The notes under the pieces: generated by a model | Told to the model about the DNA's origin: nothing | The model's input: the letters and a program-made list of their open reading frames with translations, nothing else | Databases searched by the model: none | Translations under genes and position numbers: made by a program | Shown: positions 1 through 64,000 of the stretch, piece after piece | Layout: each line of letters starts with the position of its first letter | Position numbering within the stretch: position 1 is the stretch's first letter | NCBI RefSeq assembly: GCF_016406125.1 | Contig: NZ_CP066339.1 | Coordinates: forward strand, 4,216,001 to 4,280,000 | DNA length: 64,000 nucleotides | Reading direction: 5' to 3' | Origin: Alicyclobacillus sp. SO9 | Lineage (GTDB): Bacteria; Bacillota; Bacilli; Alicyclobacillales; Alicyclobacillaceae

Positions 1-1129
1 CGTTGATAAGCAAAATGGACATGGTCACATAAAAGACTGCACGAATATTAAACGCAGCAGCAACGCTGCTACCCAAAATTGGGCCCAGCAAGTTTCCTAA
101 GAACAAGGAACTGCTGTTAAAACCGAAGGCAGTAGCCTGAATTTCCTTTGGTGCCAATTTCTTTACCAAGACATTTAGCGATGGAATCATCCCGCCGACA
201 AACAATCCGAGGAAGAACCGCCCCACAAGCAGGACAGTAATCCCCCCTGCCAAAGCCTGCGGAATATAGGCCATCGCTGCCATAACTAGGGCTAACATCA
301 GAATCTTCCGCTGACCGATGTTATCTCCCAAACGGCCAAGTAAAGGCGAACCAATCATATTTGCAATACCTGTGATGGCTACCACGAACCCAGCAACCAG
401 CGCTAAATGAGGCCCAGTATACAGTGTTTTTGCATAAAGCGTAACAATCGGTTCAATACTCATCATCCCGAGCTGTGTCACTACTGATGCAAGAAATACG
501 GGCCACAGAGGAACCAGTGACTTCCAGGCCACTTTGCGCTGGTCTTTCACTTTCGCCACTCTCACGCGCTCTTCCTTTACAAACACTGCTACAATCAAAC
601 TAGCTAAAATCAGGAGAGCTCCTGTTAAGTAGAAGACATGGGAATAACCAATTGCCTCCGCTAAAGCCCCGCCAGCCAAAGGTCCAATTAGATTCCCCGC
701 AACGGTACCTGTCTGTAATATACCTAGCGCTCGTCCGGAGTGTTCGTCCGGCGTCACGGAAGCTTGCAGAGAAACGGCCATAGAGATAAATCCAGAAAAA
801 ATACCGTTGATCAACCTCAACACCAACAGTTCCCAAGGTGCTCCAACTAAGCCCATGAGGATTGTCATTACGCCCATGCCAATACCCGCTCGTAACAGCA
901 TGATTTTACGACCGTGCCGGTCTGCAATAACGCCCCACAGCGGTTGAAATAAAAAAGACGTCACAAACTGCGCTGAAAAAACCCAACCAGACCACCGTTC
1001 TACGGTTGCCATGTTGTGAACTCCAAGTTGTTCAATATATAAGGGTAAAAACGGAATAATAAGGCTCATTCCAGAAACAACAATGAAATTAGCAAATACC
1101 AGTATGACGAGGGTTCGTTTCCACTGCAT
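1..1129 (-). CDS. MFS drug-efflux-type transporter, cut by the left edge
   Basis: About 376 codons are visible; the C-terminal end lies beyond base 1. The protein begins MQWKRTLVILVFANF and runs through successive hydrophobic helices of a major facilitator. The signature loop between helices 2 and 3 reads GVIADRHGRKIMLLRAG, and a second copy, LLGRLGDNIGQRKIL, follows in the C-terminal half, as in 12- or 14-helix drug:H+ antiporters of the MdtG/Bmr type. The ATG at 1129 is preceded by AGAGAGG at a suitable distance. It is expected to sit in the cytoplasmic membrane and export small molecules; the substrate cannot be read from the sequence. It lies downstream of the protease gene on the same strand, but a hairpin between them suggests separate transcription. 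Confidence 0.85.
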   Translation of the reverse strand, partial: MQWKRTLVILVFANFIVVSGMSLIIPFLPLYIEQLGVHNMATVERWSGWVFSAQFVTSFLFQPLWGVIADRHGRKIMLLRAGIGMGVMTILMGLVGAPWELLVLRLINGIFSGFISMAVSLQASVTPDEHSGRALGILQTGTVAGNLIGPLAGGALAEAIGYSHVFYLTGALLILASLIVAVFVKEERVRVAKVKDQRKVAWKSLVPLWPVFLASVVTQLGMMSIEPIVTLYAKTLYTGPHLALVAGFVVAITGIANMIGSPLLGRLGDNIGQRKILMLALVMAAMAYIPQALAGGITVLLVGRFFLGLFVGGMIPSLNVLVKKLAPKEIQATAFGFNSSSLFLGNLLGPILGSSVAAAFNIRAVFYVTMSILLIN

Positions 1130-1253
1130 ACCGCAACCTCTCTTCCACTCTCTCTAGTCTTCGTCTTGATTGGATATCTACGGTAGAAAAGCTTCGGGTA
1201 CCTAAATAATTGTACCGACATACAGTGTAGAGCACCTTGCGACAAAATTCAAA

Positions 1254-1275
1254 GGGCCAGCTTTCCAGCCGGCCC
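1254..1275 (-). terminator. Hairpin downstream of the S53 protease gene
   Basis: GGGCC-A-GC and GC-C-GGCCC arms flank a six-base loop, with one internal mismatch. It lies about 110 bases beyond the protease stop codon, and T-rich sequence follows on both sides. It probably ends the protease transcript before the MFS gene. Confidence 0.45.
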
Positions 1276-1386
1276 CGAATTTTCTTTAGAAATGAAGTTA
1301 TTTGTGTCTGAATAGCGGTCCCGCAGTAGCGTCAGGCCGTAGGCTTTACAAGCCTGTTCGAGACAGCACAGGTTGGCAGTTGCTGA

Positions 1387-3360
1387 TTATCGGCCGTAAC
1401 CGTAGAAGCGGCCCCACTCTCCCCATTGTCCCTGCTTAAAGTCTTTCGCCAGTTTCGCCACGTTTGGAACACCCAGCCCTGTAGCCTGGTTATAGACGGT
1501 GCCAGGCTGGCCTGTATAGAAAATGTTGTCGTTGCTGGTTCCCTGTGCATTCAGCGGTGTAAACGGCGAGTTTTTCCGTACAGCAAAGCGATAAATTTGC
1601 GGATTCCAGAAGCCAACTCTGGTATGGTCCGCTGAATTAATAACAGCAGTTAATCCGTTCAACTGCGGTGAAACTACGCTGGTTCCGCCATACTGCACCC
1701 ACCCAGGGGTTTGATTGGGAACACCTTTGCTATTCTGCTGGCTGAGATACACGCCATAACCGGTTTCTGGGTCTGCATCCAAGGATACATCGGGCATGTT
1801 GCGTCCGCTGCCGACTCCGGTAACCACTTTCGGATTGGGGTTGCTGGTAATAGAGCTGGCATTGCTGTTTGGAATCCAGTTTGTCACCCCCGCATACGTG
1901 TTGACACCGGGGACACCCTTCTGATAGCTCGGTGTTTTAAAGATAGTACTGAATCCGCCGCCGTCGCCTACAAGGTAATCAGCAGCCCAATTTGATACTG
2001 TCGGCTTTAGTTCTGTATTCAAGTGGCTGTAGTAGTAATCCCAGCCCCAAGCGCGTTCCTGCTTGACGTTCACGTTTCTCGAGGCGTTTTGCCAGGGAAG
2101 CGTTGTGCCGCCTGCCGCAGTCACGTACGGACTGTCTGCCGGGTTGTCCACCACGCGGCCAAACAGACCCGCCACTCCGTTAAAACCGTAGTCATAATAG
2201 ACTGCTGAGTCATAAGCCCCGCCGTCGCCGGATGATGCAAAGGTAGAAATCCCCTGTGCCGCAGCTTCCATATACAGTTGATTGAAGACCTGAGCATACT
2301 CCGGAGTCTCTTGATTCTGCTGGACAAAATAGTTGATAATTTGCTCGCTTTCACCCCAACTGACCGATAATTCCTGAACTTGATTCTCCGAGATGGCTTT
2401 CGCATAGGCATCCGTAAAACCTGTGTCAGTGTTAGGGCCGATATAGACGTGAATGTTTGCAGCAGGAGCCATAGCACCTGATTGTTCAACATCAAGGGTT
2501 GTTTCATCGTAGCCTGAGTAGTAAACGCTCGGAGACTGAGCGTTGGCATTGTCTACGTTGGTCACCGTCAAACGGTGAGGATTCACATTAATGCCCATTG
2601 CCTTCCAATAGTGATAGGCGTCGCTGGGATTGAAGCCGGCCAATGTGACGATACCTATAGTCTGACCTTGACCTTTGGCTCCCTCTTTATAGAGTGGTGT
2701 AACGTTGTAATGTTTGGCCATTTTTGCCGGAGTCTCAGCATAGGGACCGCTAGGCGGTGTTGCTGACGGCTTCGATCCCGGTTTTTTCATGGACAAGGAT
2801 TGCATATTTGAATAGTTGGTCAGGCCGAGGATACACAGGATATTGTTGGCTACACTCTCCGGTGCCCTGGGCTCCCTACGCGTCGCATGGAACTCTTTCC
2901 CTTTGTACCTTGCCTTTTGAATATCTACGCTAAAGGCTTTATTGAACTGGCCGACAGTGCCAGTTGCGGTTATTACGAGATGGTTCGGATACACAGAAGA
3001 CTGAATCCCAAATCTCTTCAAATAATTTGTAACACTATGAATTTGCCAGCGGCTCGGAGCAAACTCGCGGCTGAACTGGCTGACACTCAAATAGCGCCTG
3101 AAGTTCCAGCTCCCCGGAGTCGTCGTACCATGGATGTACTTTGTCAAAGCCTGTTTGTTCTGAATTTTCATTACAATATCTACTGTTACTTGTGTTGAGG
3201 AAGGCAAGTTACCGAAGTAATTGGAGTGCTGTAGTACTTGTGAGCCAATACCCTGAGGAATTGCATTGGATTTGGACGCGGCAAATGCAACGCTGGGCAA
3301 TGCTGCAGTAAGAAGCGTCCCTGTTGCTGCGACTGCCAAAAACTTCTTTGTTAAATTCAC
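1387..3360 (-). CDS. Secreted serine-carboxyl peptidase, S53 sedolisin (kumamolisin-like) proprotein
   Basis: This 657-residue preproprotein fits the kumamolisin/sedolisin family of acid-active endopeptidases secreted by Alicyclobacillus and relatives. Residues 1-28 are a signal peptide (charged start, hydrophobic core, AFA-A cut). Residues about 45-185 match the activation prodomain. The catalytic domain shows Glu286 and Asp290 in DETTLDVEQ, Trp335 in SVSWGES, the oxyanion Asp379 in ASSGDGG and the nucleophile Ser561 in GGTSVVSPQ; spacing from Glu to Asp379 agrees with kumamolisin. About 68 extra residues lie between Asp379 and Ser561 relative to kumamolisin. The usual calcium-site region is shortened to ATGLGVPN near residue 626, followed by a Gly/aromatic tail (GQWGEWGRFYGYGR). 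The start ATG follows an AGGAGAGG-type site. It likely digests extracellular protein at low pH. Confidence 0.93.
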   Translation of the reverse strand: MNLTKKFLAVAATGTLLTAALPSVAFAASKSNAIPQGIGSQVLQHSNYFGNLPSSTQVTVDIVMKIQNKQALTKYIHGTTTPGSWNFRRYLSVSQFSREFAPSRWQIHSVTNYLKRFGIQSSVYPNHLVITATGTVGQFNKAFSVDIQKARYKGKEFHATRREPRAPESVANNILCILGLTNYSNMQSLSMKKPGSKPSATPPSGPYAETPAKMAKHYNVTPLYKEGAKGQGQTIGIVTLAGFNPSDAYHYWKAMGINVNPHRLTVTNVDNANAQSPSVYYSGYDETTLDVEQSGAMAPAANIHVYIGPNTDTGFTDAYAKAISENQVQELSVSWGESEQIINYFVQQNQETPEYAQVFNQLYMEAAAQGISTFASSGDGGAYDSAVYYDYGFNGVAGLFGRVVDNPADSPYVTAAGGTTLPWQNASRNVNVKQERAWGWDYYYSHLNTELKPTVSNWAADYLVGDGGGFSTIFKTPSYQKGVPGVNTYAGVTNWIPNSNASSITSNPNPKVVTGVGSGRNMPDVSLDADPETGYGVYLSQQNSKGVPNQTPGWVQYGGTSVVSPQLNGLTAVINSADHTRVGFWNPQIYRFAVRKNSPFTPLNAQGTSNDNIFYTGQPGTVYNQATGLGVPNVAKLAKDFKQGQWGEWGRFYGYGR

Positions 3361-3831
3361 TTTAACCTCTCCTTATGTAAAAATAGTGTGACATCCTGTC
3401 AACCAATATTACCACAATTTTAATAGATTAGGATGATTTCTCTGAAAAAATCATTAAATCTGATAACGTTTATTAACAAAAAGATAACAACATCTTCATC
3501 TAAATGTAATACTGTACCGGTATACTACAAATCAGTAAGTGAGCACAATGCTTACTCACAATTGACCCCCTTTTTTTTATATATATTTTGTGTTTAGGCT
3601 GACCTGTTTCAGGGCGGTCTTTTTCTTTTCATTCAGTGTCTGCTGACGCCTCGGTGCACCCTCAGTGGATTCTCAATAAGCACAGACGGGCGGACAACCC
3701 CCACGAAGTAGAAGAAGTAGAAGGAGTACACACAAAAGCACCGCCACGCGACACCCTCGTTGGTGTGTACGCAGGCAGCGGTGCTCGCTTCGGTGAACCC
3801 ATGCAAAATGAGTTTCAGGCTGTTGAACCAA
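3361..3831. other. Intergenic region between pgcA and the protease gene
   Basis: No credible gene is seen in these 471 bases. The half next to the protease is AT-rich and should hold its promoter. Around 3536-3560 an imperfect hairpin (AGTGAGCA / TGCTTACT) precedes a run of eight T residues, and another weak hairpin at about 3600-3620 precedes TTTTTCTTTT, both reading rightward. They look like rightward terminators although no rightward gene precedes them. The pgcA terminator occupies 3737-3785. Confidence 0.5.
3737..3785 (-). terminator. Compound terminator of pgcA
   Basis: Arms AGCACCGC (3737-3744) and GCGGTGCT (3778-3785) enclose a second hairpin (ACACC / GGTGT). On the minus strand the stem is followed by TTTTGTGTG. 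It lies 47 bases past the pgcA stop codon. Confidence 0.6.
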
Positions 3832-5556
3832 TCATTGTAACAGAGTGTCTACAGCTTCATGCAGTATCTGCATTGAAGCCTGGCAATCCGCCAAGGAATT
3901 ACCTTTTGCACCAATGTAGACTTTGATTTTCGGTTCAGTCCCTGACGGACGCACGGCCAGCCACGATCCGTTTGAAAAGAAGTATTTCAAAACATTTTCC
4001 TTCGGCAAACTCAGTTCAGAAATGGTTGCAGTACCAACTTCTCTACGCTCACTGGTTTGATAGTCTTCTACGGCATCAAGTGTAAGCCCGGGAACCTCAA
4101 TGCCATGTTGCCTCAAACCGTTAAGGATGTTTTGAATCTTCTTCATGCCGTTGAGCCCGGGCATCTTTCTACTGACCAAGTCTTCGCGGAAATAGCCCAC
4201 ACGTTCGTACAAGGTTTCCAAAGCGTCTAACAGCGTCTGTCCTTTGCTTTTGTAGTAGGCTGTCATTTCAGCAATCAGAAGTGCAATTTGAACAGCATCC
4301 TTGTCGCGGACCATAGACGAAGCAAGGTAACCGTAGCTTTCCTCGTAGCCAAATAAGAACTCGTATTCCCCGGTTCTCTCGTAGGCACTAATTCGGTTTC
4401 CGATGTATTTGAAGCCAGTGAGTGTGTCCTCTACTGCTACATTGTAAAGTCGGGCTACCTGAGCCCCAAGTTCAGACGTAACAATGGTTTTAAAGACAAT
4501 TCCATTCGTCGGCAGACCGCCTGATTCGATTCGGGACTTCAATACAAACTCTACCAACAAACCGCCGACTTGATTGCCAGTCAAAAGCCGAAAACTCCCG
4601 TCCTGGTCGCCCACTGCTACGCCGACTCTATCAGCATCGGGATCGGTGCCCATCACTACATCAGCACCGCATTTTTTCGCTTCCTCAATGGCAAGTCTTA
4701 AGGCTTCAGGCTCTTCCGGATTGGGGCTTTCTACCGTGGAGAAGTTCCCGTCAGGTTTCTCCTGACTTCTAACAACGTAGACATCCTTGTAGCCCGCCTG
4801 CCGCAGTGCTTCACGAACAGGTAGATTTCCTGTTCCATGCAATGGCGTGTAGACAAGACGAGTCTCATCCCGGTCATGGGGAGAGACGGATTTCTGCTTG
4901 ACTTCCGCCACAACGGTTTCTATGTATTCACTGTCGACGTCAGTTCCTATCCAACGCAGATAGCCTGCGCTTTCCGCATCCTTCCGAGCCATAACAGATA
5001 TACTGAAGAGGTTTTCGATTTGTTCAATTTCACTTGTTATCCGGTTTGCTTCATCTGGCAGCACTTGTCCCCCATCCGGTCCGTACACCTTATACCCATT
5101 GTATTCAGGAGGATTATGACTTGCCGTCACCATAATACCTGCTGCTGCGTTCAAGCTTCTTACGGCAAACGACAGTTCAGGGGTTGGACATAAATGTTCA
5201 AATACGTACGCCGGAATCCCTTCCGCTGCCAGCACAAGACTAATGTCTTCGGAAAACTCAGGTGACATATGACGGCAGTCATATCCAATTACAACCCCTT
5301 TGGCTGCTACATTCAGACCTTGGCTCTTTAGATATCTGGCCAATCCTAGCGTTGCCTTTCGGACGGTATAGATGTTCATGCGATTGGTTCCGGCGCCGAG
5401 GACACCTCGCAAGCCTCCGGTTCCAAATTCCAGGTCGCGGAAAAAGCGGTCTTCGATTTCCTGCTCATCGTGCAATTCTTCTAACTGTTTCCGTAAACCT
5501 TCGTCTAAAGACGGCTCTCTCAGCCATTGTTGGTACAATTCTGCTGCTGTACTCAA
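3832..5556 (-). CDS. pgcA: Phosphoglucomutase / phosphomannomutase
   Basis: Alpha-D-phosphohexomutase interconverting glucose 1-phosphate and glucose 6-phosphate, feeding UDP-glucose and cell-envelope glycan synthesis in the cytoplasm. The TTG at 5556 is chosen as start: GAGGTGG lies five bases upstream, and the resulting N-terminus (MSTAAELYQQWLRE) lines up with the start of Bacillus PgcA. This gives 574 residues, close to the family's roughly 580. Motifs are FGTGGLRG near residue 44, the active-site phosphoserine Ser146 in TASHNPPEYNGYK, the metal-binding DPDADR, and the C-terminal phosphate-binding VRPSGTEPKIK. An in-frame upstream ATG at 5667 would add 37 residues containing three copies of a four-residue repeat (GVES), but it lacks a good ribosome binding site and has no counterpart in the family. 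Confidence 0.93.
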   Translation of the reverse strand: MSTAAELYQQWLREPSLDEGLRKQLEELHDEQEIEDRFFRDLEFGTGGLRGVLGAGTNRMNIYTVRKATLGLARYLKSQGLNVAAKGVVIGYDCRHMSPEFSEDISLVLAAEGIPAYVFEHLCPTPELSFAVRSLNAAAGIMVTASHNPPEYNGYKVYGPDGGQVLPDEANRITSEIEQIENLFSISVMARKDAESAGYLRWIGTDVDSEYIETVVAEVKQKSVSPHDRDETRLVYTPLHGTGNLPVREALRQAGYKDVYVVRSQEKPDGNFSTVESPNPEEPEALRLAIEEAKKCGADVVMGTDPDADRVGVAVGDQDGSFRLLTGNQVGGLLVEFVLKSRIESGGLPTNGIVFKTIVTSELGAQVARLYNVAVEDTLTGFKYIGNRISAYERTGEYEFLFGYEESYGYLASSMVRDKDAVQIALLIAEMTAYYKSKGQTLLDALETLYERVGYFREDLVSRKMPGLNGMKKIQNILNGLRQHGIEVPGLTLDAVEDYQTSERREVGTATISELSLPKENVLKYFFSNGSWLAVRPSGTEPKIKVYIGAKGNSLADCQASMQILHEAVDTLLQ

Positions 5557-5590
5557 GTCATCCACCTCGCGCTTTACACGTTGTCTTCCG

Positions 5591-5626
5591 CCTGATTCAA
5601 CACCTGATTCAACACCTGATTCAACA
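5591..5626. repeat. Three perfect 12-bp tandem repeats in the pgcA leader
   Basis: CCTGATTCAACA occurs three times head to tail, starting 34 bases upstream of the preferred TTG start of pgcA. On the pgcA strand the unit reads TGTTGAATCAGG. It lies in the leader of the transcript, so a change in copy number would alter leader length rather than the protein. Confidence 0.9.
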
Positions 5627-5765
5627 CCATGGTGATATAGGTTCCTAAGTTTTACATTGTAGCACACTCGTCTTATTATTTTTGTGAAAATGGACTCTTG
5701 TGTACGCTATAATAGTGGACACCATAGGAAATGAAAGAGTAAGAATAATCAGGAAAGAAGGAACG

Positions 5766-6281
5766 ATGAACATGCCATCAGTTGAAAGGTATACAGCAGC
5801 CGTCATTACTATCAGCGATTCAGCCAGTAATGGAGAGCGTGAAGACAAAAGTGGAGACACACTGGAAGGCTTGCTCCAGAAGGCGGGGTTCTCAATTACA
5901 GACAGAGAAGTTGTTCCGGACGAGCGTCAGGTTATCGCCGGTACATTAACGCGATGCACAGCCAGCCATAACATAGCCTGTATCTTTACAACCGGAGGTA
6001 CAGGGGTTGGTCCCAGAGACGTGACTCCTGAGGCCGCGAAGGACGTCATCGAACGCAGAATGCCGGGAATGGAAGAAGCCATGCGCCACGAGAGCCTGCG
6101 TCAGACACCATTTGCCATGCTCTCCCGGCAGGTTGTAGGCGTTGCAAAAGATACATTGATTGTCACGCTGCCGGGAAGTGAGAAGGCTGTCCGGGAATGC
6201 TTTGCTGTTATTCAGCCCGTGCTGAAACACGTTGTAGATTTGCTGGCAGGGGAAACCGCCCACAAAAGTTCAAACAATTAA
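5766..6281 (+). CDS. moaB: Molybdenum cofactor biosynthesis protein, MoaB/MogA family
   Basis: This 171-residue protein belongs to the MoaB/MogA family, which adenylates or otherwise activates molybdopterin before metal insertion. It shows the family hallmarks TTGGTGVGPRDVTPEA (near residue 78), PGMEEAMR and the late LPGSEKAVREC loop that binds the cofactor phosphate. The ATG at 5766 is preferred because AGAAGGA lies just upstream; the longer open frame from 5700 has no such site. No other cofactor genes are adjacent, so it stands alone and converges on the hydrolase gene downstream. MoaB and MogA cannot be separated with certainty from the sequence alone; the length fits Bacillus MoaB better. 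Confidence 0.88.
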   Translation: MNMPSVERYTAAVITISDSASNGEREDKSGDTLEGLLQKAGFSITDREVVPDERQVIAGTLTRCTASHNIACIFTTGGTGVGPRDVTPEAAKDVIERRMPGMEEAMRHESLRQTPFAMLSRQVVGVAKDTLIVTLPGSEKAVRECFAVIQPVLKHVVDLLAGETAHKSSNN

Positions 6282-6321
6282 TGAGACTACTTCACCAAAA
6301 GTTGGACGGAAGCGCCTTTGT

Positions 6322-6355
6322 CCGAGACATTGTCGCATTGCGGCACACGTCTCGG
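6322..6355. terminator. Hairpin between convergent moaB and hydrolase genes
   Basis: CCGAGAC (6322-6328) pairs with GTCTCGG (6349-6355), with a partial inner stem TGTCG/CGGCA. There is no clear T run on either side, so a terminator role is only plausible from its position between converging genes. Confidence 0.35.
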
Positions 6356-6363
6356 CGATGGTG

Positions 6364-7137
6364 TCATTGCATGATGTAGCCTTTCACAGCATGCAAGACA
6401 TCTTGCTCCCACTCGCGTTTGCAAAAGCTGTGATCCGCTCCCTCAAGGATGTGGATCTGAGCCTTTTCACCATAGCAAACATCTTTGTACCTTGAGGACG
6501 TCTCGACAGGAACAACGTCGTCTTTACTTCCGTGAATTAGCAAAACGGACTTGTCATACCCTAGTCCCAACTGAATCAGGTTCAATTCGAGAATTTCCTT
6601 GGCAAACGGAAGACCTATCAGATAGCCTCCGTTATCATAGGTTTCTGGCAACGGAGCATTGGGCTCTTCTGCACGCATTTGTCCAATGGACGTTCTGAGA
6701 ACATCCGCCATGTTGCCGGCGGCGCAAAGTAACACAAGTCCGGCAGCTTCATCTGGACGCTTGGCGGCAACGGCAGACGCTACGACTCCGCCCATGCTGT
6801 GACCAATCAGTGTTACACGAGACGCGTCAACCGCCTTGTGGCTTCGCACAAAATCCAGGATTGCGTGGGCCTCTTCAATCTCCTTTGACAGCGTCATGTC
6901 CTTGAAATCTCCGTCACTCTCTCCGCTTCCGGAAAAATCGAAGCGAAAAGTAGCAATCCCCTGGTTCTCAAGCATACGAGACAGCTTTAGGTACATCCTG
7001 TGAGCACCCACTTTCTCGCCTGTGAAACCGTGAAAGACAATCACTGCGGGTACAGGTGCTGTTTCGCTGTTCTCCGGCATGTGGACCATGCCCCGTAAAG
7101 TAAGACCATTTACTGCAAGCTGTGTGGATTGTTGCAC
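6364..7137 (-). CDS. Alpha/beta hydrolase (esterase / peptidase-like)
   Basis: A 257-residue cytoplasmic alpha/beta hydrolase. It shows the oxyanion region HGFTGEKVGAHRMY, the FDFSGSGESDGDF strand-turn, the nucleophile elbow GHSMGG (Ser near residue 114), the acid Asp in HGSKDDVVP and the catalytic His in GADHSF. This layout is that of small esterases related to acylglycerol lipases and cinnamoyl or feruloyl esterases. The start is set at the GTG at 7137 because GGAGG lies seven bases upstream; extension to 7260 would add a low-complexity cysteine-containing stretch without a ribosome binding site. Substrate is unknown. It is transcribed alone, converging with moaB. Confidence 0.85.
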   Translation of the reverse strand: MQQSTQLAVNGLTLRGMVHMPENSETAPVPAVIVFHGFTGEKVGAHRMYLKLSRMLENQGIATFRFDFSGSGESDGDFKDMTLSKEIEEAHAILDFVRSHKAVDASRVTLIGHSMGGVVASAVAAKRPDEAAGLVLLCAAGNMADVLRTSIGQMRAEEPNAPLPETYDNGGYLIGLPFAKEILELNLIQLGLGYDKSVLLIHGSKDDVVPVETSSRYKDVCYGEKAQIHILEGADHSFCKREWEQDVLHAVKGYIMQ

Positions 7138-7311
7138 AGTCCAACCTCCAAACACTATGTATGATTTTCTCATCATACCCTGTTTTGAATCCGGATAAAA
7201 GATCGCTGCAAACAAAATCAGCTTGGGACACCCGCATGACAGCGTAAAGCGAATTTCCAAGCTGATCCATCCGATACCTGCTTTCGCATATCTTCTCTAA
7301 AAGGTGAACGA

Positions 7312-7935
7312 CTACATGTCCGTAGCACTGTCGTCATTGCTCAGATTCACAACAGCATTCCGGTTTCCACCAAGCAACCGTGAGACTGGATATATTCTCC
7401 GTACAGGCAAGGTCACAAGAGCAGCTACAACAGCCTTCGCGAAATCTCCGGGGAGAAAAGGAAAAAAGCCTTCCACCAAGGCCTTGTGGAACGGCAAATG
7501 TGCGACTGCTGCGAGTTGCGGCACGCCTCCGACATAGTTAAAAAGCGAGCCGAAAACTTCAATGACAATCACAAGTTTCACAAAGGCAAGACCGCTGTTT
7601 CCCCTGATACGCTGACTGAACCAGCCAACTGCAAATGCACATAACGGCCAAAACCAAACAAAGCCTCCGTTCGGACCCAGAATAAGTCCGAGACCACCAG
7701 CGCCCCCGATGAGCGGCAGACCCAAAGCAGTCAAGAACACTACCAAAAAAACGCTAAAAAACCCATACCACGCACCTAAGATTGCACCGGCCAGCATGAC
7801 CGCAAAATTGCCCAGTGTAATCGGGACCGGTGAAAACGGAAGCGGTATGTTAACAAAATTCAGTGCGACGACTAAGGCTGCAAATAACGCACTAAAGACA
7901 ATCCCCCGTACTGTTAAACGAGTTTCCACTTGCAT
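7312..7935 (-). CDS. bioY: Biotin ECF transporter substrate-binding (S) component BioY
   Basis: This 207-residue membrane protein matches BioY, the membrane-embedded biotin-binding subunit of energy-coupling-factor transporters. Hallmarks are the N-terminal RGIVFSALFAALV helix that contacts EcfT, IPLPFSPVPITLGNFAVMLAG, and GLPLIGGAGGLGLILGPNGGF. Six hydrophobic segments are visible. The ATG at 7935 is the likely start although its purine-rich site (GTGAGGGGA) is very close to it. The gene diverges from ecfA1 and the ecfA2-ecfT fusion across a 192-base region that holds a BirA-type operator, so the three genes should form one biotin uptake system controlled by biotin status. Confidence 0.9.
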   Translation of the reverse strand: MQVETRLTVRGIVFSALFAALVVALNFVNIPLPFSPVPITLGNFAVMLAGAILGAWYGFFSVFLVVFLTALGLPLIGGAGGLGLILGPNGGFVWFWPLCAFAVGWFSQRIRGNSGLAFVKLVIVIEVFGSLFNYVGGVPQLAAVAHLPFHKALVEGFFPFLPGDFAKAVVAALVTLPVRRIYPVSRLLGGNRNAVVNLSNDDSATDM

Positions 7936-7949
7936 TCCCCTCACTTTTA

Positions 7950-7981
7950 TTGTTAACCATATGATAGTATGTAGTTGACAA
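7950..7981. promoter_or_regulatory. BirA operator (biotin repressor box)
   Basis: TTGTTAAC (7950-7957) and GTTGACAA (7974-7981) form an inverted repeat separated by 16 bases, matching the Firmicute BirA box (TTGTTAAC, about 15 bases, GTTAACAA) at all but one position. It starts 15 bases upstream of the bioY start codon and sits in the divergent region shared with ecfA1, so BirA with biotinyl-AMP could shut down both directions. Confidence 0.85.
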
Positions 7982-8127
7982 TTGGATTCTAGCATAATGT
8001 ATCCGAATTGGAAAATCACATACTTGGACGTTTGAAGTCAAAACGGGAGTACTTCGAGCTGCCCATCGCAGCCTCAACAACAACTCCAGATGACATATAC
8101 AGAAATCGAATTGAGGGACTCAACGAC

Positions 8128-9072
8128 ATGAACAGCATTGTCATAACAAACGGTACTGTGGCATTTAGCACCGAAACGGAACCAGGCTATTATTCAGCTT
8201 TAAGAGACGTGAATTTTGAGATTGAACGAGGAGAATTCGTCGCTGTTGTCGGCGCAAACGGAAGTGGTAAGAGTACATTGGCAAAGGTTGTGAGCCGGCT
8301 GCTGCCTTTGTCTAGAGGCACAATAAAGTGGCCCAACGTGTTTGAAACACTCGGGCGTGTTGAAAAGGGGACAGCAAGCGGTCTTTCTGATTCACCGACT
8401 GCAACGATGCCTGTACAAATGGTGTTTCAAAACCCTGATGCGCAGATTGTGGGTGAAACGGTTTACGAGGATATTTGCTTTGGTCTCGAGAACTTCGGAA
8501 TACCGGCTGACCAAATGCGAACCAGAGCACAGCAAGCTCTCAAACGAGTCGGCCTTCATGTACATCTCACACAGCTTGTCAATAATTTGTCTGGCGGCCA
8601 GAAACAATTGCTGTGCATTGCATCGTGTCTAGCTGTCGGTGCACAGGTGCTCGTCTTCGACGAAGCCACGGCCATGCTCAACCCGGCGGCACGTCAACGT
8701 ATACTAGAGCTTGCACAGAGATTGCAACAAGACGGAGTTACTATTCTATGGGTAACTCAGTGGCTGGAGGAAGCTGCGCAAGCCCGCCGAATCGTTGCGC
8801 TGCAAGGAGGAGGTATTTTCTTTGACGGCACACCCAGAGAGTTTTTCTACGGAACTGTAAGTGACTCTGTAAGCGACTCTAAAACACCGAGTTGTGAAGC
8901 TGACGGCGTCATCACAAGAGCTCAAACACCCTGTGAATTACTGCAATTGAAGCCTCCCTATGTAGTCGAGGTTTCGCAAGCACTTGCTGCAAGCGGCACG
9001 TTTCTACCCGTGACGCCCCTCACACTTCAAGAATTAGCTGAAGGAGTGCAGCAACTTTGCCAATTACAATAA
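8128..9072 (+). CDS. ecfA1: Energy-coupling factor transporter ATPase EcfA1-type
   Basis: A 314-residue cytoplasmic ATPase of an ECF importer. It has Walker A GANGSGKST (residues 42-50), Q-loop VFQNPDAQIVGETVYEDICFGLENF typical of EcfA, signature LSGGQKQLL, and Walker B VLVFDEATAML. Here the usual DEP reads DEA and D-loop ALDP reads MLNP, a mild departure from the canonical Walker B/D-loop. The start is placed at the ATG at 8128, after GAGGG; the upstream 40 codons have no family counterpart. Its last 16 bases overlap the next gene, pointing to translational coupling. With BioY opposite it, the likely cargo is biotin. Confidence 0.88.
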   Translation: MNSIVITNGTVAFSTETEPGYYSALRDVNFEIERGEFVAVVGANGSGKSTLAKVVSRLLPLSRGTIKWPNVFETLGRVEKGTASGLSDSPTATMPVQMVFQNPDAQIVGETVYEDICFGLENFGIPADQMRTRAQQALKRVGLHVHLTQLVNNLSGGQKQLLCIASCLAVGAQVLVFDEATAMLNPAARQRILELAQRLQQDGVTILWVTQWLEEAAQARRIVALQGGGIFFDGTPREFFYGTVSDSVSDSKTPSCEADGVITRAQTPCELLQLKPPYVVEVSQALAASGTFLPVTPLTLQELAEGVQQLCQLQ

Positions 9073-10877
9073 AGGACCTGTCAGTATTTCCAGACCATCA
9101 CCCGGCTAGAGGTACGCCGCCCATTCTCAACCGCCTCAATTGCACTTTGTACGACGGTGAAATTACTTTGCTCGTCGGACAAGTTGGCGCGGGAAAATCC
9201 ACGCTACTTGATGTGATTGGTGCATTGCGGCAACCAGATGAAGGTACCATTTGCTTTAATCAAAAGCCAATTTGGAAAGGCCGTAAATTGGATGTTAAAA
9301 CAGTTCGTAAGGTTGGCATGGTGTTTCAATCTCCGGACGAACAGTTGTTTGCTAAAACCGTCCTCGCTGAATTCAAATACTCACTGCGTCAGCTCAGGCT
9401 GAGTGAAGTACAACTGAGACGCTGCGCAGAATCGGCCTTAGCAAGCGTAGGACTGTCTCCTGAATTGCTGCAAGCAGCACCGCTGACTCTCAGCCAGGGC
9501 CAGAAGCGCAGAGTAGCACTGGCCACCACCTTCGCCGCTAATCCAGATTGGCTCCTGCTTGATGAGCCTACTGCCGGACTTGATACAGCGGCGTCAAGCC
9601 AATTTGTTCGGCATTTAATTGAAAAGAAACAAACTTGTTCCGGTGGATTGGTGATTGCAACGCACGATTTAGACACCTTTCTCCCAGTTGCCGAGCGCGT
9701 GTTGGTGCTTAAATTCGGGCGGATTGTGGCCGACGTTACGCCATCGCAATTGGTAGATAACCACGATATCTGGACGGCTGCAGAAGTTGGGCTTCCAAGT
9801 GCAGTACAACTCATCCTGCATTCGGAAGCAAAGAACTGTCCAATTCAGCTCCATTCCTACCGCCCTGAGGCCGCAGCAGCAGCTATTAGACAAAGAATTC
9901 AGCAATCAAGCGTGTCAACGTCATCTGTGTGGAGGCGAAATCCAGAAGTCAAAAGCTCACTTCAAGACACGGTCTCATCCTCCGCAATCACTTCTTCTGA
10001 ATCTGTCGGCTCCGCATCTGGTAGCTCCAGTACCGCAGCATTACCAGTCGGCAGTTCTTTGGAGGTACCGTCAAATTCTTTGTCTGAATCTGCGTCATCA
10101 TCTGCTGTCTTGGACGGGTTTGTCCGGCGTTTGGATCCCCGTGCAAAATGGCTGGCGTACATGCTGCTGTCCGTTGCGATACTACTTCAATCAAATTGGG
10201 ACGGACTCATAGCCGCTTCGTGTGTTACGCTTGCAACAGTGCTGGTTTCTCGGGTCAAAATACAAGAAACACTGCGCCTGCTGGCACCTTTCACTGCACT
10301 GCTCGCCGTGTCCACTGCCTTTGCCGCAGTGAAGTTTTCTCAACAAGCTCCGATTTGGAGTGGAAAAATCGCTGGATTTTCATTGTTGGCTGCAAATACC
10401 ACAGCAAAGAGTCTGTTCCCATTTTTATTGATTATGATTCTGGGAATGCTGCTGCCGGCTACTACAAGCCAGTTGCGGATGAAACAAGGTCTGGAGCAGT
10501 CACTGGAATTCCTGAAGAAACTCGGCCTTCCAGTGGAGGCTTTCGCTTTGGCGACATCTCTTACACTTCGCTTCATTCCCGTCATCATAGGAGAACTCCG
10601 GCGGTTTAGCCGAATAGCACAGTCTCGACAATTCCGAAAACGTCGCAGACAGGGGATCCCGCTTTGCGACATACCAGCGGTGGCCATTCCCCTGTTGTTA
10701 TCTATTCTTGCGATTGGCGATCAATTGTCCACCGCACTCGAAGCAAGAGGGTACCACTCAGTCGGACAACCGCGAACCCGCAGTGTCAAGCTCCGATTTA
10801 CTCAAGTTGACTGGCTGCTCATCTTTCTATTTCTTTGTATCAGCCTGATGCTGATGTTGTTTCGATTCTTGATTTAA
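9057..10877 (+). CDS. Fused ECF ATPase (EcfA2-type) and transmembrane component EcfT
   Basis: A 606-residue two-domain protein. Residues 1-235 are an ABC ATPase: Walker A GQVGAGKST (41-49), Q-loop VFQSPDEQLFAKTV, signature LSQGQKRRVAL, Walker B WLLLDEPTAGLD and an H-loop THDLD. A serine-rich linker (about 290-350) leads into a full EcfT domain beginning FVRRLDPRAKWLAYMLLS, with several membrane helices and the coupling-helix arginine motifs (ELRRFSRIAQSRQFRKR and ALEARGY). EcfA and EcfT are normally separate polypeptides. The TTG at 9057 is the start: AAGGAG lies ten bases upstream, inside the end of ecfA1. Its stop overlaps the stop of the convergent EamA gene. It should energise uptake by BioY and possibly other S components. 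Confidence 0.9.
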   Translation: MPITIKDLSVFPDHHPARGTPPILNRLNCTLYDGEITLLVGQVGAGKSTLLDVIGALRQPDEGTICFNQKPIWKGRKLDVKTVRKVGMVFQSPDEQLFAKTVLAEFKYSLRQLRLSEVQLRRCAESALASVGLSPELLQAAPLTLSQGQKRRVALATTFAANPDWLLLDEPTAGLDTAASSQFVRHLIEKKQTCSGGLVIATHDLDTFLPVAERVLVLKFGRIVADVTPSQLVDNHDIWTAAEVGLPSAVQLILHSEAKNCPIQLHSYRPEAAAAAIRQRIQQSSVSTSSVWRRNPEVKSSLQDTVSSSAITSSESVGSASGSSSTAALPVGSSLEVPSNSLSESASSSAVLDGFVRRLDPRAKWLAYMLLSVAILLQSNWDGLIAASCVTLATVLVSRVKIQETLRLLAPFTALLAVSTAFAAVKFSQQAPIWSGKIAGFSLLAANTTAKSLFPFLLIMILGMLLPATTSQLRMKQGLEQSLEFLKKLGLPVEAFALATSLTLRFIPVIIGELRRFSRIAQSRQFRKRRRQGIPLCDIPAVAIPLLLSILAIGDQLSTALEARGYHSVGQPRTRSVKLRFTQVDWLLIFLFLCISLMLMLFRFLI

Positions 10878-11797
10878 TATGCATCAGAATTCACGGATGA
10901 AGCAGGGGGATTTGCTGAATGGGCTTTTCTGCCCCCTCTCGAACCCCATATGTTCACAACCAGCACACCGGCAATGGCAACAGCTCCGCCAATGATGGAC
11001 AGCCATGTGGGCCATTCTCCAAGCCAAATCCAAGCAATAAATATGGCTAATACCGGATTGATATAGAGGGCTGAGGAGACTTTGCTTGCGTCACCCAATG
11101 AGAGTGCAATCGCCCAGGCCACATATGCCACAGCGGCTGGAAACACACCGATATAAATGCCAGATATGGTGGCAGCCAACGTTGCATGCACTGAATTGCG
11201 GAAGAAACCTGGCAAAAACCACAGCATCGGGATAGTTCCGAACCAAGTAAAGTAGGCGGTCAAGGTAATGGGCCGATACTTCTTAAAAAGAGGCTTTTGA
11301 AAGACAAAGAAAAACGAAGTAGCCACAGCAGACAACAAAATCAACAAGGCCCCCGGGTTAATGCCACGACCCCCGCCTGAACCCATGGTAATCAGAACAA
11401 TCCCGGAGAACCCCAAAAGAATGCCCATCCATCCAATTCGGCTTAGTCGTTCTCCCAGAGCTGCTGTAGCAATCAAGGCCGTAATTGCGGGTGCTGCCGC
11501 AATCAAGAGACTGGCTGTGCCCGCTTCTACGCTTACCTCTCCAAAAGTCAACGAGGTATGATAGATGGAGATGCCGGTGAAGCCCAGGAGGGCGATGCGA
11601 ACGAGATCGCCCCGGGTGGGTACCTCCATTTTCTTAAAGACCGCATATATGAGAAAAACCAGAGAAGCGCTTAGAAACCTCAGCAACACCAGATGCCCGG
11701 GTGTATATCCGCCGAACAACCCCTCACGAATGCCTGCAAAGGCGGAAGACCAGAATAACAACGTAACTGCAACAGCCGCGACAACCTTCCAGTTCAA
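10874..11797 (-). CDS. EamA/DMT family transporter
   Basis: A 307-residue inner-membrane protein with ten hydrophobic segments in two EamA repeats, as in RhaT/YdcZ-like drug and metabolite transporters. Typical pieces are [21 protein letters not shown] at the N-terminus, [20 protein letters not shown] closing the first repeat, and [22 protein letters not shown] closing the second. The TTG at 11797 is preferred, with GAGGAG seven bases upstream; a start at 11845 would add a basic stretch. It follows the quinone oxidoreductase gene with a gap of about 50 bases and may be co-transcribed with it. The transported compound is unknown. Its stop codon overlaps that of the opposing ECF fusion gene by four bases. 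Confidence 0.85.
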
Positions 11798-11848
11798 AGC
11801 GCTTCTCCTCTCCACTCTTCGATGCCTTGCCAATCGCCACGCCAAATA

Positions 11849-12832
11849 TCATCCGATTCGCAACACGATTTTCCCCGTGTTCTTATTGTCTTCCATAAAT
11901 TGATGTGCCTTTGCTACCTCACTCCATTCGAACACGGTATCCACAATCGGCTTAAGCTGACCGCTCTCAAACTTGGACAAGGCATACGAAGCAAATTCCT
12001 GTGTGAGGCGAATTTTGTCCTCTGCCGCTCGCGATCGCAACGCCGTCCCGATAACCTGCAGCCGCCTCCCCAGCAGCATACCCAAGTTGACATCCTTGAC
12101 ATTGGTTCCGCCCAGGGTTCCAATGATAACCAACCGACCGTCCACAGCCAAGGCTTTCAAATTCTGCTCAAAGTAGGGCTCTCCGATGAAATCAAAGATC
12201 AAGTCTACTCCATCTTGGTTCGTCTGTTCCTTGACAAAGGGCAGAAATTCCCCGTCGTGATAATTCCAGCCTGCTTTAGCGCCCAGTTCGTAGCAGTATT
12301 CTAATTTTCCCTTCGATCCCGCTGTAACGAAACTCACAGCCCCCGCTTCTCTCACCAACTGAATGGCGGCCGTCCCAACACCACTGGCACCAGCGTGAAT
12401 CAGGACGCGTTTATCGGCTCTCAGACCGCCAAGCCAGTATAGATTGGAGTAGGCAGTCAGAAATACTTCGGGAATTGCTGCGGCCTGTTCGAATTCCATG
12501 CCCTCCGGCATCCGCATCGCCATACCTGCAGGAATCTTTACGTATTCAGCATATCCGCCCCCTGGCAGCAGCCCAAAAACCTTATCTCCCAGTTCGAAAT
12601 CCAACACACCCTCGCCAACGGCAGCTACTTCTCCCGCCATTTCCAAGCCTAAAATTTCTGAAGAACCTTTTGGCGGCGGGTAAAAGCCCCGTCGTTGCAG
12701 CAGATCTGCGCGATTTAGCGCTGTCGCTCGAACTCTTACCAGCAACTCGCCGGTTCCAGCAGCCGGGGCTGGTGTTTCTCCTATGTACAATACGTCCGTA
12801 TCTCCGTAGTCTTTTAACAAAACTGCCTTCAT
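11849..12832 (-). CDS. NADPH:quinone oxidoreductase, zinc-free MDR family
   Basis: A 327-residue medium-chain dehydrogenase/reductase of the quinone oxidoreductase (PIG3/QOR) branch. The N-terminal catalytic domain starts MKAVLLKDYGDTDVLYIGE, with ALNRADLLQRRGFYPPP and EILGLEMAGEV as in PIG3-type enzymes; no cysteine or histidine zinc ligands are present at the usual places. The Rossmann nucleotide site is HAGASGVGTAAIQLV. It ends GKIVLRIG, complete. It likely transfers electrons from NADPH to quinones or enones in the cytoplasm. The ATG is preceded by AAGGAGG. It may share a transcript with the downstream EamA gene. Confidence 0.88.
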   Translation of the reverse strand: MKAVLLKDYGDTDVLYIGETPAPAAGTGELLVRVRATALNRADLLQRRGFYPPPKGSSEILGLEMAGEVAAVGEGVLDFELGDKVFGLLPGGGYAEYVKIPAGMAMRMPEGMEFEQAAAIPEVFLTAYSNLYWLGGLRADKRVLIHAGASGVGTAAIQLVREAGAVSFVTAGSKGKLEYCYELGAKAGWNYHDGEFLPFVKEQTNQDGVDLIFDFIGEPYFEQNLKALAVDGRLVIIGTLGGTNVKDVNLGMLLGRRLQVIGTALRSRAAEDKIRLTQEFASYALSKFESGQLKPIVDTVFEWSEVAKAHQFMEDNKNTGKIVLRIG

Positions 12833-12973
12833 AGCAAAACCTCCTTAGAATTCCATCCTATCACGCCTACTGTCAACAGCGTATTCGGGCCACTCGCTTC
12901 AGCGGCTGCTCGTCCCTCTATGCTATGATAAGGGGCAGTTGAGAGCTAAAGTGCCCTAAGAGAGAGGTTTCTT

Positions 12974-13990
12974 ATGCGCGAAAAGCGAGTCACCATTCAA
13001 GATGTAGCAAAAGCCGCAGATGTGTCTATCACCACTGTATCACGTTTCCTAAACAAACGTTACGAATCCATGAGTACTGCGACAAGAGAGCGAATCGCCC
13101 GCGTCATTGAGGAGCTAAATTACAAACCGAACATTCTAGCGCAAGGGCTAAAGGGCAACAAGACGAAGACAGTGGCGATTGTTGTAGTCAATATTACATA
13201 CCCATTTTGTGTCTCTGTAATTCGAAGTCTTTCCACAATGCTGAACGAGGCAGGTTACCGCTTGATGGTAGCTGATACAGGCGGCGACGCTGCCCGCGAA
13301 CAAAGTCTGCTGGAGTCCCTAATGGCACAGCAAGTGGAGGGCATGATTGTACAGACCAATGGAGATAACAACAACTTATTAGGAGAGATTGCCAAGCAAC
13401 TGCCCGTCATCATCATTGACCGACAGTTTGATATTCCGCATACAGTCAATGTGATAACGGACAACGAAGACGCATCCCGAAAGTTGACGCACACACTGTT
13501 TCAAAATGGATACAACACTGTCGTTTACCTGACGGAACCAATAGCAGGTATCAGTACCCGCCACGGTCGACTAAAGGGGTACGAATCCGCATGTAGAGAG
13601 ACCGGTCATGAAGCCATTGTCGTGTGGGTGAACAAGGATGAGTCTGACAGCTTCAAGAGAGCACTGGGGGAAATACAAGGTCTGAATTTAAACAAACCCG
13701 CGGCAATTTTCACTGCCAACGGGTTAATTATGCTGTCGTTTTATCCGCTCATCCGCGACGCAGAGTGGAACGTCCCTCGCGACTTTGGCTTAGCCACATT
13801 TGATGAGCCAGACTGGGTGCGCCTCACGACACCACCCCTCACATGCGTGCGCCAGCCAACCACAGAAATTGGACACTTCAGCGGCGAAGCCATCCTAAAA
13901 GCACTCCGAGCAAGTAAGGGTCTAAAACGGCGACAGGTCGCTGTGTTTCCTTCGGAAATTATGCTGGGTGACTCAACTCGCCTGTCCTAA
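12974..13990 (+). CDS. LacI family transcriptional regulator
   Basis: A 338-residue repressor-type protein. Residues 5-25 form the helix-turn-helix (TIQDVAKAADVSITTVSRFL), followed by the hinge helix (YKPNILAQGLKG) and a periplasmic-binding-protein-like sensor domain (VAIVVVNITYPF onward). The ATG follows GAGAGAGG. It converges on the gluconokinase gene with only six bases between stops, and its divergent upstream gene is unrelated. By position it is the probable regulator of the gluconokinase-permease operon, whose promoter region holds palindromes of the CG-centred kind bound by LacI proteins. The effector, perhaps gluconate or its phosphate, is inferred only. Confidence 0.88.
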   Translation: MREKRVTIQDVAKAADVSITTVSRFLNKRYESMSTATRERIARVIEELNYKPNILAQGLKGNKTKTVAIVVVNITYPFCVSVIRSLSTMLNEAGYRLMVADTGGDAAREQSLLESLMAQQVEGMIVQTNGDNNNLLGEIAKQLPVIIIDRQFDIPHTVNVITDNEDASRKLTHTLFQNGYNTVVYLTEPIAGISTRHGRLKGYESACRETGHEAIVVWVNKDESDSFKRALGEIQGLNLNKPAAIFTANGLIMLSFYPLIRDAEWNVPRDFGLATFDEPDWVRLTTPPLTCVRQPTTEIGHFSGEAILKALRASKGLKRRQVAVFPSEIMLGDSTRLS

Positions 13991-13996
13991 GGTGCT

Positions 13997-15532
13997 TCAC
14001 TTCCGGCGTAAGTCCCATGCCCGGCTCAACTCTTGGAAGGCCGCCGCAGTCTTCCTAAATTGCTGGTACTTGTGTTTATATTGAAGCGGATTTTTGGGAA
14101 AGAACACTTCTTCTTTTACGTTCTCAGATTGTAGCGCTTCTTGCACTGGCCGTTCCGCTTCCAACTGTTTCGTTTCTGCCCCGCTTTGACAGTCGCTGTG
14201 TTCTGCCAGGTCCACGGCACCGAGTATCGAGGCATCGGAAAGGAAATTGACACGAACAGGAATGTCGAAAATGTCTGCCAGCAACTGCCGTACCCACACT
14301 ACTTCAAACAGCTTTCCTGATGCAATCAAAACATGGGGCTTGCCCACTTGTTCAAATAATTCGGAAGCAATCCAATACGCGTTAAAGAGAATTCCCTCAA
14401 TTCCCGCTCTCAGCATGTGCAGGCCGTTGTGTTGAAGGGTTAAACCCACAAAGGACGCCCGTGCTTCGGAATCCCATAAGGGAGATCTTTCTCCACTCAC
14501 ATAAGGCAAACAGTACAAGCCGTCCGTACTCACTGTCTTCGCAGCGTCAATCGCTTGGGTCATCGACATGTCCTTAACAGCAACATTGCTGTAAATCCAA
14601 TCAAGCACGATACCGCCGCTGTTGCTCGGCCCCCCGACGACGAATCGGCTGTCGTCAAGGATGTAACAGAAAGAGCGAATGGCTTCATGGGTTTGCGGTT
14701 TCTCACTGAGGAGTCGAACCGCTATACTCGTACCCATTGTCAAGGCGATGCTGCCCGATTGCACTGCTCCCACACCCAGATTTGCCAAAACGCCATCTGA
14801 AGCTCCGATACCAAAGCGAGTGTTTTTCGTTAAGCCAGCGTCCAGAAGTCGTTCTTCTTGACACCCTCTCCGAGAAAACTTCGTCTTTACAATTTGCGAT
14901 AATTGACTCGTGCGCACTTTCACAAATTCCAAAGCTTGCTCATCCCATTGCCTGGTCTGCAAATTTAATAGTCCCGTTGCACTAGCGATAGATTCATCTA
15001 CTTCCCAGACGCCAAACCACTGATACCAAACCCATTCTTTGAGTGAAACAAATTTGCCAGTGCTCTGAAATTCTGATGGCATAACATCCTGAAGCCATAC
15101 CAGTTTCACCATGGGTGACATCGCATGCACGGGGGTGCCTGTACGGTAGTACAATTCTCTGCCTGTTTTCGTATTCCAAATTTCATTTGCAGTTCTTGCA
15201 GCTCGGCCGTCCATCCATGTCATGGCATTCCCAACCGGCGTTCCGTCAGAAGATACCAGCAGGAGGCTGTGCATCGCTGAACTAAACCCTACCATTGCAA
15301 TGGAACGACCTTGGCTGACAGCAGCGCTAATCGTTTTTTCCATTACGAGCGTCAATTTCTCGTAAACCTCATGGGGGTCCTGCTCTGCCATATAATTTGA
15401 TTCAACAATTAGGTTTAACTCATCACGGTTCTTTACCAGGACATTTTTATTCATATCAAACGCTACGGCTTTGACGGAAGTGGTTCCGATGTCAATTCCC
15501 AAGATGCAAGATTTATCTGTCAAAGGTGCCAC
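13997..15532 (-). CDS. gntK: Gluconokinase, FGGY family
   Basis: A 511-residue sugar kinase of the FGGY family that phosphorylates gluconate to 6-phosphogluconate. The N-terminal phosphate-1 motif GIDIGTTSVKAVAFD, the GFSSAMHSLLL and TWMDGRAARTANEIW stretches and the RTGTPVHAMSPMVKLVWL segment match Bacillus GntK closely. The C-terminal half carries LMGTS-type ALTMGTSIAVRLL and the adenine-site LIASGKLFEVVWVRQLLADIF. The GTG at 15532 has GAGGG almost touching it; the TTG nine bases further in (15523) is better spaced and is an equal candidate. The gene lies downstream of the MFS permease on the same strand. No 6-phosphogluconate dehydrogenase gene is adjacent, unlike in the B. subtilis gnt operon. 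Confidence 0.88.
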   Translation of the reverse strand: MAPLTDKSCILGIDIGTTSVKAVAFDMNKNVLVKNRDELNLIVESNYMAEQDPHEVYEKLTLVMEKTISAAVSQGRSIAMVGFSSAMHSLLLVSSDGTPVGNAMTWMDGRAARTANEIWNTKTGRELYYRTGTPVHAMSPMVKLVWLQDVMPSEFQSTGKFVSLKEWVWYQWFGVWEVDESIASATGLLNLQTRQWDEQALEFVKVRTSQLSQIVKTKFSRRGCQEERLLDAGLTKNTRFGIGASDGVLANLGVGAVQSGSIALTMGTSIAVRLLSEKPQTHEAIRSFCYILDDSRFVVGGPSNSGGIVLDWIYSNVAVKDMSMTQAIDAAKTVSTDGLYCLPYVSGERSPLWDSEARASFVGLTLQHNGLHMLRAGIEGILFNAYWIASELFEQVGKPHVLIASGKLFEVVWVRQLLADIFDIPVRVNFLSDASILGAVDLAEHSDCQSGAETKQLEAERPVQEALQSENVKEEVFFPKNPLQYKHKYQQFRKTAAAFQELSRAWDLRRK

Positions 15533-15551
15533 ACCCTCATCTCAGTCCAAA

Positions 15552-15580
15552 GGTCAACCGCTGTCAGTAGGCAGTTGACC
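15552..15580 (-). promoter_or_regulatory. Inverted repeat between the permease gene and gntK
   Basis: GGTCAAC (15552-15558) and GTTGACC (15574-15580) can form a seven-base-pair hairpin in the 122-base gap of the operon, ending about 20 bases before the gntK start. It could be an RNA processing or attenuation hairpin, or an operator; nothing decides between these. Confidence 0.35.
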
Positions 15581-15654
15581 AAAGGACATGAATCTAATTT
15601 AACAATATACTATCCAGCTCAGAGAACAAACCGTCGATTGCAGGACAACACAAT

Positions 15655-16926
15655 TTAATGAAACGACGGACTCTTGATTTGTTCCATATCAGGCAACAAG
15701 AACAAGTAACTCAAGATACCAATGACTAGGACGACTGCAGCAACCAGAAAACCAAGTCCAAAGGAGCCCGTTCCGCCAGCAATAAATCCTGTTACAATCG
15801 GAGCAGCAATTCCCATCACGTTGTTGACAAAGTTCATAATACTGCCCACCGTACCCACTGTTCCTTTTGGAGCAATCAGTGCCGGGATGCTCCAGCCAAT
15901 GGGGGCTGAAAAAGCCAGTCCGCCAAGAGCGATTGAAATAAAGATAATGGCAACATTGGGATTGTTGGTAAAGGCAGCACCTGCCACAGACAATCCGAGG
16001 ACCATTCCAATCACGAGCAGGGTTTTTCGGACTCGGGTTGGATTAAACCCTCGCTTGATTAAGTAATCAACCAGCCATCCACCAATGATGATGTCGGTCA
16101 GCGTAGCGATAATCCACGGTACAACCGTATACCATCCAGATTTCAGCACGCTCATGTGCATCTGATTTTCCAAGTATCCCGGTAACCACGACAGGAACAG
16201 GTAGAACGAATAGCCATAGGCAGCAAATCCAATCGTCAGCCCCCAAACCTTTCGCTGTTTCAAGACATAACCCAAGTTACGCATCACACCGCCTGGTGCT
16301 TCTCCGGTTTCTTGCGCTCCACCTTCAACAATGAAATCATATTCTGCTTTTGTCAGCTTGCGGTCTTCTTTCGGATCCCGATACCAAATCCAGTAGGCAA
16401 TCGCAAACAAGAAACTCAAAATACCTGTGACGACAAAGCCGCCTCTCCAGCCCCACTCCATTACAGACCAAGCGACCAGCGGCACACCGATTACATTTGA
16501 CAACTTGGCTGCAGCATCAAATGCAGATGTTGCCAGTCCTCTTTCTTGCCGAGGGAACCAGTAACCTGTAGCCTTTGATGCACCGGGAAAGGCGGGTGCT
16601 TCCGCTGCCCCAAGTAGAACACGGGCGACAATGATAAAACCCATTCCGCTCACGACCGCCGTCAACAGTGTGGCAGCAGACCACAGCAATGTGCCAATCC
16701 GCATCAACCACTTCACACCGACTTTATCAAGCAGTGTCCCAATTGGAATTTGCAGAAGTGCATATGACCAACCGAATGACGATAACAAAATCCCCATTTG
16801 TCCGTCGGTTAAATGAAAGTCGCTCATAAGTGGTTTTGTTGCCACAGAAATATTAGTCCGGTCAAAATAGTTGATGACGACCCCAATCCCAATCAACAAC
16901 GCAATTCCCCATCGACGATTCCTCAC
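15655..16926 (-). CDS. MFS sugar-acid permease (ACS family)
   Basis: A 423-residue major facilitator of the anion:cation symporter kind that includes glucarate, galactonate and hexuronate carriers. The N-terminus reads MRNRRWGIALLIGIGVVINYFDRTNISVA, in which NYFDR is the hallmark of that subfamily; GTLLDKVGVKWLMRIG is the helix 2-3 loop and RVLLGAAEAPAFPGASKA follows helix 4. The GTG at 16926 is taken as start because AAGGGGG lies eight bases upstream. It is the first gene of a probable operon with gntK, so gluconate or a related sugar acid is the likely cargo. Operator-like palindromes and a cre-like site lie just upstream. Confidence 0.88.
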   Translation of the reverse strand: MRNRRWGIALLIGIGVVINYFDRTNISVATKPLMSDFHLTDGQMGILLSSFGWSYALLQIPIGTLLDKVGVKWLMRIGTLLWSAATLLTAVVSGMGFIIVARVLLGAAEAPAFPGASKATGYWFPRQERGLATSAFDAAAKLSNVIGVPLVAWSVMEWGWRGGFVVTGILSFLFAIAYWIWYRDPKEDRKLTKAEYDFIVEGGAQETGEAPGGVMRNLGYVLKQRKVWGLTIGFAAYGYSFYLFLSWLPGYLENQMHMSVLKSGWYTVVPWIIATLTDIIIGGWLVDYLIKRGFNPTRVRKTLLVIGMVLGLSVAGAAFTNNPNVAIIFISIALGGLAFSAPIGWSIPALIAPKGTVGTVGSIMNFVNNVMGIAAPIVTGFIAGGTGSFGLGFLVAAVVLVIGILSYLFLLPDMEQIKSPSFH

Positions 16927-16959
16927 GTATTGAACCCCCTTGATTTCAAGTAATAGAAA

Positions 16960-16973
16960 AGTAATCGCTTTCG
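16960..16973 (-). promoter_or_regulatory. cre-like catabolite-response site
   Basis: On the minus strand this reads CGAAAGCGATTACT, matching the CcpA site consensus TGWAANCGNTNWCA at all but the two outer positions. It lies between the operator-like palindrome and the permease start codon, where CcpA would block the operon when a preferred sugar is present. Confidence 0.4.
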
Positions 16974-16989
16974 AAATCAACTATATCGT

Positions 16990-17010
16990 TTTACGAAAAC
17001 GTTTTACTAA
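16990..17010. promoter_or_regulatory. LacI-type operator candidate upstream of the permease-gntK operon
   Basis: The palindrome AAAACGTTTT (16996-17005) has the central CG typical of LacI-family operators. On the minus strand GTAAAACG occurs twice here, 13 bases apart. It lies about 65 bases upstream of the permease start and is the natural target of the neighbouring LacI regulator. Confidence 0.5.
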
Positions 17011-17084
17011 CAAACCATATGCTACTAGATTTAGTTAAAGTCCGCAAGAGGAAAAATACTCACTTAACACCACATTTGCACCAC

Positions 17085-17323
17085 TCTGCCGACAACCTCA
17101 ACTGCGTCCCAGGCTCACAGCCTAGCAGCGTCCCGCCCGCCGCAGCGGTGGCCGGAAGACCCAACGAGATCGATCAGGACCGGCCGAAAAAGGTAAGCGG
17201 AAAACTGCCCCTTATACACTTAAAATGAATGAAATTCCTAATATTGGTATAAATCTAGCATCCCCATGATGAAAACACTCATGCAGTGTCCAGTCTGAGC
17301 CAATTTGTTCGTGATGCGGTTAG
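17085..17323. repeat. Degenerate leading part of the tandem array
   Basis: This stretch resembles the GC-rich tail of the array units that follow: a block rich in GCCGC/CGGCC, a shared GGAAAACTGCC segment near 17200, then an AT-rich stretch leading to the first clear palindrome at 17324. It has diverged strongly from the later copies. I see no gene here. Confidence 0.5.
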
Positions 17324-17647
17324 TTAGGGATCCCGTTGATCCCTACGCCCCACCAATTAATGTCCATTTATGACACTAATGCCTCGGCCAAGGTGGCATT
17401 AGGGATCCTTGCGATCTCTATCGCGCCGGCACTGCGGAAATAGGGATCTTTCGAGGCACTAACCAGCCTCACCGCCCTACCGCCAGCCACCGCAGGCAGC
17501 GAGGCCCCGGCGAGCAACGGGATCAAAACGGGAACACGAGCGGAAAACTGCCATTAATCAACTGATATTGAAGTTATACCCTTGTAATAGGATGAATTTG
17601 GAAGGCGTTGCGATGGGCAGAGTGGGTGCAGGCGTCTGCGCCGTTGG
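17324..17647. repeat. Array unit 1 (shortened, four palindromes)
   Basis: A 324-base copy of the tandem unit. It holds palindromes at 17324-17346 (arms TAGGGATC and GATCCCTA, perfect), 17357-17380, 17398-17420 and 17440-17463, then a GC-rich tail with GAACACGAGCGGAAAACTGCC. Compared with unit 2 it lacks about 104 bases carrying two palindromes. No open frame is conserved between units. Confidence 0.85.
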
Positions 17648-18075
17648 TTAGTGATCCCGTTGATCCTTAGCTCGATATCCGCCACATGATAGTGATCGAT
17701 TCGATCACTATCACCAGCAGGCCCTCCGAAATAGTGATCCCTTTGCTCCTTATCACCCGCGCTCCACTCTGCCTCTCCCCAGAATAGTGCCCTTTTATGA
17801 CACTAATGCTACGAGCAAGGTGGCATTAAGGATCATTGGGATCACAATGGCATCGTCCCTCCGACAATAGGGATCTTTCGAGGCACTAACCAGCCTCACC
17901 GGCTGGCCCGCCAGCCACCGCAGGCAGCGAGGCCCCGGCGAGCAACGGGATCAAAACGGGAACACGAGCGGAAAACTTCCATTAATCAACTGAAATTGAA
18001 GTTACACCCTAATCATGGAATGAATTTGGCAGTTGCTGCGACGGACACGGGGGTGGGGGGTGTCTGCGCCGTTGC
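17648..18075. repeat. Array unit 2 (complete, six palindromes)
   Basis: A 428-base unit with six imperfect palindromes centred at about 17659, 17700, 17742, 17796, 17837 and 17879, giving centre-to-centre steps of 41, 42, 54, 41 and 42 bases. Most share the pattern TAGNGATC, five bases, GATCNCTA; the second is perfect over ten-base arms (GATAGTGATC / GATCACTATC). A GC-rich tail almost identical to that of unit 1 follows. Confidence 0.9.
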
Positions 18076-18140
18076 TTAGTGATCCCGTTGATCCTTATCT
18101 CGATATCCGCCACATGATAGTGATCGATTCGATCACTGAT

Positions 18141-18150
18141 ATGAACGAAG
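18141..18150 (+). repeat. Left sub-terminal inverted repeat of the IS
   Basis: ATGAACGAAG, three bases from the left CT core (18136-18137). It pairs with the right copy at 19809-19818. Confidence 0.85.
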
Positions 18151-18594
18151 GTGTCAACTACAACTTAGACTCCATGACACTACACCGTTCGAGTACCTAA
18201 GTACCGCGTGGCTTGAATTGGAGTGGCTGCCGTGATAGGCTCATTTGCCGCGGCCATTAAGTACTTTATATAGGCTGCCTTGGCTGCAGTCATCACGGCT
18301 GCAGAGGCTCCAAGTCAAGCCACTTGAGCTGAAAGACTCGACTCGAAGGCAAAAACTTCTCGACGATGAGCATTCTGATATGCGTGGGTTGGTTACCACA
18401 TAGTATCTCTCCGTCCAAGGAGCTTCCGACTAACTATTGGCGTGCGTTCGGTGGAGAAAGACTCTCCACGTAGCAACAAGTGATCTGCGTGGGTTCTCCT
18501 CTACGGTTTTACACTTTTGCCTTCGAGTCCAATCTTCAAGCCTTTATATCACTTCAAACGGTTATCCCACAGGGCTATGACAACGGCAACTTAC
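18151..18594 (-). ncRNA. Putative seekRNA / bridge RNA region of the IS1111-type element
   Basis: This 444-base non-coding stretch lies just after the transposase stop, where IS1111-type elements encode their guide RNA. TGCGTGGGTT occurs twice (18381-18390, 18486-18495). Next to the first copy, CTGATATG at 18375-18382 repeats exactly the left junction of the element including the CT core (18136-18143). Next to the second, AGTGATC at 18479-18485 is the exact complement of the target half-site GATCACT. In the RNA sense each guide-like segment directly follows AACCCACGCA. This fits one donor-recognising and one target-recognising loop. Exact RNA ends are not visible; similarity to known guide RNAs was not tested. 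Confidence 0.6.
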
Positions 18595-19710
18595 TCAGTT
18601 ACTAGCTACTGAATTCATTTCTTCTTTAGAGATGGCCCACACGAACCCAGCTAACTCTCGGGCAAGTGCAACGATGGCTTTGGTACTAGGCTTACCTCGA
18701 GAGAGCAATCGAAGGTATTTACGATGTAAGCGGTCCTGGGCTTTCCAAGAGATACTTTGCACAGAAGGGGACTGCCCTTCCTGTCGCTTTCGAATGTCCC
18801 CCCTCAATGCAGGTCTATAGCGATAGCTCCAAGCCGCTTCGACGAGTACTCTTCTTAGGTGGGTATTTCCTGTCTTTGTAACTTTCCCTTGACGTCGCAC
18901 AGGGCCGCTCGATGATTCACTCGGTATTAATCCTGTATATCCCATGAATTGACGGGCAGTCGTAAAGCGACGGAAGTCTCCAACCTCTACAACTAAGGTC
19001 ACTGCCGTAAGCTCTTTTACACCACGGAGTGTTTGTAGTGCTTGAATGACTGGCTTGTGTGGGCTTTTCATAGCCAGTTCGTGAATTTCTTTTTCCAAGC
19101 GTTCAATTCGTTGTGCAATTACAATAATTGCATGTAGATATTCTTGATGTGTCTGTTGTAGAGCTCGGTTCGAAAACTTTAACTGCTGTAGCCAAGCCAT
19201 ATATTTGCTCTTCCACTTTGTCATCTTGGCAGGGGATGTTAAGTCATGACGAAGAAGAAACTTACTCATGCGCTGTCTTGCTCTTAGTAAGTCCTCTTTT
19301 GCATCTTCTCTACAGCGCACTAGATCTCGCAGTGCCTCATCGTCTTCGTTCGGGACGTATACCGCTGTGAGCTCCCCTGCTCGGTGTAGATGTGCCAGCT
19401 TGATTGCATCTCGACGGTCTGTCTTCACTCGATCTCCAGGTCGTGACGGAATGAGAGACGGGGCGATAACAGAACACTTTACACCCATTTGGGTAAGCAT
19501 TCTCTGGAGTCCATATCCTAAGGGACCCGCTTCATAACAGACATCCAAATCCTCAGGTTGACCCAACTTCCGAATGAGTTTTCGAATTGCTTCCGGTGTG
19601 TTAGGAATAACCCCCCATGACCTTGGTGCATCTCTGCCGGCGTCGGCAACAGCAATAGCAATCGTATCTTTGGACGTGTCTAAACCAACATATTTTGTGT
19701 TATCCTGCAT
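18595..19710 (-). CDS. IS110 family (IS1111-type) transposase / recombinase
   Basis: A complete 371-residue IS110-family recombinase. The N-terminal RuvC-like DEDD domain shows Asp11 (GLDTSKDT), Glu60 (CYEAGPLGYGL), Asp98 and Asp101 (KTDRRDAIKLA). A coiled-coil middle region is followed by the C-terminal Tnp_20 domain (LRGVKELTAVTLVVEVGDF and FMGYTGLIPSESSSGPVRRQG), where Ser266-268 contains the catalytic serine position. The ATG at 19710 is preceded by AAGGAG at eight bases; further upstream codons lie in the element's end and the host array. The protein should form tetramers that join donor and target at a shared CT guided by the element's RNA. No frameshift or truncation is seen, so the copy could be active. 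Confidence 0.93.
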   Translation of the reverse strand: MQDNTKYVGLDTSKDTIAIAVADAGRDAPRSWGVIPNTPEAIRKLIRKLGQPEDLDVCYEAGPLGYGLQRMLTQMGVKCSVIAPSLIPSRPGDRVKTDRRDAIKLAHLHRAGELTAVYVPNEDDEALRDLVRCREDAKEDLLRARQRMSKFLLRHDLTSPAKMTKWKSKYMAWLQQLKFSNRALQQTHQEYLHAIIVIAQRIERLEKEIHELAMKSPHKPVIQALQTLRGVKELTAVTLVVEVGDFRRFTTARQFMGYTGLIPSESSSGPVRRQGKVTKTGNTHLRRVLVEAAWSYRYRPALRGDIRKRQEGQSPSVQSISWKAQDRLHRKYLRLLSRGKPSTKAIVALARELAGFVWAISKEEMNSVASN

Positions 19711-19808
19711 AGTATCGGCTCCTTCACAATGTAGCTCTGATTGGTTTTCTGGTTCTCTTACAAATCCAGTATTGCCAATTAACCTACGAAATTGTGACAT
19801 GGAGCCGA

Positions 19809-19818
19809 CTTCGTTCAT
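19809..19818 (-). repeat. Right sub-terminal inverted repeat of the IS
   Basis: The complement of ATGAACGAAG, five bases from the right CT core (19824-19825). Confidence 0.85.
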
Positions 19819-20030
19819 GATAACTATCACCAGCAGGCCCTCCGAAATAGTGATCCCTTTGCTCCCTAACCCCAACCTTCCATTGTGCCTCCCCCACGTT
19901 AGTGTCCATTTATGACACTAATGCCTCGGCCAAGGTGACATTAGGGATCCTTGCGATCACTATCGCACCGGCACTGCGGAAATAGGGATCTTTCGAGGCA
20001 CTAACCAGCCTCACCGCTCTACCGCCTAGC

Positions 20031-20269
20031 AGCCTCAGTGTCAGACCCTAGAGCCAGAACCAAGGTTGTCCTGAATGACGGCCAGACATAGTAACATCCC
20101 CTAAACCATCGCGGCATATGGTGATTAGCAACGATTCAGGAGATGTAGGACATTGATATACTTTTGGCAAGCTGTGCTGCACAAACGCTGTCAGACAGAA
20201 GCCTTAAAAGTCTGAATCCAGGTGTCACCGCCAGGGGTTTGGCGTAGCGGCCCAGAAGGTAGGTCGCCG
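20031..20269. other. Gene-free stretch between the array and the DUF423 gene
   Basis: No gene or clear repeat is recognised. A short hairpin (CGCCA / TGGCG) lies near 20230, shortly after the DUF423 stop codon on the minus strand, and might help end that transcript. Confidence 0.4.
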
Positions 20270-20635
20270 TTACAGGACACTACCTCCGCCGATCAGCAGT
20301 GCAATCCACCCTCCAAGAAAGCACAGACCGCCAATGGGTGTAATCGCACCGAGTTTTCTGATTCCGGTTCCTGCCAGCGTATAAAGGCTGCCAGAGAATA
20401 GAACTATACCTGCGGTAAACAGCATTCCGGCCCAACTGAGAGCCGCCGAATGTCCCATCCTCATAAGAATTCCAACCACTACAAGAGCAAATGCGTGATA
20501 CATCTGGTATTGGACACCGGTCTGGTACACTGCCAAGCGGTCTTCCGGTATTTTGTCTCGGAGTGCGTGTGCCCCGAATGCACCTAGGGCCACAGCAAGA
20601 AAACCCGCTACACTCCCCAGCACGAAATATGTCAA
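20270..20635 (-). CDS. DUF423 family small membrane protein
   Basis: A 121-residue protein with four hydrophobic segments. GSVAGFLAVALGAFGAHALRD near the N-terminus, YQTGVQYQMYHAFALVVVG and the C-terminal GAITPIGGLCFLGGWIALL are typical of DUF423 (YwdK/YgdD) proteins, whose role is unknown. The TTG at 20635 is the likely start, with GGGAGG about eight bases upstream; the longer frame to 20671 begins in the ribosome binding site region. It stands alone between the array and the ppc terminator. Confidence 0.85.
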   Translation of the reverse strand: MTYFVLGSVAGFLAVALGAFGAHALRDKIPEDRLAVYQTGVQYQMYHAFALVVVGILMRMGHSAALSWAGMLFTAGIVLFSGSLYTLAGTGIRKLGAITPIGGLCFLGGWIALLIGGGSVL

Positions 20636-20824
20636 GAAAAACGCCTCCCGTCGCCATGCCAAATACGACACAGTAGTCTACGGTGTAAGTCTAACACATG
20701 CTCAAACAAAGCCGTATATAGGCTGACGTGTAAGACGTCAACTTAATTTCCATGTATCCGTCTTGGTTCGAGATAACGGATCTGGCATCAACCAATTTGA
20801 CTGCCATTCGTAACAGCACACAAC

Positions 20825-20866
20825 AACACAAAACGTGCTCCTCGTCTGATGGAGACGAGGAGCACG
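20825..20866 (-). terminator. Rho-independent terminator of ppc
   Basis: A perfect 14-base-pair stem, CGTGCTCCTCGTCT (20834-20847) with AGACGAGGAGCACG (20853-20866), around a five-base loop. On the minus strand it is followed by TTTTGTGTTGTTG. It lies about 140 bases beyond the ppc stop codon. Confidence 0.85.
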
Positions 20867-20935
20867 CTGATTGTGCTGCAGGGAGACGGATGCGTATCAA
20901 CGTACGAATGTGCCAACATGGCACCAAATCAACGT

Positions 20936-20999
20936 ACTGACTAACTGACTAACTGACTAACTGACTAACTGACTAACTGACTAACTGGCTAACTGACTA
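20936..20999. repeat. Eight tandem copies of an 8-bp repeat after ppc
   Basis: ACTGACTA is repeated eight times without gaps; the seventh copy has one change (ACTGGCTA). The run ends nine bases before the ppc stop codon, so it lies in the 3' untranslated part of the ppc transcript, upstream of its terminator. Confidence 0.95.
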
Positions 21000-21008
21000 A
21001 CTAACGTA

Positions 21009-23819
21009 TCAACCAGTGTTGCGGAGCCCGGACGCAATTCCGTTGATGGTCAGCAACACTTCCTGCAGTTCATTATTCTGTGTGCTGTCTTGTGTCTGCG
21101 GGTTAGTGCCCGGATCCTCTGCTGAGTCTTTTTGGGCGTTCGGTTGTCCCTGTGCGGAACCATTCTTTCGCATCTCCTCCAGCAGAAGAACCTGCATGAA
21201 TGAAAGCGGATCGACGTAGGGATTACGAAGACGAATCGATTCCCGAATCACATCTGAATTGGCCAACAGTTGTGACTGGCCTGTCATTTGCAATACCCAT
21301 TGCTTCGTACGTTCGTATTCTTCCTCGACTGACGAGAACACTCTCTCGGCCATTCCTTCATCTTGCACCAGCCGTTTGTACAGCGGGGCAATCATCATAT
21401 CTGCTTTCGCCAAAGCCATTTGCAAATTGTCGATTAATGACTTAAAGAAAGGCCAGTGGCGGTACATCCGACCGAACATCTCTTTGTCGGCGCCGTCCTC
21501 CTGTGCCGCTTTGTCGAGGGCCATGCCAAAGCCGTACCAAGCTGGCAGAAGGTGCCGATTCTGCGTCCAAGAGAATACCCAGGGAATAGCCCGAAGTTCT
21601 TCGATTTGAGGAGAGTTTTTGCGTTTTGACGGACGCGATCCGATATTTAATTTCCCAATCTCTTCAATTGGCGTCGCTTGATGAAAATACGGGAGAAAGT
21701 CAGGGTTGTCATAGACAAAGTTGTGGTATGCCTGAAACGACGACTCAGAAGCGGTTTCCAAGACCTTAGACCATTGCCGTTCTGTCTCGCGCATCCTGTC
21801 AGTCTGAGTGTTCGTGGCCCCAATAAAGAGTGCTGAAACTGCCGATTCAAGCGATCTCATTGCAATCTCCGGATACCCATAGCGCTGCGATATAACCTCG
21901 CCCTGTTCTGTTATCTTTACCGGACCCCGCAGGGCTTCGGGAGGTTGTGCCAGAATACTTCTCCAGAGCGGTCCACCACCGCGGCCGAAGGCCCCGCCGC
22001 GACCGTGAAAGAACTTCAGATGAATACCGTAACCCTTTGCCACCTCAACAATGGCCTTTTGCGATTTGTACAGTTCCCAGTTGGCAGTCAAATAGCCCCC
22101 GTCCTTATTGCTGTCTGAATAGCCAAGCATAATTTCCTGAAGGTTACCTCTTGCCTCAAGATGCTTTCGGTAGACAGAGTTGGAGAACAGCTCATCGACA
22201 ACCCCAGGAGCAGCTCGCAAGTCCTCGATGGTCTCAAACAATGGCACGACATTTAAGCGGCTCTCCACTTCTGTCTCGTTTTTCCATTCAAAGAGACCAG
22301 CCTGTTTGCAAAGCAGCAGTACTTCGAGAAGATCACTGGTTCCTCGCGTCATTGAGATGAGATAATTCTGAATCGCTTGTGGTCCAAATAAGTTCTGTCC
22401 CGTGCGGACGGTATGGAACACGTCCAAGGTTTCCTTGCTCTCGGGTGTGACTTCCGTAAATGGACTGATAACCGGTCGTGCATCTTCCAAGAGCCTAGTC
22501 AGAGTTTGAATCTTCTCAGCCTCAGATTGACTCTTATACGAAGGCAGTTGGACCCGGTGCATCCATTCATCAATTGCATTTTCGTGGACTTCACTGTGCT
22601 GTCGAATATCCAGGGTTGCCATGTGAAATCCAAACAATTCAATCTGGCGCAACAGCGGACGGACTTTTGCCTCTGCCACATAGGACCCGCCGTGATTGAG
22701 AAGAGATTGTTCAATCATTCGAATATCTTCTGCAAAGCCACCTGGACCATTGTAGACTCTAGCGCTGTCTGCCACATTTCTGCCGTGGTAGCGATTATAC
22801 GTTGCTTCCAATGCATTTAAAACCTGCTGTACCTTTTCACGATATGGTTCATCCGGAACTTCAGAAAGCTGCAACGAGTCAAGCAACTCGTCACTGGCAC
22901 CGGTGAGACGGTGGGACTGACTGAGGTCCTGATATAGTTGTGAAACGCGTTCCTTATACTTATTCATTGCTAAATCGAAGTGTAAAACCAGTGTATCAAA
23001 GGTAAGGTTTGAAGTGACAGACGGATTGCCGTCCCTGTCTCCTCCCATCCATGAACCAAACCGGATAAGTGAAGGAACATGCCAGTCCTGTTCAGGGTAG
23101 TGGTTAGCCAACTGCTGTTCCAGTTCGATATGAACCGCGGGCAGGACGTCAAATAGAATTTCATCAAGGAAATACAAGCCGTTTCGGACTTCATCCAAAA
23201 CAGTGATTTTTTGCTTACGAACCGGACTTGTTTGCCATAAGCCAACTATCTCAGCGCGCAAATCCTGTTCTAGTTTTCGACGTTCGCGTATTGTCAAAAG
23301 CGGATCGTCAAAATGTTGTAGAATTTTCGCGATTTGGTGATGTTTGTTTAATACTGTTCTTCTCATGGCTTCGGTCGGATGAGCAGTCAATATCAACTCC
23401 AAGCCCACGTTTTCCAGAAGTTGATTCAGGTCTTCCGCAACAAAACCTTGCTGTTTGAGCCGTGTCAATGCATTTCCAATGGTACCCCTCGGCGGAAGTC
23501 CTCCTTCACTCCGTTCAAATTCAATTTCATATTCACGGCGACGTCGAATTCGATGGTTCTGCTCTGCAATATTCACCAACTCAAAGTACAATGAGAACGC
23601 CCTGATAACCTGCCTTCGTTGCTCAGCAGGAACGCTCTCAATCAGCTTTTCGAAATCACCGATACTAGCATTTGTTTCTTCATTGCGAAGGATTTTCGCT
23701 GCTGCTCGAATCTCTTCTACCTTGTCAAAGACCTCCTGCCCGCATTGAGCAATCAGCACTTGACCGAGCAGATTGCCTAGCAATCGAATATCTCGGTGTA
23801 ACATTGAACTATTCGTCAT
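21009..23819 (-). CDS. ppc: Phosphoenolpyruvate carboxylase
   Basis: A 936-residue PEP carboxylase, forming oxaloacetate from PEP and bicarbonate to refill the TCA cycle. Motifs include LTAHPTEAMRRTVL with the catalytic His, GSWMGGDRDGNPSVT, GYSDSNKDGG with the conserved Lys, and FHGRGGAFGRGGGP. The C-terminus ends SGLRNTG, matching the family's conserved NTG end. The ATG at 23819 is chosen because GGAGGAG lies just upstream. A short glutamine/asparagine-rich insertion (GSAQGQPNAQKDSAEDPG) precedes the last 30 residues. The gene is monocistronic, with its own strong terminator. Confidence 0.96.
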   Translation of the reverse strand: MTNSSMLHRDIRLLGNLLGQVLIAQCGQEVFDKVEEIRAAAKILRNEETNASIGDFEKLIESVPAEQRRQVIRAFSLYFELVNIAEQNHRIRRRREYEIEFERSEGGLPPRGTIGNALTRLKQQGFVAEDLNQLLENVGLELILTAHPTEAMRRTVLNKHHQIAKILQHFDDPLLTIRERRKLEQDLRAEIVGLWQTSPVRKQKITVLDEVRNGLYFLDEILFDVLPAVHIELEQQLANHYPEQDWHVPSLIRFGSWMGGDRDGNPSVTSNLTFDTLVLHFDLAMNKYKERVSQLYQDLSQSHRLTGASDELLDSLQLSEVPDEPYREKVQQVLNALEATYNRYHGRNVADSARVYNGPGGFAEDIRMIEQSLLNHGGSYVAEAKVRPLLRQIELFGFHMATLDIRQHSEVHENAIDEWMHRVQLPSYKSQSEAEKIQTLTRLLEDARPVISPFTEVTPESKETLDVFHTVRTGQNLFGPQAIQNYLISMTRGTSDLLEVLLLCKQAGLFEWKNETEVESRLNVVPLFETIEDLRAAPGVVDELFSNSVYRKHLEARGNLQEIMLGYSDSNKDGGYLTANWELYKSQKAIVEVAKGYGIHLKFFHGRGGAFGRGGGPLWRSILAQPPEALRGPVKITEQGEVISQRYGYPEIAMRSLESAVSALFIGATNTQTDRMRETERQWSKVLETASESSFQAYHNFVYDNPDFLPYFHQATPIEEIGKLNIGSRPSKRKNSPQIEELRAIPWVFSWTQNRHLLPAWYGFGMALDKAAQEDGADKEMFGRMYRHWPFFKSLIDNLQMALAKADMMIAPLYKRLVQDEGMAERVFSSVEEEYERTKQWVLQMTGQSQLLANSDVIRESIRLRNPYVDPLSFMQVLLLEEMRKNGSAQGQPNAQKDSAEDPGTNPQTQDSTQNNELQEVLLTINGIASGLRNTG

Positions 23820-23949
23820 ACATTCTCCTCCACTCAGACATATTGTGTGTACCAAAAAGGACCTAGCAAATCATTGTAAACTCTTCTCGTCTATTCTCTG
23901 AAAAAGGATTATTCTGATATTTTAACAGTTTACCGCTCTAAACTCCAGA

Positions 23950-23976
23950 AAGGGTGCTTGAAATAAGAGCACCCTT
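23950..23976 (-). terminator. Terminator of the beta-lactamase-fold gene
   Basis: AAGGGTGCT (23950-23958) pairs with AGCACCCTT (23968-23976) around a nine-base loop; TTTCTGG follows on the minus strand. It lies 40 bases after the stop codon of the upstream gene. Confidence 0.6.
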
Positions 23977-24016
23977 GTAGTGGAATTTGCAATTGTATTT
24001 CGACGGACACCTGTGA

Positions 24017-25501
24017 TTAACCCATTGCCTCCCAAATCATTTGGGATACTTTGTCTACTGTCTGAATCCCATATTGTTCACTCGGGTTCTCTTCGCTCAT
24101 GACGGCGATTACGTAGTCTCTGCCGTCACCGTCAATAAAGCCAATGCTGTTTACATGCCAGTGACTTTTTGCTGTTGGCACCCAACCGTTCTTTAAAGCT
24201 ACCACAACCTTGCCCTTGGCGCCGGTAGAGACTCCCCAGTCCTCCCAACCCACGACATGGCGCATCAGTGACAGTCCGTATTGTCGACTCGTGTAATCCA
24301 GTACATGATTGGGAAATGCAAAAAGCTTCATCAGGTCGACCTCATCAAGGGCCGTAGTTGTTGTCAGACCCCAGTAACCGTTTTGTCCGGGCGTTGTGTG
24401 ATTCATGCCTACTGAGTGGACAAACTGTCCAATTCCACGCGCAGCCCCGGCAGTATTCCACAGCTTTGAAGCTGCTTGATTACTGCTGACTTCAATCATT
24501 GGCGTCATTAAAGACTGTTCTTCTTTGGAAAGGGGTTTGTGATTTTTCTGGGACTGATAGAGTAGGTCTGCCATAATCGTTGCTTTTACAATACTGGCAG
24601 TATCATAGCGTTGCGAGGGATGATAGGTGAGGGTCTTTCCGGTCTTGGCATTGAAAATTGCCACTGAAACCTGACTCTGGCGCGTTCTCAAGTAGTTTGT
24701 AAACGGCTTACCAAAGGGATTTGCACCAGCCTCCTCCTGATAGCGCATGACGTCAGCTACATGTACATTGTGAATTGCATTCTTAAGTTGTTTCAACACC
24801 TCGGCATGCTCCTTGAGCTGTACCTGCGGTGACTGCGCAAAGTATTTTTTAATATCCGTCACCGTAACTCGCGCACTCTTCACCTTCTTAGTATTGGGAG
24901 CGCTTTTTAACATGCTTGTAAGTGTTTTTACTTCTTTGAAGACATCCGATGGATGCCCGTCACTGTATCCGCCGCTGACATGCTTCAGCTTTGCTACTGT
25001 CGCCGTCCAGGATTGCTTCTTTTGCTTCCACGCCTGTGTCAGTTGCCTGTACGCGTTGGGTGTGGTTGCTTGCTTTAGAGCCTGCAATCTGGCTTGATGC
25101 TCTGTTGCGGAAAACGAGCCCATTGTCTTTTCCAATGCTTTCAACGCAGTTTCAGCCTGCTGCTTTGTGCTCTTCATCGTCTTTGTCCACAGAGTCGACG
25201 TCTGTCCGCGCAGATTCTGCAGCGATCCCGTCGTACCATCATAAGTGGCGAACCACGTTGCCGGAATGAATCCAAGCCGGCGGCTAGTGAGTTTTTTTAA
25301 GTTTTGCTGGAGGGGAAGCAGTTCTTGTCCAGGTACCCCTGCCTCCTCATCACGTTTCCAAGTTTTCCGTAGTTTTCTGGTGGACGTTACAACACGCTGT
25401 TGTGAATGACGAACAACTATAGATAGAATCCCACTTACACCCAATAACGGTAATACAATAGCCAAGCTTAACACCAGCCTGCGCACACCTTTTCTCTGCA
25501 C
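24017..25501 (-). CDS. Membrane-anchored serine hydrolase with class A beta-lactamase fold
   Basis: A 494-residue protein. Residues 9-31 form an uncleaved signal or membrane anchor. Residues 35-250 are lysine-rich and predicted helical, a probable extracellular spacer. Residues 275-494 match the beta-lactamase2 fold: TASIVK with Ser303 and Lys306 of the SxxK motif, SSN (339-341) in place of the SDN loop, and KNG (437-439) in place of KTG. Family members include class A beta-lactamases and related cell-wall acyl-serine enzymes. The altered loops make a true penicillinase uncertain; a wall-linked hydrolase is equally likely. It stands alone with its own terminator. Confidence 0.8.
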   Translation of the reverse strand: MQRKGVRRLVLSLAIVLPLLGVSGILSIVVRHSQQRVVTSTRKLRKTWKRDEEAGVPGQELLPLQQNLKKLTSRRLGFIPATWFATYDGTTGSLQNLRGQTSTLWTKTMKSTKQQAETALKALEKTMGSFSATEHQARLQALKQATTPNAYRQLTQAWKQKKQSWTATVAKLKHVSGGYSDGHPSDVFKEVKTLTSMLKSAPNTKKVKSARVTVTDIKKYFAQSPQVQLKEHAEVLKQLKNAIHNVHVADVMRYQEEAGANPFGKPFTNYLRTRQSQVSVAIFNAKTGKTLTYHPSQRYDTASIVKATIMADLLYQSQKNHKPLSKEEQSLMTPMIEVSSNQAASKLWNTAGAARGIGQFVHSVGMNHTTPGQNGYWGLTTTTALDEVDLMKLFAFPNHVLDYTSRQYGLSLMRHVVGWEDWGVSTGAKGKVVVALKNGWVPTAKSHWHVNSIGFIDGDGRDYVIAVMSEENPSEQYGIQTVDKVSQMIWEAMG

Positions 25502-25841
25502 GCCCCCATCCCCCTTACCGGACCGCGTTTCTCATCAGTGCTGTGCTCCCAAGTCTCAATAACTGTTGTTCTGCAACTCTTATCTATATCTCTTCTCTGA
25601 ATACGTATTCTAATTATTAGACGAAATGAACCACAGATTTGTTTCATAGTATTCCATTAGTGGGGCTTTATGGGCTTGTCTAGTATAGTGGAATGATGAA
25701 ATTTATTTCTAAATAACGGCTTGGGGAGGGGATTTAGAATGTGTCACGATCTCGAATTTAATCGGCGCCGCGCACCGCTTCGCTGGAGCGCGGACACTTG
25801 CTAGGCTGTCTCTTGCTACGTTGCCTCTTGCTAGGTTGTCT
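25502..25841. other. Intergenic region between the NRAMP and hydrolase genes
   Basis: No gene is recognised in 340 bases. A GC-rich imperfect hairpin (CCGCGC / GCGCGG) at about 25766-25794 lies beyond the NRAMP stop codon and may terminate that gene, though no T run follows. A GGGGAGGGG purine block near 25725 is followed by no convincing frame. Confidence 0.45.
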
Positions 25842-25842
25842 C
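25798..25842. repeat. Three imperfect 15-bp tandem repeats at the NRAMP 3' end
   Basis: TTGCTAGGCTGTCTC, TTGCTACGTTGCCTC and TTGCTAGGTTGTCTC lie head to tail; the last copy touches the NRAMP stop codon. Confidence 0.85.
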
Positions 25843-27101
25843 TATAAGGTAGTCAGCGCCATGTATAAGCCGAACAGCATAACCAGTCCAGACACAGTCC
25901 ATACCGTATACTTATACGCACCCTTCATGCGCCACTCTGTTGGCAGTACTTTCGCCTCCAATGCCAGCAGAAATCCGAGCACAATTGGCAGCAGCATAGC
26001 ATTCATGACTTCCACATCAATATTCAATTGAATCAGGTTTACACTGAAGATGACAAGCAGAGCTCCTCCAACATGAGCAAGCGTATAAATAGAATAGAAC
26101 ACTTTCGCATCCTTAAAACGGTGGTTAAGACTGTGGTTGAACCCAAAGGCCTCGCCGATGCCCCAAGCTCCAGCCACTGAGACCACCAAAGCTGCAATAA
26201 AACTTGCACCAACCATTCCAAGACCAAACACGACTTTGGCACCAGCCACTCCCATGAATGGGACAAGTGCTTGTGCGATTTGCTGTACATCATTGAGGGA
26301 TTGACCTGGATGTGACATTCCCAGTGTTGCTGCAGTCGCGATGACTACCGCAATCATGATGATTTGTGTGACGACCGAACCAATTAATGTATCTGACTTC
26401 GCTGTGCGCAGGTGCTGCGGACCCAGTTTCTTATCAATCACAGCTCCCTGTTGGTAAAACACCATCCAAGGCATAATAACCGCACCAACATTGGCAGCCA
26501 ACAGAAACATGTAATTGGCATTATGAATGGGGATGGAGCGAACTCCCGAGATTAAATCTGGCAGATGAGGATGTGCCATAAAGGCCGCTGGAATGAAAAG
26601 AAGTTCCAGTAAACCGACTGCTATTCCCACACGTTCCACCCGCTTGTAACTCCCTGAAAGACCAAGCGCAATGAGAAACAGTGTTGCTGCAGAGACTGTA
26701 ATCCAACCAGGAACACCAAACAGTTCACTCACTCCGGCAAGACCTGCAAATTCGGTTACCAAGGCTCCAACAGATGCCACAAAGAGTGTCAGAACGGAAA
26801 GAATGGCCCATTTCAGACCAAACCCCTCACGAATCAGTTCACCATGTCCTTTACCTGTGACAATTCCCAGACGCAGGGTCACTTCCTGCACAAGGTAGAG
26901 AATAGGAATGAGAATCAACTGAGGCAATATCATTTTGTATCCCCACTGCGCTCCAGATTGAGCAGCAGTAATGACGCTCCCAGCGTCCGTATCAGCCAAC
27001 ATCACCATAAGACCTGGACCGAATGCCGCCAGCATAAGTATGAATCGTTTCCAGCCCTGCCGCCTTACCTGTTGCATGTCCGGTACGGCTGAGTTCGCCA
27101 T
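25842..27101 (-). CDS. NRAMP-family transporter with altered metal-site motifs
   Basis: A 419-residue membrane protein of the NRAMP (SLC11) family with about 11 helices. The first helix, which in MntH carries DPGN, here reads DAGS (residues 39-42, within LADTDAGSVITAAQSGAQWGY). The helix 6 MPH motif reads MPW (210-212, GAVIMPWMVFYQQ). So the coordinating Asn is Ser and the proton-coupling His is Trp, while Asp39 and Met210 remain. Such changes are known in NRAMP relatives that do not behave as classical Mn/Fe:H+ symporters, so the substrate should not be assumed to be manganese. It is transcribed alone; the start ATG follows GAAGGGA. Confidence 0.85.
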   Translation of the reverse strand: MANSAVPDMQQVRRQGWKRFILMLAAFGPGLMVMLADTDAGSVITAAQSGAQWGYKMILPQLILIPILYLVQEVTLRLGIVTGKGHGELIREGFGLKWAILSVLTLFVASVGALVTEFAGLAGVSELFGVPGWITVSAATLFLIALGLSGSYKRVERVGIAVGLLELLFIPAAFMAHPHLPDLISGVRSIPIHNANYMFLLAANVGAVIMPWMVFYQQGAVIDKKLGPQHLRTAKSDTLIGSVVTQIIMIAVVIATAATLGMSHPGQSLNDVQQIAQALVPFMGVAGAKVVFGLGMVGASFIAALVVSVAGAWGIGEAFGFNHSLNHRFKDAKVFYSIYTLAHVGGALLVIFSVNLIQLNIDVEVMNAMLLPIVLGFLLALEAKVLPTEWRMKGAYKYTVWTVSGLVMLFGLYMALTTL

Positions 27102-27552
27102 AAGATGCAGTCCCTTCTTCCCCTGGTTCAGACAAGTGTCCGCTATGGAAACCTGTTTTATCTAAAAAAGTATCTTTTTATCTAAGAGAGTACCTTCAAT
27201 GAGCGTACCTTCAATGTCTTGTTCATCTGTACGCATACTCTTACGAATACTCTAATGTACCAATACTCTAATCTTGACTTACAAGGTCAACTTTTTCAAC
27301 CTGTCTTCGTGACAGTTTTGTGAACCAAATCCACACAGTTAGTATACACGAACAACAGTGAGGGGCAACAGTAGAGTAATACTGCACAAAATGGCATAAG
27401 TCCGTGGATTTTGGGAAAGTCTGTGGTAAGGATAGCGTGGCTCAACTAAAGGTACAATACTCATTTGGACTATTCCACATGGTTTGAACGATTCTAAATG
27501 GAACATGGCACCGATGATGGGTGGAAATGATTCTATCAGGAGTGGGTAATTC
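27102..27552. other. Divergent intergenic region between the NRAMP and TerC-like genes
   Basis: No gene is recognised in 451 bases. Short repeats occur (TACCTTCAATG twice near 27190-27215; AATACTCTAAT twice near 27245-27270). An inverted repeat TTGAC / GTCAA near 27275-27290 precedes CTTTTT, and CTGTC-TTCGT-GACAG followed by TTTT lies near 27302-27320. These may be operators or weak terminators. Promoters for both flanking genes must lie here. Confidence 0.45.
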
Positions 27553-28212
27553 GTGATTTCTGCATTTTGGAAAGTGGCAGTTACTAATCTGCTCTTGAGC
27601 AGTGACAACGCCTTGATGATTGCGGTATTAACCAATGCTGCCAAAAAGAAACATCGCCTGCGCGCATTGATGTGGAGTTATCTGCTTTCTGACATAGCGC
27701 AGTTAATTCTCCTGTTTGCCATCTCCTACCTATTTAGAATAAAAATCTTGCAGTCTCTGTTTGGCTTATTTATTTGCTTTATGGCGCTTCAACTTCTCAA
27801 TAATCAAGAGGGAGACAAAGTCGAACATGCAACAAAGCACCAGACTTTATTACCTGTTATTGGGAAGATAACGACCGGTAACCTGATGATGAGCTTCGAA
27901 AACGCTGCAGCCCTGGTGGGGGTGTCACACGGCCATGTGTGGACAGCCTGGGCCGGGGTAGTCGTGACCTCAGCCTTCGTGTTTTTTGGAAGTCATCTTC
28001 TCTCGTCATTCCTCGACAGGTTCGACTTTATTCTCTATTTGGGGTCCGTGGTTCTTTTTTGGATTGGTGCAAAACTGGTCTTTACTGAACCTGTTTTGTC
28101 AGCGTACGCAAAAACGGGGATTTGGCTGACAACAACCCTATACTTCCTTGTCGTCGCTTACATCTACGCGCGACGCAAGGGGATATTTGGAAGGACACAT
28201 CAAAAAGGATAG
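27553..28212 (+). CDS. TerC family integral membrane protein
   Basis: A 219-residue protein with seven to eight hydrophobic segments. TerC proteins carry two acidic membrane motifs; here the first is LLSSDNALMIAVL (residues 15-27) and the second is LMMSFENAAALVGVS (near 112), where the usual SLDN is SFEN. Bacillus relatives (YjbE, YkoY, YceF) help export manganese and metallate secreted proteins, so a similar role is inferred. The GTG at 27553 follows CAGGAG. The neighbour across the divergent promoter region is an NRAMP-type protein, which suits a metal-handling theme. Confidence 0.82.
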   Translation: MISAFWKVAVTNLLLSSDNALMIAVLTNAAKKKHRLRALMWSYLLSDIAQLILLFAISYLFRIKILQSLFGLFICFMALQLLNNQEGDKVEHATKHQTLLPVIGKITTGNLMMSFENAAALVGVSHGHVWTAWAGVVVTSAFVFFGSHLLSSFLDRFDFILYLGSVVLFWIGAKLVFTEPVLSAYAKTGIWLTTTLYFLVVAYIYARRKGIFGRTHQKG

Positions 28213-28236
28213 AAGCCGTTTTAATTCCGTTTGCTG

Positions 28237-28983
28237 CTACCACTCGGACCCTAAAATGCGCTCAATCACATAACTTACCGCGTCTTCTTCGCAAGTCAAT
28301 GTGATATGTGCAGCGGCATCCTTTACTGGTTGTTGAGCATTGCCCACGGCTATGCTCATACCTGCCCAATGAAACATCGGAACATCGTTCAGACTGTCAC
28401 CCATGACCACTGAGTCACCAGCAGTAATACCCAGGTGTTTCACAACGTTCTCGAGTCCCGCTCCCTTGTTGACGTACTGAGCGTTCACTTCTATGTTATA
28501 CGGGTCTGAATTGGACAGGGAGAATTTATCCTGCGCTTCCAACTCACCCCACAGCTTTCGGAGTGCCTCAAAGTTATCCGTATGGTATCCAAACTTTACC
28601 CATGACTTAGATTCCAGCGGTCGCGGAAATGCATCTTCATTGACCGGCATTTCCGTTGTTGAACCCCAACACGAAACGCCATACTTCTGCGCCAATGAGT
28701 ACAGGAACTTTACGTCACTTGATGAAATTGTACGCCTGCTCAACAGAGTTCCGTCCGGCGTCCATACTTCTCCTCCGTTTAGCGTTACAAAGGGAACCTG
28801 AATATGCAGTTCATCTACAATCTCACTGACCATTCCTTTTCGATGACGACCTGTAGCGAAAGTTACGTACAACCCCTCGTGCTGTGCTCTCAAAATGGAT
28901 TCCCGATTTCGGTATGACAGTCTCTTTCCTCGTACAATGGTGGTTCCGTCAATGTCTAATGCAAGCAGTTTCCATCTTCTCAT
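28237..28983 (-). CDS. HAD superfamily phosphatase, Cof-type (IIB)
   Basis: A 248-residue HAD-IIB phosphatase of the Cof/YkrA type that removes phosphate from sugar phosphates or flavin precursors. Motif I is LLALDIDGTTI at residues 5-15, motif II is FATGRHRKG, and motif III/IV is GAGLENVVKHLGI followed by VVMGDSLNDVPMFHWAGMSIAVGNA. The ATG at 28983 is used, since the GGAGG that precedes it overlaps the alternative start 12 bases upstream. It converges with the TerC-like gene and diverges from the TSUP permease gene across 85 bases. Confidence 0.9.
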   Translation of the reverse strand: MRRWKLLALDIDGTTIVRGKRLSYRNRESILRAQHEGLYVTFATGRHRKGMVSEIVDELHIQVPFVTLNGGEVWTPDGTLLSRRTISSSDVKFLYSLAQKYGVSCWGSTTEMPVNEDAFPRPLESKSWVKFGYHTDNFEALRKLWGELEAQDKFSLSNSDPYNIEVNAQYVNKGAGLENVVKHLGITAGDSVVMGDSLNDVPMFHWAGMSIAVGNAQQPVKDAAAHITLTCEEDAVSYVIERILGSEW

Positions 28984-29068
28984 GTTATCCTCCATATTTC
29001 AGGATTGCTCAAATACATGGCGTGCGCTATGCTCGGATTGGCATGAATGCTAAATCAAGGAGGCCAAT

Positions 29069-29830
29069 ATGCACCATATTGCCCTGGGCACGATTATATT
29101 TCTTGTCATTTCCGGTTTCTTGGCATCATTTGTCGACTCGACTGTAGGAGGTGGAGGATTAATCTCTTTGCCTGCCCTTCTCCTAACCGGTCTTCCACCA
29201 GCAGTGGCAATTGGTACAAACAAGCTTGGCGGTACAGCCTCAGCACTGACCAGCACTCTGTCGTTTCTGAAATCGAAAAAGGTTCACCTTCATCTTGTCA
29301 AATACCTGATTCCTTTATCCCTGGTTGGCTCTGTCGGAGGAGCGGAGCTAGTGCACTATTTGCCGACCGGATTTCTAAGACCCATGGTAATAGTCATGTT
29401 GATAGGTGTGACCGCCTATACAGTGTTCAAGCCCAATGTGGGACTTGCCTCCACTTACTCCGGAATGACCAGAAAAGTCGGAGTCATTGTTGTGAGTGTT
29501 GCACTAATTATAGGATTTTACGACGGTTTTTTTGGTCCAGGAACCGGGGCGTTTCTCGTGTTCGCCTTTATCTTCACCGGGTTTGACTTCGTCGAAGCGT
29601 CCGGTAATGCGAAAGTACTGAATTTCGCCAGCAATATTGGTGCTCTCGTGACATTCGCCGGTCTCCGTACCATCAACTATGAATACGGCATTGTGATGGC
29701 TGTATCCATGATGGCGGGCGCGGTAGTCGGTTCACAGTTGGCAATTCGTAAAGGTGCCCGCTATGTACGGCCAATTTTTATTGCCGTTACACTGCTTCTC
29801 ATCAGCCGCCAGCTTTGGGGCTTGCTGTAA
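29069..29830 (+). CDS. TSUP (TauE/SafE) family permease
   Basis: A 253-residue membrane protein with the TauE/SafE pattern: ASFVDSTVGGGGLISLPALLLTGLPPAVAIGTNKL near the N-terminus and the inverted second half GFYDGFFGPGTGAFLVFAFIF. Family members move sulfite, sulfonates or other organosulfur anions across the cytoplasmic membrane. The ATG has AAGGAGG five bases upstream. Convergent with the MOSC gene; no sulfur gene is adjacent, so the substrate is open. Confidence 0.88.
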   Translation: MHHIALGTIIFLVISGFLASFVDSTVGGGGLISLPALLLTGLPPAVAIGTNKLGGTASALTSTLSFLKSKKVHLHLVKYLIPLSLVGSVGGAELVHYLPTGFLRPMVIVMLIGVTAYTVFKPNVGLASTYSGMTRKVGVIVVSVALIIGFYDGFFGPGTGAFLVFAFIFTGFDFVEASGNAKVLNFASNIGALVTFAGLRTINYEYGIVMAVSMMAGAVVGSQLAIRKGARYVRPIFIAVTLLLISRQLWGLL

Positions 29831-29845
29831 GGAATGACCTACATA

Positions 29846-30553
29846 TTACGGTGCCTCCACCGACCCAAGACGTTGTTCAATTCCTTTTCGACAAGCATCC
29901 GCCAGTTCCGGCAACAGTGCGATGTCCATCATGACAGCTTTGTCCACAATCCGGTTATGAATCACGTCGTTTACCAGTCGAATGGTCACCATTTCATGTG
30001 TGCGGTCTATCAAGCGCATCGAATCTCCCGCTTGAACAAATCCTTGTTGCAAAACGCGCAGATACCAACCTGTTCGACCCGTCTTTACAACTCGATCCAA
30101 CAAGTCCGGAATACCCCAGCGCTCAGATATTTTCCAGCATGGAACGCGTGGCTGGCACACTTGTACAGTCGCTGTACCGACTGCTAGCACATCCCCGATG
30201 CACATCGTTTCTTCAGACCATTCCGTGACCGTGAAGTTCTCCCCAAATGCTCCATTTTCAAAATTGGAGTTTCCTTGCCTAGCCAACTCTGTTGCCAATT
30301 CATTTTTCCAATTCGGGTAGTGGGAGCCCGCGTAAACGAGGACTGCCTTATCCTTCCCTCCATGATGAAGAGTATCGGCTTGACCATCACCCTCAATTTG
30401 AAGCTCCGAGACGAATCTCCGGTCAGTGACAGATTCTTTCACGAATCCTGTGCGCCAGGTCGAGTTCATGTCTTGATGCCGTCTGTGCAGGGTCAAGGGG
30501 TAGTCCAATGGCAACCCTACTTGAAGTGACGCCAGTGTCCCTTCGCTCTTCAT
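29846..30553 (-). CDS. MOSC domain protein (YiiM-like)
   Basis: A 235-residue MOSC protein. The fold is recognised by DTLHHGGKDKAVLVYAGSHYP (near residue 60), FGENFTV (about 104), the conserved cysteine in VQVCQPRVPCWKI and the C-terminal helix region of YiiM proteins. Those proteins bind molybdenum cofactor and reduce N-hydroxylated compounds such as 6-hydroxylaminopurine. The ATG follows GAGGTGA. It ends 15 bases from the opposing TSUP gene. Confidence 0.88.
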   Translation of the reverse strand: MKSEGTLASLQVGLPLDYPLTLHRRHQDMNSTWRTGFVKESVTDRRFVSELQIEGDGQADTLHHGGKDKAVLVYAGSHYPNWKNELATELARQGNSNFENGAFGENFTVTEWSEETMCIGDVLAVGTATVQVCQPRVPCWKISERWGIPDLLDRVVKTGRTGWYLRVLQQGFVQAGDSMRLIDRTHEMVTIRLVNDVIHNRIVDKAVMMDIALLPELADACRKGIEQRLGSVEAP

Positions 30554-30701
30554 ACTAAGTCACCTCGTTTACAAGTCTGTTTCATGGTAGCAGAAGAAGA
30601 GACAAATGTAGAGACACACACCCAGACAAAAATCCATATACATAGGGCGACAGCCCTGATTAGCGGTCAGTCAAACAAACGGGCAAAGGGGGGATGAGAC
30701 C

Positions 30702-31169
30702 GTGGCGATTGCCTACACACTATTCGAACATGTTTTCCAAAACATGTCACATTGTATTTACGCAGAACAGGTTTTTTGCTCTCTGACAACAGAAATGAAG
30801 TATCTTCCTGCATTTAAAGACAATCCGCATTTACAAGCACTGCACAAAGAGAACTATGAAACTAGCTATCATCAAAACACGGCCGCAGGAAATTTGCAAA
30901 GGTTAATGGTAGGTGCCAAGACGCGGGAGCAAGAAAAGGTTCTCGTAGTTGTTGCCGCGAGATGTATGCTGGAAGCAAAAAAGCACCAAGCCAAAGCAGA
31001 CGAGGCACTCAAGACCATCAGTGTACCGCAGGAACACGTTGCTTGGCTTGACGCTTCCCGGCATTGGCAACACATGCGACATCGTTGGCTCAAACTTGCA
31101 ATGAAGGACCTCAGGTCAGCAGTTCCACCAAAATGGTGGTCTGAAGCAGAAGCCATGAATCTGTCTTAA
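30702..31169 (+). CDS. Hypothetical protein, 155 residues
   Basis: I do not recognise the family. The GTG at 30702 has AAAGGGGGG a short way upstream, and codon use looks normal. The protein is soluble, mixed alpha-helical, rich in His, Lys and Ala, with no signal peptide, and contains four cysteines or fewer spread through the chain. HWQHMRHRWLKLAMKDL near residue 120 is a marked His/Trp/Arg segment. It stands alone, facing away from the MOSC gene. Confidence 0.65.
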   Translation: MAIAYTLFEHVFQNMSHCIYAEQVFCSLTTEMKYLPAFKDNPHLQALHKENYETSYHQNTAAGNLQRLMVGAKTREQEKVLVVVAARCMLEAKKHQAKADEALKTISVPQEHVAWLDASRHWQHMRHRWLKLAMKDLRSAVPPKWWSEAEAMNLS

Positions 31170-31239
31170 GCAGCTTGTGTAGCTTTTCGTGAGCTATATA
31201 GATACAATTATGCATTTCGTGAGACGACAGGACAAAAGC

Positions 31240-31266
31240 TGCAGGGGGAAGGGCCTTCCCCCTGCA
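31240..31266 (-). terminator. Rho-independent terminator of the DUF1657 gene
   Basis: GCAGGGGGAAGG (31241-31252) pairs with CCTTCCCCCTGC (31254-31265) around a single-base centre; on the minus strand AGCTTTTGTC follows. It lies 11 bases after the DUF1657 stop codon, but converges with the gene ending at 31169 and may serve both. Confidence 0.8.
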
Positions 31267-31276
31267 CAACCATCGT

Positions 31277-31483
31277 TTAGACATTTTTATATTGGGGCTC
31301 TTCCTGCTCCATTTGAGTGACTCGTTGTTCAAGCTGCTGTACGATAGTTTGCGTCTGTGTCGCTGCATCCTGATACATCTGCTTTGCTTGCTGATTTTGT
31401 GTCTGGAGGGCAAATGTTTCAAAGTTTGCTTGGGCACCTTTCAGGCTCGCTAAGGTTTGCTTTACCTGTGATCCGACAGTCAT
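31277..31483 (-). CDS. DUF1657 family small protein (sporulation-associated)
   Basis: The 68 residues begin MTVGSQVKQTLASLKGAQANFE and end EQEEPQYKNV, both typical of DUF1657. These helical proteins are found in endospore formers, often with SpoVA-type and YetF/DUF421 genes. None of those is adjacent here. The start has GGAGGAGGAG upstream, an unusually strong site. No sigma-G or sigma-F promoter could be picked out with confidence. Confidence 0.88.
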   Translation of the reverse strand: MTVGSQVKQTLASLKGAQANFETFALQTQNQQAKQMYQDAATQTQTIVQQLEQRVTQMEQEEPQYKNV

Positions 31484-31594
31484 AAGAGCTCTCCTCCTCC
31501 TTCACCGACATCCGGTCATCAATTCATCAAAAACAGTCTGGTGACTCATCGTTTAACCAAGCTCATTATTCGTTACCTCCTGAAGAAGTATTCA

Positions 31595-32047
31595 CTACGA
31601 CGAAGCAATTATTTTCCTCATAAGTATCGTTCTATAAAAAGACCAACCCACATCTTCAAATCCTAGCTTGTTGTAAAATTGAATGGCCCGCTGATTTGTC
31701 GTCTGGACAGAAAGCTCCAAGGCTGTTCGGTTCTCCCGCTGCGCAATGTCCTCAAGATGCGTCATCACGGTTTGACCGCAGCCCTGTCCTTGGGAAGATT
31801 CGGCTATAACAAGGGTGTTTAAGTACAAACAGTCGTCAGGACGTAAAATGGAGTAGAAGCCAATTTTTTGATTCGATTCATCCTCGATAATAGATAGCTG
31901 AGCACCGGGAACATCTAGGATTTCTGCCGGATCGACAGGTCGTCCCCACGCCTCAAGTAAAACCTTGTCCATTTCTGCCTTGGCAATTTCGATAACAAAG
32001 AGGTCGTCTTCATCATTCTTCTCCCTGTACTTCAAAGTGTGCGTCAT
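31595..32047 (-). CDS. GNAT family N-acetyltransferase
   Basis: A 150-residue acetyl-CoA-dependent acetyltransferase. The acetyl-CoA loop reads VIAESSQGQGCGQTVMTHLE (near residue 90), close to Q/RxxGxG/A, followed by LELSVQTTNQRAIQFYNKLGFEDVG, the usual beta5-alpha4 region. The ATG at 32047 has AAAGGAG just upstream; starts further out would pass through that site. The acceptor substrate is unknown. Confidence 0.88.
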   Translation of the reverse strand: MTHTLKYREKNDEDDLFVIEIAKAEMDKVLLEAWGRPVDPAEILDVPGAQLSIIEDESNQKIGFYSILRPDDCLYLNTLVIAESSQGQGCGQTVMTHLEDIAQRENRTALELSVQTTNQRAIQFYNKLGFEDVGWSFYRTILMRKIIASS

Positions 32048-32290
32048 GTTAGGGACTCCTTTCATTCTCCAGACTGCAACTCGTTCCGGCCGCGATAGAT
32101 GCACTCGCCGAATGGGTATCACCGCGGTTCCTCAAACGTTCCTCGCAAGCCGGCTTCTGACGTCAGACTATGCGCTGCATGTGCTGATAAACAAGGGCAG
32201 GAGCCCGGTTTTGGAGACATTCTACGAAGACCCGGGCACAGGCCCAAGCAAAATCAGACACCATTGCATTGAACATGAGGAGGAGTCGAT

Positions 32291-32398
32291 ATGAACATCA
32301 CTGTCAACGCCAGCCTCGCGACTCCTCGCGACCTGAGACGCAGCGGCGCAAACGTGCGTTCCAAAAAGATGCGCGGACAGAGAATGGAATGTGCTTGA
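32291..32398 (+). CDS. Small protein of 35 residues
   Basis: A short frame preceded by GAGGAGGAG seven bases upstream of its ATG, which is among the strongest ribosome binding sites in the window. The product begins MNITVNASLATPRDL and is basic (eight Arg or Lys in the second half). It lies 23 bases upstream of the next small gene on the same strand, so the two look like an operon. I do not recognise it; it may be a genuine micro-protein or a leader peptide. Confidence 0.5.
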   Translation: MNITVNASLATPRDLRRSGANVRSKKMRGQRMECA

Positions 32399-32421
32399 GT
32401 GAATAAGGGAGGCACAAAGCG

Positions 32422-32718
32422 ATGGAACAGGAACATCAAACGGGGTTGAGCAGCACCAATACACCCGCTTACGAAACTGAGGACGATGTCTTTCAGGCTG
32501 ATAGATACGAACTTGCAGATGCTCGTTTTGGTCTGGATTTGGTAGCAGATGGGGCGTGGAAAGTGATGCTCGGGCTGGAGGTATTGCGGGATCACCAGAA
32601 GCTGTTTAGTCAGGCCGGAGCCGAACTGGCGCGGACAGAAAATTGGGTCCGTCAAATGAACCAGGAACTGGATGCCCTATACGATGCGCTGCCAGACTGG
32701 TTAGAGCGAGACAACTGA
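32422..32718 (+). CDS. Hypothetical protein, 98 residues
   Basis: An acidic, mostly helical small protein with no signal or membrane segment. The ATG follows AAGGGAGG. Segments such as LGLEVLRDHQKLFSQAGAEL and TENWVRQMNQELDALYDAL suggest two long helices, perhaps a coiled coil. No family is recognised. It probably shares a transcript with the 35-residue frame just upstream and converges on the TlpA-like gene. Confidence 0.65.
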   Translation: MEQEHQTGLSSTNTPAYETEDDVFQADRYELADARFGLDLVADGAWKVMLGLEVLRDHQKLFSQAGAELARTENWVRQMNQELDALYDALPDWLERDN

Positions 32719-32777
32719 CTTTGGGCAGCGGAGACCTGTTGGAGTAGAGTAACCTCTTGGATACCGGTTGAGCCGGA

Positions 32778-33314
32778 CTAATTGCTATATGACGGAGAAG
32801 TTCCTGTTTCGTGAGCCCATTGAAGCAACTCAGACTCTCGCAGAGGCCCCTCTGTATGGTATAAGACTTTACCGTTCTGATTGATGAAAACGGCTTCTGG
32901 TTGCCCGCTGACTTCGTAGATTTGGGAGAGTTTGTCCGGCTGGTTGTACAGGACTGTAATTTCGCTTGCAACGCCGTACTTTTTTATAAACCTGCGAATC
33001 ATGACCTTGCTGTCACCCCGGTCTATCATCACAACCTTCACCTTGCCCCGCGATGCTTGCGCAAAGCGATTTAATGCAGGCATTTCCTGCTGGCAGGGAC
33101 CACACCAAGTAGCGAAGAAGTCCAAAAGAACAGGCTCCTTCTGACCTATGGGAAAAGAAAAGTTCTTTCCCGAAACAGTCATTGACGAAAAGGCCGGTGC
33201 AACCTGCCCAATCTTTGCCCTTGGCCGCGTTATTGCAGCATGTACCTCAAAAGTCACTGCCAGGAGAAGCAGTGCAGCCCCTGACAGAAGAATGACGAGT
33301 GCTCGTTTAGTCAT
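32778..33314 (-). CDS. Membrane-tethered thioredoxin-like protein (TlpA/ResA type)
   Basis: A 178-residue thiol-disulfide oxidoreductase. Residues 5-28 form an N-terminal anchor, so the domain faces outward. FFATWCGPCQQEMPALN (near residue 87) carries the CxxC pair, and the cis-proline loop reads VSGQPEAVFI. Such proteins reduce cysteines in cytochrome c or spore-coat precursors, or serve the cell wall. The ATG has GGAGG nine bases upstream. The location beside envelope genes fits an extracytoplasmic role, but the partner is unknown. Confidence 0.88.
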   Translation of the reverse strand: MTKRALVILLSGAALLLLAVTFEVHAAITRPRAKIGQVAPAFSSMTVSGKNFSFPIGQKEPVLLDFFATWCGPCQQEMPALNRFAQASRGKVKVVMIDRGDSKVMIRRFIKKYGVASEITVLYNQPDKLSQIYEVSGQPEAVFINQNGKVLYHTEGPLRESELLQWAHETGTSPSYSN

Positions 33315-33416
33315 AACAATTCCTCCAGAAAGCGAAAAACTGCCCGCAAGATGGATAAGGAACAGTGAGATGGATCACGCAAGTTGTACGTTGTAGACGC
33401 TTTTGGCCGGCGTGAA

Positions 33417-33446
33417 GCGGGGTCCGCGTTAGCTGCCTGACCCCGC
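33417..33446 (-). terminator. Hairpin after the transglycosylase gene
   Basis: GCGGGGTC (33417-33424) pairs with GACCCCGC (33439-33446). Only two T residues follow on the minus strand, so termination strength is uncertain. Confidence 0.4.
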
Positions 33447-33477
33447 CGCTTGCGTTGGTAAACATCCGGCAATGGTA

Positions 33478-34233
33478 CTAGCCCTTCTGCGTAACAAGTT
33501 GGATAGGTTCCTGAAATACTTGTTTTGCTTTCTGCTTTGACAAGCGCCCGGCATCTTCCATATTTTCAAGGACAATTTTTTGTCTTGCTCGGGCTAACCG
33601 GTAATGGTGAAAAGGGTCATAGTAGAAAGGAGAATTCGGGAGCCCAGCCAGCATAGAAAGCTCCCCTTTGCTTAACTGATTCACACTTTTGCCGAAATAA
33701 GTCTTCGCCGCGTTCTTGAGTCCGTACGCACCGTTACCATAGTAAATCACATTGACATAATCCTGAAATGTCTGCTTTTTCGACATGGTGTCGTAGATGC
33801 CAATGGCGTCAAGCATCTGCAAGACTTTTCGCCGAATAGTTTTCTTATGATTTAAAATCGTATTATCGACAAGCTGCTGCGTTATGGTGGAGCCCCCTTC
33901 CACATAGCCGTCTTTCTGAATATCAACAAAAAGAGACCGTGCAATACCGATGGGGTCAATGCCTGGGTCGGTTTGAAACCTCCGGTCTTCCGTAGAAATC
34001 ACAGCATCACGAAAGAACTTCGGAATTTCTTTATAGGTGAGCGGCTGAATATGGTACTTGGCTATCCGGGCTTGAACCGCATGTTCAATGATAGGCTTCA
34101 TGGGTTGCACGTGGACAAAATACACATAGCATCCCGCGAAGAGAGCTGCGGTTAAGACGACAAAGGCCGCGAGCAAGCGAATCAACTGTTTCGTGACGAA
34201 ACGAAAAGCGTGCATGAGCCTCGTTTTTTTCAT
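33478..34233 (-). CDS. Monofunctional peptidoglycan glycosyltransferase (GT51)
   Basis: A 251-residue GT51 enzyme that polymerises lipid II into glycan strands. An N-terminal membrane helix (about residues 17-40) precedes the catalytic domain with AVISTEDRRFQTDPGIDPIGIARS (catalytic Glu in TEDRRF) and EGGSTITQQLVDN. No transpeptidase domain follows, so it is of the MtgA type. The ATG at 34233 lies one base after the ddl stop codon, with GGGTGAG upstream; a GTG at 34242 is an alternative overlapping ddl. Coupling to ddl suggests joint expression for wall synthesis. Confidence 0.9.
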   Translation of the reverse strand: MKKTRLMHAFRFVTKQLIRLLAAFVVLTAALFAGCYVYFVHVQPMKPIIEHAVQARIAKYHIQPLTYKEIPKFFRDAVISTEDRRFQTDPGIDPIGIARSLFVDIQKDGYVEGGSTITQQLVDNTILNHKKTIRRKVLQMLDAIGIYDTMSKKQTFQDYVNVIYYGNGAYGLKNAAKTYFGKSVNQLSKGELSMLAGLPNSPFYYDPFHHYRLARARQKIVLENMEDAGRLSKQKAKQVFQEPIQLVTQKG

Positions 34234-34234
34234 C

Positions 34235-35371
34235 TTACTCACCCAATGAGAAATCTGTCTTAATCTTCTCTTTCTCTTGATATCTCTCTATAGCAAAATC
34301 AATCAAGCGCTCAATCAATTTTGGATAGGGTACGCCGGTTGCTTGCCACAGTTTAGGGTACATACTGATTTCTGTAAAACCGGGCATCGTATTAATCTCG
34401 TTGACATAGATAGCTCCGGTCGTCCTCTCCACAAAGAAATCCACTCGACCGAGACCCGAACCGTCAACGGCCTGGAAAGCACGGACGGCAAGAGTTCGAA
34501 TCTCCTCGGTCTGCTCTGGTGTGAGCGGAGCAGGGATGGTCAGAACCGAATCTCCGTCAACATACTTTGCTCGATAGTCATAAAATTCGTTCGAAGGTGT
34601 GACCTCTCCTGGAACAGAAGCCTCTGGGTTGTCATTGCCGAGAACGGCAACTTCAATCTCACGTGCGTCCAGCCCTTGTTCGACAACAACTTTGCGGTCA
34701 TAAGCAACGGCCAAGTTAAGAGCCCTTTTCAGAGTGTTCCTGTCTTTTGCTTTGGAAATTCCCACGCTCGAACCCAGGTTTGCCGGCTTTACGAAACACG
34801 GATAACCAATGGCTTTTTCGACATCATCCATGACTTCGTCGGGGTTGTTCTCCCATGCCTTTCGGCTGTACGATGTATATTGAACCTGCGGCAAATCGAA
34901 AGCTGAAAATGAACGTTTCATAAACACCTTATCCATGCCCACCGCTGAAGCAAGTACACCGGCTCCTACGTAAGGAAGATTCATCATTTCAAGCATTCCT
35001 TGAATGGTACCGTCTTCTCCGTAGGACCCGTGCAAAACAGGAAATACTACGTCAATCGCATTAATGACGTGGTTAGGTACAAGGCCGGATTCACTCTTCA
35101 GGACTTCCGGGGTTGTCTGTCCAGACAACTCAGTCGAAGCTTCCTTTGACTCGCCGAGTGACGCATCGTATGAGCTCTGTGCCTCTGCGTCTCGAAGTTG
35201 CAAATACGATTCTCCAGTCAACCAACGGCCGTTTTTATCGATTGCAATAGGTACCAGTTCATATTTTGTCTTGTCCAATGCTTGCATCACAGATTTGGCG
35301 GAGTTGACCGAAACCTCGTGTTCGCCGGAGCGACCGCCAAAGATGACACCTACGCGTACTCGTTTTGTCAC
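34235..35371 (-). CDS. ddl: D-alanine--D-alanine ligase
   Basis: A 378-residue ATP-grasp ligase that makes D-Ala-D-Ala for peptidoglycan precursors. It shows [19 protein letters not shown] at the N-terminus, [20 protein letters not shown], the ATP-grasp region [17 protein letters not shown], and metal-binding [18 protein letters not shown]. The GTG at 35371 is used because AAGGAG lies eight bases upstream; an ATG 24 bases upstream would include that site. It is followed directly by the GT51 gene and diverges from murF, so wall-precursor genes flank a shared promoter region of about 114 bases. Confidence 0.95.
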
Positions 35372-35485
35372 ATTGTCATCTCCTTCGCAGTTCACCTAGA
35401 TTATAACGAGGACACATACAAATACAAGGTATGCGCTTCGTTAAATTGTGTTTACTTTAACCTGATATGGGACAGGAGTGTTTAC

Positions 35486-36862
35486 ATGTTGACCCTTACT
35501 GCCGAAACAGCGGCACGCATCATCGGCGGCCAACTGCTGTCGGGACCGGCAAATGCTCAAATTAAAGGACTCACCATAGACAGTCGCGAAATTCAGCCAG
35601 GTTTTATGTTCGTTGCGTTTGAAGGCCAACACGTTGACGGACACGACTACATCTCACAGGCTGTTCAAAACGGGGCGACAGCCGTGCTAGTGGGCAAAGA
35701 TAACGCTCCTGAAACACCGGCCAACATAGCCACGATTAAGAGCGACGATGCCCTTGCTGCAATACAAAAACTGGCCGTTTACGAACGAGATCACTGCACC
35801 GGTCCAGTGGTTGCCGTTACAGGGAGCAACGGGAAGACCACAACAAAGGAGATGCTGAAATCCGTCTTCGCAACACTTGGTCCATGTCTTGCCACAAAAC
35901 AAAACCAAAACAACGAACTCGGCTTGCCGCTCACACTCTTGCGACACGATGCTTCTCACACCTCAATTGTCGTGGAGATGGGAATGAGAGCAAGAGGTGA
36001 AATAGAAGAACTGAGCACGATTGCGAAACCGACCACGGGAATTATCACCAACATTGGCCACAGCCACCTCGAACTCCTGGGCAGCCAAGAGCAGATTGCC
36101 CTGGCCAAAACAGAACTGTTAGAATCACTCCCCGAAGACGGTTATGCGGTTCTGCTCAGTGACGACCCTTGGCTGAGGAAACTCGCTCATAAGACTTCAG
36201 CTCAGATTGTATGGTTCGGGATGAGTGAAGATTGCGATGCGTGGGCCGAGAACGTGTCCATTGCAGGTAATTCTACTATGTTTACAGCTCATGTGCTTGG
36301 AAGTTCGGCTAAAGTGACGCTTCCGACACTGGGTCAGCACAATGTCCTGAATGCACTCTCGGCGCTCTTGGCGGGTGCTGTGAACGGATTACAGCTGCAA
36401 AAGATGGCCGAAGCGCTGCAACAGGTTTCGTCAGTCTCAGGGAGGCTTCACCAGGTACCAGGTAAAGACGACCGCATCATTATTGACGACTGCTACAACG
36501 CCAGTCCAAGTTCGATGAGTGCAAGTCTGCACGTGCTTCAACAGGTGGCCGGACAGAAGAACATGCCTGCAGCGGCAATTTTGGGCGATATGTATGAGTT
36601 GGGCACATTTGCCGAGGAAGGGCACAGACAGACCGGAGCCTTAGCTGCCCAAATGGGGATACAGCACGTGATTACAGTCGGACAAATGTCCCGTTGGATT
36701 GCCGAGGGGGTCCGCAAAATGGGTAAGACGGCCGTACACGAATTCTCTGACACCAAAGCACTTCTCGAAGAACTCGACCGGATACTCCCGCCGCACTCCG
36801 CAGTGCTTGTTAAAGCATCACGCGGTATGCACTTGGAGGAAATTGTTCGCGCACTCACTTGA
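35486..36862 (+). CDS. murF: UDP-N-acetylmuramoyl-tripeptide--D-alanyl-D-alanine ligase
   Basis: A 458-residue Mur ligase that adds D-Ala-D-Ala to the UDP-MurNAc-tripeptide, the step that uses the Ddl product. The N-terminal domain contains GLTIDSREIQPGFMFVAFEGQHVDGHDY, the ATP loop is VTGSNGKTTTKEML (111-124), and NIGHSHLELLGSQE follows, as do DDCYNASPSSMSASL and ILGDMYELG. The ATG at 35486 follows GACAGGAG. The frame continues upstream to 35198 but that part would read through the ddl gene in antisense. Divergent with ddl. Confidence 0.95.
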   Translation: MLTLTAETAARIIGGQLLSGPANAQIKGLTIDSREIQPGFMFVAFEGQHVDGHDYISQAVQNGATAVLVGKDNAPETPANIATIKSDDALAAIQKLAVYERDHCTGPVVAVTGSNGKTTTKEMLKSVFATLGPCLATKQNQNNELGLPLTLLRHDASHTSIVVEMGMRARGEIEELSTIAKPTTGIITNIGHSHLELLGSQEQIALAKTELLESLPEDGYAVLLSDDPWLRKLAHKTSAQIVWFGMSEDCDAWAENVSIAGNSTMFTAHVLGSSAKVTLPTLGQHNVLNALSALLAGAVNGLQLQKMAEALQQVSSVSGRLHQVPGKDDRIIIDDCYNASPSSMSASLHVLQQVAGQKNMPAAAILGDMYELGTFAEEGHRQTGALAAQMGIQHVITVGQMSRWIAEGVRKMGKTAVHEFSDTKALLEELDRILPPHSAVLVKASRGMHLEEIVRALT

Positions 36863-36926
36863 TGCAGGGCGGCAGTTGTCACGAATGGCCGTCAAGTTGG
36901 CAGTGGAAGCCTGAGCAAGGGAGTCA

Positions 36927-37031
36927 GCGGCCGGCTGTGCCACGAGTGCGAAGGAATTAGGATACTAGCGCACGAATAGTCTGCAAGCTCATGTAACCAA
37001 AAACCAGCCCGTTCATAGCACAGCCGGCCGC
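36927..37031. other. Long-range inverted repeat between murF and pstA
   Basis: GCGGCCGGCTGTGC (36927-36940) is perfectly complementary to GCACAGCCGGCCGC (37018-37031); the 77 bases between hold a second small stem (GTGCG / CGCAC). It lies between the converging ends of murF and pstA. It might be a bidirectional terminator, though without T tracts, or a structured RNA. Confidence 0.6.
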
Positions 37032-37037
37032 CAAGAC

Positions 37038-37889
37038 TCAGTCCCTGGACAACTCCCTGCGATTAATCCACAGGCGCAATACGATTTGAATAATAAGTAT
37101 AATCACAACCAGTATGAAAGCTGCACTGTACGCCAAAGCATGTGACTGTGAGTAGGGCATGTCGATATATGTCCAAATCACGTATGTCAGATAACCGACC
37201 TGACTGTGCAACAAATGGAAATTCGGATTTAGAGACGACCACCCTGCAGTATAAATGAGCGGGGCAGTCTCTCCCATCCCGATGGCAACAGCCAGCAAGA
37301 GACCTGTCAGAATACCGCTTGCCGCAGGCCGCCACGTTACTTTCGACACTGCCTGAAAGCGTGTCATCCCAAGCGCCCATGCGGCTTCACGTTGGGGCAG
37401 AGGAACCTGTGTGAGACTCGATTCTGTGGTACGGAGGATATACGGTAACATTATAATCGTTAAAGCAATGCCTGCTGCAAGGGGGGAGAATCCCCAACCC
37501 CAGCGCATAACCATTAACAGGTAGCCAAAGTACCCGATGACAATCGACGGGACGCCTGACAAAACCTCAGTCAGAAAGCGTATGACTCCGGCCACTCGGT
37601 GATGGGCAAATTCAGAGACGTAGACGCCTCCCAACACACCTAGGGGCGCTGCAATCACTGTGGAAATTACAACGAGTTCCAAGGTCCCCAGAATTGCATT
37701 TTGAAGCCCTCCGCCATAGCCGTGCGTGACAGTAGTCAGCATGTCCCAGCGGAAAGACATAACGCCCTTTACGATAATGGTTCCAATCATATCAATGAGT
37801 CCAAAGAGTACGAGCCCCGTCGCAATCCAAGCCAGTGTCCAGCCCATGTAGGAACGGAACTTACGGCTCGTTCGTCGAGAAGTTCTCAT
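37038..37889 (-). CDS. pstA: Phosphate ABC transporter permease PstA
   Basis: A 283-residue membrane subunit of the high-affinity phosphate importer. The cytoplasmic EAA loop reads ALGMTRFQAVSKVTWRPAASGILTG, and GVPSIVIGYFGYLLM and GETAPLIYTAG are typical PstA stretches; six helices are visible. The ATG at 37889 overlaps the pstC stop codon by four bases (ATGA), showing translational coupling. It is the last gene of the locus. Confidence 0.93.
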   Translation of the reverse strand: MRTSRRTSRKFRSYMGWTLAWIATGLVLFGLIDMIGTIIVKGVMSFRWDMLTTVTHGYGGGLQNAILGTLELVVISTVIAAPLGVLGGVYVSEFAHHRVAGVIRFLTEVLSGVPSIVIGYFGYLLMVMRWGWGFSPLAAGIALTIIMLPYILRTTESSLTQVPLPQREAAWALGMTRFQAVSKVTWRPAASGILTGLLLAVAIGMGETAPLIYTAGWSSLNPNFHLLHSQVGYLTYVIWTYIDMPYSQSHALAYSAAFILVVIILIIQIVLRLWINRRELSRD

Positions 37890-38890
37890 GCCTTCACCCC
37901 CGCGCGCCGCTTTTGTCCGGTCCGAGTGACCAGCCACCGGGCCAGTAGATTGGTAAGCAGCGTCAACACCATCAGCACCAGGGCGAGCTCAGACAGTGCG
38001 TGAACCGCCATATGCGTTGCATCTGTCAAAGCGCTGTCAAGTTGGTCAGCTATGGTTGCAGCCATAGTGGAAATCGGACTGTAAATGTTCTTCGGGAGAA
38101 AATTCATTGCGCTCCCGCTTACCATCAGTACCGCCATGGTTTCCCCCATCGCTCTACCCCAACCAAGTGCAATTGCACCGACTAGGCCATCCTTCACGTA
38201 CGGAATTGAAATGAGACGCACCACTTCCCAGGTAGTCATCCCAATCCCTAATCCGCCTTCTCGGTAAAGAATAGGGACTTGCTGTAATAAATCCCGAGTT
38301 GTAGCCGTAATAATGGGAGTAATCATCAAAGCCAACACAATGCCGCTGGTCAGTAAGCCCATGCCGGTTCCTACGGGACCCTTGAGATAGGGAATGACCG
38401 TGCCCAGATGTGCGAGGAAGGGGCCAAAGCGATGGGACATCCACGGCGCAAGAACGACGATACCCCACAGCCCGAAAATGACACTTGGAATACCGGCCAG
38501 CAGTTCAACAAGGATGGAAAGAGCTAAGCGAAGACGACCGCGAACTTGATAAGCCAAAATGACTGCCGTAAAAATCGAGATTGGGACGGCAATGGCAATG
38601 GCAATAACGGAGGTGGCCAATGTGCCAACAATAAAAACAAGTCCACCGTAGGAAGCACCCGATGGTGCCATCACTCCGTGAACTTTTTCCATTGCACCGT
38701 ACATGTTCCCGAAATTCCATTGAATCTGCGTGAGAAAATGCCAACCCATAAAACGAATACTCGGAATCGACTCCAAGACAACAATCGCAGCAATTGTGAC
38801 AAGAAACACAAGTGGGCTACCGGCACAAATGCCAGTAGCCACTGTGAAGATCTTGTCGGCAACTTTCGTTTTTGAACTTACTTGCCGCAT
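37886..38890 (-). CDS. pstC: Phosphate ABC transporter permease PstC
   Basis: A 334-residue permease partner of PstA. LLAGIPSVIFGLWGIVVLAPW, GLGIGMTTWEVVRLISIPYVKDGLVGAIALGWGRAMGETMAVLMVSG (EAA loop and following helix) identify it. An N-terminal cytoplasmic stretch precedes six helices. It starts about 35 bases after pstS and is coupled to pstA by stop-start overlap. Confidence 0.93.
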   Translation of the reverse strand: MRQVSSKTKVADKIFTVATGICAGSPLVFLVTIAAIVVLESIPSIRFMGWHFLTQIQWNFGNMYGAMEKVHGVMAPSGASYGGLVFIVGTLATSVIAIAIAVPISIFTAVILAYQVRGRLRLALSILVELLAGIPSVIFGLWGIVVLAPWMSHRFGPFLAHLGTVIPYLKGPVGTGMGLLTSGIVLALMITPIITATTRDLLQQVPILYREGGLGIGMTTWEVVRLISIPYVKDGLVGAIALGWGRAMGETMAVLMVSGSAMNFLPKNIYSPISTMAATIADQLDSALTDATHMAVHALSELALVLMVLTLLTNLLARWLVTRTGQKRRAGVKA

Positions 38891-38925
38891 GACCTTAAAT
38901 CAGCTCCTAGGGTTAATACCAGGGA

Positions 38926-40050
38926 TTAGCCTTTAATCTTCGCAATTTGAGCTTTGCTCTTCGGCTCAATGTTCGAAGGCAACGGACGGAAGTGCACAGG
39001 ATTCAAGTACTTCGCCTGGTTTCCTCCGGTGGGGCTAATCGCCCAGTCCAAGAATTTCTTCAGTGCTTTTGCCGTCGCAGCGTCTTTCTGCTGGGACTTT
39101 ACAATGGCGTACTCAAAGTTGATGATGGGGTAAGAATTCTTCCCTGGCATCTCAATCAAGGACACGCGCTCGTCTGCAGGCACACTCGGCAGGTTTGCAG
39201 CCGCCGCCTTGATGTTCGTGCTGTTCGGCAGAACAAAGTTTCCGGACTTGTTCTTCAGTGCTGCATAGCCGACACCTTTTTGGGTGGCCTTATCCAACCA
39301 GCTGATACCCACATAGCCGATGCTGTACTTGTCGTTGGCTAGGTCGGTCACAACACCCTCGTTCCCTTTTGCGCCAACTTCGGCTGATACCTTCGGCCAG
39401 GATACGGTGGTGCCATAGTGAACCTGATTGCCCCATGCAGTATTTGTCTTCGACAAGAACTGCGTGAACAAGAATGTATCTCCACTTCCGTCAGAACGAC
39501 GAACCGGTACGATTTGTTTGTGCGGAAGGCTGACACCAGGGTTCAAGGCTTTGATAGCCGAGTTGTCCCAGTACTTGATTTTCCCTTCGTAAACCTGGCC
39601 AATCACATTGCCGGAAAGGTGAAGGTGCTTCTTGTTCAGACCTGGAATGTTATACATAATCTGCTGTGCAGATATGGCCATCGGAATGTTCAACATACCT
39701 GAATGCTGCTGCATCACTGCCTTAGACAGATACGCGTCAGACGCACCAATTTGAACGGTTCCTGCCAGTGACTGAGAAATACCGTTTCCGCTGCCGGTAG
39801 ACCCTGCTGTCAATGTTACATTGGAATCAACTGACTTATATGCATCAATCCACTGACCGTTAAACAGCGGATACAGCAGTGACGAACCCGTTTCAGCCAA
39901 AGTGACCTTCTGGCTTCCACCGCTTGATTGCGCGCCGTTGCCGCTGCTTGTATTCCCGCCGGACGTGTTATTTGCTGTGCCACAACCTGCAACTGCGACT
40001 AAAATGGCGGCTGCAGATGCTGCTGTTGTCAATTTTGTCATTTTTGCCAT
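38926..40050 (-). CDS. pstS: Phosphate-binding lipoprotein PstS
   Basis: A 374-residue phosphate-binding protein. It begins MAKMTKLTTAASAAAILVAVAGCG, a lipoprotein signal with Cys23 as the lipidated residue, followed by a Ser/Gly/Asn linker. The binding domain shows TAGSTGSGNGISQSLAGTVQIGASDAYL and RRSDGSGDTFLFTQFLS, both phosphate-contacting segments. The ATG at 40050 has AAAGGAG upstream; the longer frame to 40092 runs through this site. A four-repeat PHO box lies 80 to 120 bases upstream, so pstS has its own PhoP-controlled promoter inside the locus. Confidence 0.94.
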   Translation of the reverse strand: MAKMTKLTTAASAAAILVAVAGCGTANNTSGGNTSSGNGAQSSGGSQKVTLAETGSSLLYPLFNGQWIDAYKSVDSNVTLTAGSTGSGNGISQSLAGTVQIGASDAYLSKAVMQQHSGMLNIPMAISAQQIMYNIPGLNKKHLHLSGNVIGQVYEGKIKYWDNSAIKALNPGVSLPHKQIVPVRRSDGSGDTFLFTQFLSKTNTAWGNQVHYGTTVSWPKVSAEVGAKGNEGVVTDLANDKYSIGYVGISWLDKATQKGVGYAALKNKSGNFVLPNSTNIKAAAANLPSVPADERVSLIEMPGKNSYPIINFEYAIVKSQQKDAATAKALKKFLDWAISPTGGNQAKYLNPVHFRPLPSNIEPKSKAQIAKIKG

Positions 40051-40132
40051 CACACATTCTCCTTTGCCCCTCTTAGTTTCAACAAGCACCATTCAATAAT
40101 GTTTCCTACGGCACTGAGAATATCAGGCGAAT

Positions 40133-40171
40133 GTGAACTTGCTCTTAAGACTACGTTAAGAGTTTGTAAAG
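40133..40171 (-). promoter_or_regulatory. PHO box upstream of pstS
   Basis: On the minus strand TTTACA, TTAACG, TTAAGA and TTCACA follow each other with exactly five bases between, an 11-base period matching the Bacillus PhoP recognition pattern TT(A/C/T)A(C/T)A. A -10-like TATTCT lies a short way downstream. Confidence 0.85.
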
Positions 40172-40326
40172 ATTCGTAGACTCTTGTCGAATCCATTTGA
40201 TGGCACTAACTCACAGCAGCGAACATCAGGCACTGGGGCATGTCAGCCGCGACAAAGACTAAAGACAGCAATCTGCTGCATGTTCAGTTTCAAAAAAGGC
40301 AGCAGCCGTATCAATCATTCTAATGA

Positions 40327-40983
40327 TTAGTTCAAATCAGACCTGTCACCGGATACGATGTAAATAACACTCTCGCCAATGTTTGTAGCGTGATCGCCAA
40401 CCCGTTCTAAATATCGCCCAATGAACGCGACATACATTGCATAGGGGACCGCTTCGGGCTGTTGGCCGCTGGCAAGGAACAAGTTTTCCACAATCTGACG
40501 ATATGTTTTGTCAACCTTATCGTCCTCATCTGCAAGCTTGCGTGCCAAATCTGTACGGTTCTCCACGTATGCATTTAACGCATCCGTTATCATAGAGTCC
40601 GTAACAGCGGCCATTTTCTTGATTTCAGGCATGGTCTCCACCGGTTTTTCGCCGTCCAGACGAATGACAGTTTTGGCAACGTCCACTGCCAAGTCGCCGA
40701 TACGTTCGAGGTCGGACGCAATCCGCATCCCTGCGACAATCTTCCTGAGATCGGTGGCCACTGGCTGCTGGGTAGCAATCAACCGGATACAGAGGTCCTC
40801 AATCTCGTGTTCCATGTGGTTCACGTTCTTGTCGTTGTCCCGCACTTCTGCTGCAGCATCGAGATTGGCGTCCTCTAGCGCCTGTACCGCTTGCTGTATG
40901 GCGCCTGCCACCATCTCACCCATTTGCAACAGCTTTGTTCGCAACTGACGCAACGCTAAGTCAAAAGCTTGTCTGTTGTCCAT
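40327..40983 (-). CDS. phoU: Phosphate signalling regulator PhoU
   Basis: A helical, cytoplasmic PhoU made of two three-helix bundles, about 218 residues from the ATG at 40983. The metal-binding repeats are visible as RDNDKNVNHMEHEIEDLCIRLI and ERIGDLAVDVAK, then LADEDDKVDKTYRQI and LERVGDHATNIGESV. PhoU links PstSCAB transport to the phosphate two-component system. Earlier ATG codons at 40992 and 40995 nearer to GAGGAG are alternative starts. It lies between pstB and pstS. Confidence 0.92.
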   Translation of the reverse strand: MDNRQAFDLALRQLRTKLLQMGEMVAGAIQQAVQALEDANLDAAAEVRDNDKNVNHMEHEIEDLCIRLIATQQPVATDLRKIVAGMRIASDLERIGDLAVDVAKTVIRLDGEKPVETMPEIKKMAAVTDSMITDALNAYVENRTDLARKLADEDDKVDKTYRQIVENLFLASGQQPEAVPYAMYVAFIGRYLERVGDHATNIGESVIYIVSGDRSDLN

Positions 40984-41086
40984 GTACGACATCATCTCCT
41001 CTTTACTCCGGCTTGTAACATACAATTATGCATAGTCTTCCTTATTTTGCCCAGTATTTATGAAAAAGTTGAAGCTCATGCAATTT

Positions 41087-41839
41087 CTAGCCAAAGCGCC
41101 CCGTAATATAATCTTCAGTACGCTTGTCTGACGGAGCTGTAAAGATTTGTGTCGTATCATCCATCTCAACGAGTTCTCCATTTAAAAAGAACGCAGTGCG
41201 GTCCGCAATTCGAGCCGCTTGCTGCATGTTATGTGTAACAATCACGATTGTATAAGACCCTTTTAACTGCTGTACCAGTTCTTCTACACGGAGCGTGGAA
41301 ATCGGGTCAAGCGCTGATGCAGGCTCATCCATCAGTAACACTTCCGGTTCAACAGCCAAGGCGCGAGCGATACACAAACGCTGCTGCTGACCTCCGGAAA
41401 GTGCAGTTGCCGGTTTGTCCATGCGGTCTTTGACTTCATCCCACAGCGCAGCCATTTGAAGGCTCTGCTGCACTCTGTCCGAAAGTTCGCGCTTATTGCG
41501 GATACCGCCAAGCTTCATTCCCAAAGCAATGTTGTCGAAAATAGATAAGGTAGGAAATGGATTTGCCTTTTGAAACACCATGCCAATTAGGCGGCGTACG
41601 TCAACGGGATCCATATCGAACAGGTCTTTGTCTCCAAGTCTTATTGCTCCCTCTGCCCGCGCATTGGGCACCGTTTCGTGCATCCTGTTCAGACAGCGGA
41701 TAAACGTCGATTTCCCGCAACCCGAGGGTCCGATAATGGCTGTTACTTCGTTGGCGCGAAGTTCCATATCAATGCTCTTTAGCGTCAACTGTGAGCCATA
41801 CCATGCCTGTAGGTTTGAAACGGAAATGGCTTCCCCCAT
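41087..41839 (-). CDS. pstB: Phosphate ABC transporter ATPase PstB
   Basis: A 250-residue ABC ATPase. Walker A is GPSGCGKST (37-45), Q-loop [16 protein letters not shown], signature [16 protein letters not shown], Walker [14 protein letters not shown] and H-loop [11 protein letters not shown], all typical of PstB, including the PstB-specific [16 protein letters not shown]. It is the first gene of this locus, with a PHO box about 180 bases upstream, and precedes phoU by 61 bases. In most genomes pstB follows pstA. Confidence 0.95.
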
Positions 41840-42251
41840 TACAACACCTCATCCCTCATACAAGAGGCTGAATTTAGATCCGTACCATCACCCATCATGT
41901 CCGCTCCTACATCCTGCCGTGTTTTCCTAGAGCAGCAGACCAATCTTACACCCAAAGTGTGCAAATCAAACGACAATGATACGCATACCTTCTCAACAGC
42001 TTATCCTAATACACTAGTGTTAATGGTTTTTTAATTTTGTGTTAAGAAATTGTAAAAGAAAAGTAAAGAGGAACGTGAAATTGCGAGAACGATCAGCGTG
42101 GGATGTGTTTCGGGAGTGTGGACAGCAACCAGAACAGTGGAGTCAGAAACCGGATGGAGAAAATTTTACACAAGCAGGGGCCGCCGCTCCGCTTGTATCA
42201 GCGAACTGGACAGCCCCCGTATTCAACATCTTTTACGACGAGATACTTTCT
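41840..42251. other. Region upstream of pstB
   Basis: A 412-base non-coding stretch containing the pstB PHO box (42018-42056), with a -10-like TATTAG just downstream of it on the minus strand, and a leader of roughly 150 bases with no recognised structure. The 42057-42251 part holds no supported gene. Confidence 0.5.
42018..42056 (-). promoter_or_regulatory. PHO box upstream of pstB
   Basis: On the minus strand TTTACA, TTAACA, TTAAAA and TTAACA are separated by exactly five bases each (11-base period), a near-ideal PhoP binding array. It lies 180 bases before the pstB start codon and should drive pstB-phoU under phosphate limitation. Confidence 0.9.
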
Positions 42252-42362
42252 TTAGTACGCACCGGCTCCCGCTGTGCCAGCTGGTACGAATAGGAAGAAC
42301 AACACAAAGATAATCAGAAATACAACCGCCCACTGTGTGTAACCACCAAATGCACCATACAT
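42252..42362 (-). CDS. YjcZ-like small hydrophobic protein (sporulation-type)
   Basis: A 36-residue protein: a glycine/aromatic start (MYGAFGGYTQW), one membrane helix (AVVFLIIFVLFFLFV) and a short Pro/Gly/Ala tail ending in Tyr. This matches the YjcZ-type peptides common in endospore formers, which are made late in sporulation. AAGGAG lies eight bases upstream of the ATG. It was found by reading the sequence between pstB and the next MFS gene. Confidence 0.75.
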   Translation of the reverse strand: MYGAFGGYTQWAVVFLIIFVLFFLFVPAGTAGAGAY

Positions 42363-42464
42363 GTTGCATTCTCCTTTCTTTAGTTGGCTACACTAAAGGG
42401 TACGTAACAGAGTCTCTGGCGTACACGACATCCGCCCGGTTTTCGCGGCATCCGTACAAAAAGT

Positions 42465-43853
42465 TCACTGAGTGATTGAAGAATTTGCCGATGCATCTGT
42501 CCCCTCCAACCAACGTCGAGTGACAAATATGGATGCCCCAAGCATTAGTAAAGTCGCACTGGTAATAAGAAATCCCGCAATGGCACCCAGAATGGAGACG
42601 ATGACTCCGCCCAGCGCCGGCCCGACCAGGGCTGCAGCAGTCGTCAGACTCCCAATCGTTCCAAACACGCGTCCGGTTAGATGTGACGGAGTACTGCGCT
42701 GTGCCATTGTCTGGAAGGGAACAAATATGAAGGCTGCGCAGACACCGACCAACAGAGCCGTGCCTATGATGGTCGCCATCCAAACAGCAGTGATATGTCC
42801 TGTTGCATGTGCGAATGCCACGAGCAGAGCAGAGCCTCCCAAACCGACGCCGCAGCCCAGCACTCCAACAGCCATGATTCCACTCGCTGATTTCCACTTT
42901 ATGACGTTCACCAACAGTGCCCCCAACAAAGCTCCGCCGCCTGAGAGTGCCATGATAAGCCCCAGAAGACCGGATGATGCATCCGGCACTAAGCGGATAA
43001 GTGTGACGATTTGCGCGTCAGTTAACTGAATTAAAAGCAGGGCAACGGTCAGAATCAGTGTCCCTGCAAACAGCATGCGGACTCGGCGAATATGCTGAAG
43101 TCCTGCGACAAAACGCTTCCCGGCGCCCTCTTGAGGTTTTTCTTCGGTAATCCCATCTGCCGCAGATTGATTTTTTGCTGTGCTGGAATTGTGCAATCCG
43201 TCTGTTTGGGACTGAAAGCCGGTGAATGGCAAGAAAAGACTGGAGACAATAAACGACAGGGAATCGAGCCAAAAGGCCGACGCAGAACCAAGGGTCGCAA
43301 CGATAACCCCGCTCAATCCAGGTCCCACTACCTTTGCCAGCTGAGTAATCGAGGAATTTATAGATACAGCTTTCTTCATGTGATTATCAGAAACAATTTC
43401 CTTTAATTTGCCCGCTTCCGCAGGATTAAACAATGATTCAAAAATGCCCACTAAGACAAGAACACCAAACAACATCCATTTTGAGGGTAACCACGGTATC
43501 ACGGCCACAAGTCCTGCCATGACCAAGTTGGATACTAACATCAGCGTTGTTCGATTCCATTTGTCAGCCAGAACGCCAGTGAAGGGACCAAGGACGGCCA
43601 TCGGGGCTGTGAGCGCCAGCATCATCCCGGAAATCACCAGCGGTGTTGCATGCCAACGAAATCCTATTAGCACAAATAGCGCCAGTATGTAGAGCCAGTC
43701 ACCCAGATTTGAGACAGCCTGCGCGGCCATCAAAAACAGGTACTTCTTGTTCCAAAACAGACTTCGTTCAGTCTGCCCATTCTTGCCGTCAGCAGCAGAT
43801 AAACTGCCAAAAGCCCCCTGTTCACCTCGATGCGATTTGTCTTTCAACGTCAT
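42465..43853 (-). CDS. MFS exporter (EntS/MFS_3-like)
   Basis: A 462-residue major facilitator with 12 helices. Helices begin at NKKYLFLMAAQAVSNLGDWLYILALFVLIGF; the loop after helix 2 reads GPFTGVLADKWNRTTLMLVSNL, followed by NPAEAGKLKEIVSDNHMKKAVSINSSITQLAKVVGPGLSGVI, typical of the macrolide/enterobactin exporter group (MFS_3). The long hydrophilic stretch between helices 6 and 7 is rich in Ser, Gln and Glu. The ATG at 43853 follows AGAGGAG. Substrate unknown. It is upstream of the YjcZ-like gene on the same strand, but that gene has its own ribosome binding site and likely its own sporulation promoter. Confidence 0.88.
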   Translation of the reverse strand: MTLKDKSHRGEQGAFGSLSAADGKNGQTERSLFWNKKYLFLMAAQAVSNLGDWLYILALFVLIGFRWHATPLVISGMMLALTAPMAVLGPFTGVLADKWNRTTLMLVSNLVMAGLVAVIPWLPSKWMLFGVLVLVGIFESLFNPAEAGKLKEIVSDNHMKKAVSINSSITQLAKVVGPGLSGVIVATLGSASAFWLDSLSFIVSSLFLPFTGFQSQTDGLHNSSTAKNQSAADGITEEKPQEGAGKRFVAGLQHIRRVRMLFAGTLILTVALLLIQLTDAQIVTLIRLVPDASSGLLGLIMALSGGGALLGALLVNVIKWKSASGIMAVGVLGCGVGLGGSALLVAFAHATGHITAVWMATIIGTALLVGVCAAFIFVPFQTMAQRSTPSHLTGRVFGTIGSLTTAAALVGPALGGVIVSILGAIAGFLITSATLLMLGASIFVTRRWLEGTDASANSSITQ

Positions 43854-44042
43854 CAGCTCCTCTAACCCCAGCATATGGGTAACGAGCTGTTTCCACATCA
43901 GACCTGCGCAGTGAACCGGATTAAGACTTTAGACGGAGTACAGCCGCAACTAACCTCGAAGCAATTGAACTCTTTCATTCTGCACGTTGAAAGCGAAGTC
44001 ACGGCAAAAAAAGGAGCAGGAGATACAACAAGTGCTTTCAGT

Positions 44043-44888
44043 TTACTTTTTTAGAATAGATGATAGCTGCGGCCACAGATGAGGGGCGCTTAAGGTAACT
44101 CCGTGCAAGGTGATATACCCGCAGTTGTTCACTTTGACAGCTACCTTTTCTCCGGAACTTGTGACAAAGGTCAGATTTGCAGCTTGACCCGTCCCGTTAC
44201 AACCTGGTTCTGAGGGTGATGCTGGCTGTGAACTGTTAATTGACTTACGCAACCTTTCAATAACAGCAGACGAAGTAATGGTTCGCGAGGACACCCCAGA
44301 TGAATGGTTGCTTCCCCCGTCCTTTGAAGCCGATGTAAGTTGAACCTGTATCTTCGAAATATGGTCGGGCACCTTCCATTTACTGGATGTTATCCCGGTC
44401 GTTTCCTTTGCGCCTCCTGAAGCGCTGTGTTGGCTGACTATGGACCCCGTGTGTGAACTCGCTTGACGCCCGGCGTTTGCTGCAGCAGATTGCCTGGTGC
44501 CTGAGGAACTGCCAGAAGAACTCTTCGCAACCGCTTCAGAGGTTTGCGCAGACGCCGTAGATGAAGCACTGCTGTCCGTACCGTGCTGCACTGCATGCAG
44601 TCCATGGGGACTCTTCAAAGCGACAACCAGTAACAGTACAGCCGCTCCTCCCATGATACCCGCGCCTAGCAATCGACCGCGCCAGCGTACCAACCATGGC
44701 AGAACTCCGGCACGCACGCCGCGTGCGTAATGTTGATCGTCCTCGTCGCCAGGATGTTCACGAACAGAATGTTCCTGAAACTGCTGTAGCGCTCTTTGTA
44801 TCCGTTCCTCCCTGTCAGACGGGAGCGCTGTTTCCTGCCATTCACTCAGATGTTGTTGCAGTTGCTCTTGCTTCAGGCTTCGCCTCAT
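44043..44888 (-). CDS. Probable anti-sigma factor, single-pass membrane protein
   Basis: A 281-residue protein coupled to the sigma factor gene by a four-base ATGA overlap. Residues 1-70 are hydrophilic and helical (SDREERIQRALQQFQ), the usual sigma-binding side; no HxxxCxxC zinc motif is present. One membrane helix lies at about 72-90 (LLGAGIMGGAAVLLLVVAL). The outer part is a long Ser/Ala/Gly-rich segment followed by a compact C-terminal domain with two cysteines (GCNGTGQAANL and VNNCGYITLHG). Function rests mainly on its position and topology: it should hold the sigma factor at the membrane until a surface signal arrives. Confidence 0.7.
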   Translation of the reverse strand: MRRSLKQEQLQQHLSEWQETALPSDREERIQRALQQFQEHSVREHPGDEDDQHYARGVRAGVLPWLVRWRGRLLGAGIMGGAAVLLLVVALKSPHGLHAVQHGTDSSASSTASAQTSEAVAKSSSGSSSGTRQSAAANAGRQASSHTGSIVSQHSASGGAKETTGITSSKWKVPDHISKIQVQLTSASKDGGSNHSSGVSSRTITSSAVIERLRKSINSSQPASPSEPGCNGTGQAANLTFVTSSGEKVAVKVNNCGYITLHGVTLSAPHLWPQLSSILKK

Positions 44889-45436
44889 AAGCGTTCATCT
44901 CTTTTCCCAGTCATCGCGCTTGAATGTGACAATGCGGTATTGTGCGCTGTTCGAAACCAGTCCGCTTGCACGTGCTTTCTCAGTTTCGAGACAGCACGAT
45001 GCAGCACAACCCTGACTGTCCCCGCCGTATACCCCAGCAACTCTGCCGCTTGGGAAGTCGAATAATCGGCAATCAAACGAAGGTATACGACCTGTCGTTG
45101 TTTATGCGAAAGGACTTTGAGAATCTCTTCCCACTCCACCATCGAATCGAGAGGCGCACCGGAGTCCACAAGATTCACGTCCAGTTGTGCAGTACGCTTC
45201 CCGTTTCTCTGCCGCTTTCGGATGCTGTCTGTTACACAGTTTTTTAGTATGTGCCACAACCACGTCTTAGGGCTCGCATCTTCTCGAAACCCGTCCCAGT
45301 AACGCAACACGCGCAGAAAGACTTCCTGTATAACGTCTTCAGCATCATCGGGATTTCCCAGCACGAAGAGCGCATAGCGATATAATTCTGTCTTATATTC
45401 GTGAAACAGCTGGTTTGCCGCTGCTTTGGCATCCAT
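44885..45436 (-). CDS. ECF-type RNA polymerase sigma factor
   Basis: A 183-residue sigma-70 family protein lacking regions 1 and 3. Region 2 reads YRYALFVLGNPDDAEDVIQEVFLRVLRYWDGF, and region 4 reads LSHKQRQVVYLRLIADYSTSQAAELLGYTAGTVRVVLHRAVSKLRK, including the -35-reading helix-turn-helix. The ATG at 45436 gives the usual N-terminus; upstream GGTGG is a modest ribosome binding site. It is cotranscribed with the membrane protein downstream, the typical sigma/anti-sigma pair. Its regulon is unknown. Confidence 0.9.
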   Translation of the reverse strand: MDAKAAANQLFHEYKTELYRYALFVLGNPDDAEDVIQEVFLRVLRYWDGFREDASPKTWLWHILKNCVTDSIRKRQRNGKRTAQLDVNLVDSGAPLDSMVEWEEILKVLSHKQRQVVYLRLIADYSTSQAAELLGYTAGTVRVVLHRAVSKLRKHVQADWFRTAHNTALSHSSAMTGKRDERL

Positions 45437-45523
45437 GGCAGAAGACCACCGTTCTGTTAGAACTGGGTGTACCCACTCAAGTCCCAAACCGGACTAGTCA
45501 AAGGGTCCAAGTACTCAGACGAT

Positions 45524-47089
45524 TCACAAACGCTTTTTGTTAACAGGTGTAGCCTGCTGTTTTAAGCGAACTTCAAACAGTTCTCTTCTTCGATCACGTA
45601 ATGGCCGCACAGTACCGGTTCTACGCCCCCGCCGGAGTATTTCCAGGTCTACATCCCCTACAACTACCGTCTCGATGTTGGGATTGCACTCTCCGACGAT
45701 TCCGTCCCGCGCAAAAGTGTAGTCTGACGGAGAGAAAATTCCGGACTGCGCATACTGAATATCCATGTTTTCAACTTGAGACAGATTGCCGACTGTTCCG
45801 GAAATGACCGTGAAAATCTGGTTTTCTACTGCTCGTGCCTGAGAACAGTAACGCACCCTCAGATAGCCCTGTCTGTCATCTGTACAGAACGGAGTAAAAA
45901 TGATGTTGGCACCCGCATCTGTAGCAATCCGAGCCAGTTCCGGGAATTGCACGTCATAGCAAATTTGGATGGCAATTTTGCCACAGTCAGTATCAAATAC
46001 CTTCACTTCATCTCCGCCGCTGATACCCCACCATTTGCGTTCATTAGGTGTTACATGAAGCTTGTACTGCTTTTCAATCGTACCGTCTCTGCGAAACAGA
46101 TATGCGACGTTATAGAGTTCATTCTCTTCTTCCACGAAATGCGAGCCGCCAATGATATTGATGTTGTAGCGTACCGCCAAGTCCTCAAACAGTTCAATGT
46201 ATGGCTCGGTAAATTGAGCCAAGTGTCGGACTGCCTCACTCGGTCTTTTTTCATCAATGCAAGACATGAGCTGTGTCGTCAGTAATTCCGGAAACACCGC
46301 GAAATCAGACTCATAGTCTGCTGCTACATCAACGTAGTATTCGACTTGTTGAGCAAACTCTGCAAAGGAGCTCACCCGTTTCATGGCGTATTGAATTGTA
46401 CAGATGCGGACTGGAAAGGAGGTGCGAAAGCGCCGGCGGTTCGTTGCCCGGTAGTCAACGTTGTTCCACTCCATCAAGGTTGCATAGCGTCTTGAAGCTT
46501 TGTCATCCGGCAGATACTCTGGATTAATTCGCATCAGTGTGAAGCCGTTGCGAAGTTGAAAGGTCAAAACGGGATCGTGTAAATTATGCCGTCCTACCTG
46601 CTCCACATACTCCCGCGGCGACATTTCCTGAGCGTGCTGCGAATACAGCGGCATCCTGCCCCCAATAATGATGCTTTTTAGATTCAGGCGTCGAGCCAGT
46701 TCCTTGCGTGCCTCATACAGGCGTTGCCCGATGTTCATATTGCGGTAGGACGGATGTACCTGAACTTCTATGCCATATAAATTAAAGCCGTCAGAATCGT
46801 GGTTGGTGATATAACCTCCGTCTGTAATATCGTCCCAAGTGTGCTGGTCGTCGTACTCGTCAAAGTTGACAATCAGGCTTGACGCAGACCCCACCAATTT
46901 CCCCTCATACTCAACACAGAACTGCCCCTCTGGAAAAATCTCTAAATGACTGAGTAAATGCTCAGGCTTCCAGGGCTCCATGTTGGGAAAACAAAGCTGC
47001 TGCAAAGCAATAATGTCGTCAATATCTGACTCCTGAATGTTTCTCAGTATAATTTTCCGCTCGAATTTACTAACATCCAATTTCTCCAA
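45524..47089 (-). CDS. GNAT acetyltransferase fused to carbon-nitrogen hydrolase (YhcX-like)
   Basis: A 521-residue two-domain protein. The N-terminal GNAT domain (about 1-200) has VHPSYRNMNIGQRLYEARKELARRL as its acetyl-CoA loop. The C-terminal nitrilase domain (about 225-500) has Glu in FAVFPELLTT, Lys in YKLHVTPNERK and Cys in IQICYDVQFPE, the Glu-Lys-Cys triad. Length and order match Bacillus YhcX. The TTG at 47089 with AAGGAGG upstream is preferred; a farther ATG at 47200 would add 37 hydrophobic residues. The pairing suggests deacylation and acylation of one amide substrate, which is not identified. Confidence 0.88.
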   Translation of the reverse strand: MEKLDVSKFERKIILRNIQESDIDDIIALQQLCFPNMEPWKPEHLLSHLEIFPEGQFCVEYEGKLVGSASSLIVNFDEYDDQHTWDDITDGGYITNHDSDGFNLYGIEVQVHPSYRNMNIGQRLYEARKELARRLNLKSIIIGGRMPLYSQHAQEMSPREYVEQVGRHNLHDPVLTFQLRNGFTLMRINPEYLPDDKASRRYATLMEWNNVDYRATNRRRFRTSFPVRICTIQYAMKRVSSFAEFAQQVEYYVDVAADYESDFAVFPELLTTQLMSCIDEKRPSEAVRHLAQFTEPYIELFEDLAVRYNINIIGGSHFVEEENELYNVAYLFRRDGTIEKQYKLHVTPNERKWWGISGGDEVKVFDTDCGKIAIQICYDVQFPELARIATDAGANIIFTPFCTDDRQGYLRVRYCSQARAVENQIFTVISGTVGNLSQVENMDIQYAQSGIFSPSDYTFARDGIVGECNPNIETVVVGDVDLEILRRGRRTGTVRPLRDRRRELFEVRLKQQATPVNKKRL

Positions 47090-47228
47090 GTCCACTTCCT
47101 CCTTTAGTCCCAGTGTACCAAGGAACGACAGAATCAAAAAACACATTTGTTTCACAGCAGAAGGATTAACAGACTGATTCCCGAATGTTTTTATTGACAA
47201 AAATAGATATAGTTCCGTTACTCAGAGA

Positions 47229-48212
47229 ATGCGGGGGAAATGTGTGTATCACTTTTTGGTCAATCGCAGCGCGGGAAATGGAAGAGGAGAAAAAGCCTGG
47301 AGAGAGATTCAGGGAGTCCTTGAACAGCGGCGTACAGAGTACCGGGTATCCTATCCAGGAAACGCTGAGGAAGCCGTCCAGCACGTGAGGAGCCTTGAAC
47401 CTTCTGTAGAAACTGTCGTCATTGTCGGTGGAGACGGATCAGTGCAGAGTGTGTTGCGCGAATTAATGGTAAGAAAACTGCATGTAGGCATCATCCCGGC
47501 TGGCTCCGGAAACGATTTAGCCCGTGGATTGAACATTCCCATGACACCAAAAGCAGCGTTGGAGGTATTGTTCACGGGTCGTCCTTTTCCTGTTGACGTT
47601 ATCCGGCATGGAGAACAGGCCTATGCGACTGCCATTGGCGTCGGCTTTGACGGAGCTGTGGCCTTCGCCGCAAACCATTCCTGGTATAAAAAATGGCTGA
47701 ACGCTTTGGGTCTTGGCCGCCTTGCGTACGTAGCAGCATTGATAAAGACACTGTTTCACTATAAACCGGCGGATATAGAGTTGATACTAGATGGACGGCA
47801 TCTGCATTTAACCAAAGTATGGTTGATCGCCATTAGTAATTTCCCATCCTACGGCGGAGGAATGAAAATCTGCCCCCAGGCACAGCCAGATGACGGCTAC
47901 CTGAACATTTGCGCCGTGCATCATGTCAGCCGTCTCGAAGTCATCCGAGTGTTTCCAAAGGTTTATTCGGGGACTCACACGAGCCATCCTGCTGTAAAGA
48001 TGTTTACGGCGAAGCGCGTACAAGTTCATGCATCAAAACCCCTGCTTGCCCACGGAGACGGAGAATCCATCGGACAATCGCCGATTGAAGCGGAACTGCA
48101 GATGGGCAGTGTCCTGGTTGTCTCTCATGCAAACGCCGCTGCCAGGCACGGTGCGAAAGGCAGTGCTAAGGGCAATCTGGAATTCTCCCCAGACAGCGCT
48201 GGCAACACGTGA
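47229..48212 (+). CDS. Diacylglycerol kinase family lipid kinase
   Basis: A 327-residue DagK/YegS/BmrU-type kinase. VNRSAGNGRG at the start, VIVGGDGSVQSVLREL (nucleotide site), GIIPAGSGNDLARGLNIP, and YGGGMKICPQAQPDDGYLNI are family hallmarks. It phosphorylates diacylglycerol or a related lipid at the inner face of the membrane. The ATG at 47229 has only a weak upstream site; a GTG at 47244 preceded by GGGGG is an alternative. The tail after residue about 300 is Ala/Gly-rich and unlike the family core. Divergent from the GNAT-nitrilase gene. Confidence 0.88.
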   Translation: MRGKCVYHFLVNRSAGNGRGEKAWREIQGVLEQRRTEYRVSYPGNAEEAVQHVRSLEPSVETVVIVGGDGSVQSVLRELMVRKLHVGIIPAGSGNDLARGLNIPMTPKAALEVLFTGRPFPVDVIRHGEQAYATAIGVGFDGAVAFAANHSWYKKWLNALGLGRLAYVAALIKTLFHYKPADIELILDGRHLHLTKVWLIAISNFPSYGGGMKICPQAQPDDGYLNICAVHHVSRLEVIRVFPKVYSGTHTSHPAVKMFTAKRVQVHASKPLLAHGDGESIGQSPIEAELQMGSVLVVSHANAAARHGAKGSAKGNLEFSPDSAGNT

Positions 48213-48217
48213 AAGTC

Positions 48218-48559
48218 TCAAGCACGTGATTTCGCGACGATGAACAGACCGTAGGACGCGTAAGCTATGAGTCCTCCTGCAATTGCAGCATACCACGGCA
48301 GGTTAGCAAGTAAGCCAGCGAGCGTGACCACCGCAGTTAACATTGTTCCGATTGCTCCGTGAATGCCGCCGCGGGCGAAGTGAACCGTCTGCCCATGTCC
48401 GGCAGAAAAACGAATCAGAACGAGAGCAGTTAGAAACACTGCAGGAAACGCTGCAAGCAATCCGGAAATCCGGGGTGACACGTTTGCAAGTAAACTGACA
48501 CCAGCAACCGTCATGCCCCCGACAAAAAATCGAATCAGGTAAGGCATCAGTGCTTTCAT
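48218..48559 (-). CDS. DUF3147-like small membrane protein 1
   Basis: A 113-residue protein with four hydrophobic helices and the motif FFVGGMTVAGVSLLAN followed by GLLAAFPAVFLTALVLI, which resembles DUF3147. The ATG at 48559 has GGAGGAG seven bases upstream. It follows the related gene at 48574-48918 by 14 bases; the two proteins are clearly alike and may form a heteromeric complex. Function unknown. Confidence 0.72.
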   Translation of the reverse strand: MKALMPYLIRFFVGGMTVAGVSLLANVSPRISGLLAAFPAVFLTALVLIRFSAGHGQTVHFARGGIHGAIGTMLTAVVTLAGLLANLPWYAAIAGGLIAYASYGLFIVAKSRA

Positions 48560-48573
48560 CTGTTGTCTCCTCC

Positions 48574-48918
48574 TCATCCCGGCAAAATCATGGTGGAAAG
48601 ACCCGACGCAAACGCCCAAATACTCAGCATCAGAATCACTGCAAGGCCAAACCGCATCCGAATGAGTGCTCGCGGCGCTGCTAGAATCATTGTTCCATTG
48701 GCAACTATTGCACCAATACTCGCACTCACAATTGTGATTAACAAAGCATCTGCCGTTCCTGCAGGATGGCCCCAGGCCTCCAACACGTACACCGTTGTAA
48801 AGATGGCAGGAAACCCTGATAAGACACCGCCGACGCGCCCTCCGAGACGATTTGCCAAAGCCGTTACTGCCGTAATCACAAGACCGCCAACAATAAATTT
48901 CACTAATATGAGTCCCAC
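48574..48918 (-). CDS. DUF3147-like small membrane protein 2
   Basis: A small protein of about 114 residues with four helices, sharing KFIVGGLVITAVTALANRLGG and GVLSGFPAIFTTVYVLEAWG with its neighbour. The start is uncertain: the GTG at 48918 follows GGGGTGG, the GTG at 48903 is also possible, and the frame stays open to 48966. It is upstream of the partner gene in a two-gene operon and diverges from a LysR gene, which may control it. Confidence 0.68.
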   Translation of the reverse strand: MGLILVKFIVGGLVITAVTALANRLGGRVGGVLSGFPAIFTTVYVLEAWGHPAGTADALLITIVSASIGAIVANGTMILAAPRALIRMRFGLAVILMLSIWAFASGLSTMILPG

Positions 48919-49025
48919 TCCAACCACCCCGTTAGTAATGATAAAATGGCTTATATAAAAGTTCAAAGACCGTAATTTTATAATTAGGCATAAGTAATTG
49001 TTATGGGGATGAGGTGGACCAAGCC

Positions 49026-49961
49026 GTGGACATTAGAGAATTGGAATACTTTCTTGCCGTCGCCGATCACGGAAGCGTTACACGGGCTGCGCAAGTCCTT
49101 CACGTCAGCCAGCCAGCCGTCAGTCAAGTTATTCGGGGGTTGGAAGGGGAAACGGGACAACCGTTATTCCACAGGACACCCACTGGCGTTGTATTGACAC
49201 AAACTGGGCTCTTGCTCAAGCAGCATGCCCTGAAAATCATGCATGTCTTTGAGGATACACAAGAAGCGTTAAACATGGACCGCCACAGAATGCGCCAATT
49301 ACGTCTTGGTGTGCTGCCTACTCTTGCACACGACTATGTGCCGGCCATCTTGAGGTCATTTTTGCAAGCGGAAAACATGGATCCTGAGCACATGGAAGCT
49401 ACGGAGGAAATCAGTGTCATGCAAGGCAGTACACAAGAGTTGCTGCACAGTGTCAAGAGCGGAGACCTGAACCTGGCCATCGTTGATTTGCCAGTCAGCG
49501 AACCGTCCTTGTCTGTCGCTCGCTTATGGCGAGAGCCGTTGGTTGTCATTAAAGCTGTAGACACACCCTTGTTAAAGAGTCCGCTGCCCTTTCAGAGTTT
49601 GGCAAATGAAGTATTTATCACAATGGAGACTGGCTACGGATTGCGGGACGCATTGTTCCGCAATGCTCTCGACAACGGTTTCCAGCCGAAAATACTGTTT
49701 GAACTAAAAAGTATCATGGCAGTAGTCGGATTTGTCCAAGCCGGATTCGGGATTTCGTTGGTTTCAGCGAGGACAGTCTCTCTTGAGACTGAATTAGACC
49801 GTCTGCAGGCTGTTGAGACCGTTCCGCCCCTGAGCCGCGACATCGGTATTGTCTGGCGAAATGACAGACGTTTACCGCCGTTTGCACGACGATTTCAAGA
49901 ATACTTTCTGGAGCAGGCGAAACTGCTTGCCAAGACAGAGGGAGATATCGAATTGCATTAG
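49026..49961 (+). CDS. LysR family transcriptional regulator
   Basis: A 311-residue LysR protein. The winged helix-turn-helix is IRELEYFLAVADHGSVTRAAQVLHVSQPAVSQVIRGLEGETGQPLFHRT; the effector domain begins LRLGVLPTLAHDYVPAIL. It falls in the CysB/CynR-like branch. The GTG at 49026 is used because GAGGTGG lies eight bases upstream; a GTG at 49014 is inside that site. It diverges from the paired small membrane protein genes, the common arrangement for a LysR regulator and its target. Confidence 0.9.
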   Translation: MDIRELEYFLAVADHGSVTRAAQVLHVSQPAVSQVIRGLEGETGQPLFHRTPTGVVLTQTGLLLKQHALKIMHVFEDTQEALNMDRHRMRQLRLGVLPTLAHDYVPAILRSFLQAENMDPEHMEATEEISVMQGSTQELLHSVKSGDLNLAIVDLPVSEPSLSVARLWREPLVVIKAVDTPLLKSPLPFQSLANEVFITMETGYGLRDALFRNALDNGFQPKILFELKSIMAVVGFVQAGFGISLVSARTVSLETELDRLQAVETVPPLSRDIGIVWRNDRRLPPFARRFQEYFLEQAKLLAKTEGDIELH

Positions 49962-50088
49962 CAATGGGAGCCGGAAGCGCAAACAGAGATTGAGAGCAAG
50001 CATAAGCTCATTCGAACCCTCTATTTGCGCTCCAGTGCCGGACTCCCGCTGCTGTCATGCCTCACTTTGGTGCTCCAGGTCCTTACTG

Positions 50089-50514
50089 CTATTTCTTCAA
50101 CAACTCAGGCCTGCCGATGTCCTCAACGTACGCCTGGTATTTGGCATATGCAGGCTGAATGGCCGGCAAGAGTTTCAATATCTTTGGTATCGGCCCTTTC
50201 GCAACCATTTGCCGCCGTGACAAGGCTGCCAAGAGATTGAGTTTGCCGAGCCAGAACTGGTTCGCCACATCTGCTTTCATAGTCATATGAACATCCGGCT
50301 TGACGTCGACCGGCCCTTCCATCACAGCGAAATAGGTCCCTGCTTCAGCTTTTGTCGTATCAATGGTTAAGACTGAATTCGGATCAGAGTACTCAAATTG
50401 AATCACAAGTCCAGACGTTTGAATGGCCGGCCCCATTGCTTCGTCCTTCGCTGCATCGCGAAAAAATGCACCTAGCACATCATAAACATCCTGCTCACTC
50501 TGAAACAATCCCAC
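50089..50514 (-). CDS. SCP2 sterol-binding domain protein
   Basis: A 141-residue stand-alone SCP2 domain: VIQFEYSDPNSVLTIDTTKAEAGTYF, PDVHMTMKADVANQFWLGKLNLLAALSRRQMVAKGP with the family's KLnpl-A pattern, and a closing helix. SCP2 proteins bind lipid or acyl-CoA in a hydrophobic tunnel. The GTG start lies six bases after the alcohol dehydrogenase stop codon, whose GAGGTGA serves as its ribosome binding site, so the two are coupled. With the dehydrogenases upstream it likely helps handle a hydrophobic alcohol or aldehyde. Confidence 0.85.
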   Translation of the reverse strand: MGLFQSEQDVYDVLGAFFRDAAKDEAMGPAIQTSGLVIQFEYSDPNSVLTIDTTKAEAGTYFAVMEGPVDVKPDVHMTMKADVANQFWLGKLNLLAALSRRQMVAKGPIPKILKLLPAIQPAYAKYQAYVEDIGRPELLKK

Positions 50515-50520
50515 AATTCA

Positions 50521-51702
50521 TCACCTCTTCATTACTTTTTGATACATCTGCAAGATTTCGTCGGGTTCCACAAACTTGGGGTTGTAAACCATCGCGCCGT
50601 CTTCTTGGGCTCTTTGCACAAGTAAATCAAGGTCAGATTCCTTTACCCCTGCAGATTCTAATGACAACGGCAGTTCTGCCAGATGACCCGCCAGCTCCCT
50701 CATACCTGCAACTCGTTCAATTGTTGCCCCCGCCAGTTCCTCTACAGAAGCGTCAGACCGCTGAATCAGACCCGTCCGAATCCCAAACTCAGCGATTCTG
50801 TCCGGTACCACTTCTGCGTTGCAAATGAGCCCCTCCACCAGCATTAAGCTGTTCGCCTCGCCGTGAGGGACATGACAGACGCCGCCTAACGAATGTGCCA
50901 GCGCGTGGACAATACCGACCATGCTGTGATTAAAAGCGATGCCGGCCATCGTACTCGCAATTTGCAACTCGGCCCGAGCATCCTCAAATTGCTCGTTCTG
51001 GAGCGCCGTCTTCAGATGTTGGTGAATGGCAGAACCTGCTGCCACTGCCATCGCGTCGCTAAAAGGGGAGTGTTCGATGTCCACATAGGCTTCAATCGCG
51101 TGCGTAAATGCATCCATTGCCGTCGCAGCGACCATCCGTACGGGCAAGGTAAAAGTTGCCGCCGGGTCAAGAATCGCCAAGGTCGGTGCTAACGCCTTGT
51201 CGACGAAGGTCAGTTTACGCGCGTCCGCTTTATCGGAAATGACAGACACCATTGTCACTTCCGATCCCGTTCCCACAGTAGTCGGCACCGCCACTAGCGG
51301 CAGCACTGGCTCTGTCAGAGTCTGTGCGCCTTGATACTCATGCAACTGCCCTGTGTGCGTAAGAAGAATATTGGTTGCCTTGGCTGTATCGATAACACTT
51401 CCTCCGCCAACAGCCACAAGCAGATTCACGTCGGCCTGTTGAAATTCATCAGCAACTCGTTGTACGACACTCAGTTCACTGTCCTGAGGTACGTCGCGGA
51501 ATATGTCAGCAATGACAATCCCTGCATCCTCCAGACTTTCTATTACACTTTGAAAAAATCCAAGTCTCGCAATCACAGTATCTGTTACTACTCCTGCACG
51601 CAGACCTGCGAACGCCTCTAATTCCGGACTTGCATCCTTCAGAAAGCCTGGACTTCCTCCAATAATCTGGGTTGGCGAGGTGTACTGAAAGAATTCCAGC
51701 AT
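50521..51702 (-). CDS. Iron-containing alcohol dehydrogenase
   Basis: A 393-residue group III (iron-dependent) alcohol dehydrogenase. The NAD-binding loop is VAVGGGSVIDTAK (97-108); metal ligands are supplied by MDAFTHAIEAYV and HSMVGIVHALAHSLGGVCHVPHGEANS. It oxidises an alcohol to an aldehyde, the substrate of the aldehyde dehydrogenase encoded 130 bases upstream. The start follows AGGAGGAGA. The order ALDH-ADH-SCP2 suggests stepwise oxidation of a longer-chain or terpenoid alcohol, which is inference. Confidence 0.9.
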   Translation of the reverse strand: MLEFFQYTSPTQIIGGSPGFLKDASPELEAFAGLRAGVVTDTVIARLGFFQSVIESLEDAGIVIADIFRDVPQDSELSVVQRVADEFQQADVNLLVAVGGGSVIDTAKATNILLTHTGQLHEYQGAQTLTEPVLPLVAVPTTVGTGSEVTMVSVISDKADARKLTFVDKALAPTLAILDPAATFTLPVRMVAATAMDAFTHAIEAYVDIEHSPFSDAMAVAAGSAIHQHLKTALQNEQFEDARAELQIASTMAGIAFNHSMVGIVHALAHSLGGVCHVPHGEANSLMLVEGLICNAEVVPDRIAEFGIRTGLIQRSDASVEELAGATIERVAGMRELAGHLAELPLSLESAGVKESDLDLLVQRAQEDGAMVYNPKFVEPDEILQMYQKVMKR

Positions 51703-51834
51703 GCCCGTCTCCTCCTCTTCCCGTAACTTTCCGGTACGCCGTCTCCATCAGGCGTTCTAGCGACTGTCGATTCTAGTATTAACACTCGTGCCTCAGTACT
51801 GTCGCACTGTAACTGCCGACCCCCAGCAGGCACG

Positions 51835-53322
51835 TTATTCGTACAGCGTAATGATTTGGTCTTCCAACTCCACGTACACATTTTTCACCTGGGTGACATC
51901 ATCAAGAGCTTCTGTGCCAAGTTCGCGGCCCATTCCAGACTGCTTGTAGCCTCCAAAAGGCGCCTCTACACACAGGCGGTTGTACTGATTAATCCAGACC
52001 GTACCGAGACGCAGTTTTCTAGCCATGCGCAAGCCCCGTTTTATGTTCTCTGTCCATACGGCACCAGCCAAACCGTAGCAGGACTCGTTTGCCAGTTTCA
52101 CTGCTTCATCTTCGTCATGGAAGCGAATAATACTTGCCACAGGTCCAAAGATCTCCTCTTGGGCAATTTCCATGCTGTTGTCCACGTCCGCAAACACGGT
52201 TGGCGCCACGAATGCACCGTCCGGACACCCCTCCACAGAAACCTTTTCTCCGCCGCAAAGCAGTTTTGCTCCTTGACTCTTCCCAGATTCAATGAAGTGC
52301 ATAACCTTATCAAACTGCTGACGATGCACGAGACTGCCAACTCTTGTCTCCCAGTCCATGGGATGGCCGATAGGAAGCCGTTTTGCTCGCCTCACGAAAG
52401 CTTCCACAAACTCGTCGTAGATGCTGTCCTGTACGAGAATTCGCGTGCCCGCAATGCAGACTTCTCCCTGGTTCATAAACGCCCCAAGGACGGCACCGTC
52501 CAATGCTTGCTCCAAATCTGCGTCTGCGAACACAATATTGGGACCCTTTCCTCCCAACTCGAGAGTGACCTTTGTCAAGCTCTTCGCGGCCGATGTCATG
52601 ACGCTCTTCCCTGTCCTGGTCGATCCCGTAAAACTGATTTTATCCACATCTTCATGCTCGGCCAACGCCTGCCCGACTTCTGGTCCAAAACCGCTAATGA
52701 CATTGAACACACCAGCGGGTACACCCACCTCTTCTGCAATCTTAGCTAGTTCAAATGCAGTCGACGGTGTGTATTCTGACGGCTTTAAAACAACTGTGTT
52801 GCCAGCCAAGAGCATTGGCGCCACCTTAAAAGCTGCCAGCAGCAACGGAAAGTTGAACGGTACAATAGCTGCCATCACACCAATAGGTTCCCGAAGCGTA
52901 AAGTCAAGCGCATTTTGTGGAAGAGCGACCTGACGACCCCCAAGTTCTGCTGTTAATTCGGCAAAGTACTCAAAGCAATCTGCTGCCAGGTGAATATCTA
53001 TGACCGAGGTTTCAATGATGGGTTTGCCGCTGTCCAGTGTCTCCATTTCCGCCAAAGTGTCTACGTTGTTACGAATTTCTTCCCCAATGGCCCGGAGCAA
53101 CCGCGCGCGTTCCGGTGCATTCAGGTGACTGGACCACTCGTCTTTGTCAAAGGCCTGACGGGCTGCTGCCACCGCTCTGTCCACGTCCGTTTTCGTTCCG
53201 TCTGGAACAGTCGCAACAACCTCTCCGTCTGCAGGACAAACGCTTTCAAAACGCCTGTTGGAATCAGATTCTATCCATTTTCCGTCAACGAAGTGCTGAT
53301 AGCTTCGTACGGTCTCGCTCAC
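51835..53322 (-). CDS. Aldehyde dehydrogenase
   Basis: A 495-residue NAD(P)-dependent aldehyde dehydrogenase of the betaine-aldehyde type. Asn157 lies in VPFNFPL, the catalytic base Glu255 in LELGGKGP, the nucleophile Cys289 in NQGEVCIAG, and the cofactor Rossmann region includes FTGSTRTGK. C-terminal GGYKQSGMGRELGTEALDDVTQVKNVYV is typical. The ATG has AAGGAGG upstream. It is first in the three-gene group. Confidence 0.92.
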   Translation of the reverse strand: MSETVRSYQHFVDGKWIESDSNRRFESVCPADGEVVATVPDGTKTDVDRAVAAARQAFDKDEWSSHLNAPERARLLRAIGEEIRNNVDTLAEMETLDSGKPIIETSVIDIHLAADCFEYFAELTAELGGRQVALPQNALDFTLREPIGVMAAIVPFNFPLLLAAFKVAPMLLAGNTVVLKPSEYTPSTAFELAKIAEEVGVPAGVFNVISGFGPEVGQALAEHEDVDKISFTGSTRTGKSVMTSAAKSLTKVTLELGGKGPNIVFADADLEQALDGAVLGAFMNQGEVCIAGTRILVQDSIYDEFVEAFVRRAKRLPIGHPMDWETRVGSLVHRQQFDKVMHFIESGKSQGAKLLCGGEKVSVEGCPDGAFVAPTVFADVDNSMEIAQEEIFGPVASIIRFHDEDEAVKLANESCYGLAGAVWTENIKRGLRMARKLRLGTVWINQYNRLCVEAPFGGYKQSGMGRELGTEALDDVTQVKNVYVELEDQIITLYE

Positions 53323-53558
53323 ATATCTCCCTCCTTGTTACCCTTACAAACCTCATTATACTATTCATCCGACTGTTTGGTAGAAATAATTTATTCAGAA
53401 CATTAAAAGAACACGGAAACAAGGACACCTGCCATTCATGGAGAATGTATAAGACGCACATGATACAACAGCTTCTGATATGGTGTACGGATGTAAAAGT
53501 TGACAACACGTAGGCTACACTCGTAATGTGAAGCCATCATTTTAACGGAGGAAACAAC

Positions 53559-55553
53559 ATGTCTATAGAAGCACCAACGACATACAATGAGTCTTCAATT
53601 CATGTTCTCGAAGGCCTTGCCGCGATTAGAAAGCGCCCAGGAATGTATGTGGGCGGTACAGGTGTGCAGGGATTCCACCACTTGTTCAAGGAAATCATCG
53701 ACAATGCAGTGGATGAAGCCTTGGCCGGATACTGCAATCGCATCGATGTCATCATTCATGAAGACAACAGCCTGTCTGTCAACGACAACGGACGAGGCAT
53801 TCCCTTTGGTATGCATGAAACAGGAAAGCGAACCATAGAGGTTGCGTTAACTGTGCTTCACAGCGGCGGCAAATTTGGGGAAGAAGGCAGCGGATATAAG
53901 GTGTCAGGAGGGCTGCACGGCGTCGGCCTGACAACGGTCAACGCTTTATCCAAGTGGCTTGAAGTCACGATTGTACGCGATGGAAAGCAATATGTTCAAA
54001 AATACATCAGCGAAACGATTGTAAAAGACGGGAAAGAACGGGACATTATTGGTGAACCTCAGGAACCAACGATTACACCTGTACAGGGGCACCCGTCAGG
54101 AACAAAAATTCGCTTCTTGCCAGACGCGCAAATCTTCGGCAACATCCACTTCCAAAAAGGCATCATTGAAGAGCGCATTCGGATGATGGCGTACTTGAAT
54201 TCAGGCCTGACCATTACACTGACCGATGAGCGGAATCACGACGAGACGCAGGTCTTCTGTTACGAAGGTGGTCTTGCCGAGTTTGCAGTGTTTTTGAATG
54301 AAGACAAAAGGCCATTACAAAACCCTGTGTCTTTTTCCGGCACAGCGCAGAACGTCAGCGTTGAAATTGGCCTGCAGTACACAGAGGGCTATGCCGAGAC
54401 TTTTGCGAGTTTCGTCAACTGTATTCCTACGAAAAGCGGAGGTACCCATGTTCGAGGCTTTAAAACCGCGTTTACCCGTACCTTTAACGATTACGCCAAG
54501 ACCAACGGTCTCTTAAAGGAAAATCAGGATAACCTGGAAGGAGACCTCATTCGCGAAGGCATGACCGCTGTATTGTCGGTCAGTATTGAAAATCCTGAGT
54601 TTGTCGGGCAAACAAAGGACGAACTGGCGAATCGCGAGGTACAGAATATTGTCAGCAGCATTGTCTCCGAACAATTAGGAGCCTATCTCGACAAGAACCG
54701 TGACTTTGCAGAAACTGTCATTGAAAGGGCTTTGGTCTCCAAAAGAGCGCGTGAAGCTGCAAAAAAGGCGTCTGAAGACATTCGAACCGGGAAAAACAAG
54801 AAGGACAAGAACGGCAGAAGAAAGGTTCTCGTAGAGAAGTTGACGCCGCCGCAAAGCAACGACTTTGACAAAAACGAACTGTTTATCGTAGAAGGGGATT
54901 CTGCAGGCGGTTCAGCAAAACAGGGCCGTGACTTTCGCCATCAAGGCATACTGCCCCTGCGCGGTAAATCTTTGAACGTGGAAAAAGAGAACGACCTTTC
55001 CAAAATCCTGAAGAACGCCGAGATTGCCGCTATTGTCGATTCCATCGGAGCCGGCATCGGAGCATCCTTTGATTTGGAACAGTGCCGCTATGGAAAAATT
55101 ATCATCATGAGCGACGCCGATCCCGACGGCGGGCACATTCAGTCCCTCCTCATCACCCTGTTTTATCAGTACATGCGGCACCTGGTTGAAGCCGGGCGCT
55201 TGTATATCGCCATGCCCCCTCTGTATAAAATTAGTTATAACAAGGGAAAAGGCAAGAAGAAGCAACAAGAAGTGCAGTATGTGTGGACGGACGAAGAGTT
55301 GGACCAGCTGCGTGCCGAACTCAACCAAACTAAGACAGCGTTTGAATTGCAGCGCTACAAAGGTCTGGGTGAGATGAACCCCGAGCAACTCTGGGAAACC
55401 ACTATGTGCCCGGAAACCAGAACACTGATTCAGGTTGAGGTTGCAGACCCTAGTGTTGCCGAGCGCAGAATCACGACCTTAATGGGCAACAAATCAGATT
55501 TGCGAAAACAGTGGCTGTACGAACACGTCGACTTCAACTCTTACGAAGAATAG
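53559..55553 (+). CDS. parE: DNA topoisomerase IV subunit B
   Basis: A 664-residue type IIA topoisomerase ATPase subunit. The GHKL ATPase domain shows [24 protein letters not shown] and [16 protein letters not shown]; the Toprim region has [26 protein letters not shown] and [11 protein letters not shown], where the metal-binding aspartates are kept. Pairing with a parC 13 bases downstream and absence of nearby dnaA/recF favour ParE over GyrB. ATG preceded by GGAGG. It decatenates daughter chromosomes. Confidence 0.94.
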
Positions 55554-55566
55554 AGGGGTTTCCAAG

Positions 55567-58011
55567 ATGTCAAATACCGAAAAAACGATTTTGACGGACA
55601 TTTCCGAGCTGCTGGGAGACCGATTTGGACGCTACTCCAAATACACCATCCAGCACCGCGCAATCCCTGATGCGCGCGATGGCCTAAAGCCTGTGCAACG
55701 CCGCATTTTGTATGCGATGTATCTCGCAGGCAACACGCATGACAAAGGCTACCGTAAATCTGCAAAGACGGTAGGAGACGTCATGGGGAACTACCACCCC
55801 CACGGCGACTCGTCGATTTATGAAGCCATGGTGCATTTGGCGCAGCCGTTCAAAACGAATCAACCGTTAATCGACGGTCACGGAAACTGGGGCTCAATCG
55901 ACAAGGACCCCCCCGCCGCAATGAGGTATACAGAAGCCAGGCTCTCGCCCTACGCTTTGGAACTCCTGGCAGACATCAAAAAAGACACAGTCCGGATGGT
56001 TCCAAACTTCGATGAAACCACGACTGAGCCTATTGTGTTGCCAGCGCGGCTGCCAAACCTGCTGATTAACGGCGCATCAGGGATTGCCAGCGGCTTTGCG
56101 ACAAACATTCCACCCCACAATCCGAAGGATGTTGTGGAAGCTTGCACTGTCTATCTCAAGAACAAAAATGTGACCAATGAAGAATTAATCGAGATTATTA
56201 AAGCCCCGGATTTCCCTACAGGCTGTGAAGTAATGGATACCGATGGAATTCGTGCCATTTATACAACGGGATCGGGCAGCTTTGTCATGTCGGCTCGAAT
56301 GGAGCGGGAACAGCCAAAAAAAGGCGGACCTCAACTGGTTTTCTCCCACTTACCGTATAACGCCGTAAAACAGCAAATTGTCGTTGCTTTGCAGGAGATT
56401 GTGCTGAATCGAGACATTGAGGGAATTGTGGAAGTCCGGGACGAAACAGACCGCAAACACGGAATGACTGGTGCTCGTATCGTTGTCGAACTAAAGCGGG
56501 GCTTGACGGAAGATCAGATGGATTCCATCGTTGCCTACCTGTATAAAAACACCGACTTGATGTCCTACTACCGCGCGAATATGACAGCCATCGTCAACGG
56601 CAGTCCTGAGAAAATGGACCTGAAGAAATTTGTTGCGGCCTATATTGAGCATCAACGAGAGATCATCCGCAATCGTACCCAGTTCGATCTCAACAAGGCA
56701 AAGGAACGCTTCCACATTGTTGAAGGCTACATTAAGGCTCTGGACAGTCTCGATGAAGTCATTGCTATTATCCGAGGGTCCAAAGACCGAAAAGACGCAG
56801 TTGAACAACTCATAAGCCGTATCGAACTGACAGAGATCCAGGCCAATGCAATTCTCGATTTACGTTTGTATCGCCTGACCAACATGGAAATTGACAGTTT
56901 TAAAAAAGAGTGGGAAGACTTGCAAAGAATCATCCGCAAACTAGAAGGCATTCTTTCATCTGCAACAAAACTAGATAAGGTCATTGAAAGAGAACTGAGC
57001 GAATTTGTAAAAAACTATACATATGAACGCCTGTCTCCGATTAAGGAAGAAGTCAAACAACTCAATGTAGACGTCAGTATGACCATTCCTGAAGAAGATG
57101 TATATGTCGTATTAACCAGAAACGGCTACATCAAGAGACTTAGCAAAAGAGCGTACATGGGTATCGAGCGAATCGAAGGAATTAACTTGAAACTAGGAGA
57201 CAGCGTCCAAACCACCGTATCCGCCAAGACAACGGACACACTGCTCCTGTTTACTTCAAGCGGCAGCTACTATTCACTACTGGCTTACAGAGTTCCGGAA
57301 GGAAAATGGAAAGACGAAGGCAGTCCGCTGCACACTGTGCTTCCAGTCGGGAATGAGGATAAGATTGTGGCGATTCTTCCCATAGAAGACTTTGAAGCAG
57401 AATTATCCTTGTGCTTTCTCACTGCGCAAGGAATGGCGAAGAAGACGAGCTTGAAAGAGTACAAAACTGACAGGTCTGTCGCTGTGCGGGCATTAAAACT
57501 AAAGGACAAGGACGAACTGAGAGACGTGTTTGCGGCCAACGAAGATGAACGGTTCATCACTGTTACAGAACGAGGATTTGTCGGTTTATACGACCAGCCA
57601 GATGTCCCGCTTGCCGGCAAAAACACGCTTGGCGTAAAAGTCATATCGCTGAGCCGAAACGATTCGGTGCTGCAAGGATACAGAGTAGGAAAAGATACCC
57701 CGTTCCAAGTCATCCTGTTTGAGCAGCACGGTTACTACCGCATTGTGCCGTCGCAGCGCCTGCCAGGAAAAAAACGAGGCAACAAAGGAACCCAGGCCTG
57801 GAAAAGCTTGAAATCTGAAGACCGGATTGTAACCGGACTGCTTGCGCACGGTATGCTGCAAAGGCCGCTTGCTGGTGCCTATATCGTTGATGGACGACAG
57901 TTGGAGAAATTCGAACTGGATGTAACACCAACAGCCGCACTTCCTGTGCAATACGCGCCACTTGACTTACATTCTGTGGTTACAGATATTATTACAATGC
58001 CGCAGAAATAA
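55567..58011 (+). CDS. parC: DNA topoisomerase IV subunit A
   Basis: An 814-residue breakage-reunion subunit. The catalytic Tyr121 lies in MRYTEARLS; the quinolone-resistance region [12 protein letters not shown] has Ser82 and Glu86, the sensitive-type residues. The C-terminal domain forms beta-pinwheel repeats (about 495-814, for example [17 protein letters not shown] and [15 protein letters not shown]) and lacks the GyrA box of gyrase, which agrees with ParC. It shares an operon with parE. Confidence 0.94.
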
Positions 58012-58041
58012 GGAAAACACCAAATGCTGGCCCGACTTAAA

Positions 58042-58070
58042 AATTCAGCGGGGACAATCCCCGCTGAATT
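58042..58070 (-). terminator. Terminator between parC and citrate synthase genes
   Basis: A 13-base-pair perfect stem, AATTCAGCGGGGA (58042-58054) and TCCCCGCTGAATT (58058-58070), with a three-base loop. On the minus strand it runs on as TTTTTAAG, so it chiefly ends the citrate synthase transcript and may also serve parC. Confidence 0.8.
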
Positions 58071-58155
58071 CAACCTGTAAGTATTTCGAACCCACTCATG
58101 GCATATTACTATCTACCTGTGATGTACGGTTAAACCATGTTGCGTCTACGCCGTA

Positions 58156-59463
58156 TTACTGAATACCAGCCCATTTTTCGAGCATGTCTGTCGTGACAGA
58201 TTTTGGTCGCTCGATGGGATAACCAAGGGCTCTGTCCCAGATGATGTTTGACAATACTCCCAGTGCTCTGCCAATGCCAAACAGTACCGTATAGAAGTCA
58301 TATTCAACAATCCCGTAATGCCACTGGATAACACCGGAATGAGCATCCACATTGGGCCACGGGTCCTTGACTTTTCCCAGCGATGACAAAACTGGCGGAA
58401 CCACTTCAAAGAGCATAGAGACGACTTCAAACAGTGGATCGTCTTGGAGATGTTTCAACGCGAACTCTCTTTGCGCTATGTAGCGTGGATCCGTTCTCCT
58501 CAAAACAGCGTGGCCATACCCAGGAATCACTTGGCCGTTTGACAGTGTTTCCTCAACAAACCTCTTCAACTCGTCTTTTGTTGGAACTTTTCCTCCCAGG
58601 TTCTTCTCCACAGTTTCTTGAATCCATTTCAGAACTTCCTGGTTGGCGAGACCATGTAACGGGCCCGCTAAACCGCCCATCGCTGCAGAATACGAGTAAT
58701 ACACATCAGACAACGCGGATGCCACCAAGTGGGCTGTGTGGGCAGATACGTTTCCGCTCTCGTGGTCAGAGTGGATGATAAAGTACATACGCGCCACATC
58801 GTCATACGGAGTTGCAATTCCCATCATATTGGCAAAATCACCGCCTAAGTCTAAAGAAGGGTCAGAGGCAATGACTGTATCGTCCTTATATTTCAATCTA
58901 TAAATATAGGCTCCAAGAGTTGGTAACTTCGCCATCAAGTCCAATGCATCTTCGTACATTGATTCCCAACCAGTAGCCTTATTGTATTTACCATTTTTGT
59001 AATCTGCAGCAAACTTCGATTCTCTCTGCATCGCCAGAATGCCTGCCGCAAACATGGTCATCGGGTGGGTATCTCTCGGCATAGCCCTTAGGGTATCCTT
59101 CACGTACTCAGGGAGGTTTCTTCTGTCTTTAAGGTCTTCGGCCAACTCCTGTGCTTCTTCCAATGTCGGAATATCGCCGGTGAGAAGCAACCAGAAATGG
59201 CCTTCTACATAGGGCATTTCAGAGCCCGGTACCTTTGGCAATTTGTCCAGCACCTCGGGAATCGTGTATCCGCGAAATCTGATGCCCTCATCGGGATCGA
59301 GATAAGAAATATCTGTTACCAACGATTTAATGCCTCTCATCCCGCCGGCTGCCTGTGCGATTGTAACCTCATCAATCTTGACACTGCCGTACTCCTTCAA
59401 AAGTCTGGTTGTACGTTCCCTATGCTGAGTAATTTTTTCAGCCAACTTCTCTTTTAATGACAT
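58156..59463 (-). CDS. Citrate synthase, mitochondrial (eukaryotic) type
   Basis: A 435-residue citrate synthase whose sequence resembles the mitochondrial enzyme much more than bacterial GltA or CitZ. It shows HSDHESGNVSAHTAHLVASAL (His234 region), MGGLAGPLHGLANQEVLKW with His270, PGYGHAVLRRTDPRYIAQRE with His318 and PWPNVDAHSGVI with Asp373. Length and motif spacing fit the eukaryotic-type group. It condenses acetyl-CoA and oxaloacetate, the latter supplied by PEP carboxylase and by Mqo across the intergenic region. The ATG follows GGGAGG. A cre-like site lies 175 bases upstream. Confidence 0.93.
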   Translation of the reverse strand: MSLKEKLAEKITQHRERTTRLLKEYGSVKIDEVTIAQAAGGMRGIKSLVTDISYLDPDEGIRFRGYTIPEVLDKLPKVPGSEMPYVEGHFWLLLTGDIPTLEEAQELAEDLKDRRNLPEYVKDTLRAMPRDTHPMTMFAAGILAMQRESKFAADYKNGKYNKATGWESMYEDALDLMAKLPTLGAYIYRLKYKDDTVIASDPSLDLGGDFANMMGIATPYDDVARMYFIIHSDHESGNVSAHTAHLVASALSDVYYSYSAAMGGLAGPLHGLANQEVLKWIQETVEKNLGGKVPTKDELKRFVEETLSNGQVIPGYGHAVLRRTDPRYIAQREFALKHLQDDPLFEVVSMLFEVVPPVLSSLGKVKDPWPNVDAHSGVIQWHYGIVEYDFYTVLFGIGRALGVLSNIIWDRALGYPIERPKSVTTDMLEKWAGIQ

Positions 59464-59501
59464 ATAGAATCCTCCCTCAGTAAGTGATGTATATGATTCC
59501 C

Positions 59502-59528
59502 TGTTCTAATGCCGTTAGACCTAGAACA
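59502..59528. promoter_or_regulatory. Inverted repeat just upstream of citrate synthase
   Basis: TGTTCTA and TAGAACA form seven-base arms separated by 13 bases, beginning 39 bases upstream of the citrate synthase start codon. It could be a repressor operator or part of an mRNA leader hairpin. Confidence 0.35.
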
Positions 59529-59637
59529 AGTTTCCCCGTTTGTGAAGGGAACTACCTACCCGCAAACTGTGTACACAGAACACGTTCCCCCCCTTCCATA
59601 TTAGTGCTCCAAATCTGATATGCAATACCAACCACAC

Positions 59638-59651
59638 TGTAAGCGGATACA
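59638..59651. promoter_or_regulatory. cre-like site upstream of citrate synthase
   Basis: TGTAAGCGGATACA matches the CcpA consensus TGWAANCGNTNWCA at every defined position but one. CcpA control of citrate synthase is established in Bacillus subtilis, which supports the assignment. Confidence 0.45.
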
Positions 59652-60259
59652 AGTTTGCCTATCTTATAATTATAGAGATTTCATACAATTTGGAGTGATT
59701 TCGGGACGGAACGGTTTATTCCGTGATACACCCTTGTGTGTGCCGACAAATCGTCATTCATTAAAAAGTATTCACCACCTTGAATTCACCACTGAACGCG
59801 CTTTCGCTGTCGGCTGTAACGTACCGAGTGTAAGGAAAGCATTAAGAAAATACCCGTTGTTTCCACGAAATGAAAAGGACGAGATTAGCACTCGCCCCGC
59901 ATGACCTATGTTAAGTATAACTCCAGTCTCGACGAAAACACGTGACAATTTTGTGGATTCTATATAAACTGCACTTTGATTTCCCCAAGACTGTCTAGAA
60001 ATTCATTGATTCAGATCAAGCCAAAATGAGCGAAAGACTGGTATAAATAGATGTTGAAGCAATAGATCGGCATACTCTCTTTTTACTAGTTCACACTTGC
60101 CATATAATAGTATGGGGTGGAAACTGTAATAGTAGCTATAGACTATGATATGGTTAGTAGAGAGACAAAAGGTGTGTTTCGACGAAAGACTCGCTTCTAA
60201 CAGCGCCGAAGCAGGAGTGCCTACTTTATTCATAATCCACATGATAAGGAAGGTTTGCT

Positions 60260-61768
60260 ATGGAAGGGACACAGAACAAAACTGATGTGATTCTAATTGG
60301 AGCAGGTATCATGAGTGCAACTTTAGGATCATTGCTGAAGGAGTTAGCACCTGACTGGAACATCAAAGTTTTTGAGAAACTTGACAGTGCTGGAGAAGAA
60401 AGCTCAAATGAATGGAATAATGCCGGCACCGGCCATTCCGCGCTTTGTGAGCTCAACTACACATCCGAAAATGCTGATGGATCAATGGATATCAGTAAAG
60501 CCATACGAGTAAATGAACAGTTTCAACTCTCAAGGCAATTTTGGTCTTACTTGGTTGACAACGGGCTGATTCATAATCCAGAAGAATTTATCTCGCCACT
60601 TCCTCATATGAGTTTCGTTCAAGGGGAAGATAACGTGAGGTTCTTAAAAAAACGCTTTAACGTCTTGTCAAAGCACCCTCTGTTTCAAGGGATGGAGTTT
60701 ACTGACGACCCGCAACAGCTAAAAGAATGGATTCCTCTCATGATGGAGGGCCGAACTTCTGATGAGCCTATAGCAGCCACAAAAATCGATTCTGGAACTG
60801 ACGTGAACTTTGGGGCTTTGACACGAATACTGTTCAGCCACTTGGAGTCCAAGAACGTAAATGTGCAGTACAGACACAATGTAGAAGACATCAAACGTAC
60901 ACCAGACGGATTGTGGGACGTAAAAGTACGTGACATGAACACTGGGATAACTCAGTCTGTGACTTCCAACTTTGTGTTTATCGGCGCTGGCGGCGGCAGC
61001 TTGCCTTTGTTGCAGAAGACTGGTATTCCCGAGTCGAAACACGTTGGCGGATTCCCAGTCAGTGGACTGTTTATGGTTTGCAACAACCCTGAAGTTGCAG
61101 ATTTGCACCATGCCAAGGTCTACGGTAAAGCGAAAGTCGGTGCTCCCCCAATGTCCGTTCCGCACCTTGATACCAGACATATTGACAATAAAAGAACATT
61201 GCTGTTCGGGCCATTTGCTGGTTTTTCACCAAAGTTCTTGAAGACGGGGTCCAATTTTGACCTGATAAACTCCGTTAAACCGAACAATCTCGTTACGATG
61301 TTGGCAGCGGGACTGAAAGAAATGTCTTTGACTAAGTACTTGGTTCAACAACTCATGCTGTCAAATGAAGACCGGATGGAACAATTGCGTGAGTTTATCC
61401 CTAATGCCAAAAGCGAGGATTGGGATATTGTAACGGCAGGGCAACGAGTGCAAGTTATTAAAGACACTGAAAAAGGCGGCAAGGGAACATTGCAGTTCGG
61501 GACAGAAGTAGTTAGTTCCTCTGATGGATCAATTGCTGCCTTGCTCGGTGCATCGCCGGGTGCCTCTACGGCCGTTCACGTGATGCTCGACGTACTGGAT
61601 AGGTGTTTTCCTGGAGAAATGAAATCCTGGCACCCTAAAATCAAAGAAATGATTCCGTCATTTGGCGTCTCGTTGGCAGATTCTCCGGCTTTGTTCCGCG
61701 AGATCCATGCCTCCACATCGCAATCTCTTGGCTTAATGGAACCGGAACGAGAATTGGCCTACAGTTGA
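60260..61768 (+). CDS. mqo: Malate:quinone oxidoreductase
   Basis: A 502-residue FAD-dependent membrane-associated enzyme oxidising malate to oxaloacetate with transfer of electrons to quinone. It has the FAD dinucleotide fold [20 protein letters not shown], then [31 protein letters not shown], the fingerprint of Mqo, and [34 protein letters not shown]-terminal [25 protein letters not shown] is also typical. The ATG follows AAGGAAGG. Divergent from citrate synthase, it provides oxaloacetate for that enzyme. Confidence 0.95.
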
Positions 61769-61787
61769 TTAAATTCCAGGGACCCGT

Positions 61788-61814
61788 GGGAGGCCTCATT
61801 GGCCTCCCGTTGTG
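61788..61814 (+). terminator. Terminator of mqo
   Basis: GGGAGGCC (61788-61795) pairs with GGCCTCCC (61801-61808) around TCATT, followed by GTTGTGTTTTG. It lies between converging mqo and MATE genes. Confidence 0.75.
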
Positions 61815-61820
61815 TTTTGT

Positions 61821-63152
61821 CTAAACAAGGTGCGTCACGAATGCACGCTTTCTCCGATACCACGTAAAAATCACTGATCGTATCATGTTATCCACAGCAA
61901 TACTTGCCCACACTGCCGGCAACCCGAACCCCATTCTCCAACCAAAGACGTATACACCAACTGAGCGAATGCACCAGATTCCTATGGTTGTCACCATCAT
62001 AGGAAACCTAGTGTTTCCTCCGACTTGTATTGTAGCCGTGTCAATCACAACAGAAGACATAAAGGGCTGGGAGATGGTGTCAATGGCCAGAATAACAGTC
62101 AACAGGTTGATAACGTGGGTACTGTGTGTGTAAAACTGGGCAATCCACGGACTAAATATGCACAAGAGGCCAGTAATCACGGTCATCGAGACAGCAGCTT
62201 GTAAGTAGCTCCATCTCCGATAGGTATCAATCAAGCTTTTATGCCCCCTTCCAATCGCGTTTCCGATGGCCGCTGTGGCGGCAATGGAAAATCCTTCTCC
62301 TACGGCAGAGGCAAAGGGTGTCAGTGTCCCAGCGATGTTGTGAGTTGCATATACATCCACACCCATGCGCACAATGATTCCAAAATACAAAACTTGACCA
62401 AGTCGCTTGGACAACCGCTCTGCAGCCGCGGGCAGTGAAAATCGCATCATTTGTTTCAGTATGTCTAGTTGCAAAGTCAAATCTGCCTTGGACAGGGCAA
62501 TGGCTTCCAGGCAGCGGGATTTCCACCACAGCCGTGCCAGAGCATAAATCCGCACCACTAGAAGAGACAGTGCTGCTCCGCGTATACCTAGTGCAGGGAT
62601 AGGGCCAAATCCAAATATAAGCAGGTAATCCACGACAACGTGAATTGCGTTCATTTCAAGACCGATGCGCAAGGGAATTTTCGTCATGCCGATTGCACGG
62701 AATGCAGCGGACTGCGCTGTGAAGAGTGCAATTAAAGGTGCCATCGCCAAGACGATTTGAAAGTACGGTATTGCCGTTTGCAGTAGTGCCCCACGCGCTC
62801 CCATGATGCGTAACAGAGGAACCGAAAACAGCACCGAAGCAACACCCAGGACTGTGCCAACAACAAGAACAATGATAAAAGCATGCCAGATGGCAGCTCT
62901 GCCGGTTTTAAATTGTCTTGCACCAACATAGCGAGAGAGAGAGACTGACAAGGCAGTTGAAACGGCGGTGAAAACCGCTGTGTAAGTCAGCTTATAGATA
63001 TTGGTCACACCAACTGCTGCGACTGCTGCCAGACTGATATGAGCAATAAAAATCATATCAACTACGCCTAAAAAGTTTTGCAAGTAAGCTTCTCCAATCG
63101 CCGGCCATGCTATTGCAAAAATTCGCCTAGCAGCTTGCGGGACATGACTCAC
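61821..63152 (-). CDS. MATE family efflux transporter
   Basis: A 443-residue membrane protein with 12 helices in two MatE repeats, the DinF/NorM type. WPAIGEAYLQNFLGVVDMIFIAHIS opens the first repeat, and MRFSLPAAAERLSKRLGQVLYFGIIVRMG the second. The GTG at 63152 with GGAGGGGGGG upstream is preferred to the frame start at 63233. It exports drugs or metabolites with Na+ or H+; no substrate is evident. Confidence 0.88.
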   Translation of the reverse strand: MSHVPQAARRIFAIAWPAIGEAYLQNFLGVVDMIFIAHISLAAVAAVGVTNIYKLTYTAVFTAVSTALSVSLSRYVGARQFKTGRAAIWHAFIIVLVVGTVLGVASVLFSVPLLRIMGARGALLQTAIPYFQIVLAMAPLIALFTAQSAAFRAIGMTKIPLRIGLEMNAIHVVVDYLLIFGFGPIPALGIRGAALSLLVVRIYALARLWWKSRCLEAIALSKADLTLQLDILKQMMRFSLPAAAERLSKRLGQVLYFGIIVRMGVDVYATHNIAGTLTPFASAVGEGFSIAATAAIGNAIGRGHKSLIDTYRRWSYLQAAVSMTVITGLLCIFSPWIAQFYTHSTHVINLLTVILAIDTISQPFMSSVVIDTATIQVGGNTRFPMMVTTIGIWCIRSVGVYVFGWRMGFGLPAVWASIAVDNMIRSVIFTWYRRKRAFVTHLV

Positions 63153-63464
63153 GTAATCCCCCCCCTCCTTCACTACTTCACAGATGCTACTCGTACAAAG
63201 GGAGGCCCAACGGCCCCCCGAATATCTTATCAAAAGCTATAGCTCTCTTACATCTGTAGTGATTCAAAAACCCATCAGTCGATTCTGAAGTTTGACAGTT
63301 CGGTTTCATATAGAGGAACATTGAGCTGTTTACCAGCGTCCTAAAACCTTATGATATTTATACCGGATTTTATCTAAATTTTTCGTTAACTCCGCCTGAT
63401 TTTACCACAACCTGCCCAAAACTCACATGTACTATATCGTATTTGAGAATGAGGAGTGAAAGTA
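63153..63464. other. Divergent region between the MATE and LysR genes
   Basis: No gene is recognised in 312 bases. Promoters for both genes should lie here. A LysR regulator divergent from a transporter commonly regulates it. Confidence 0.45.
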
Positions 63465-64000
63465 GTGGAATTGCGATTATTGGAGTATTTCATGATGGTG
63501 TGTGAAGAACTGCATTTTACAAGAGCTGCTGAGCGATTGGGCATCAGTCAACCGACTTTGAGTCACCAAATTCGGGTTTTAGAGTCCCGCCTTAATACAC
63601 AATTGTTTCATCGCATCGGAAAAAAGGTTTACTTGAGCCAATCCGGCAAAATACTATTTGAACATACAAAACTGGTGTTTTACGAACTAACACAAGCCAC
63701 CTCAGAAATTAAAGAACTGCAGGGCTTACTCAGAGGAACTTTGGCCATTGGCTGTGCTGGCTCACATCTTTTAACCTCTGCAGCCATGTCATTTCACAGC
63801 CGTCATCCTGACATCGAACTCTCCATACTTGACCTCACCAGCAAAGAGACGATTGCCGGCCTTCTAAGTAATAAACTAGACATTGGAGTGATTTTCAAAG
63901 CATTCATTGGCCAACATTTTGAGTTTGTACCGCTGTTCAATGAGGAGCTTTTATTAGTGGTGGACAGACACCATCCGCTAGCCAACACACAGCAGATTGA
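63465..64000 (+). CDS. LysR family regulator, cut by the right edge
   Basis: The first 178 residues are visible. The helix-turn-helix is LRLLEYFMMVCEELHFTRAAERLGISQPTLSHQIRVLESRLNTQLFHR, of the CynR/BenM-like branch, followed by the effector domain (LAIGCAGSHLLTSAAMSFHSRHPDIELSILDL). The GTG at 63465 follows GAGGAG. It faces away from the MATE gene and may regulate it. The C-terminal part lies beyond the window. Confidence 0.9.
   Translation, partial: MELRLLEYFMMVCEELHFTRAAERLGISQPTLSHQIRVLESRLNTQLFHRIGKKVYLSQSGKILFEHTKLVFYELTQATSEIKELQGLLRGTLAIGCAGSHLLTSAAMSFHSRHPDIELSILDLTSKETIAGLLSNKLDIGVIFKAFIGQHFEFVPLFNEELLLVVDRHHPLANTQQI

What the first reader, a model, noticed from the sequence alone, without database searches (positions are those of the whole stretch)
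17324..20005. Gene-free tandem array of regularly spaced palindromes
Three copies of a unit (324, 428 and 428 bases) carry 16 imperfect palindromes with the shared core TAGNGATC, about five bases, GATCNCTA. Within each cluster of three, centres are 41 then 42 bases apart, close to four helical turns; clusters are 53-54 bases apart. Loop sequences differ while arms covary (GGGATC/GATCCC in one, GTGATC/GATCAC in another), so pairing or dyad symmetry seems to be selected. No conserved reading frame, no cas genes and no iteron-linked replication gene are present. It may be a protein-binding array, a hairpin RNA, or a mobile REP-like repeat family. I do not recognise it.
Basis: seen in the sequence. 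Interest (0 to 1): 0.8.

Follow-up and report, generated by a model that had tools for sequence, protein, structure and literature searches.

The report
Helically phased palindrome arrays of Bacillales
The palindromes are one copy of a large family of intergenic DNA elements, found patchily across Bacillus-like bacteria, in which 21-base-pair two-fold symmetric sites lie a whole number of helix turns apart, as expected if an unknown protein lines up along one face of the DNA.

Summary
Sixteen 21-bp dyads (8-bp arms, 5-bp centre) form three units of a six-dyad module. Two details are wrong. The region is not gene-free: a 1,685-bp IS110-family insertion sequence (18138-19822) splits the second dyad of unit 3. 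The arms do not covary: pairing equals shuffled controls in 38 aligned copies.

The module occurs in at least 68 full copies at about 36 intergenic places in this Alicyclobacillaceae genome. The exact half-site version is absent from 40 other genomes of the family and from the 84,980-species collection. The architecture is not unique. A sister class (TAAGC...GCTTA dyads, tetrads spaced 51-61/62-51 bp) occurs in this genome, in A. acidiphilus and in about 25 other species of Bacillus, Cytobacillus, Neobacillus, Rossellomorea, Cohnella, Paenibacillus and Sporolactobacillus. Centre length is nearly always 5; neighbouring spacings are 41-42, 51-53 and 61-62 bp, i.e. 4, 5 and 6 helical turns.

Best reading: BIME-like intergenic elements carrying binding-site arrays for an unidentified dimeric DNA-binding protein, gained by lineages and secondarily targeted by an IS110 element. 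They lack the RAYT transposase of classical REPs. Protein binding is inferred, not shown. I found no published description in the library searched.

The parts
17170..17324 (+). Leader upstream of unit 1 (partly conserved: ...AAGCGGAAAACTGCC...TGCAGTGTCCAGTCT...TTCGTGATGC), also found before many other arrays
17325..17461 (+). Unit 1: truncated hexad, dyads at 17325, 17358, 17400, 17441 (dyads 2 and 3 deleted)
17462..17648 (+). Inter-unit leader, partly conserved between arrays
17649..17888 (+). Unit 2: complete hexad, dyads at 17649, 17690, 17732, 17785, 17827, 17868 (spacing 41-42-53-42-41)
17889..18076 (+). Inter-unit leader
18077..18137 (+). Unit 3, first part: dyad 1 (18077) and the left part of dyad 2, cut within its right arm
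18138..19822 (-). IS110-family insertion sequence (1,685 bp) inside dyad 2; two other copies in the genome (99.8 and 99.9% identical) sit at the same place of the same dyad, one in mirrored orientation
18598..19710 (-). IS110-family RNA-guided transposase gene (371 aa)
18138..18594 (-). Long non-coding region downstream of the transposase gene (presumed source of the guide RNA; IS1111-like arrangement)
19823..20003 (+). Unit 3, second part: end of dyad 2 and dyads 3-6 at 19848, 19900, 19942, 19983

Best explanation
The region is one locus of a multi-copy family of intergenic elements. Each module is an ordered set of six 21-bp dyads with centres 4, 4, 5, 4 and 4 helical turns apart. Each dyad is a pair of half-sites (RWTAGKGATC) read as double-stranded DNA by a dimeric DNA-binding protein, not yet identified. 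Because all dyads of a module face the same side of the helix, neighbouring dimers can contact each other and coat, bend or loop the DNA. The elements behave like BIMEs: they lie between genes, more often between convergent genes than expected, in tandem copies, and were gained by particular lineages. An IS110 element has adopted dyad 2 as its insertion target. Shown by sequence: the architecture, phasing, half-site conservation without covariation, intergenic location, lineage-specific gain in A. acidiphilus, and the IS target. Inferred: that a protein binds, that it is dimeric and oligomerises, and any role in chromosome organisation or in spread of the element.
For: Arms are more conserved than linkers (0.92 against 0.74 mean column identity, P 1e-17) although linker lengths vary by only about 1 bp. 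Left and right half-sites draw independently on a degenerate half-site; dyads pooled from Bacillaceae genera also show no covariation. The centre is 5 bp: 64 perfect TAR/YTA dyads against 0-4 for every other length in 720 kb, and 62 against 0-1 in A. acidiphilus. In an unbiased dyad scan all pair distances under 130 bp fall at 41-42, 51-53, 61-62, 82-84, 93-97, 102 and 111-113 bp. Four spacing classes fit one pitch of 10.3 bp (P 0.004). Tetrads spaced 51-61/62-51 recur in A. acidiphilus and Bacillaceae with different half-sites; the 61-62 spacing was not part of the search pattern. No cluster lies in an ORF of 150 aa or more, and convergent gaps are enriched, 11 of 28 against 43 of 253 (P 0.009). 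A syntenic gap is about 1.6 kb in A. acidiphilus against 213-232 bp in five relatives and 513 in a sixth. All three copies of this IS sit in dyad 2.
Against: No binding protein was found; no array-linked gene recurs next to the arrays in other species. The presence of hundreds of sites in one species and none in its relatives is unusual for a house-keeping architectural protein. The 5-bp centres are also somewhat conserved, which a pure half-site model does not require. Distances between modules are not phased (for example 118 bp between tetrads), and the deletion in unit 1 leaves a 33-bp, out-of-phase spacing. The convergent bias is not significant in the other species (P 0.13). A. acidiphilus shows some arm correlation at position 7, and pools that mix several sub-families (Cohnella caldifontis, Paenibacillus) show arm correlations that a shift of half-site between sub-families could explain but that were not separated from pairing.
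Confidence: 0.55

Rival explanations
1. Non-autonomous mobile element: the dyads are binding sites of a transposase or recombinase that moves or amplifies the modules (MITE-like), and phasing serves assembly of the transposition complex rather than any host role.
For: Patchy distribution, many copies, lineage-specific gain of about 1.4 kb at a syntenic gap, intergenic placement, tandem amplification.
Against: No Y1/RAYT transposase in the genome or in A. acidiphilus, G006 and G015; no recurrent transposase gene among flanks; no target-site duplication or sharp common ends recognised. It is compatible with the best explanation, since the binding protein could be the mobiliser.
Confidence: 0.25
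2. Structured non-coding RNA: the modules are transcribed and the palindromes are RNA hairpins.
For: Both strands fold better than shuffles (z -6.4 and -4.2), as any palindrome array would; a leader is partly conserved.
Against: No covariation in 38 modules nor in pooled Bacillaceae dyads; frequent unpairable T:C and G:A combinations; no Rfam match; integer B-DNA helical spacing has no reason in RNA.
Confidence: 0.07
3. Operator arrays of a transcription factor controlling the flanking genes.
For: Dyad symmetry and phasing resemble operators with cooperative binding.
Against: Convergent gaps enriched, divergent gaps not; flanking genes are unrelated; hundreds of sites, arrays absent from the same syntenic gap in relatives.
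Confidence: 0.06
4. Neutral tandem duplication relic of a once-mobile sequence with no present binding partner.
For: Genome is rich in short tandem repeats around the arrays.
Against: Selective conservation of arms over linkers and of spacing across diverged copies and across genera.
Confidence: 0.07

Closest known systems
REP / BIME elements (GTAG- and CGTC-tagged REPs; PMC3733652, PMC2817692)
   Same: Short palindromes, hundreds of copies, strictly intergenic, clustered with regular spacing, targets of IS110 elements
   Different: No RAYT/Y1 transposase, no GTAG tag; unit is a fixed 21-bp 8-5-8 dyad in ordered tetrads or hexads with integer-turn spacing rather than REPs in alternating orientation
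IS110 elements that insert into REPs (IS621, ISPpu9, ISPpu10, ISPa11; PMC1525189) and IS1111 elements with downstream non-coding region (PMC11187229)
   Same: All copies at one position of a palindromic repeat, both orientations; DEDD transposase and long non-coding region
   Different: The target repeat here is a different family in a Bacilli host
bcr1 and the Bhal-1 / Bant-1 stem-loop families of Bacillus (PMC2267715)
   Same: Intergenic stem-loop repeats of Bacillales; Bhal-1 (74 bp) and Bant-1 (72 bp) have the size of two dyads 51 bp apart (72 bp)
   Different: Sequences of these families were not available to me; identity with the present class is untested
Chromosomal binding-site families such as Noc or SlmA sites (own knowledge)
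   Same: Palindromic sites scattered over the chromosome, denser toward the origin as here
   Different: Those are single short sites, not phased multi-dyad arrays; no such protein was tested here

Membership tests
REP/BIME with RAYT (REPtron) | Many short intergenic palindromes, often clustered | tested here: met
REP/BIME with RAYT (REPtron) | RAYT (Y1_Tnp, PF01797) encoded in the genome | tested here: not met
   0 matches in own genome and in A. acidiphilus, G006, G015
REP/BIME with RAYT (REPtron) | GTAG or CGTC tag at one end of the palindrome | tested here: not met
   Half-site logo RWTAGKGATC: the base before TAG is A or T in 98%, not G
Structured RNA family | Compensatory base changes | tested here: not met
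Structured RNA family | Match to a known family | tested here: not met
   No Rfam match to the arrays
CRISPR array | Unique spacers between identical repeats | tested here: not met
   Linkers are homologous between copies (column identity 0.74) and repeats differ
CRISPR array | Adjacent cas genes | not tested
   No dedicated search for cas genes was made; the flanking genes of the array itself are an MFS transporter and a DUF423 protein
IS110 family (the insert at 18138-19822) | DEDD transposase with IS110 C-terminal domain | tested here: met
IS110 family (the insert at 18138-19822) | Fixed target sequence | tested here: met
   3 of 3 copies in dyad 2 of hexads
IS1111 subgroup | Long non-coding region downstream of the transposase gene, subterminal inverted repeats of 11-13 bp | tested here: inconclusive
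   Downstream region of 457 bp present; inverted repeat ATGAACGAAG/CTTCGTTCAT is 10 bp, slightly short of the stated 11-13
Phased-dyad arrays (class described here) | 21-bp dyads with 5-bp centre, neighbour spacing an integer number of helical turns | tested here: met

The most novel reading that the evidence does not exclude
A Bacillales-wide class of selfish or architectural DNA elements, built as helically phased arrays of 21-bp dyads with a genome-specific half-site, is coated by a co-evolving dimeric protein that organises the chromosome or spreads the arrays: a Gram-positive counterpart of BIMEs without RAYT.
Probability: 0.35. Interest if true: 0.8.

Novelty: new variant of a known kind. 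Interest (0 to 1): 0.62.

Why it matters
It would define a class of interspersed DNA elements shared by many Bacillales genera, apparently not named in the literature I could search and without an Rfam model. The architecture (fixed dyad length, integer-turn spacing, lineage-specific half-sites) predicts a specific, findable DNA-binding protein and makes a simple phasing test possible. It also adds a Gram-positive case of an IS110 RNA-guided element settling in a palindromic repeat family.

Tried and rejected
Hairpin RNA: rejected for lack of covariation and Rfam matches. RAYT-driven REP: no Y1 transposase. CRISPR-like array: linkers are homologous, not unique. Phage or plasmid origin: no match in viral contigs, phages or plasmids. 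Operator array: wrong gene orientations and unrelated flanking genes. A guide match between the IS non-coding region and the dyad (GATCACT, 7 bases) is not above chance in shuffles, so it is only a lead. Association of class A with class B arrays within 1.5 kb: no more than random (3 of 11 against 2.8). Literature searches for the motif and for phased intergenic palindromes in Bacillus gave nothing relevant; the library lacks most subscription papers. The prevalence scan of Bacilli (3 of 399 sampled genomes) counts only the TAAGC/GCTTA half-site version and is a lower bound.

Full report
What is in the window. The three units begin at 17325, 17649 and 18077 and hold 16 dyads of 21 bp, two 8-bp half-sites around a 5-bp centre. 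Unit 1 lacks dyads 2 and 3, unit 2 is complete (spacing 41-42-53-42-41), and unit 3 is split inside dyad 2 by a 1,685-bp insertion sequence at 18138-19822. That insert encodes an IS110-family RNA-guided transposase, so the region is not gene-free.

Extent in the genome. The window lies at C1:4216001-4280000 of a 5.29-Mb Alicyclobacillaceae genome; the family name is inferred from relatives: part of its second contig matches Alicyclobacillus plasmids only, and G061 of the same family is A. acidiphilus. BLAST with one unit gives 137 matches in about 36 clusters; a profile search on the fetched loci collects 68 full six-dyad modules. The palindrome pattern occurs 174 times here, the reversed control pattern 0 times, and neither the pattern nor the module occurs in the other family genomes searched. 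A two-dyad version is absent from all other species genomes and from viral contigs.

DNA sites, not RNA hairpins. Across 38 modules the arms are much more conserved than linkers (0.92 against 0.74, P 1e-17). Left and right half-sites vary independently among TAGTGATC, TAGGGATC, TAAGGATC, TAGGGAGC, TAAGGAGC and others. Standard pairs total 1255 observed against 1252 in shuffles. The half-site logo is RWTAGKGATC. No Rfam family matches. So the claimed covariation is refuted for these modules and a half-site read in duplex DNA fits better.

Phasing. In 720 kb of this chromosome, perfect dyads with TAR/YTA ends number 64 with a 5-bp centre and 0-4 for any other length. A scan that fixes only the ends and partial symmetry yields 220 dyads, and every pair distance below 130 bp falls at 41-42, 51-53, 61-62, 82-84, 93-97, 102 or 111-113 bp. 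With one pitch near 10.3 bp the four neighbour spacing classes are whole turns (P 0.004 against random spacings). The scan revealed a second class in the same genome: TAAGC-N11-GCTTA dyads in tetrads spaced 51-62-51.

Spread across Bacillales. Bacillaceae loci show complete tetrads 51-61/62-51/52 with half-site TAAGCGGA; the 61-62 spacing was not in the query, so it is independent support. The 50-52 spacing in these loci was selected by the query and is not independent. Only 3 of 399 sampled Bacilli carry this exact version, so the distribution is patchy.

Position and gain. None of 29 clusters lies within an ORF of 150 aa or more; convergent gaps are over-represented (11 of 28 against 43 of 253, P 0.009), and arrays are denser near dnaA (21 of 38 in the nearest quarter, P 3e-4). 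In other species the convergent bias is not significant and flanking genes are unrelated. One syntenic gap of about 1.6 kb with two tetrads in A. acidiphilus measures 213-232 bp in five congeners and 513 bp in a sixth, which shows gain in that lineage. No close relative of the window's genome was held, so gain at the window locus itself was not tested.

The IS110 element. Three copies, 99.8-99.9% identical, exist in the genome and all sit in dyad 2 of a hexad at the same base; one is in mirrored orientation, as the symmetry of the target allows. Insertion of IS110 elements in REPs is known (PMC1525189), and guide RNAs are the known mechanism (PMC11187229). The 7-base word shared between its non-coding region and the target is not significant.

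Interpretation. The simplest account is a BIME-like class of intergenic elements that are arrays of binding sites for a dimeric protein aligned along one face of the helix. Whether this protein serves the chromosome or the element's own spread is open. RAYT-type REP membership fails: no Y1 transposase here nor in the richest relative, and no GTAG tag. I found no published description, but Bhal-1 and Bant-1 (74 and 72 bp; PMC2267715) could be fragments of it and could not be compared.

Noticed in passing
20936-21002: Eight tandem copies of ACTGACTA just beyond the array; many other arrays of this genome are also bordered by short tandem repeats of 4-20 bp.
   Followed up: no
L114:17251-18077: Second array class in the same genome: tetrads of TAAGC/TAGCGATC dyads spaced 51-62-51 in tandem units of about 309 bp.
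   Followed up: yes
L239:1049-2421: Cohnella caldifontis: long, nearly perfect run of identical dyads TAAGCTTGCCGCGCAAGCTTA at exactly 52-bp period.
   Followed up: partly
G000:C1: The genome holds 29 IS110-family matches in several groups; only the group with three copies was found in these arrays.
   Followed up: partly
17170-17324 and inter-unit stretches: A leader of about 120-150 bp with blocks AAGCGG..AACTGCC and TGCAGGCTCYCAGTC precedes many modules; function unknown.
   Followed up: partly

Follow-up and report, generated by a model that had tools for sequence, protein, structure and literature searches.

A probable two-loop guide RNA in an IS1111-group insertion sequence of Alicyclobacillus, with loop bases that covary with targets and element ends

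The element and its insertion site

The window, by which we mean the whole 64,000-nucleotide stretch of Alicyclobacillus sp. SO9 DNA analyzed here, contains an IS1111-group insertion sequence of 1688 bp on the minus strand (18138-19825), as defined by the ends, length, and flanks of its copies. The 5.29-Mb genome carries three copies with identical non-coding regions, one of which (copy C) has a one-base deletion in its transposase gene. This gene, at 18595-19710 on the minus strand, runs for 371 codons from an ATG at 19710 plus a stop and encodes a DEDD transposase/recombinase. Its product has the two domains that characterize the IS1111 group, PF01548 and PF02371 (DEDD RuvC-like and C-terminal Transposase_20), matches the NF033542 model "IS110 family RNA-guided transposase" at 275 bits with a cut-off of 140, and has the IS621 and ISCro4 transposases as sequence matches in the PDB.

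The left end (19809-19825, minus strand) consists of a 7-bp extension, AGTTATC, followed by the sub-terminal inverted repeat ATGAACGAAG, and the right end (18138-18150, minus strand) of the inverted repeat CTTCGTTCAT followed by a 3-bp extension, ATC. Both arrangements are present in all three copies and follow the IS1111 rule of 7 bp on the left and 3 bp on the right. Additionally, the longer non-coding region lies 3′ of the transposase gene, as is usual for the group, with the RNA described below at 18329-18538 and the gene end at 18595. Near the right end is TTGACA (18152-18157, minus strand), the −35 element of a putative junction promoter; when the ends are joined it lies 17 nt from TATCAT of the left end (19817-19822), the −10 element, and relatives have a similar layout. 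Judged by sequence, this pair, assembled solely by end joining in the excised circle, is a plausible promoter for the gene and the RNA. The guide RNA is separated from the right end by ~180 bases (18151-18328, minus strand) that are strongly structured in the query, and most of the equivalent stretch is absent from shorter (~1500-bp) relatives.

The element interrupts a REP-like palindrome. Its right target half is AGTGATC (18131-18137, minus strand) and its left target half, read from the flank and by comparison with an uninterrupted palindrome at 17688-17712 in the window, is GGTGAT (19826-19831, minus strand). All three copies lie inside such a palindrome with AGTGATC as the right flank, a conserved insertion site without target duplication as is typical of IS1111 elements. 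With up to three mismatches allowed, 85 such palindromes occur across the genome, compared with none for a backward control. Around the element, REP-like repeats form an intergenic array (17316-18137 and 19831-20050) with a unit spacing of ~428 bases, within which we also observe a 230-nt and a 117-nt repeat pair.

A conserved two-loop fold 3′ of the transposase gene

From an alignment, a consensus fold, and a covariance model we delimited a guide (bridge/seek) RNA of 210 nt as modeled, at 18329-18538 on the minus strand. The alignment comprises 19 distinct relatives, the query included, over 218 columns on the transcribed strand, and RNAalifold yields 47 consensus pairs from these 19 RNAs, 19 of which show changes on both sides in one or more of the sequences. 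The fold is a long closing stem followed by two stem-loops, each with an internal loop. On the minus strand, the 5′ arm of the closing stem lies at 18514-18538 (columns 1-25) and its 3′ arm, with approximate limits, at 18331-18354 (columns 191-216); the tip hairpin of the target loop spans 18441-18478 and that of the donor loop 18383-18400. The query RNA alone folds with a z score of −4.5, none of 200 shuffles folding as well, and has one broken pair in its target stem.

The covariance model built from this alignment matched an RNA in 13 of 41 genomes of the family, in 19 of 398 genomes drawn from the phylum, and in all seven distant plasmid elements examined. These seven derive from eight elements among the 40 plasmid matches listed, of which one (L127) was the plasmid copy of genome G007 again. 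Six of the seven have an inverted-repeat pair recognizable by eye, with flanks that agree more or less well with the guides; L123 has no readable inverted-repeat pair, and the left side of L121 fits its guide poorly. A scan of genome contigs by protein alone gave two distant loci only, and relatives were therefore collected by whole-genome searches. An Rfam search of 17900-20100 returned no matches at E values up to 5, and no relatives were found in the viral collection. Genome G007 has 29 matches to the RNA model, with several guide types and some matches beside broken transposase genes, and thus offers a natural collection of re-targeted copies within one strain.

A reading of the region made from the sequence alone had pointed to a 10-base repeat downstream of the transposase gene. 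This repeat, TGCGTGGGTT, indeed occurs exactly twice in the window (18381-18390 and 18486-18495); on the RNA strand it reads AACCCACGCA and represents, at this locus, the conserved motif AANCCNCG. In transcribed order, the first copy (18486-18495, minus strand) forms a 5′ stem arm and leads into the right target guide, and the second (18381-18390, minus strand) supplies the 3′ arm of the tip hairpin in the donor loop and leads into the donor guide. Across 90 RNAs the motif occurs 149 times; 66 of the RNAs have it ahead of the right target guide, 81 ahead of the right-end donor guide, and 62 ahead of both. It serves as the closing-stem 5′ arm in the target loop and as the tip-hairpin 3′ arm in the donor loop. 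It is perhaps the equivalent stem of two rearranged modules and may be contacted alike by the recombinase.

Loop bases that follow flanks and element ends

For comparison of RNA with DNA we used 86 RNA-bearing loci, obtained from 110 RNA-model matches after dropping 19 opposite-strand echoes, a second match in L033, and the weak matches L113-L116. Element ends were read from the inverted repeats without use of the guides. A right flank was obtained for 67 of the 86 loci and a left flank for 51 of those 67; the counts retain rows with a mis-read right end, such as L112, which has since been corrected. In the aligned loop columns, the 5′ side of the target loop is the reverse complement of the right flank and the 3′ side is the left flank. 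The match to the top strand thus lies 5′ of the match to the bottom strand, which is the IS1111 order. Exact matches to the left flank across the core had been tried as a way of locating the left guide; they were scattered, and the aligned columns superseded them.

In the query, the right target guide is GATCACT (18479-18485, minus strand), which would pair with AGTGATC on the top strand of the target, and CAAT (18436-18439, minus strand) is its left counterpart. The sequence-only reading had placed AGTGATC, complementary to the occupied half-site, beside one copy of the 10-mer, and this is where we find it, as GATCACT on the RNA strand and complementary to the right half. It had also proposed TATCAC as a weaker match to what it called the right target half, which is the left one of the element. 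The word exists, one base away at 18547-18552 rather than 18546-18551; we reject it as the left target guide because it lies outside the RNA fold and model and because the blind scan described below puts that guide at 18436-18439. CAAT agrees with the left flank of copy B at three of four positions and with those of copies A and C at two of four (the final AT, as the left flank ends in GTGAT).

Both target guides change with their targets. Among 33 distinct right guides from the 67 rows, the match to the element's own target averages 6.27 of 8, compared with 3.43 of 8 when targets are swapped, and among 26 distinct left guides 2.73 of 4 compared with 1.38 of 4; in neither case did any of 20,000 permutations do as well. 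With one row per guide cluster, the right guide (n = 11) again gave 0 of 20,000 and the left guide (n = 8) 4 of 20,000. Over all rows, at least six of eight right-half positions match in 54 of 67 elements, compared with 370 of 4218 swapped pairs; the 13 rows at five or fewer include L062 and several broken or mis-ended copies. Sign tests on the transposase tree, among those listed for the target guides, stayed above 0.05 (LF-1: four the same, none opposite, two without difference; RF6: none opposite).

Several individual loci depart from this pattern. L062 (G007:C1:4206228-4209119) has the guides of L043-L045 and the flanks CCTTGTG/AGCGTTTGG, with a match of 4/8 and 1/4; it appears to be a genuine insertion whose site fits the guides badly, explained either by off-target insertion or by later rearrangement. 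L039 (G007:C1:1321773-1325867) has the same RNA as L023 and a right half that fits the guide less well (AGTAGATA vs AGAAGAAA), while its left side, CATG followed by AGT, is a full match, and it is likely an off-target insertion carried by the left guide. The 1950-bp elements L055, L058, and L059 of genome G244 contain AGGAGGCTCCC, the same word as the right half of their target, in the non-coding region far from the guide loop; the word may belong to a nested repeat that serves as a target in its own right.

We also scored every RNA column against every flank or end position on both strands, without assuming where guides lie. This gave 10,696 scores for 44 elements (effective number 20), of which seven exceed 0.35, the highest value reached in 100 permutations. 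Two of the seven link the 5′ side of the donor loop to LE7 (0.59, the strongest of all) and LE4 (0.45); four link the target loop to LF-1 (0.53), LF-2 (0.52), RF6 (0.47), and RF7 (0.37); and one links the 3′ side of the target loop to LE4 (0.46). All seven fall on the diagonals expected for a two-loop guide. Given the LE4 score with the 3′ side of the target loop, the left target guide is followed directly by bases that repeat the start of the element's left end. In the query these bases are AGTT (18432-18435, minus strand), the core plus handshake-like nucleotides, identical to left-end positions 1-4. Of 51 elements, 47 have an AGxx here that is identical to LE1-4; the exceptions are L034, L095, L102, and L106. 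This is the arrangement of a bridge-RNA handshake, here with two independent changes only, and is comparable to the handshake guides reported for IS621 (PMC11208158).

The donor loop has two segments related to the element ends. GATA (18404-18407, minus strand) is complementary to TATC of the left end, and CATATCAG (18375-18382, minus strand) is identical to the right-end/core junction and would pair with the bottom strand. The second segment had been noticed from the sequence alone as CTGATATG beside one copy of the 10-mer and assigned to the left junction of the element; the match holds, with the same word at 18375-18382 and at the junction 18136-18143, but the junction is the left one of the window and not of the element. 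Among 22 distinct pairs, the left donor guide matches its own left end at 4.64 of 7 positions, compared with 3.57 of 7 when swapped (0 of 20,000 permutations). Left ends of the types AGTTATC, AGTCATA, AGTTACG/AGTTAGG, and AGACATA, with near variants, accompany matching donor-loop bases, and a further type, AGACAAT, occurs in L109/L111. The right end is almost always ATC, with the RNA reading ATATCAG, and its donor guide is nearly invariant; a right end of AAC accompanies AACAG in the RNA in two separate groups (L040/L041 and L109/L111/L112). In L126, from a Sulfitobacter plasmid, the end is quite different, and the RNA segment CCACTTAGACC equals the left flank/left end junction over 11 nt and CATGAGAGC the right end/right flank junction over 9 nt.

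On the transposase tree, from which L046, L069, L088, and L102 (short frames) and L097 (a frame that looked wrong, with a very long branch) were left out, LE4 changes twice and LE7 three times, and independent changes at donor positions are thus few. The 35 rows are concordant in 34 cases for LE4 and the handshake column, 33 for LE4 and the donor column, and 34 for LE7 and the donor column, with all four bases at LE7 seen in step with the guide. Given these few independent changes, none of the sign tests listed for donor positions reached 0.05. The donor loop thus behaves as that of a bridge RNA, covarying with the left end and, in two groups, with the right end, through few independent events.

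A probable bispecific guide RNA and its relation to known systems

Taken together, this region of the IS1111-group element very probably specifies a bispecific two-loop guide RNA. What we observe is the fold, together with covariation at the two target guides, at the left donor guide, and at the handshake position; from PMC11187229, PMC11208160, and PMC11208158, as far as these accounts describe related elements, we infer transcription, protein binding, pairing, and catalysis by analogy. The transposase gene and the RNA would be transcribed in one direction from a promoter formed at the joined ends of the excised circle, and the folded RNA would be bound by the recombinase. In the target loop, GATCACT would pair with the right half on the top strand and CAAT-AG with the left half on the bottom strand; in the donor loop, acting on the joined ends, GATA would pair with TATC of the left end on the top strand and CATATCAG with the right-end/core junction on the bottom strand. 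The recombinase would hold sites of the GGTGAT/AGTGATC type through loop one and the joined ends through loop two, and strands would be exchanged at the shared AG(T) core. As AGTT copies the first bases of the left end, it could, once strands have been exchanged, base-pair with the incoming end, like the handshake guides of IS621.

The two-loop guide RNA had already been suggested from the sequence alone, on the ground that donor and target matches beside one repeated motif are unlikely by chance. That argument is weak: among 17,000 words drawn from the first 17 kb of the window, 887 7-mers (5.2%) and 233 8-mers (1.4%) are found again in 18151-18594 when both strands are counted, and a direct 10-mer repeat is present in 17 of 126 sampled 444-nt stretches, a figure inflated by nearby repeats. 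The suggestion itself gains its strength from the conserved fold and from covariation with relatives. The refuting outcome named with it, different targets beside an unchanged AGTGATC segment, was looked for among relatives, and the reading withstood this test: relatives with other targets carry altered, matching guides (6.27 vs 3.43, above). The thought that the matches are accidents of the host's REP-like repeats, AGTGATC being a frequent word without meaning in the non-coding region, draws on the same 5.2% recurrence, on seven occurrences of AGTGATC in 17000-20500, and on the 85 palindrome sites. We find it hardly credible, as relatives with unrelated targets match them at one and the same RNA position, inside a fold with compensatory changes, and guides that follow their targets, as seen here, contradict it. 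Equally improbable is a cis element, such as a terminator or attenuator of the transposase gene, that guides nothing. The structure does lie directly 3′ of the gene, folds strongly, and matched no Rfam family; however, its internal-loop bases follow external flanks and element ends, which a terminator would not track.

A target-only seekRNA has more in its favor, and we nevertheless regard it as unlikely. Here the RNA would pick the target, the protein would read the ends through the sub-terminal inverted repeats, and matches in the second loop would reflect inherited conservation of the scaffold. The right-end donor guide is nearly invariant and left-end changes on the tree are few, and PMC11187229 describes target matches in IS1111 seekRNAs and reports ISEc11 transposition supported by an 82-nt seekRNA, a form that moved a mini-IS, so that by this account the donor loop may be dispensable in some members. 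Against this, the strongest score of the scan links the left donor guide to LE7 (0.59 vs a null maximum of 0.35) and the two move in step through all four bases in 34 of 35 tree rows; additionally, a right end of AAC changes with the RNA in two groups, and L126 matches its unusual right end over 9 nt. We therefore prefer the bispecific guide RNA. A bolder form of it, in which the guide RNA of IS1111-group elements is bispecific with a handshake position and a single recombinase-binding module has given rise, as two rearranged copies, to the target loop and the donor loop, with AANCCNCG marking the equivalent stem in each, is a tentative proposal that we hold to be possible though somewhat doubtful; if true, both target and donor would be naturally reprogrammable in the IS1111 group.

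This RNA type, bridge or seekRNA, is already known from the 3′ seekRNAs with two target matches that PMC11187229 reports in IS1111 elements, REP-targeting ISPa11 included, and from PMC11208160, where covariance models predict bridge RNAs in 93.0% of ISfinder IS1111 elements and possible donor bases are placed in the multiloop of IS1111 RNAs, with six IS110/IS1111 elements inspected. What is added here is donor and handshake covariation in IS1111, of which we found no report in the text of open-access PubMed Central articles. The two 2024 accounts disagree on how IS1111 elements find their ends, by a target-only seekRNA or by a two-loop bridge RNA. With its many natural re-targetings and five or more left-end types, this family provides comparative evidence for a second loop that tracks the ends and for a handshake position, and these compact, naturally varied systems are suited to direct tests of donor reprogramming in IS1111 recombinases.

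The element resembles the IS1111 seekRNA elements of PMC11187229 (ISEc11, ISKpn4, ISPst6, and ISPa11) in the location of the RNA in the non-coding region 3′ of the transposase gene, in the sub-terminal inverted repeats and 7-bp left extension, and in a top-strand target match that lies 5′ of the bottom-strand match; ISPa11 likewise targets a REP. It differs from those seekRNAs, described there with target matches only, in that the second loop tracks the ends and a target-loop position tracks the left end. With IS110 bridge RNAs such as that of IS621, as presented in PMC11208160 and PMC11208158, it shares a target and a donor loop, two guides in each that share the core, and a handshake position. 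Unlike those RNAs, it lies 3′ rather than 5′ of the gene, and the order in its target loop is reversed, with the 5′ guide pairing with the top strand on the right.
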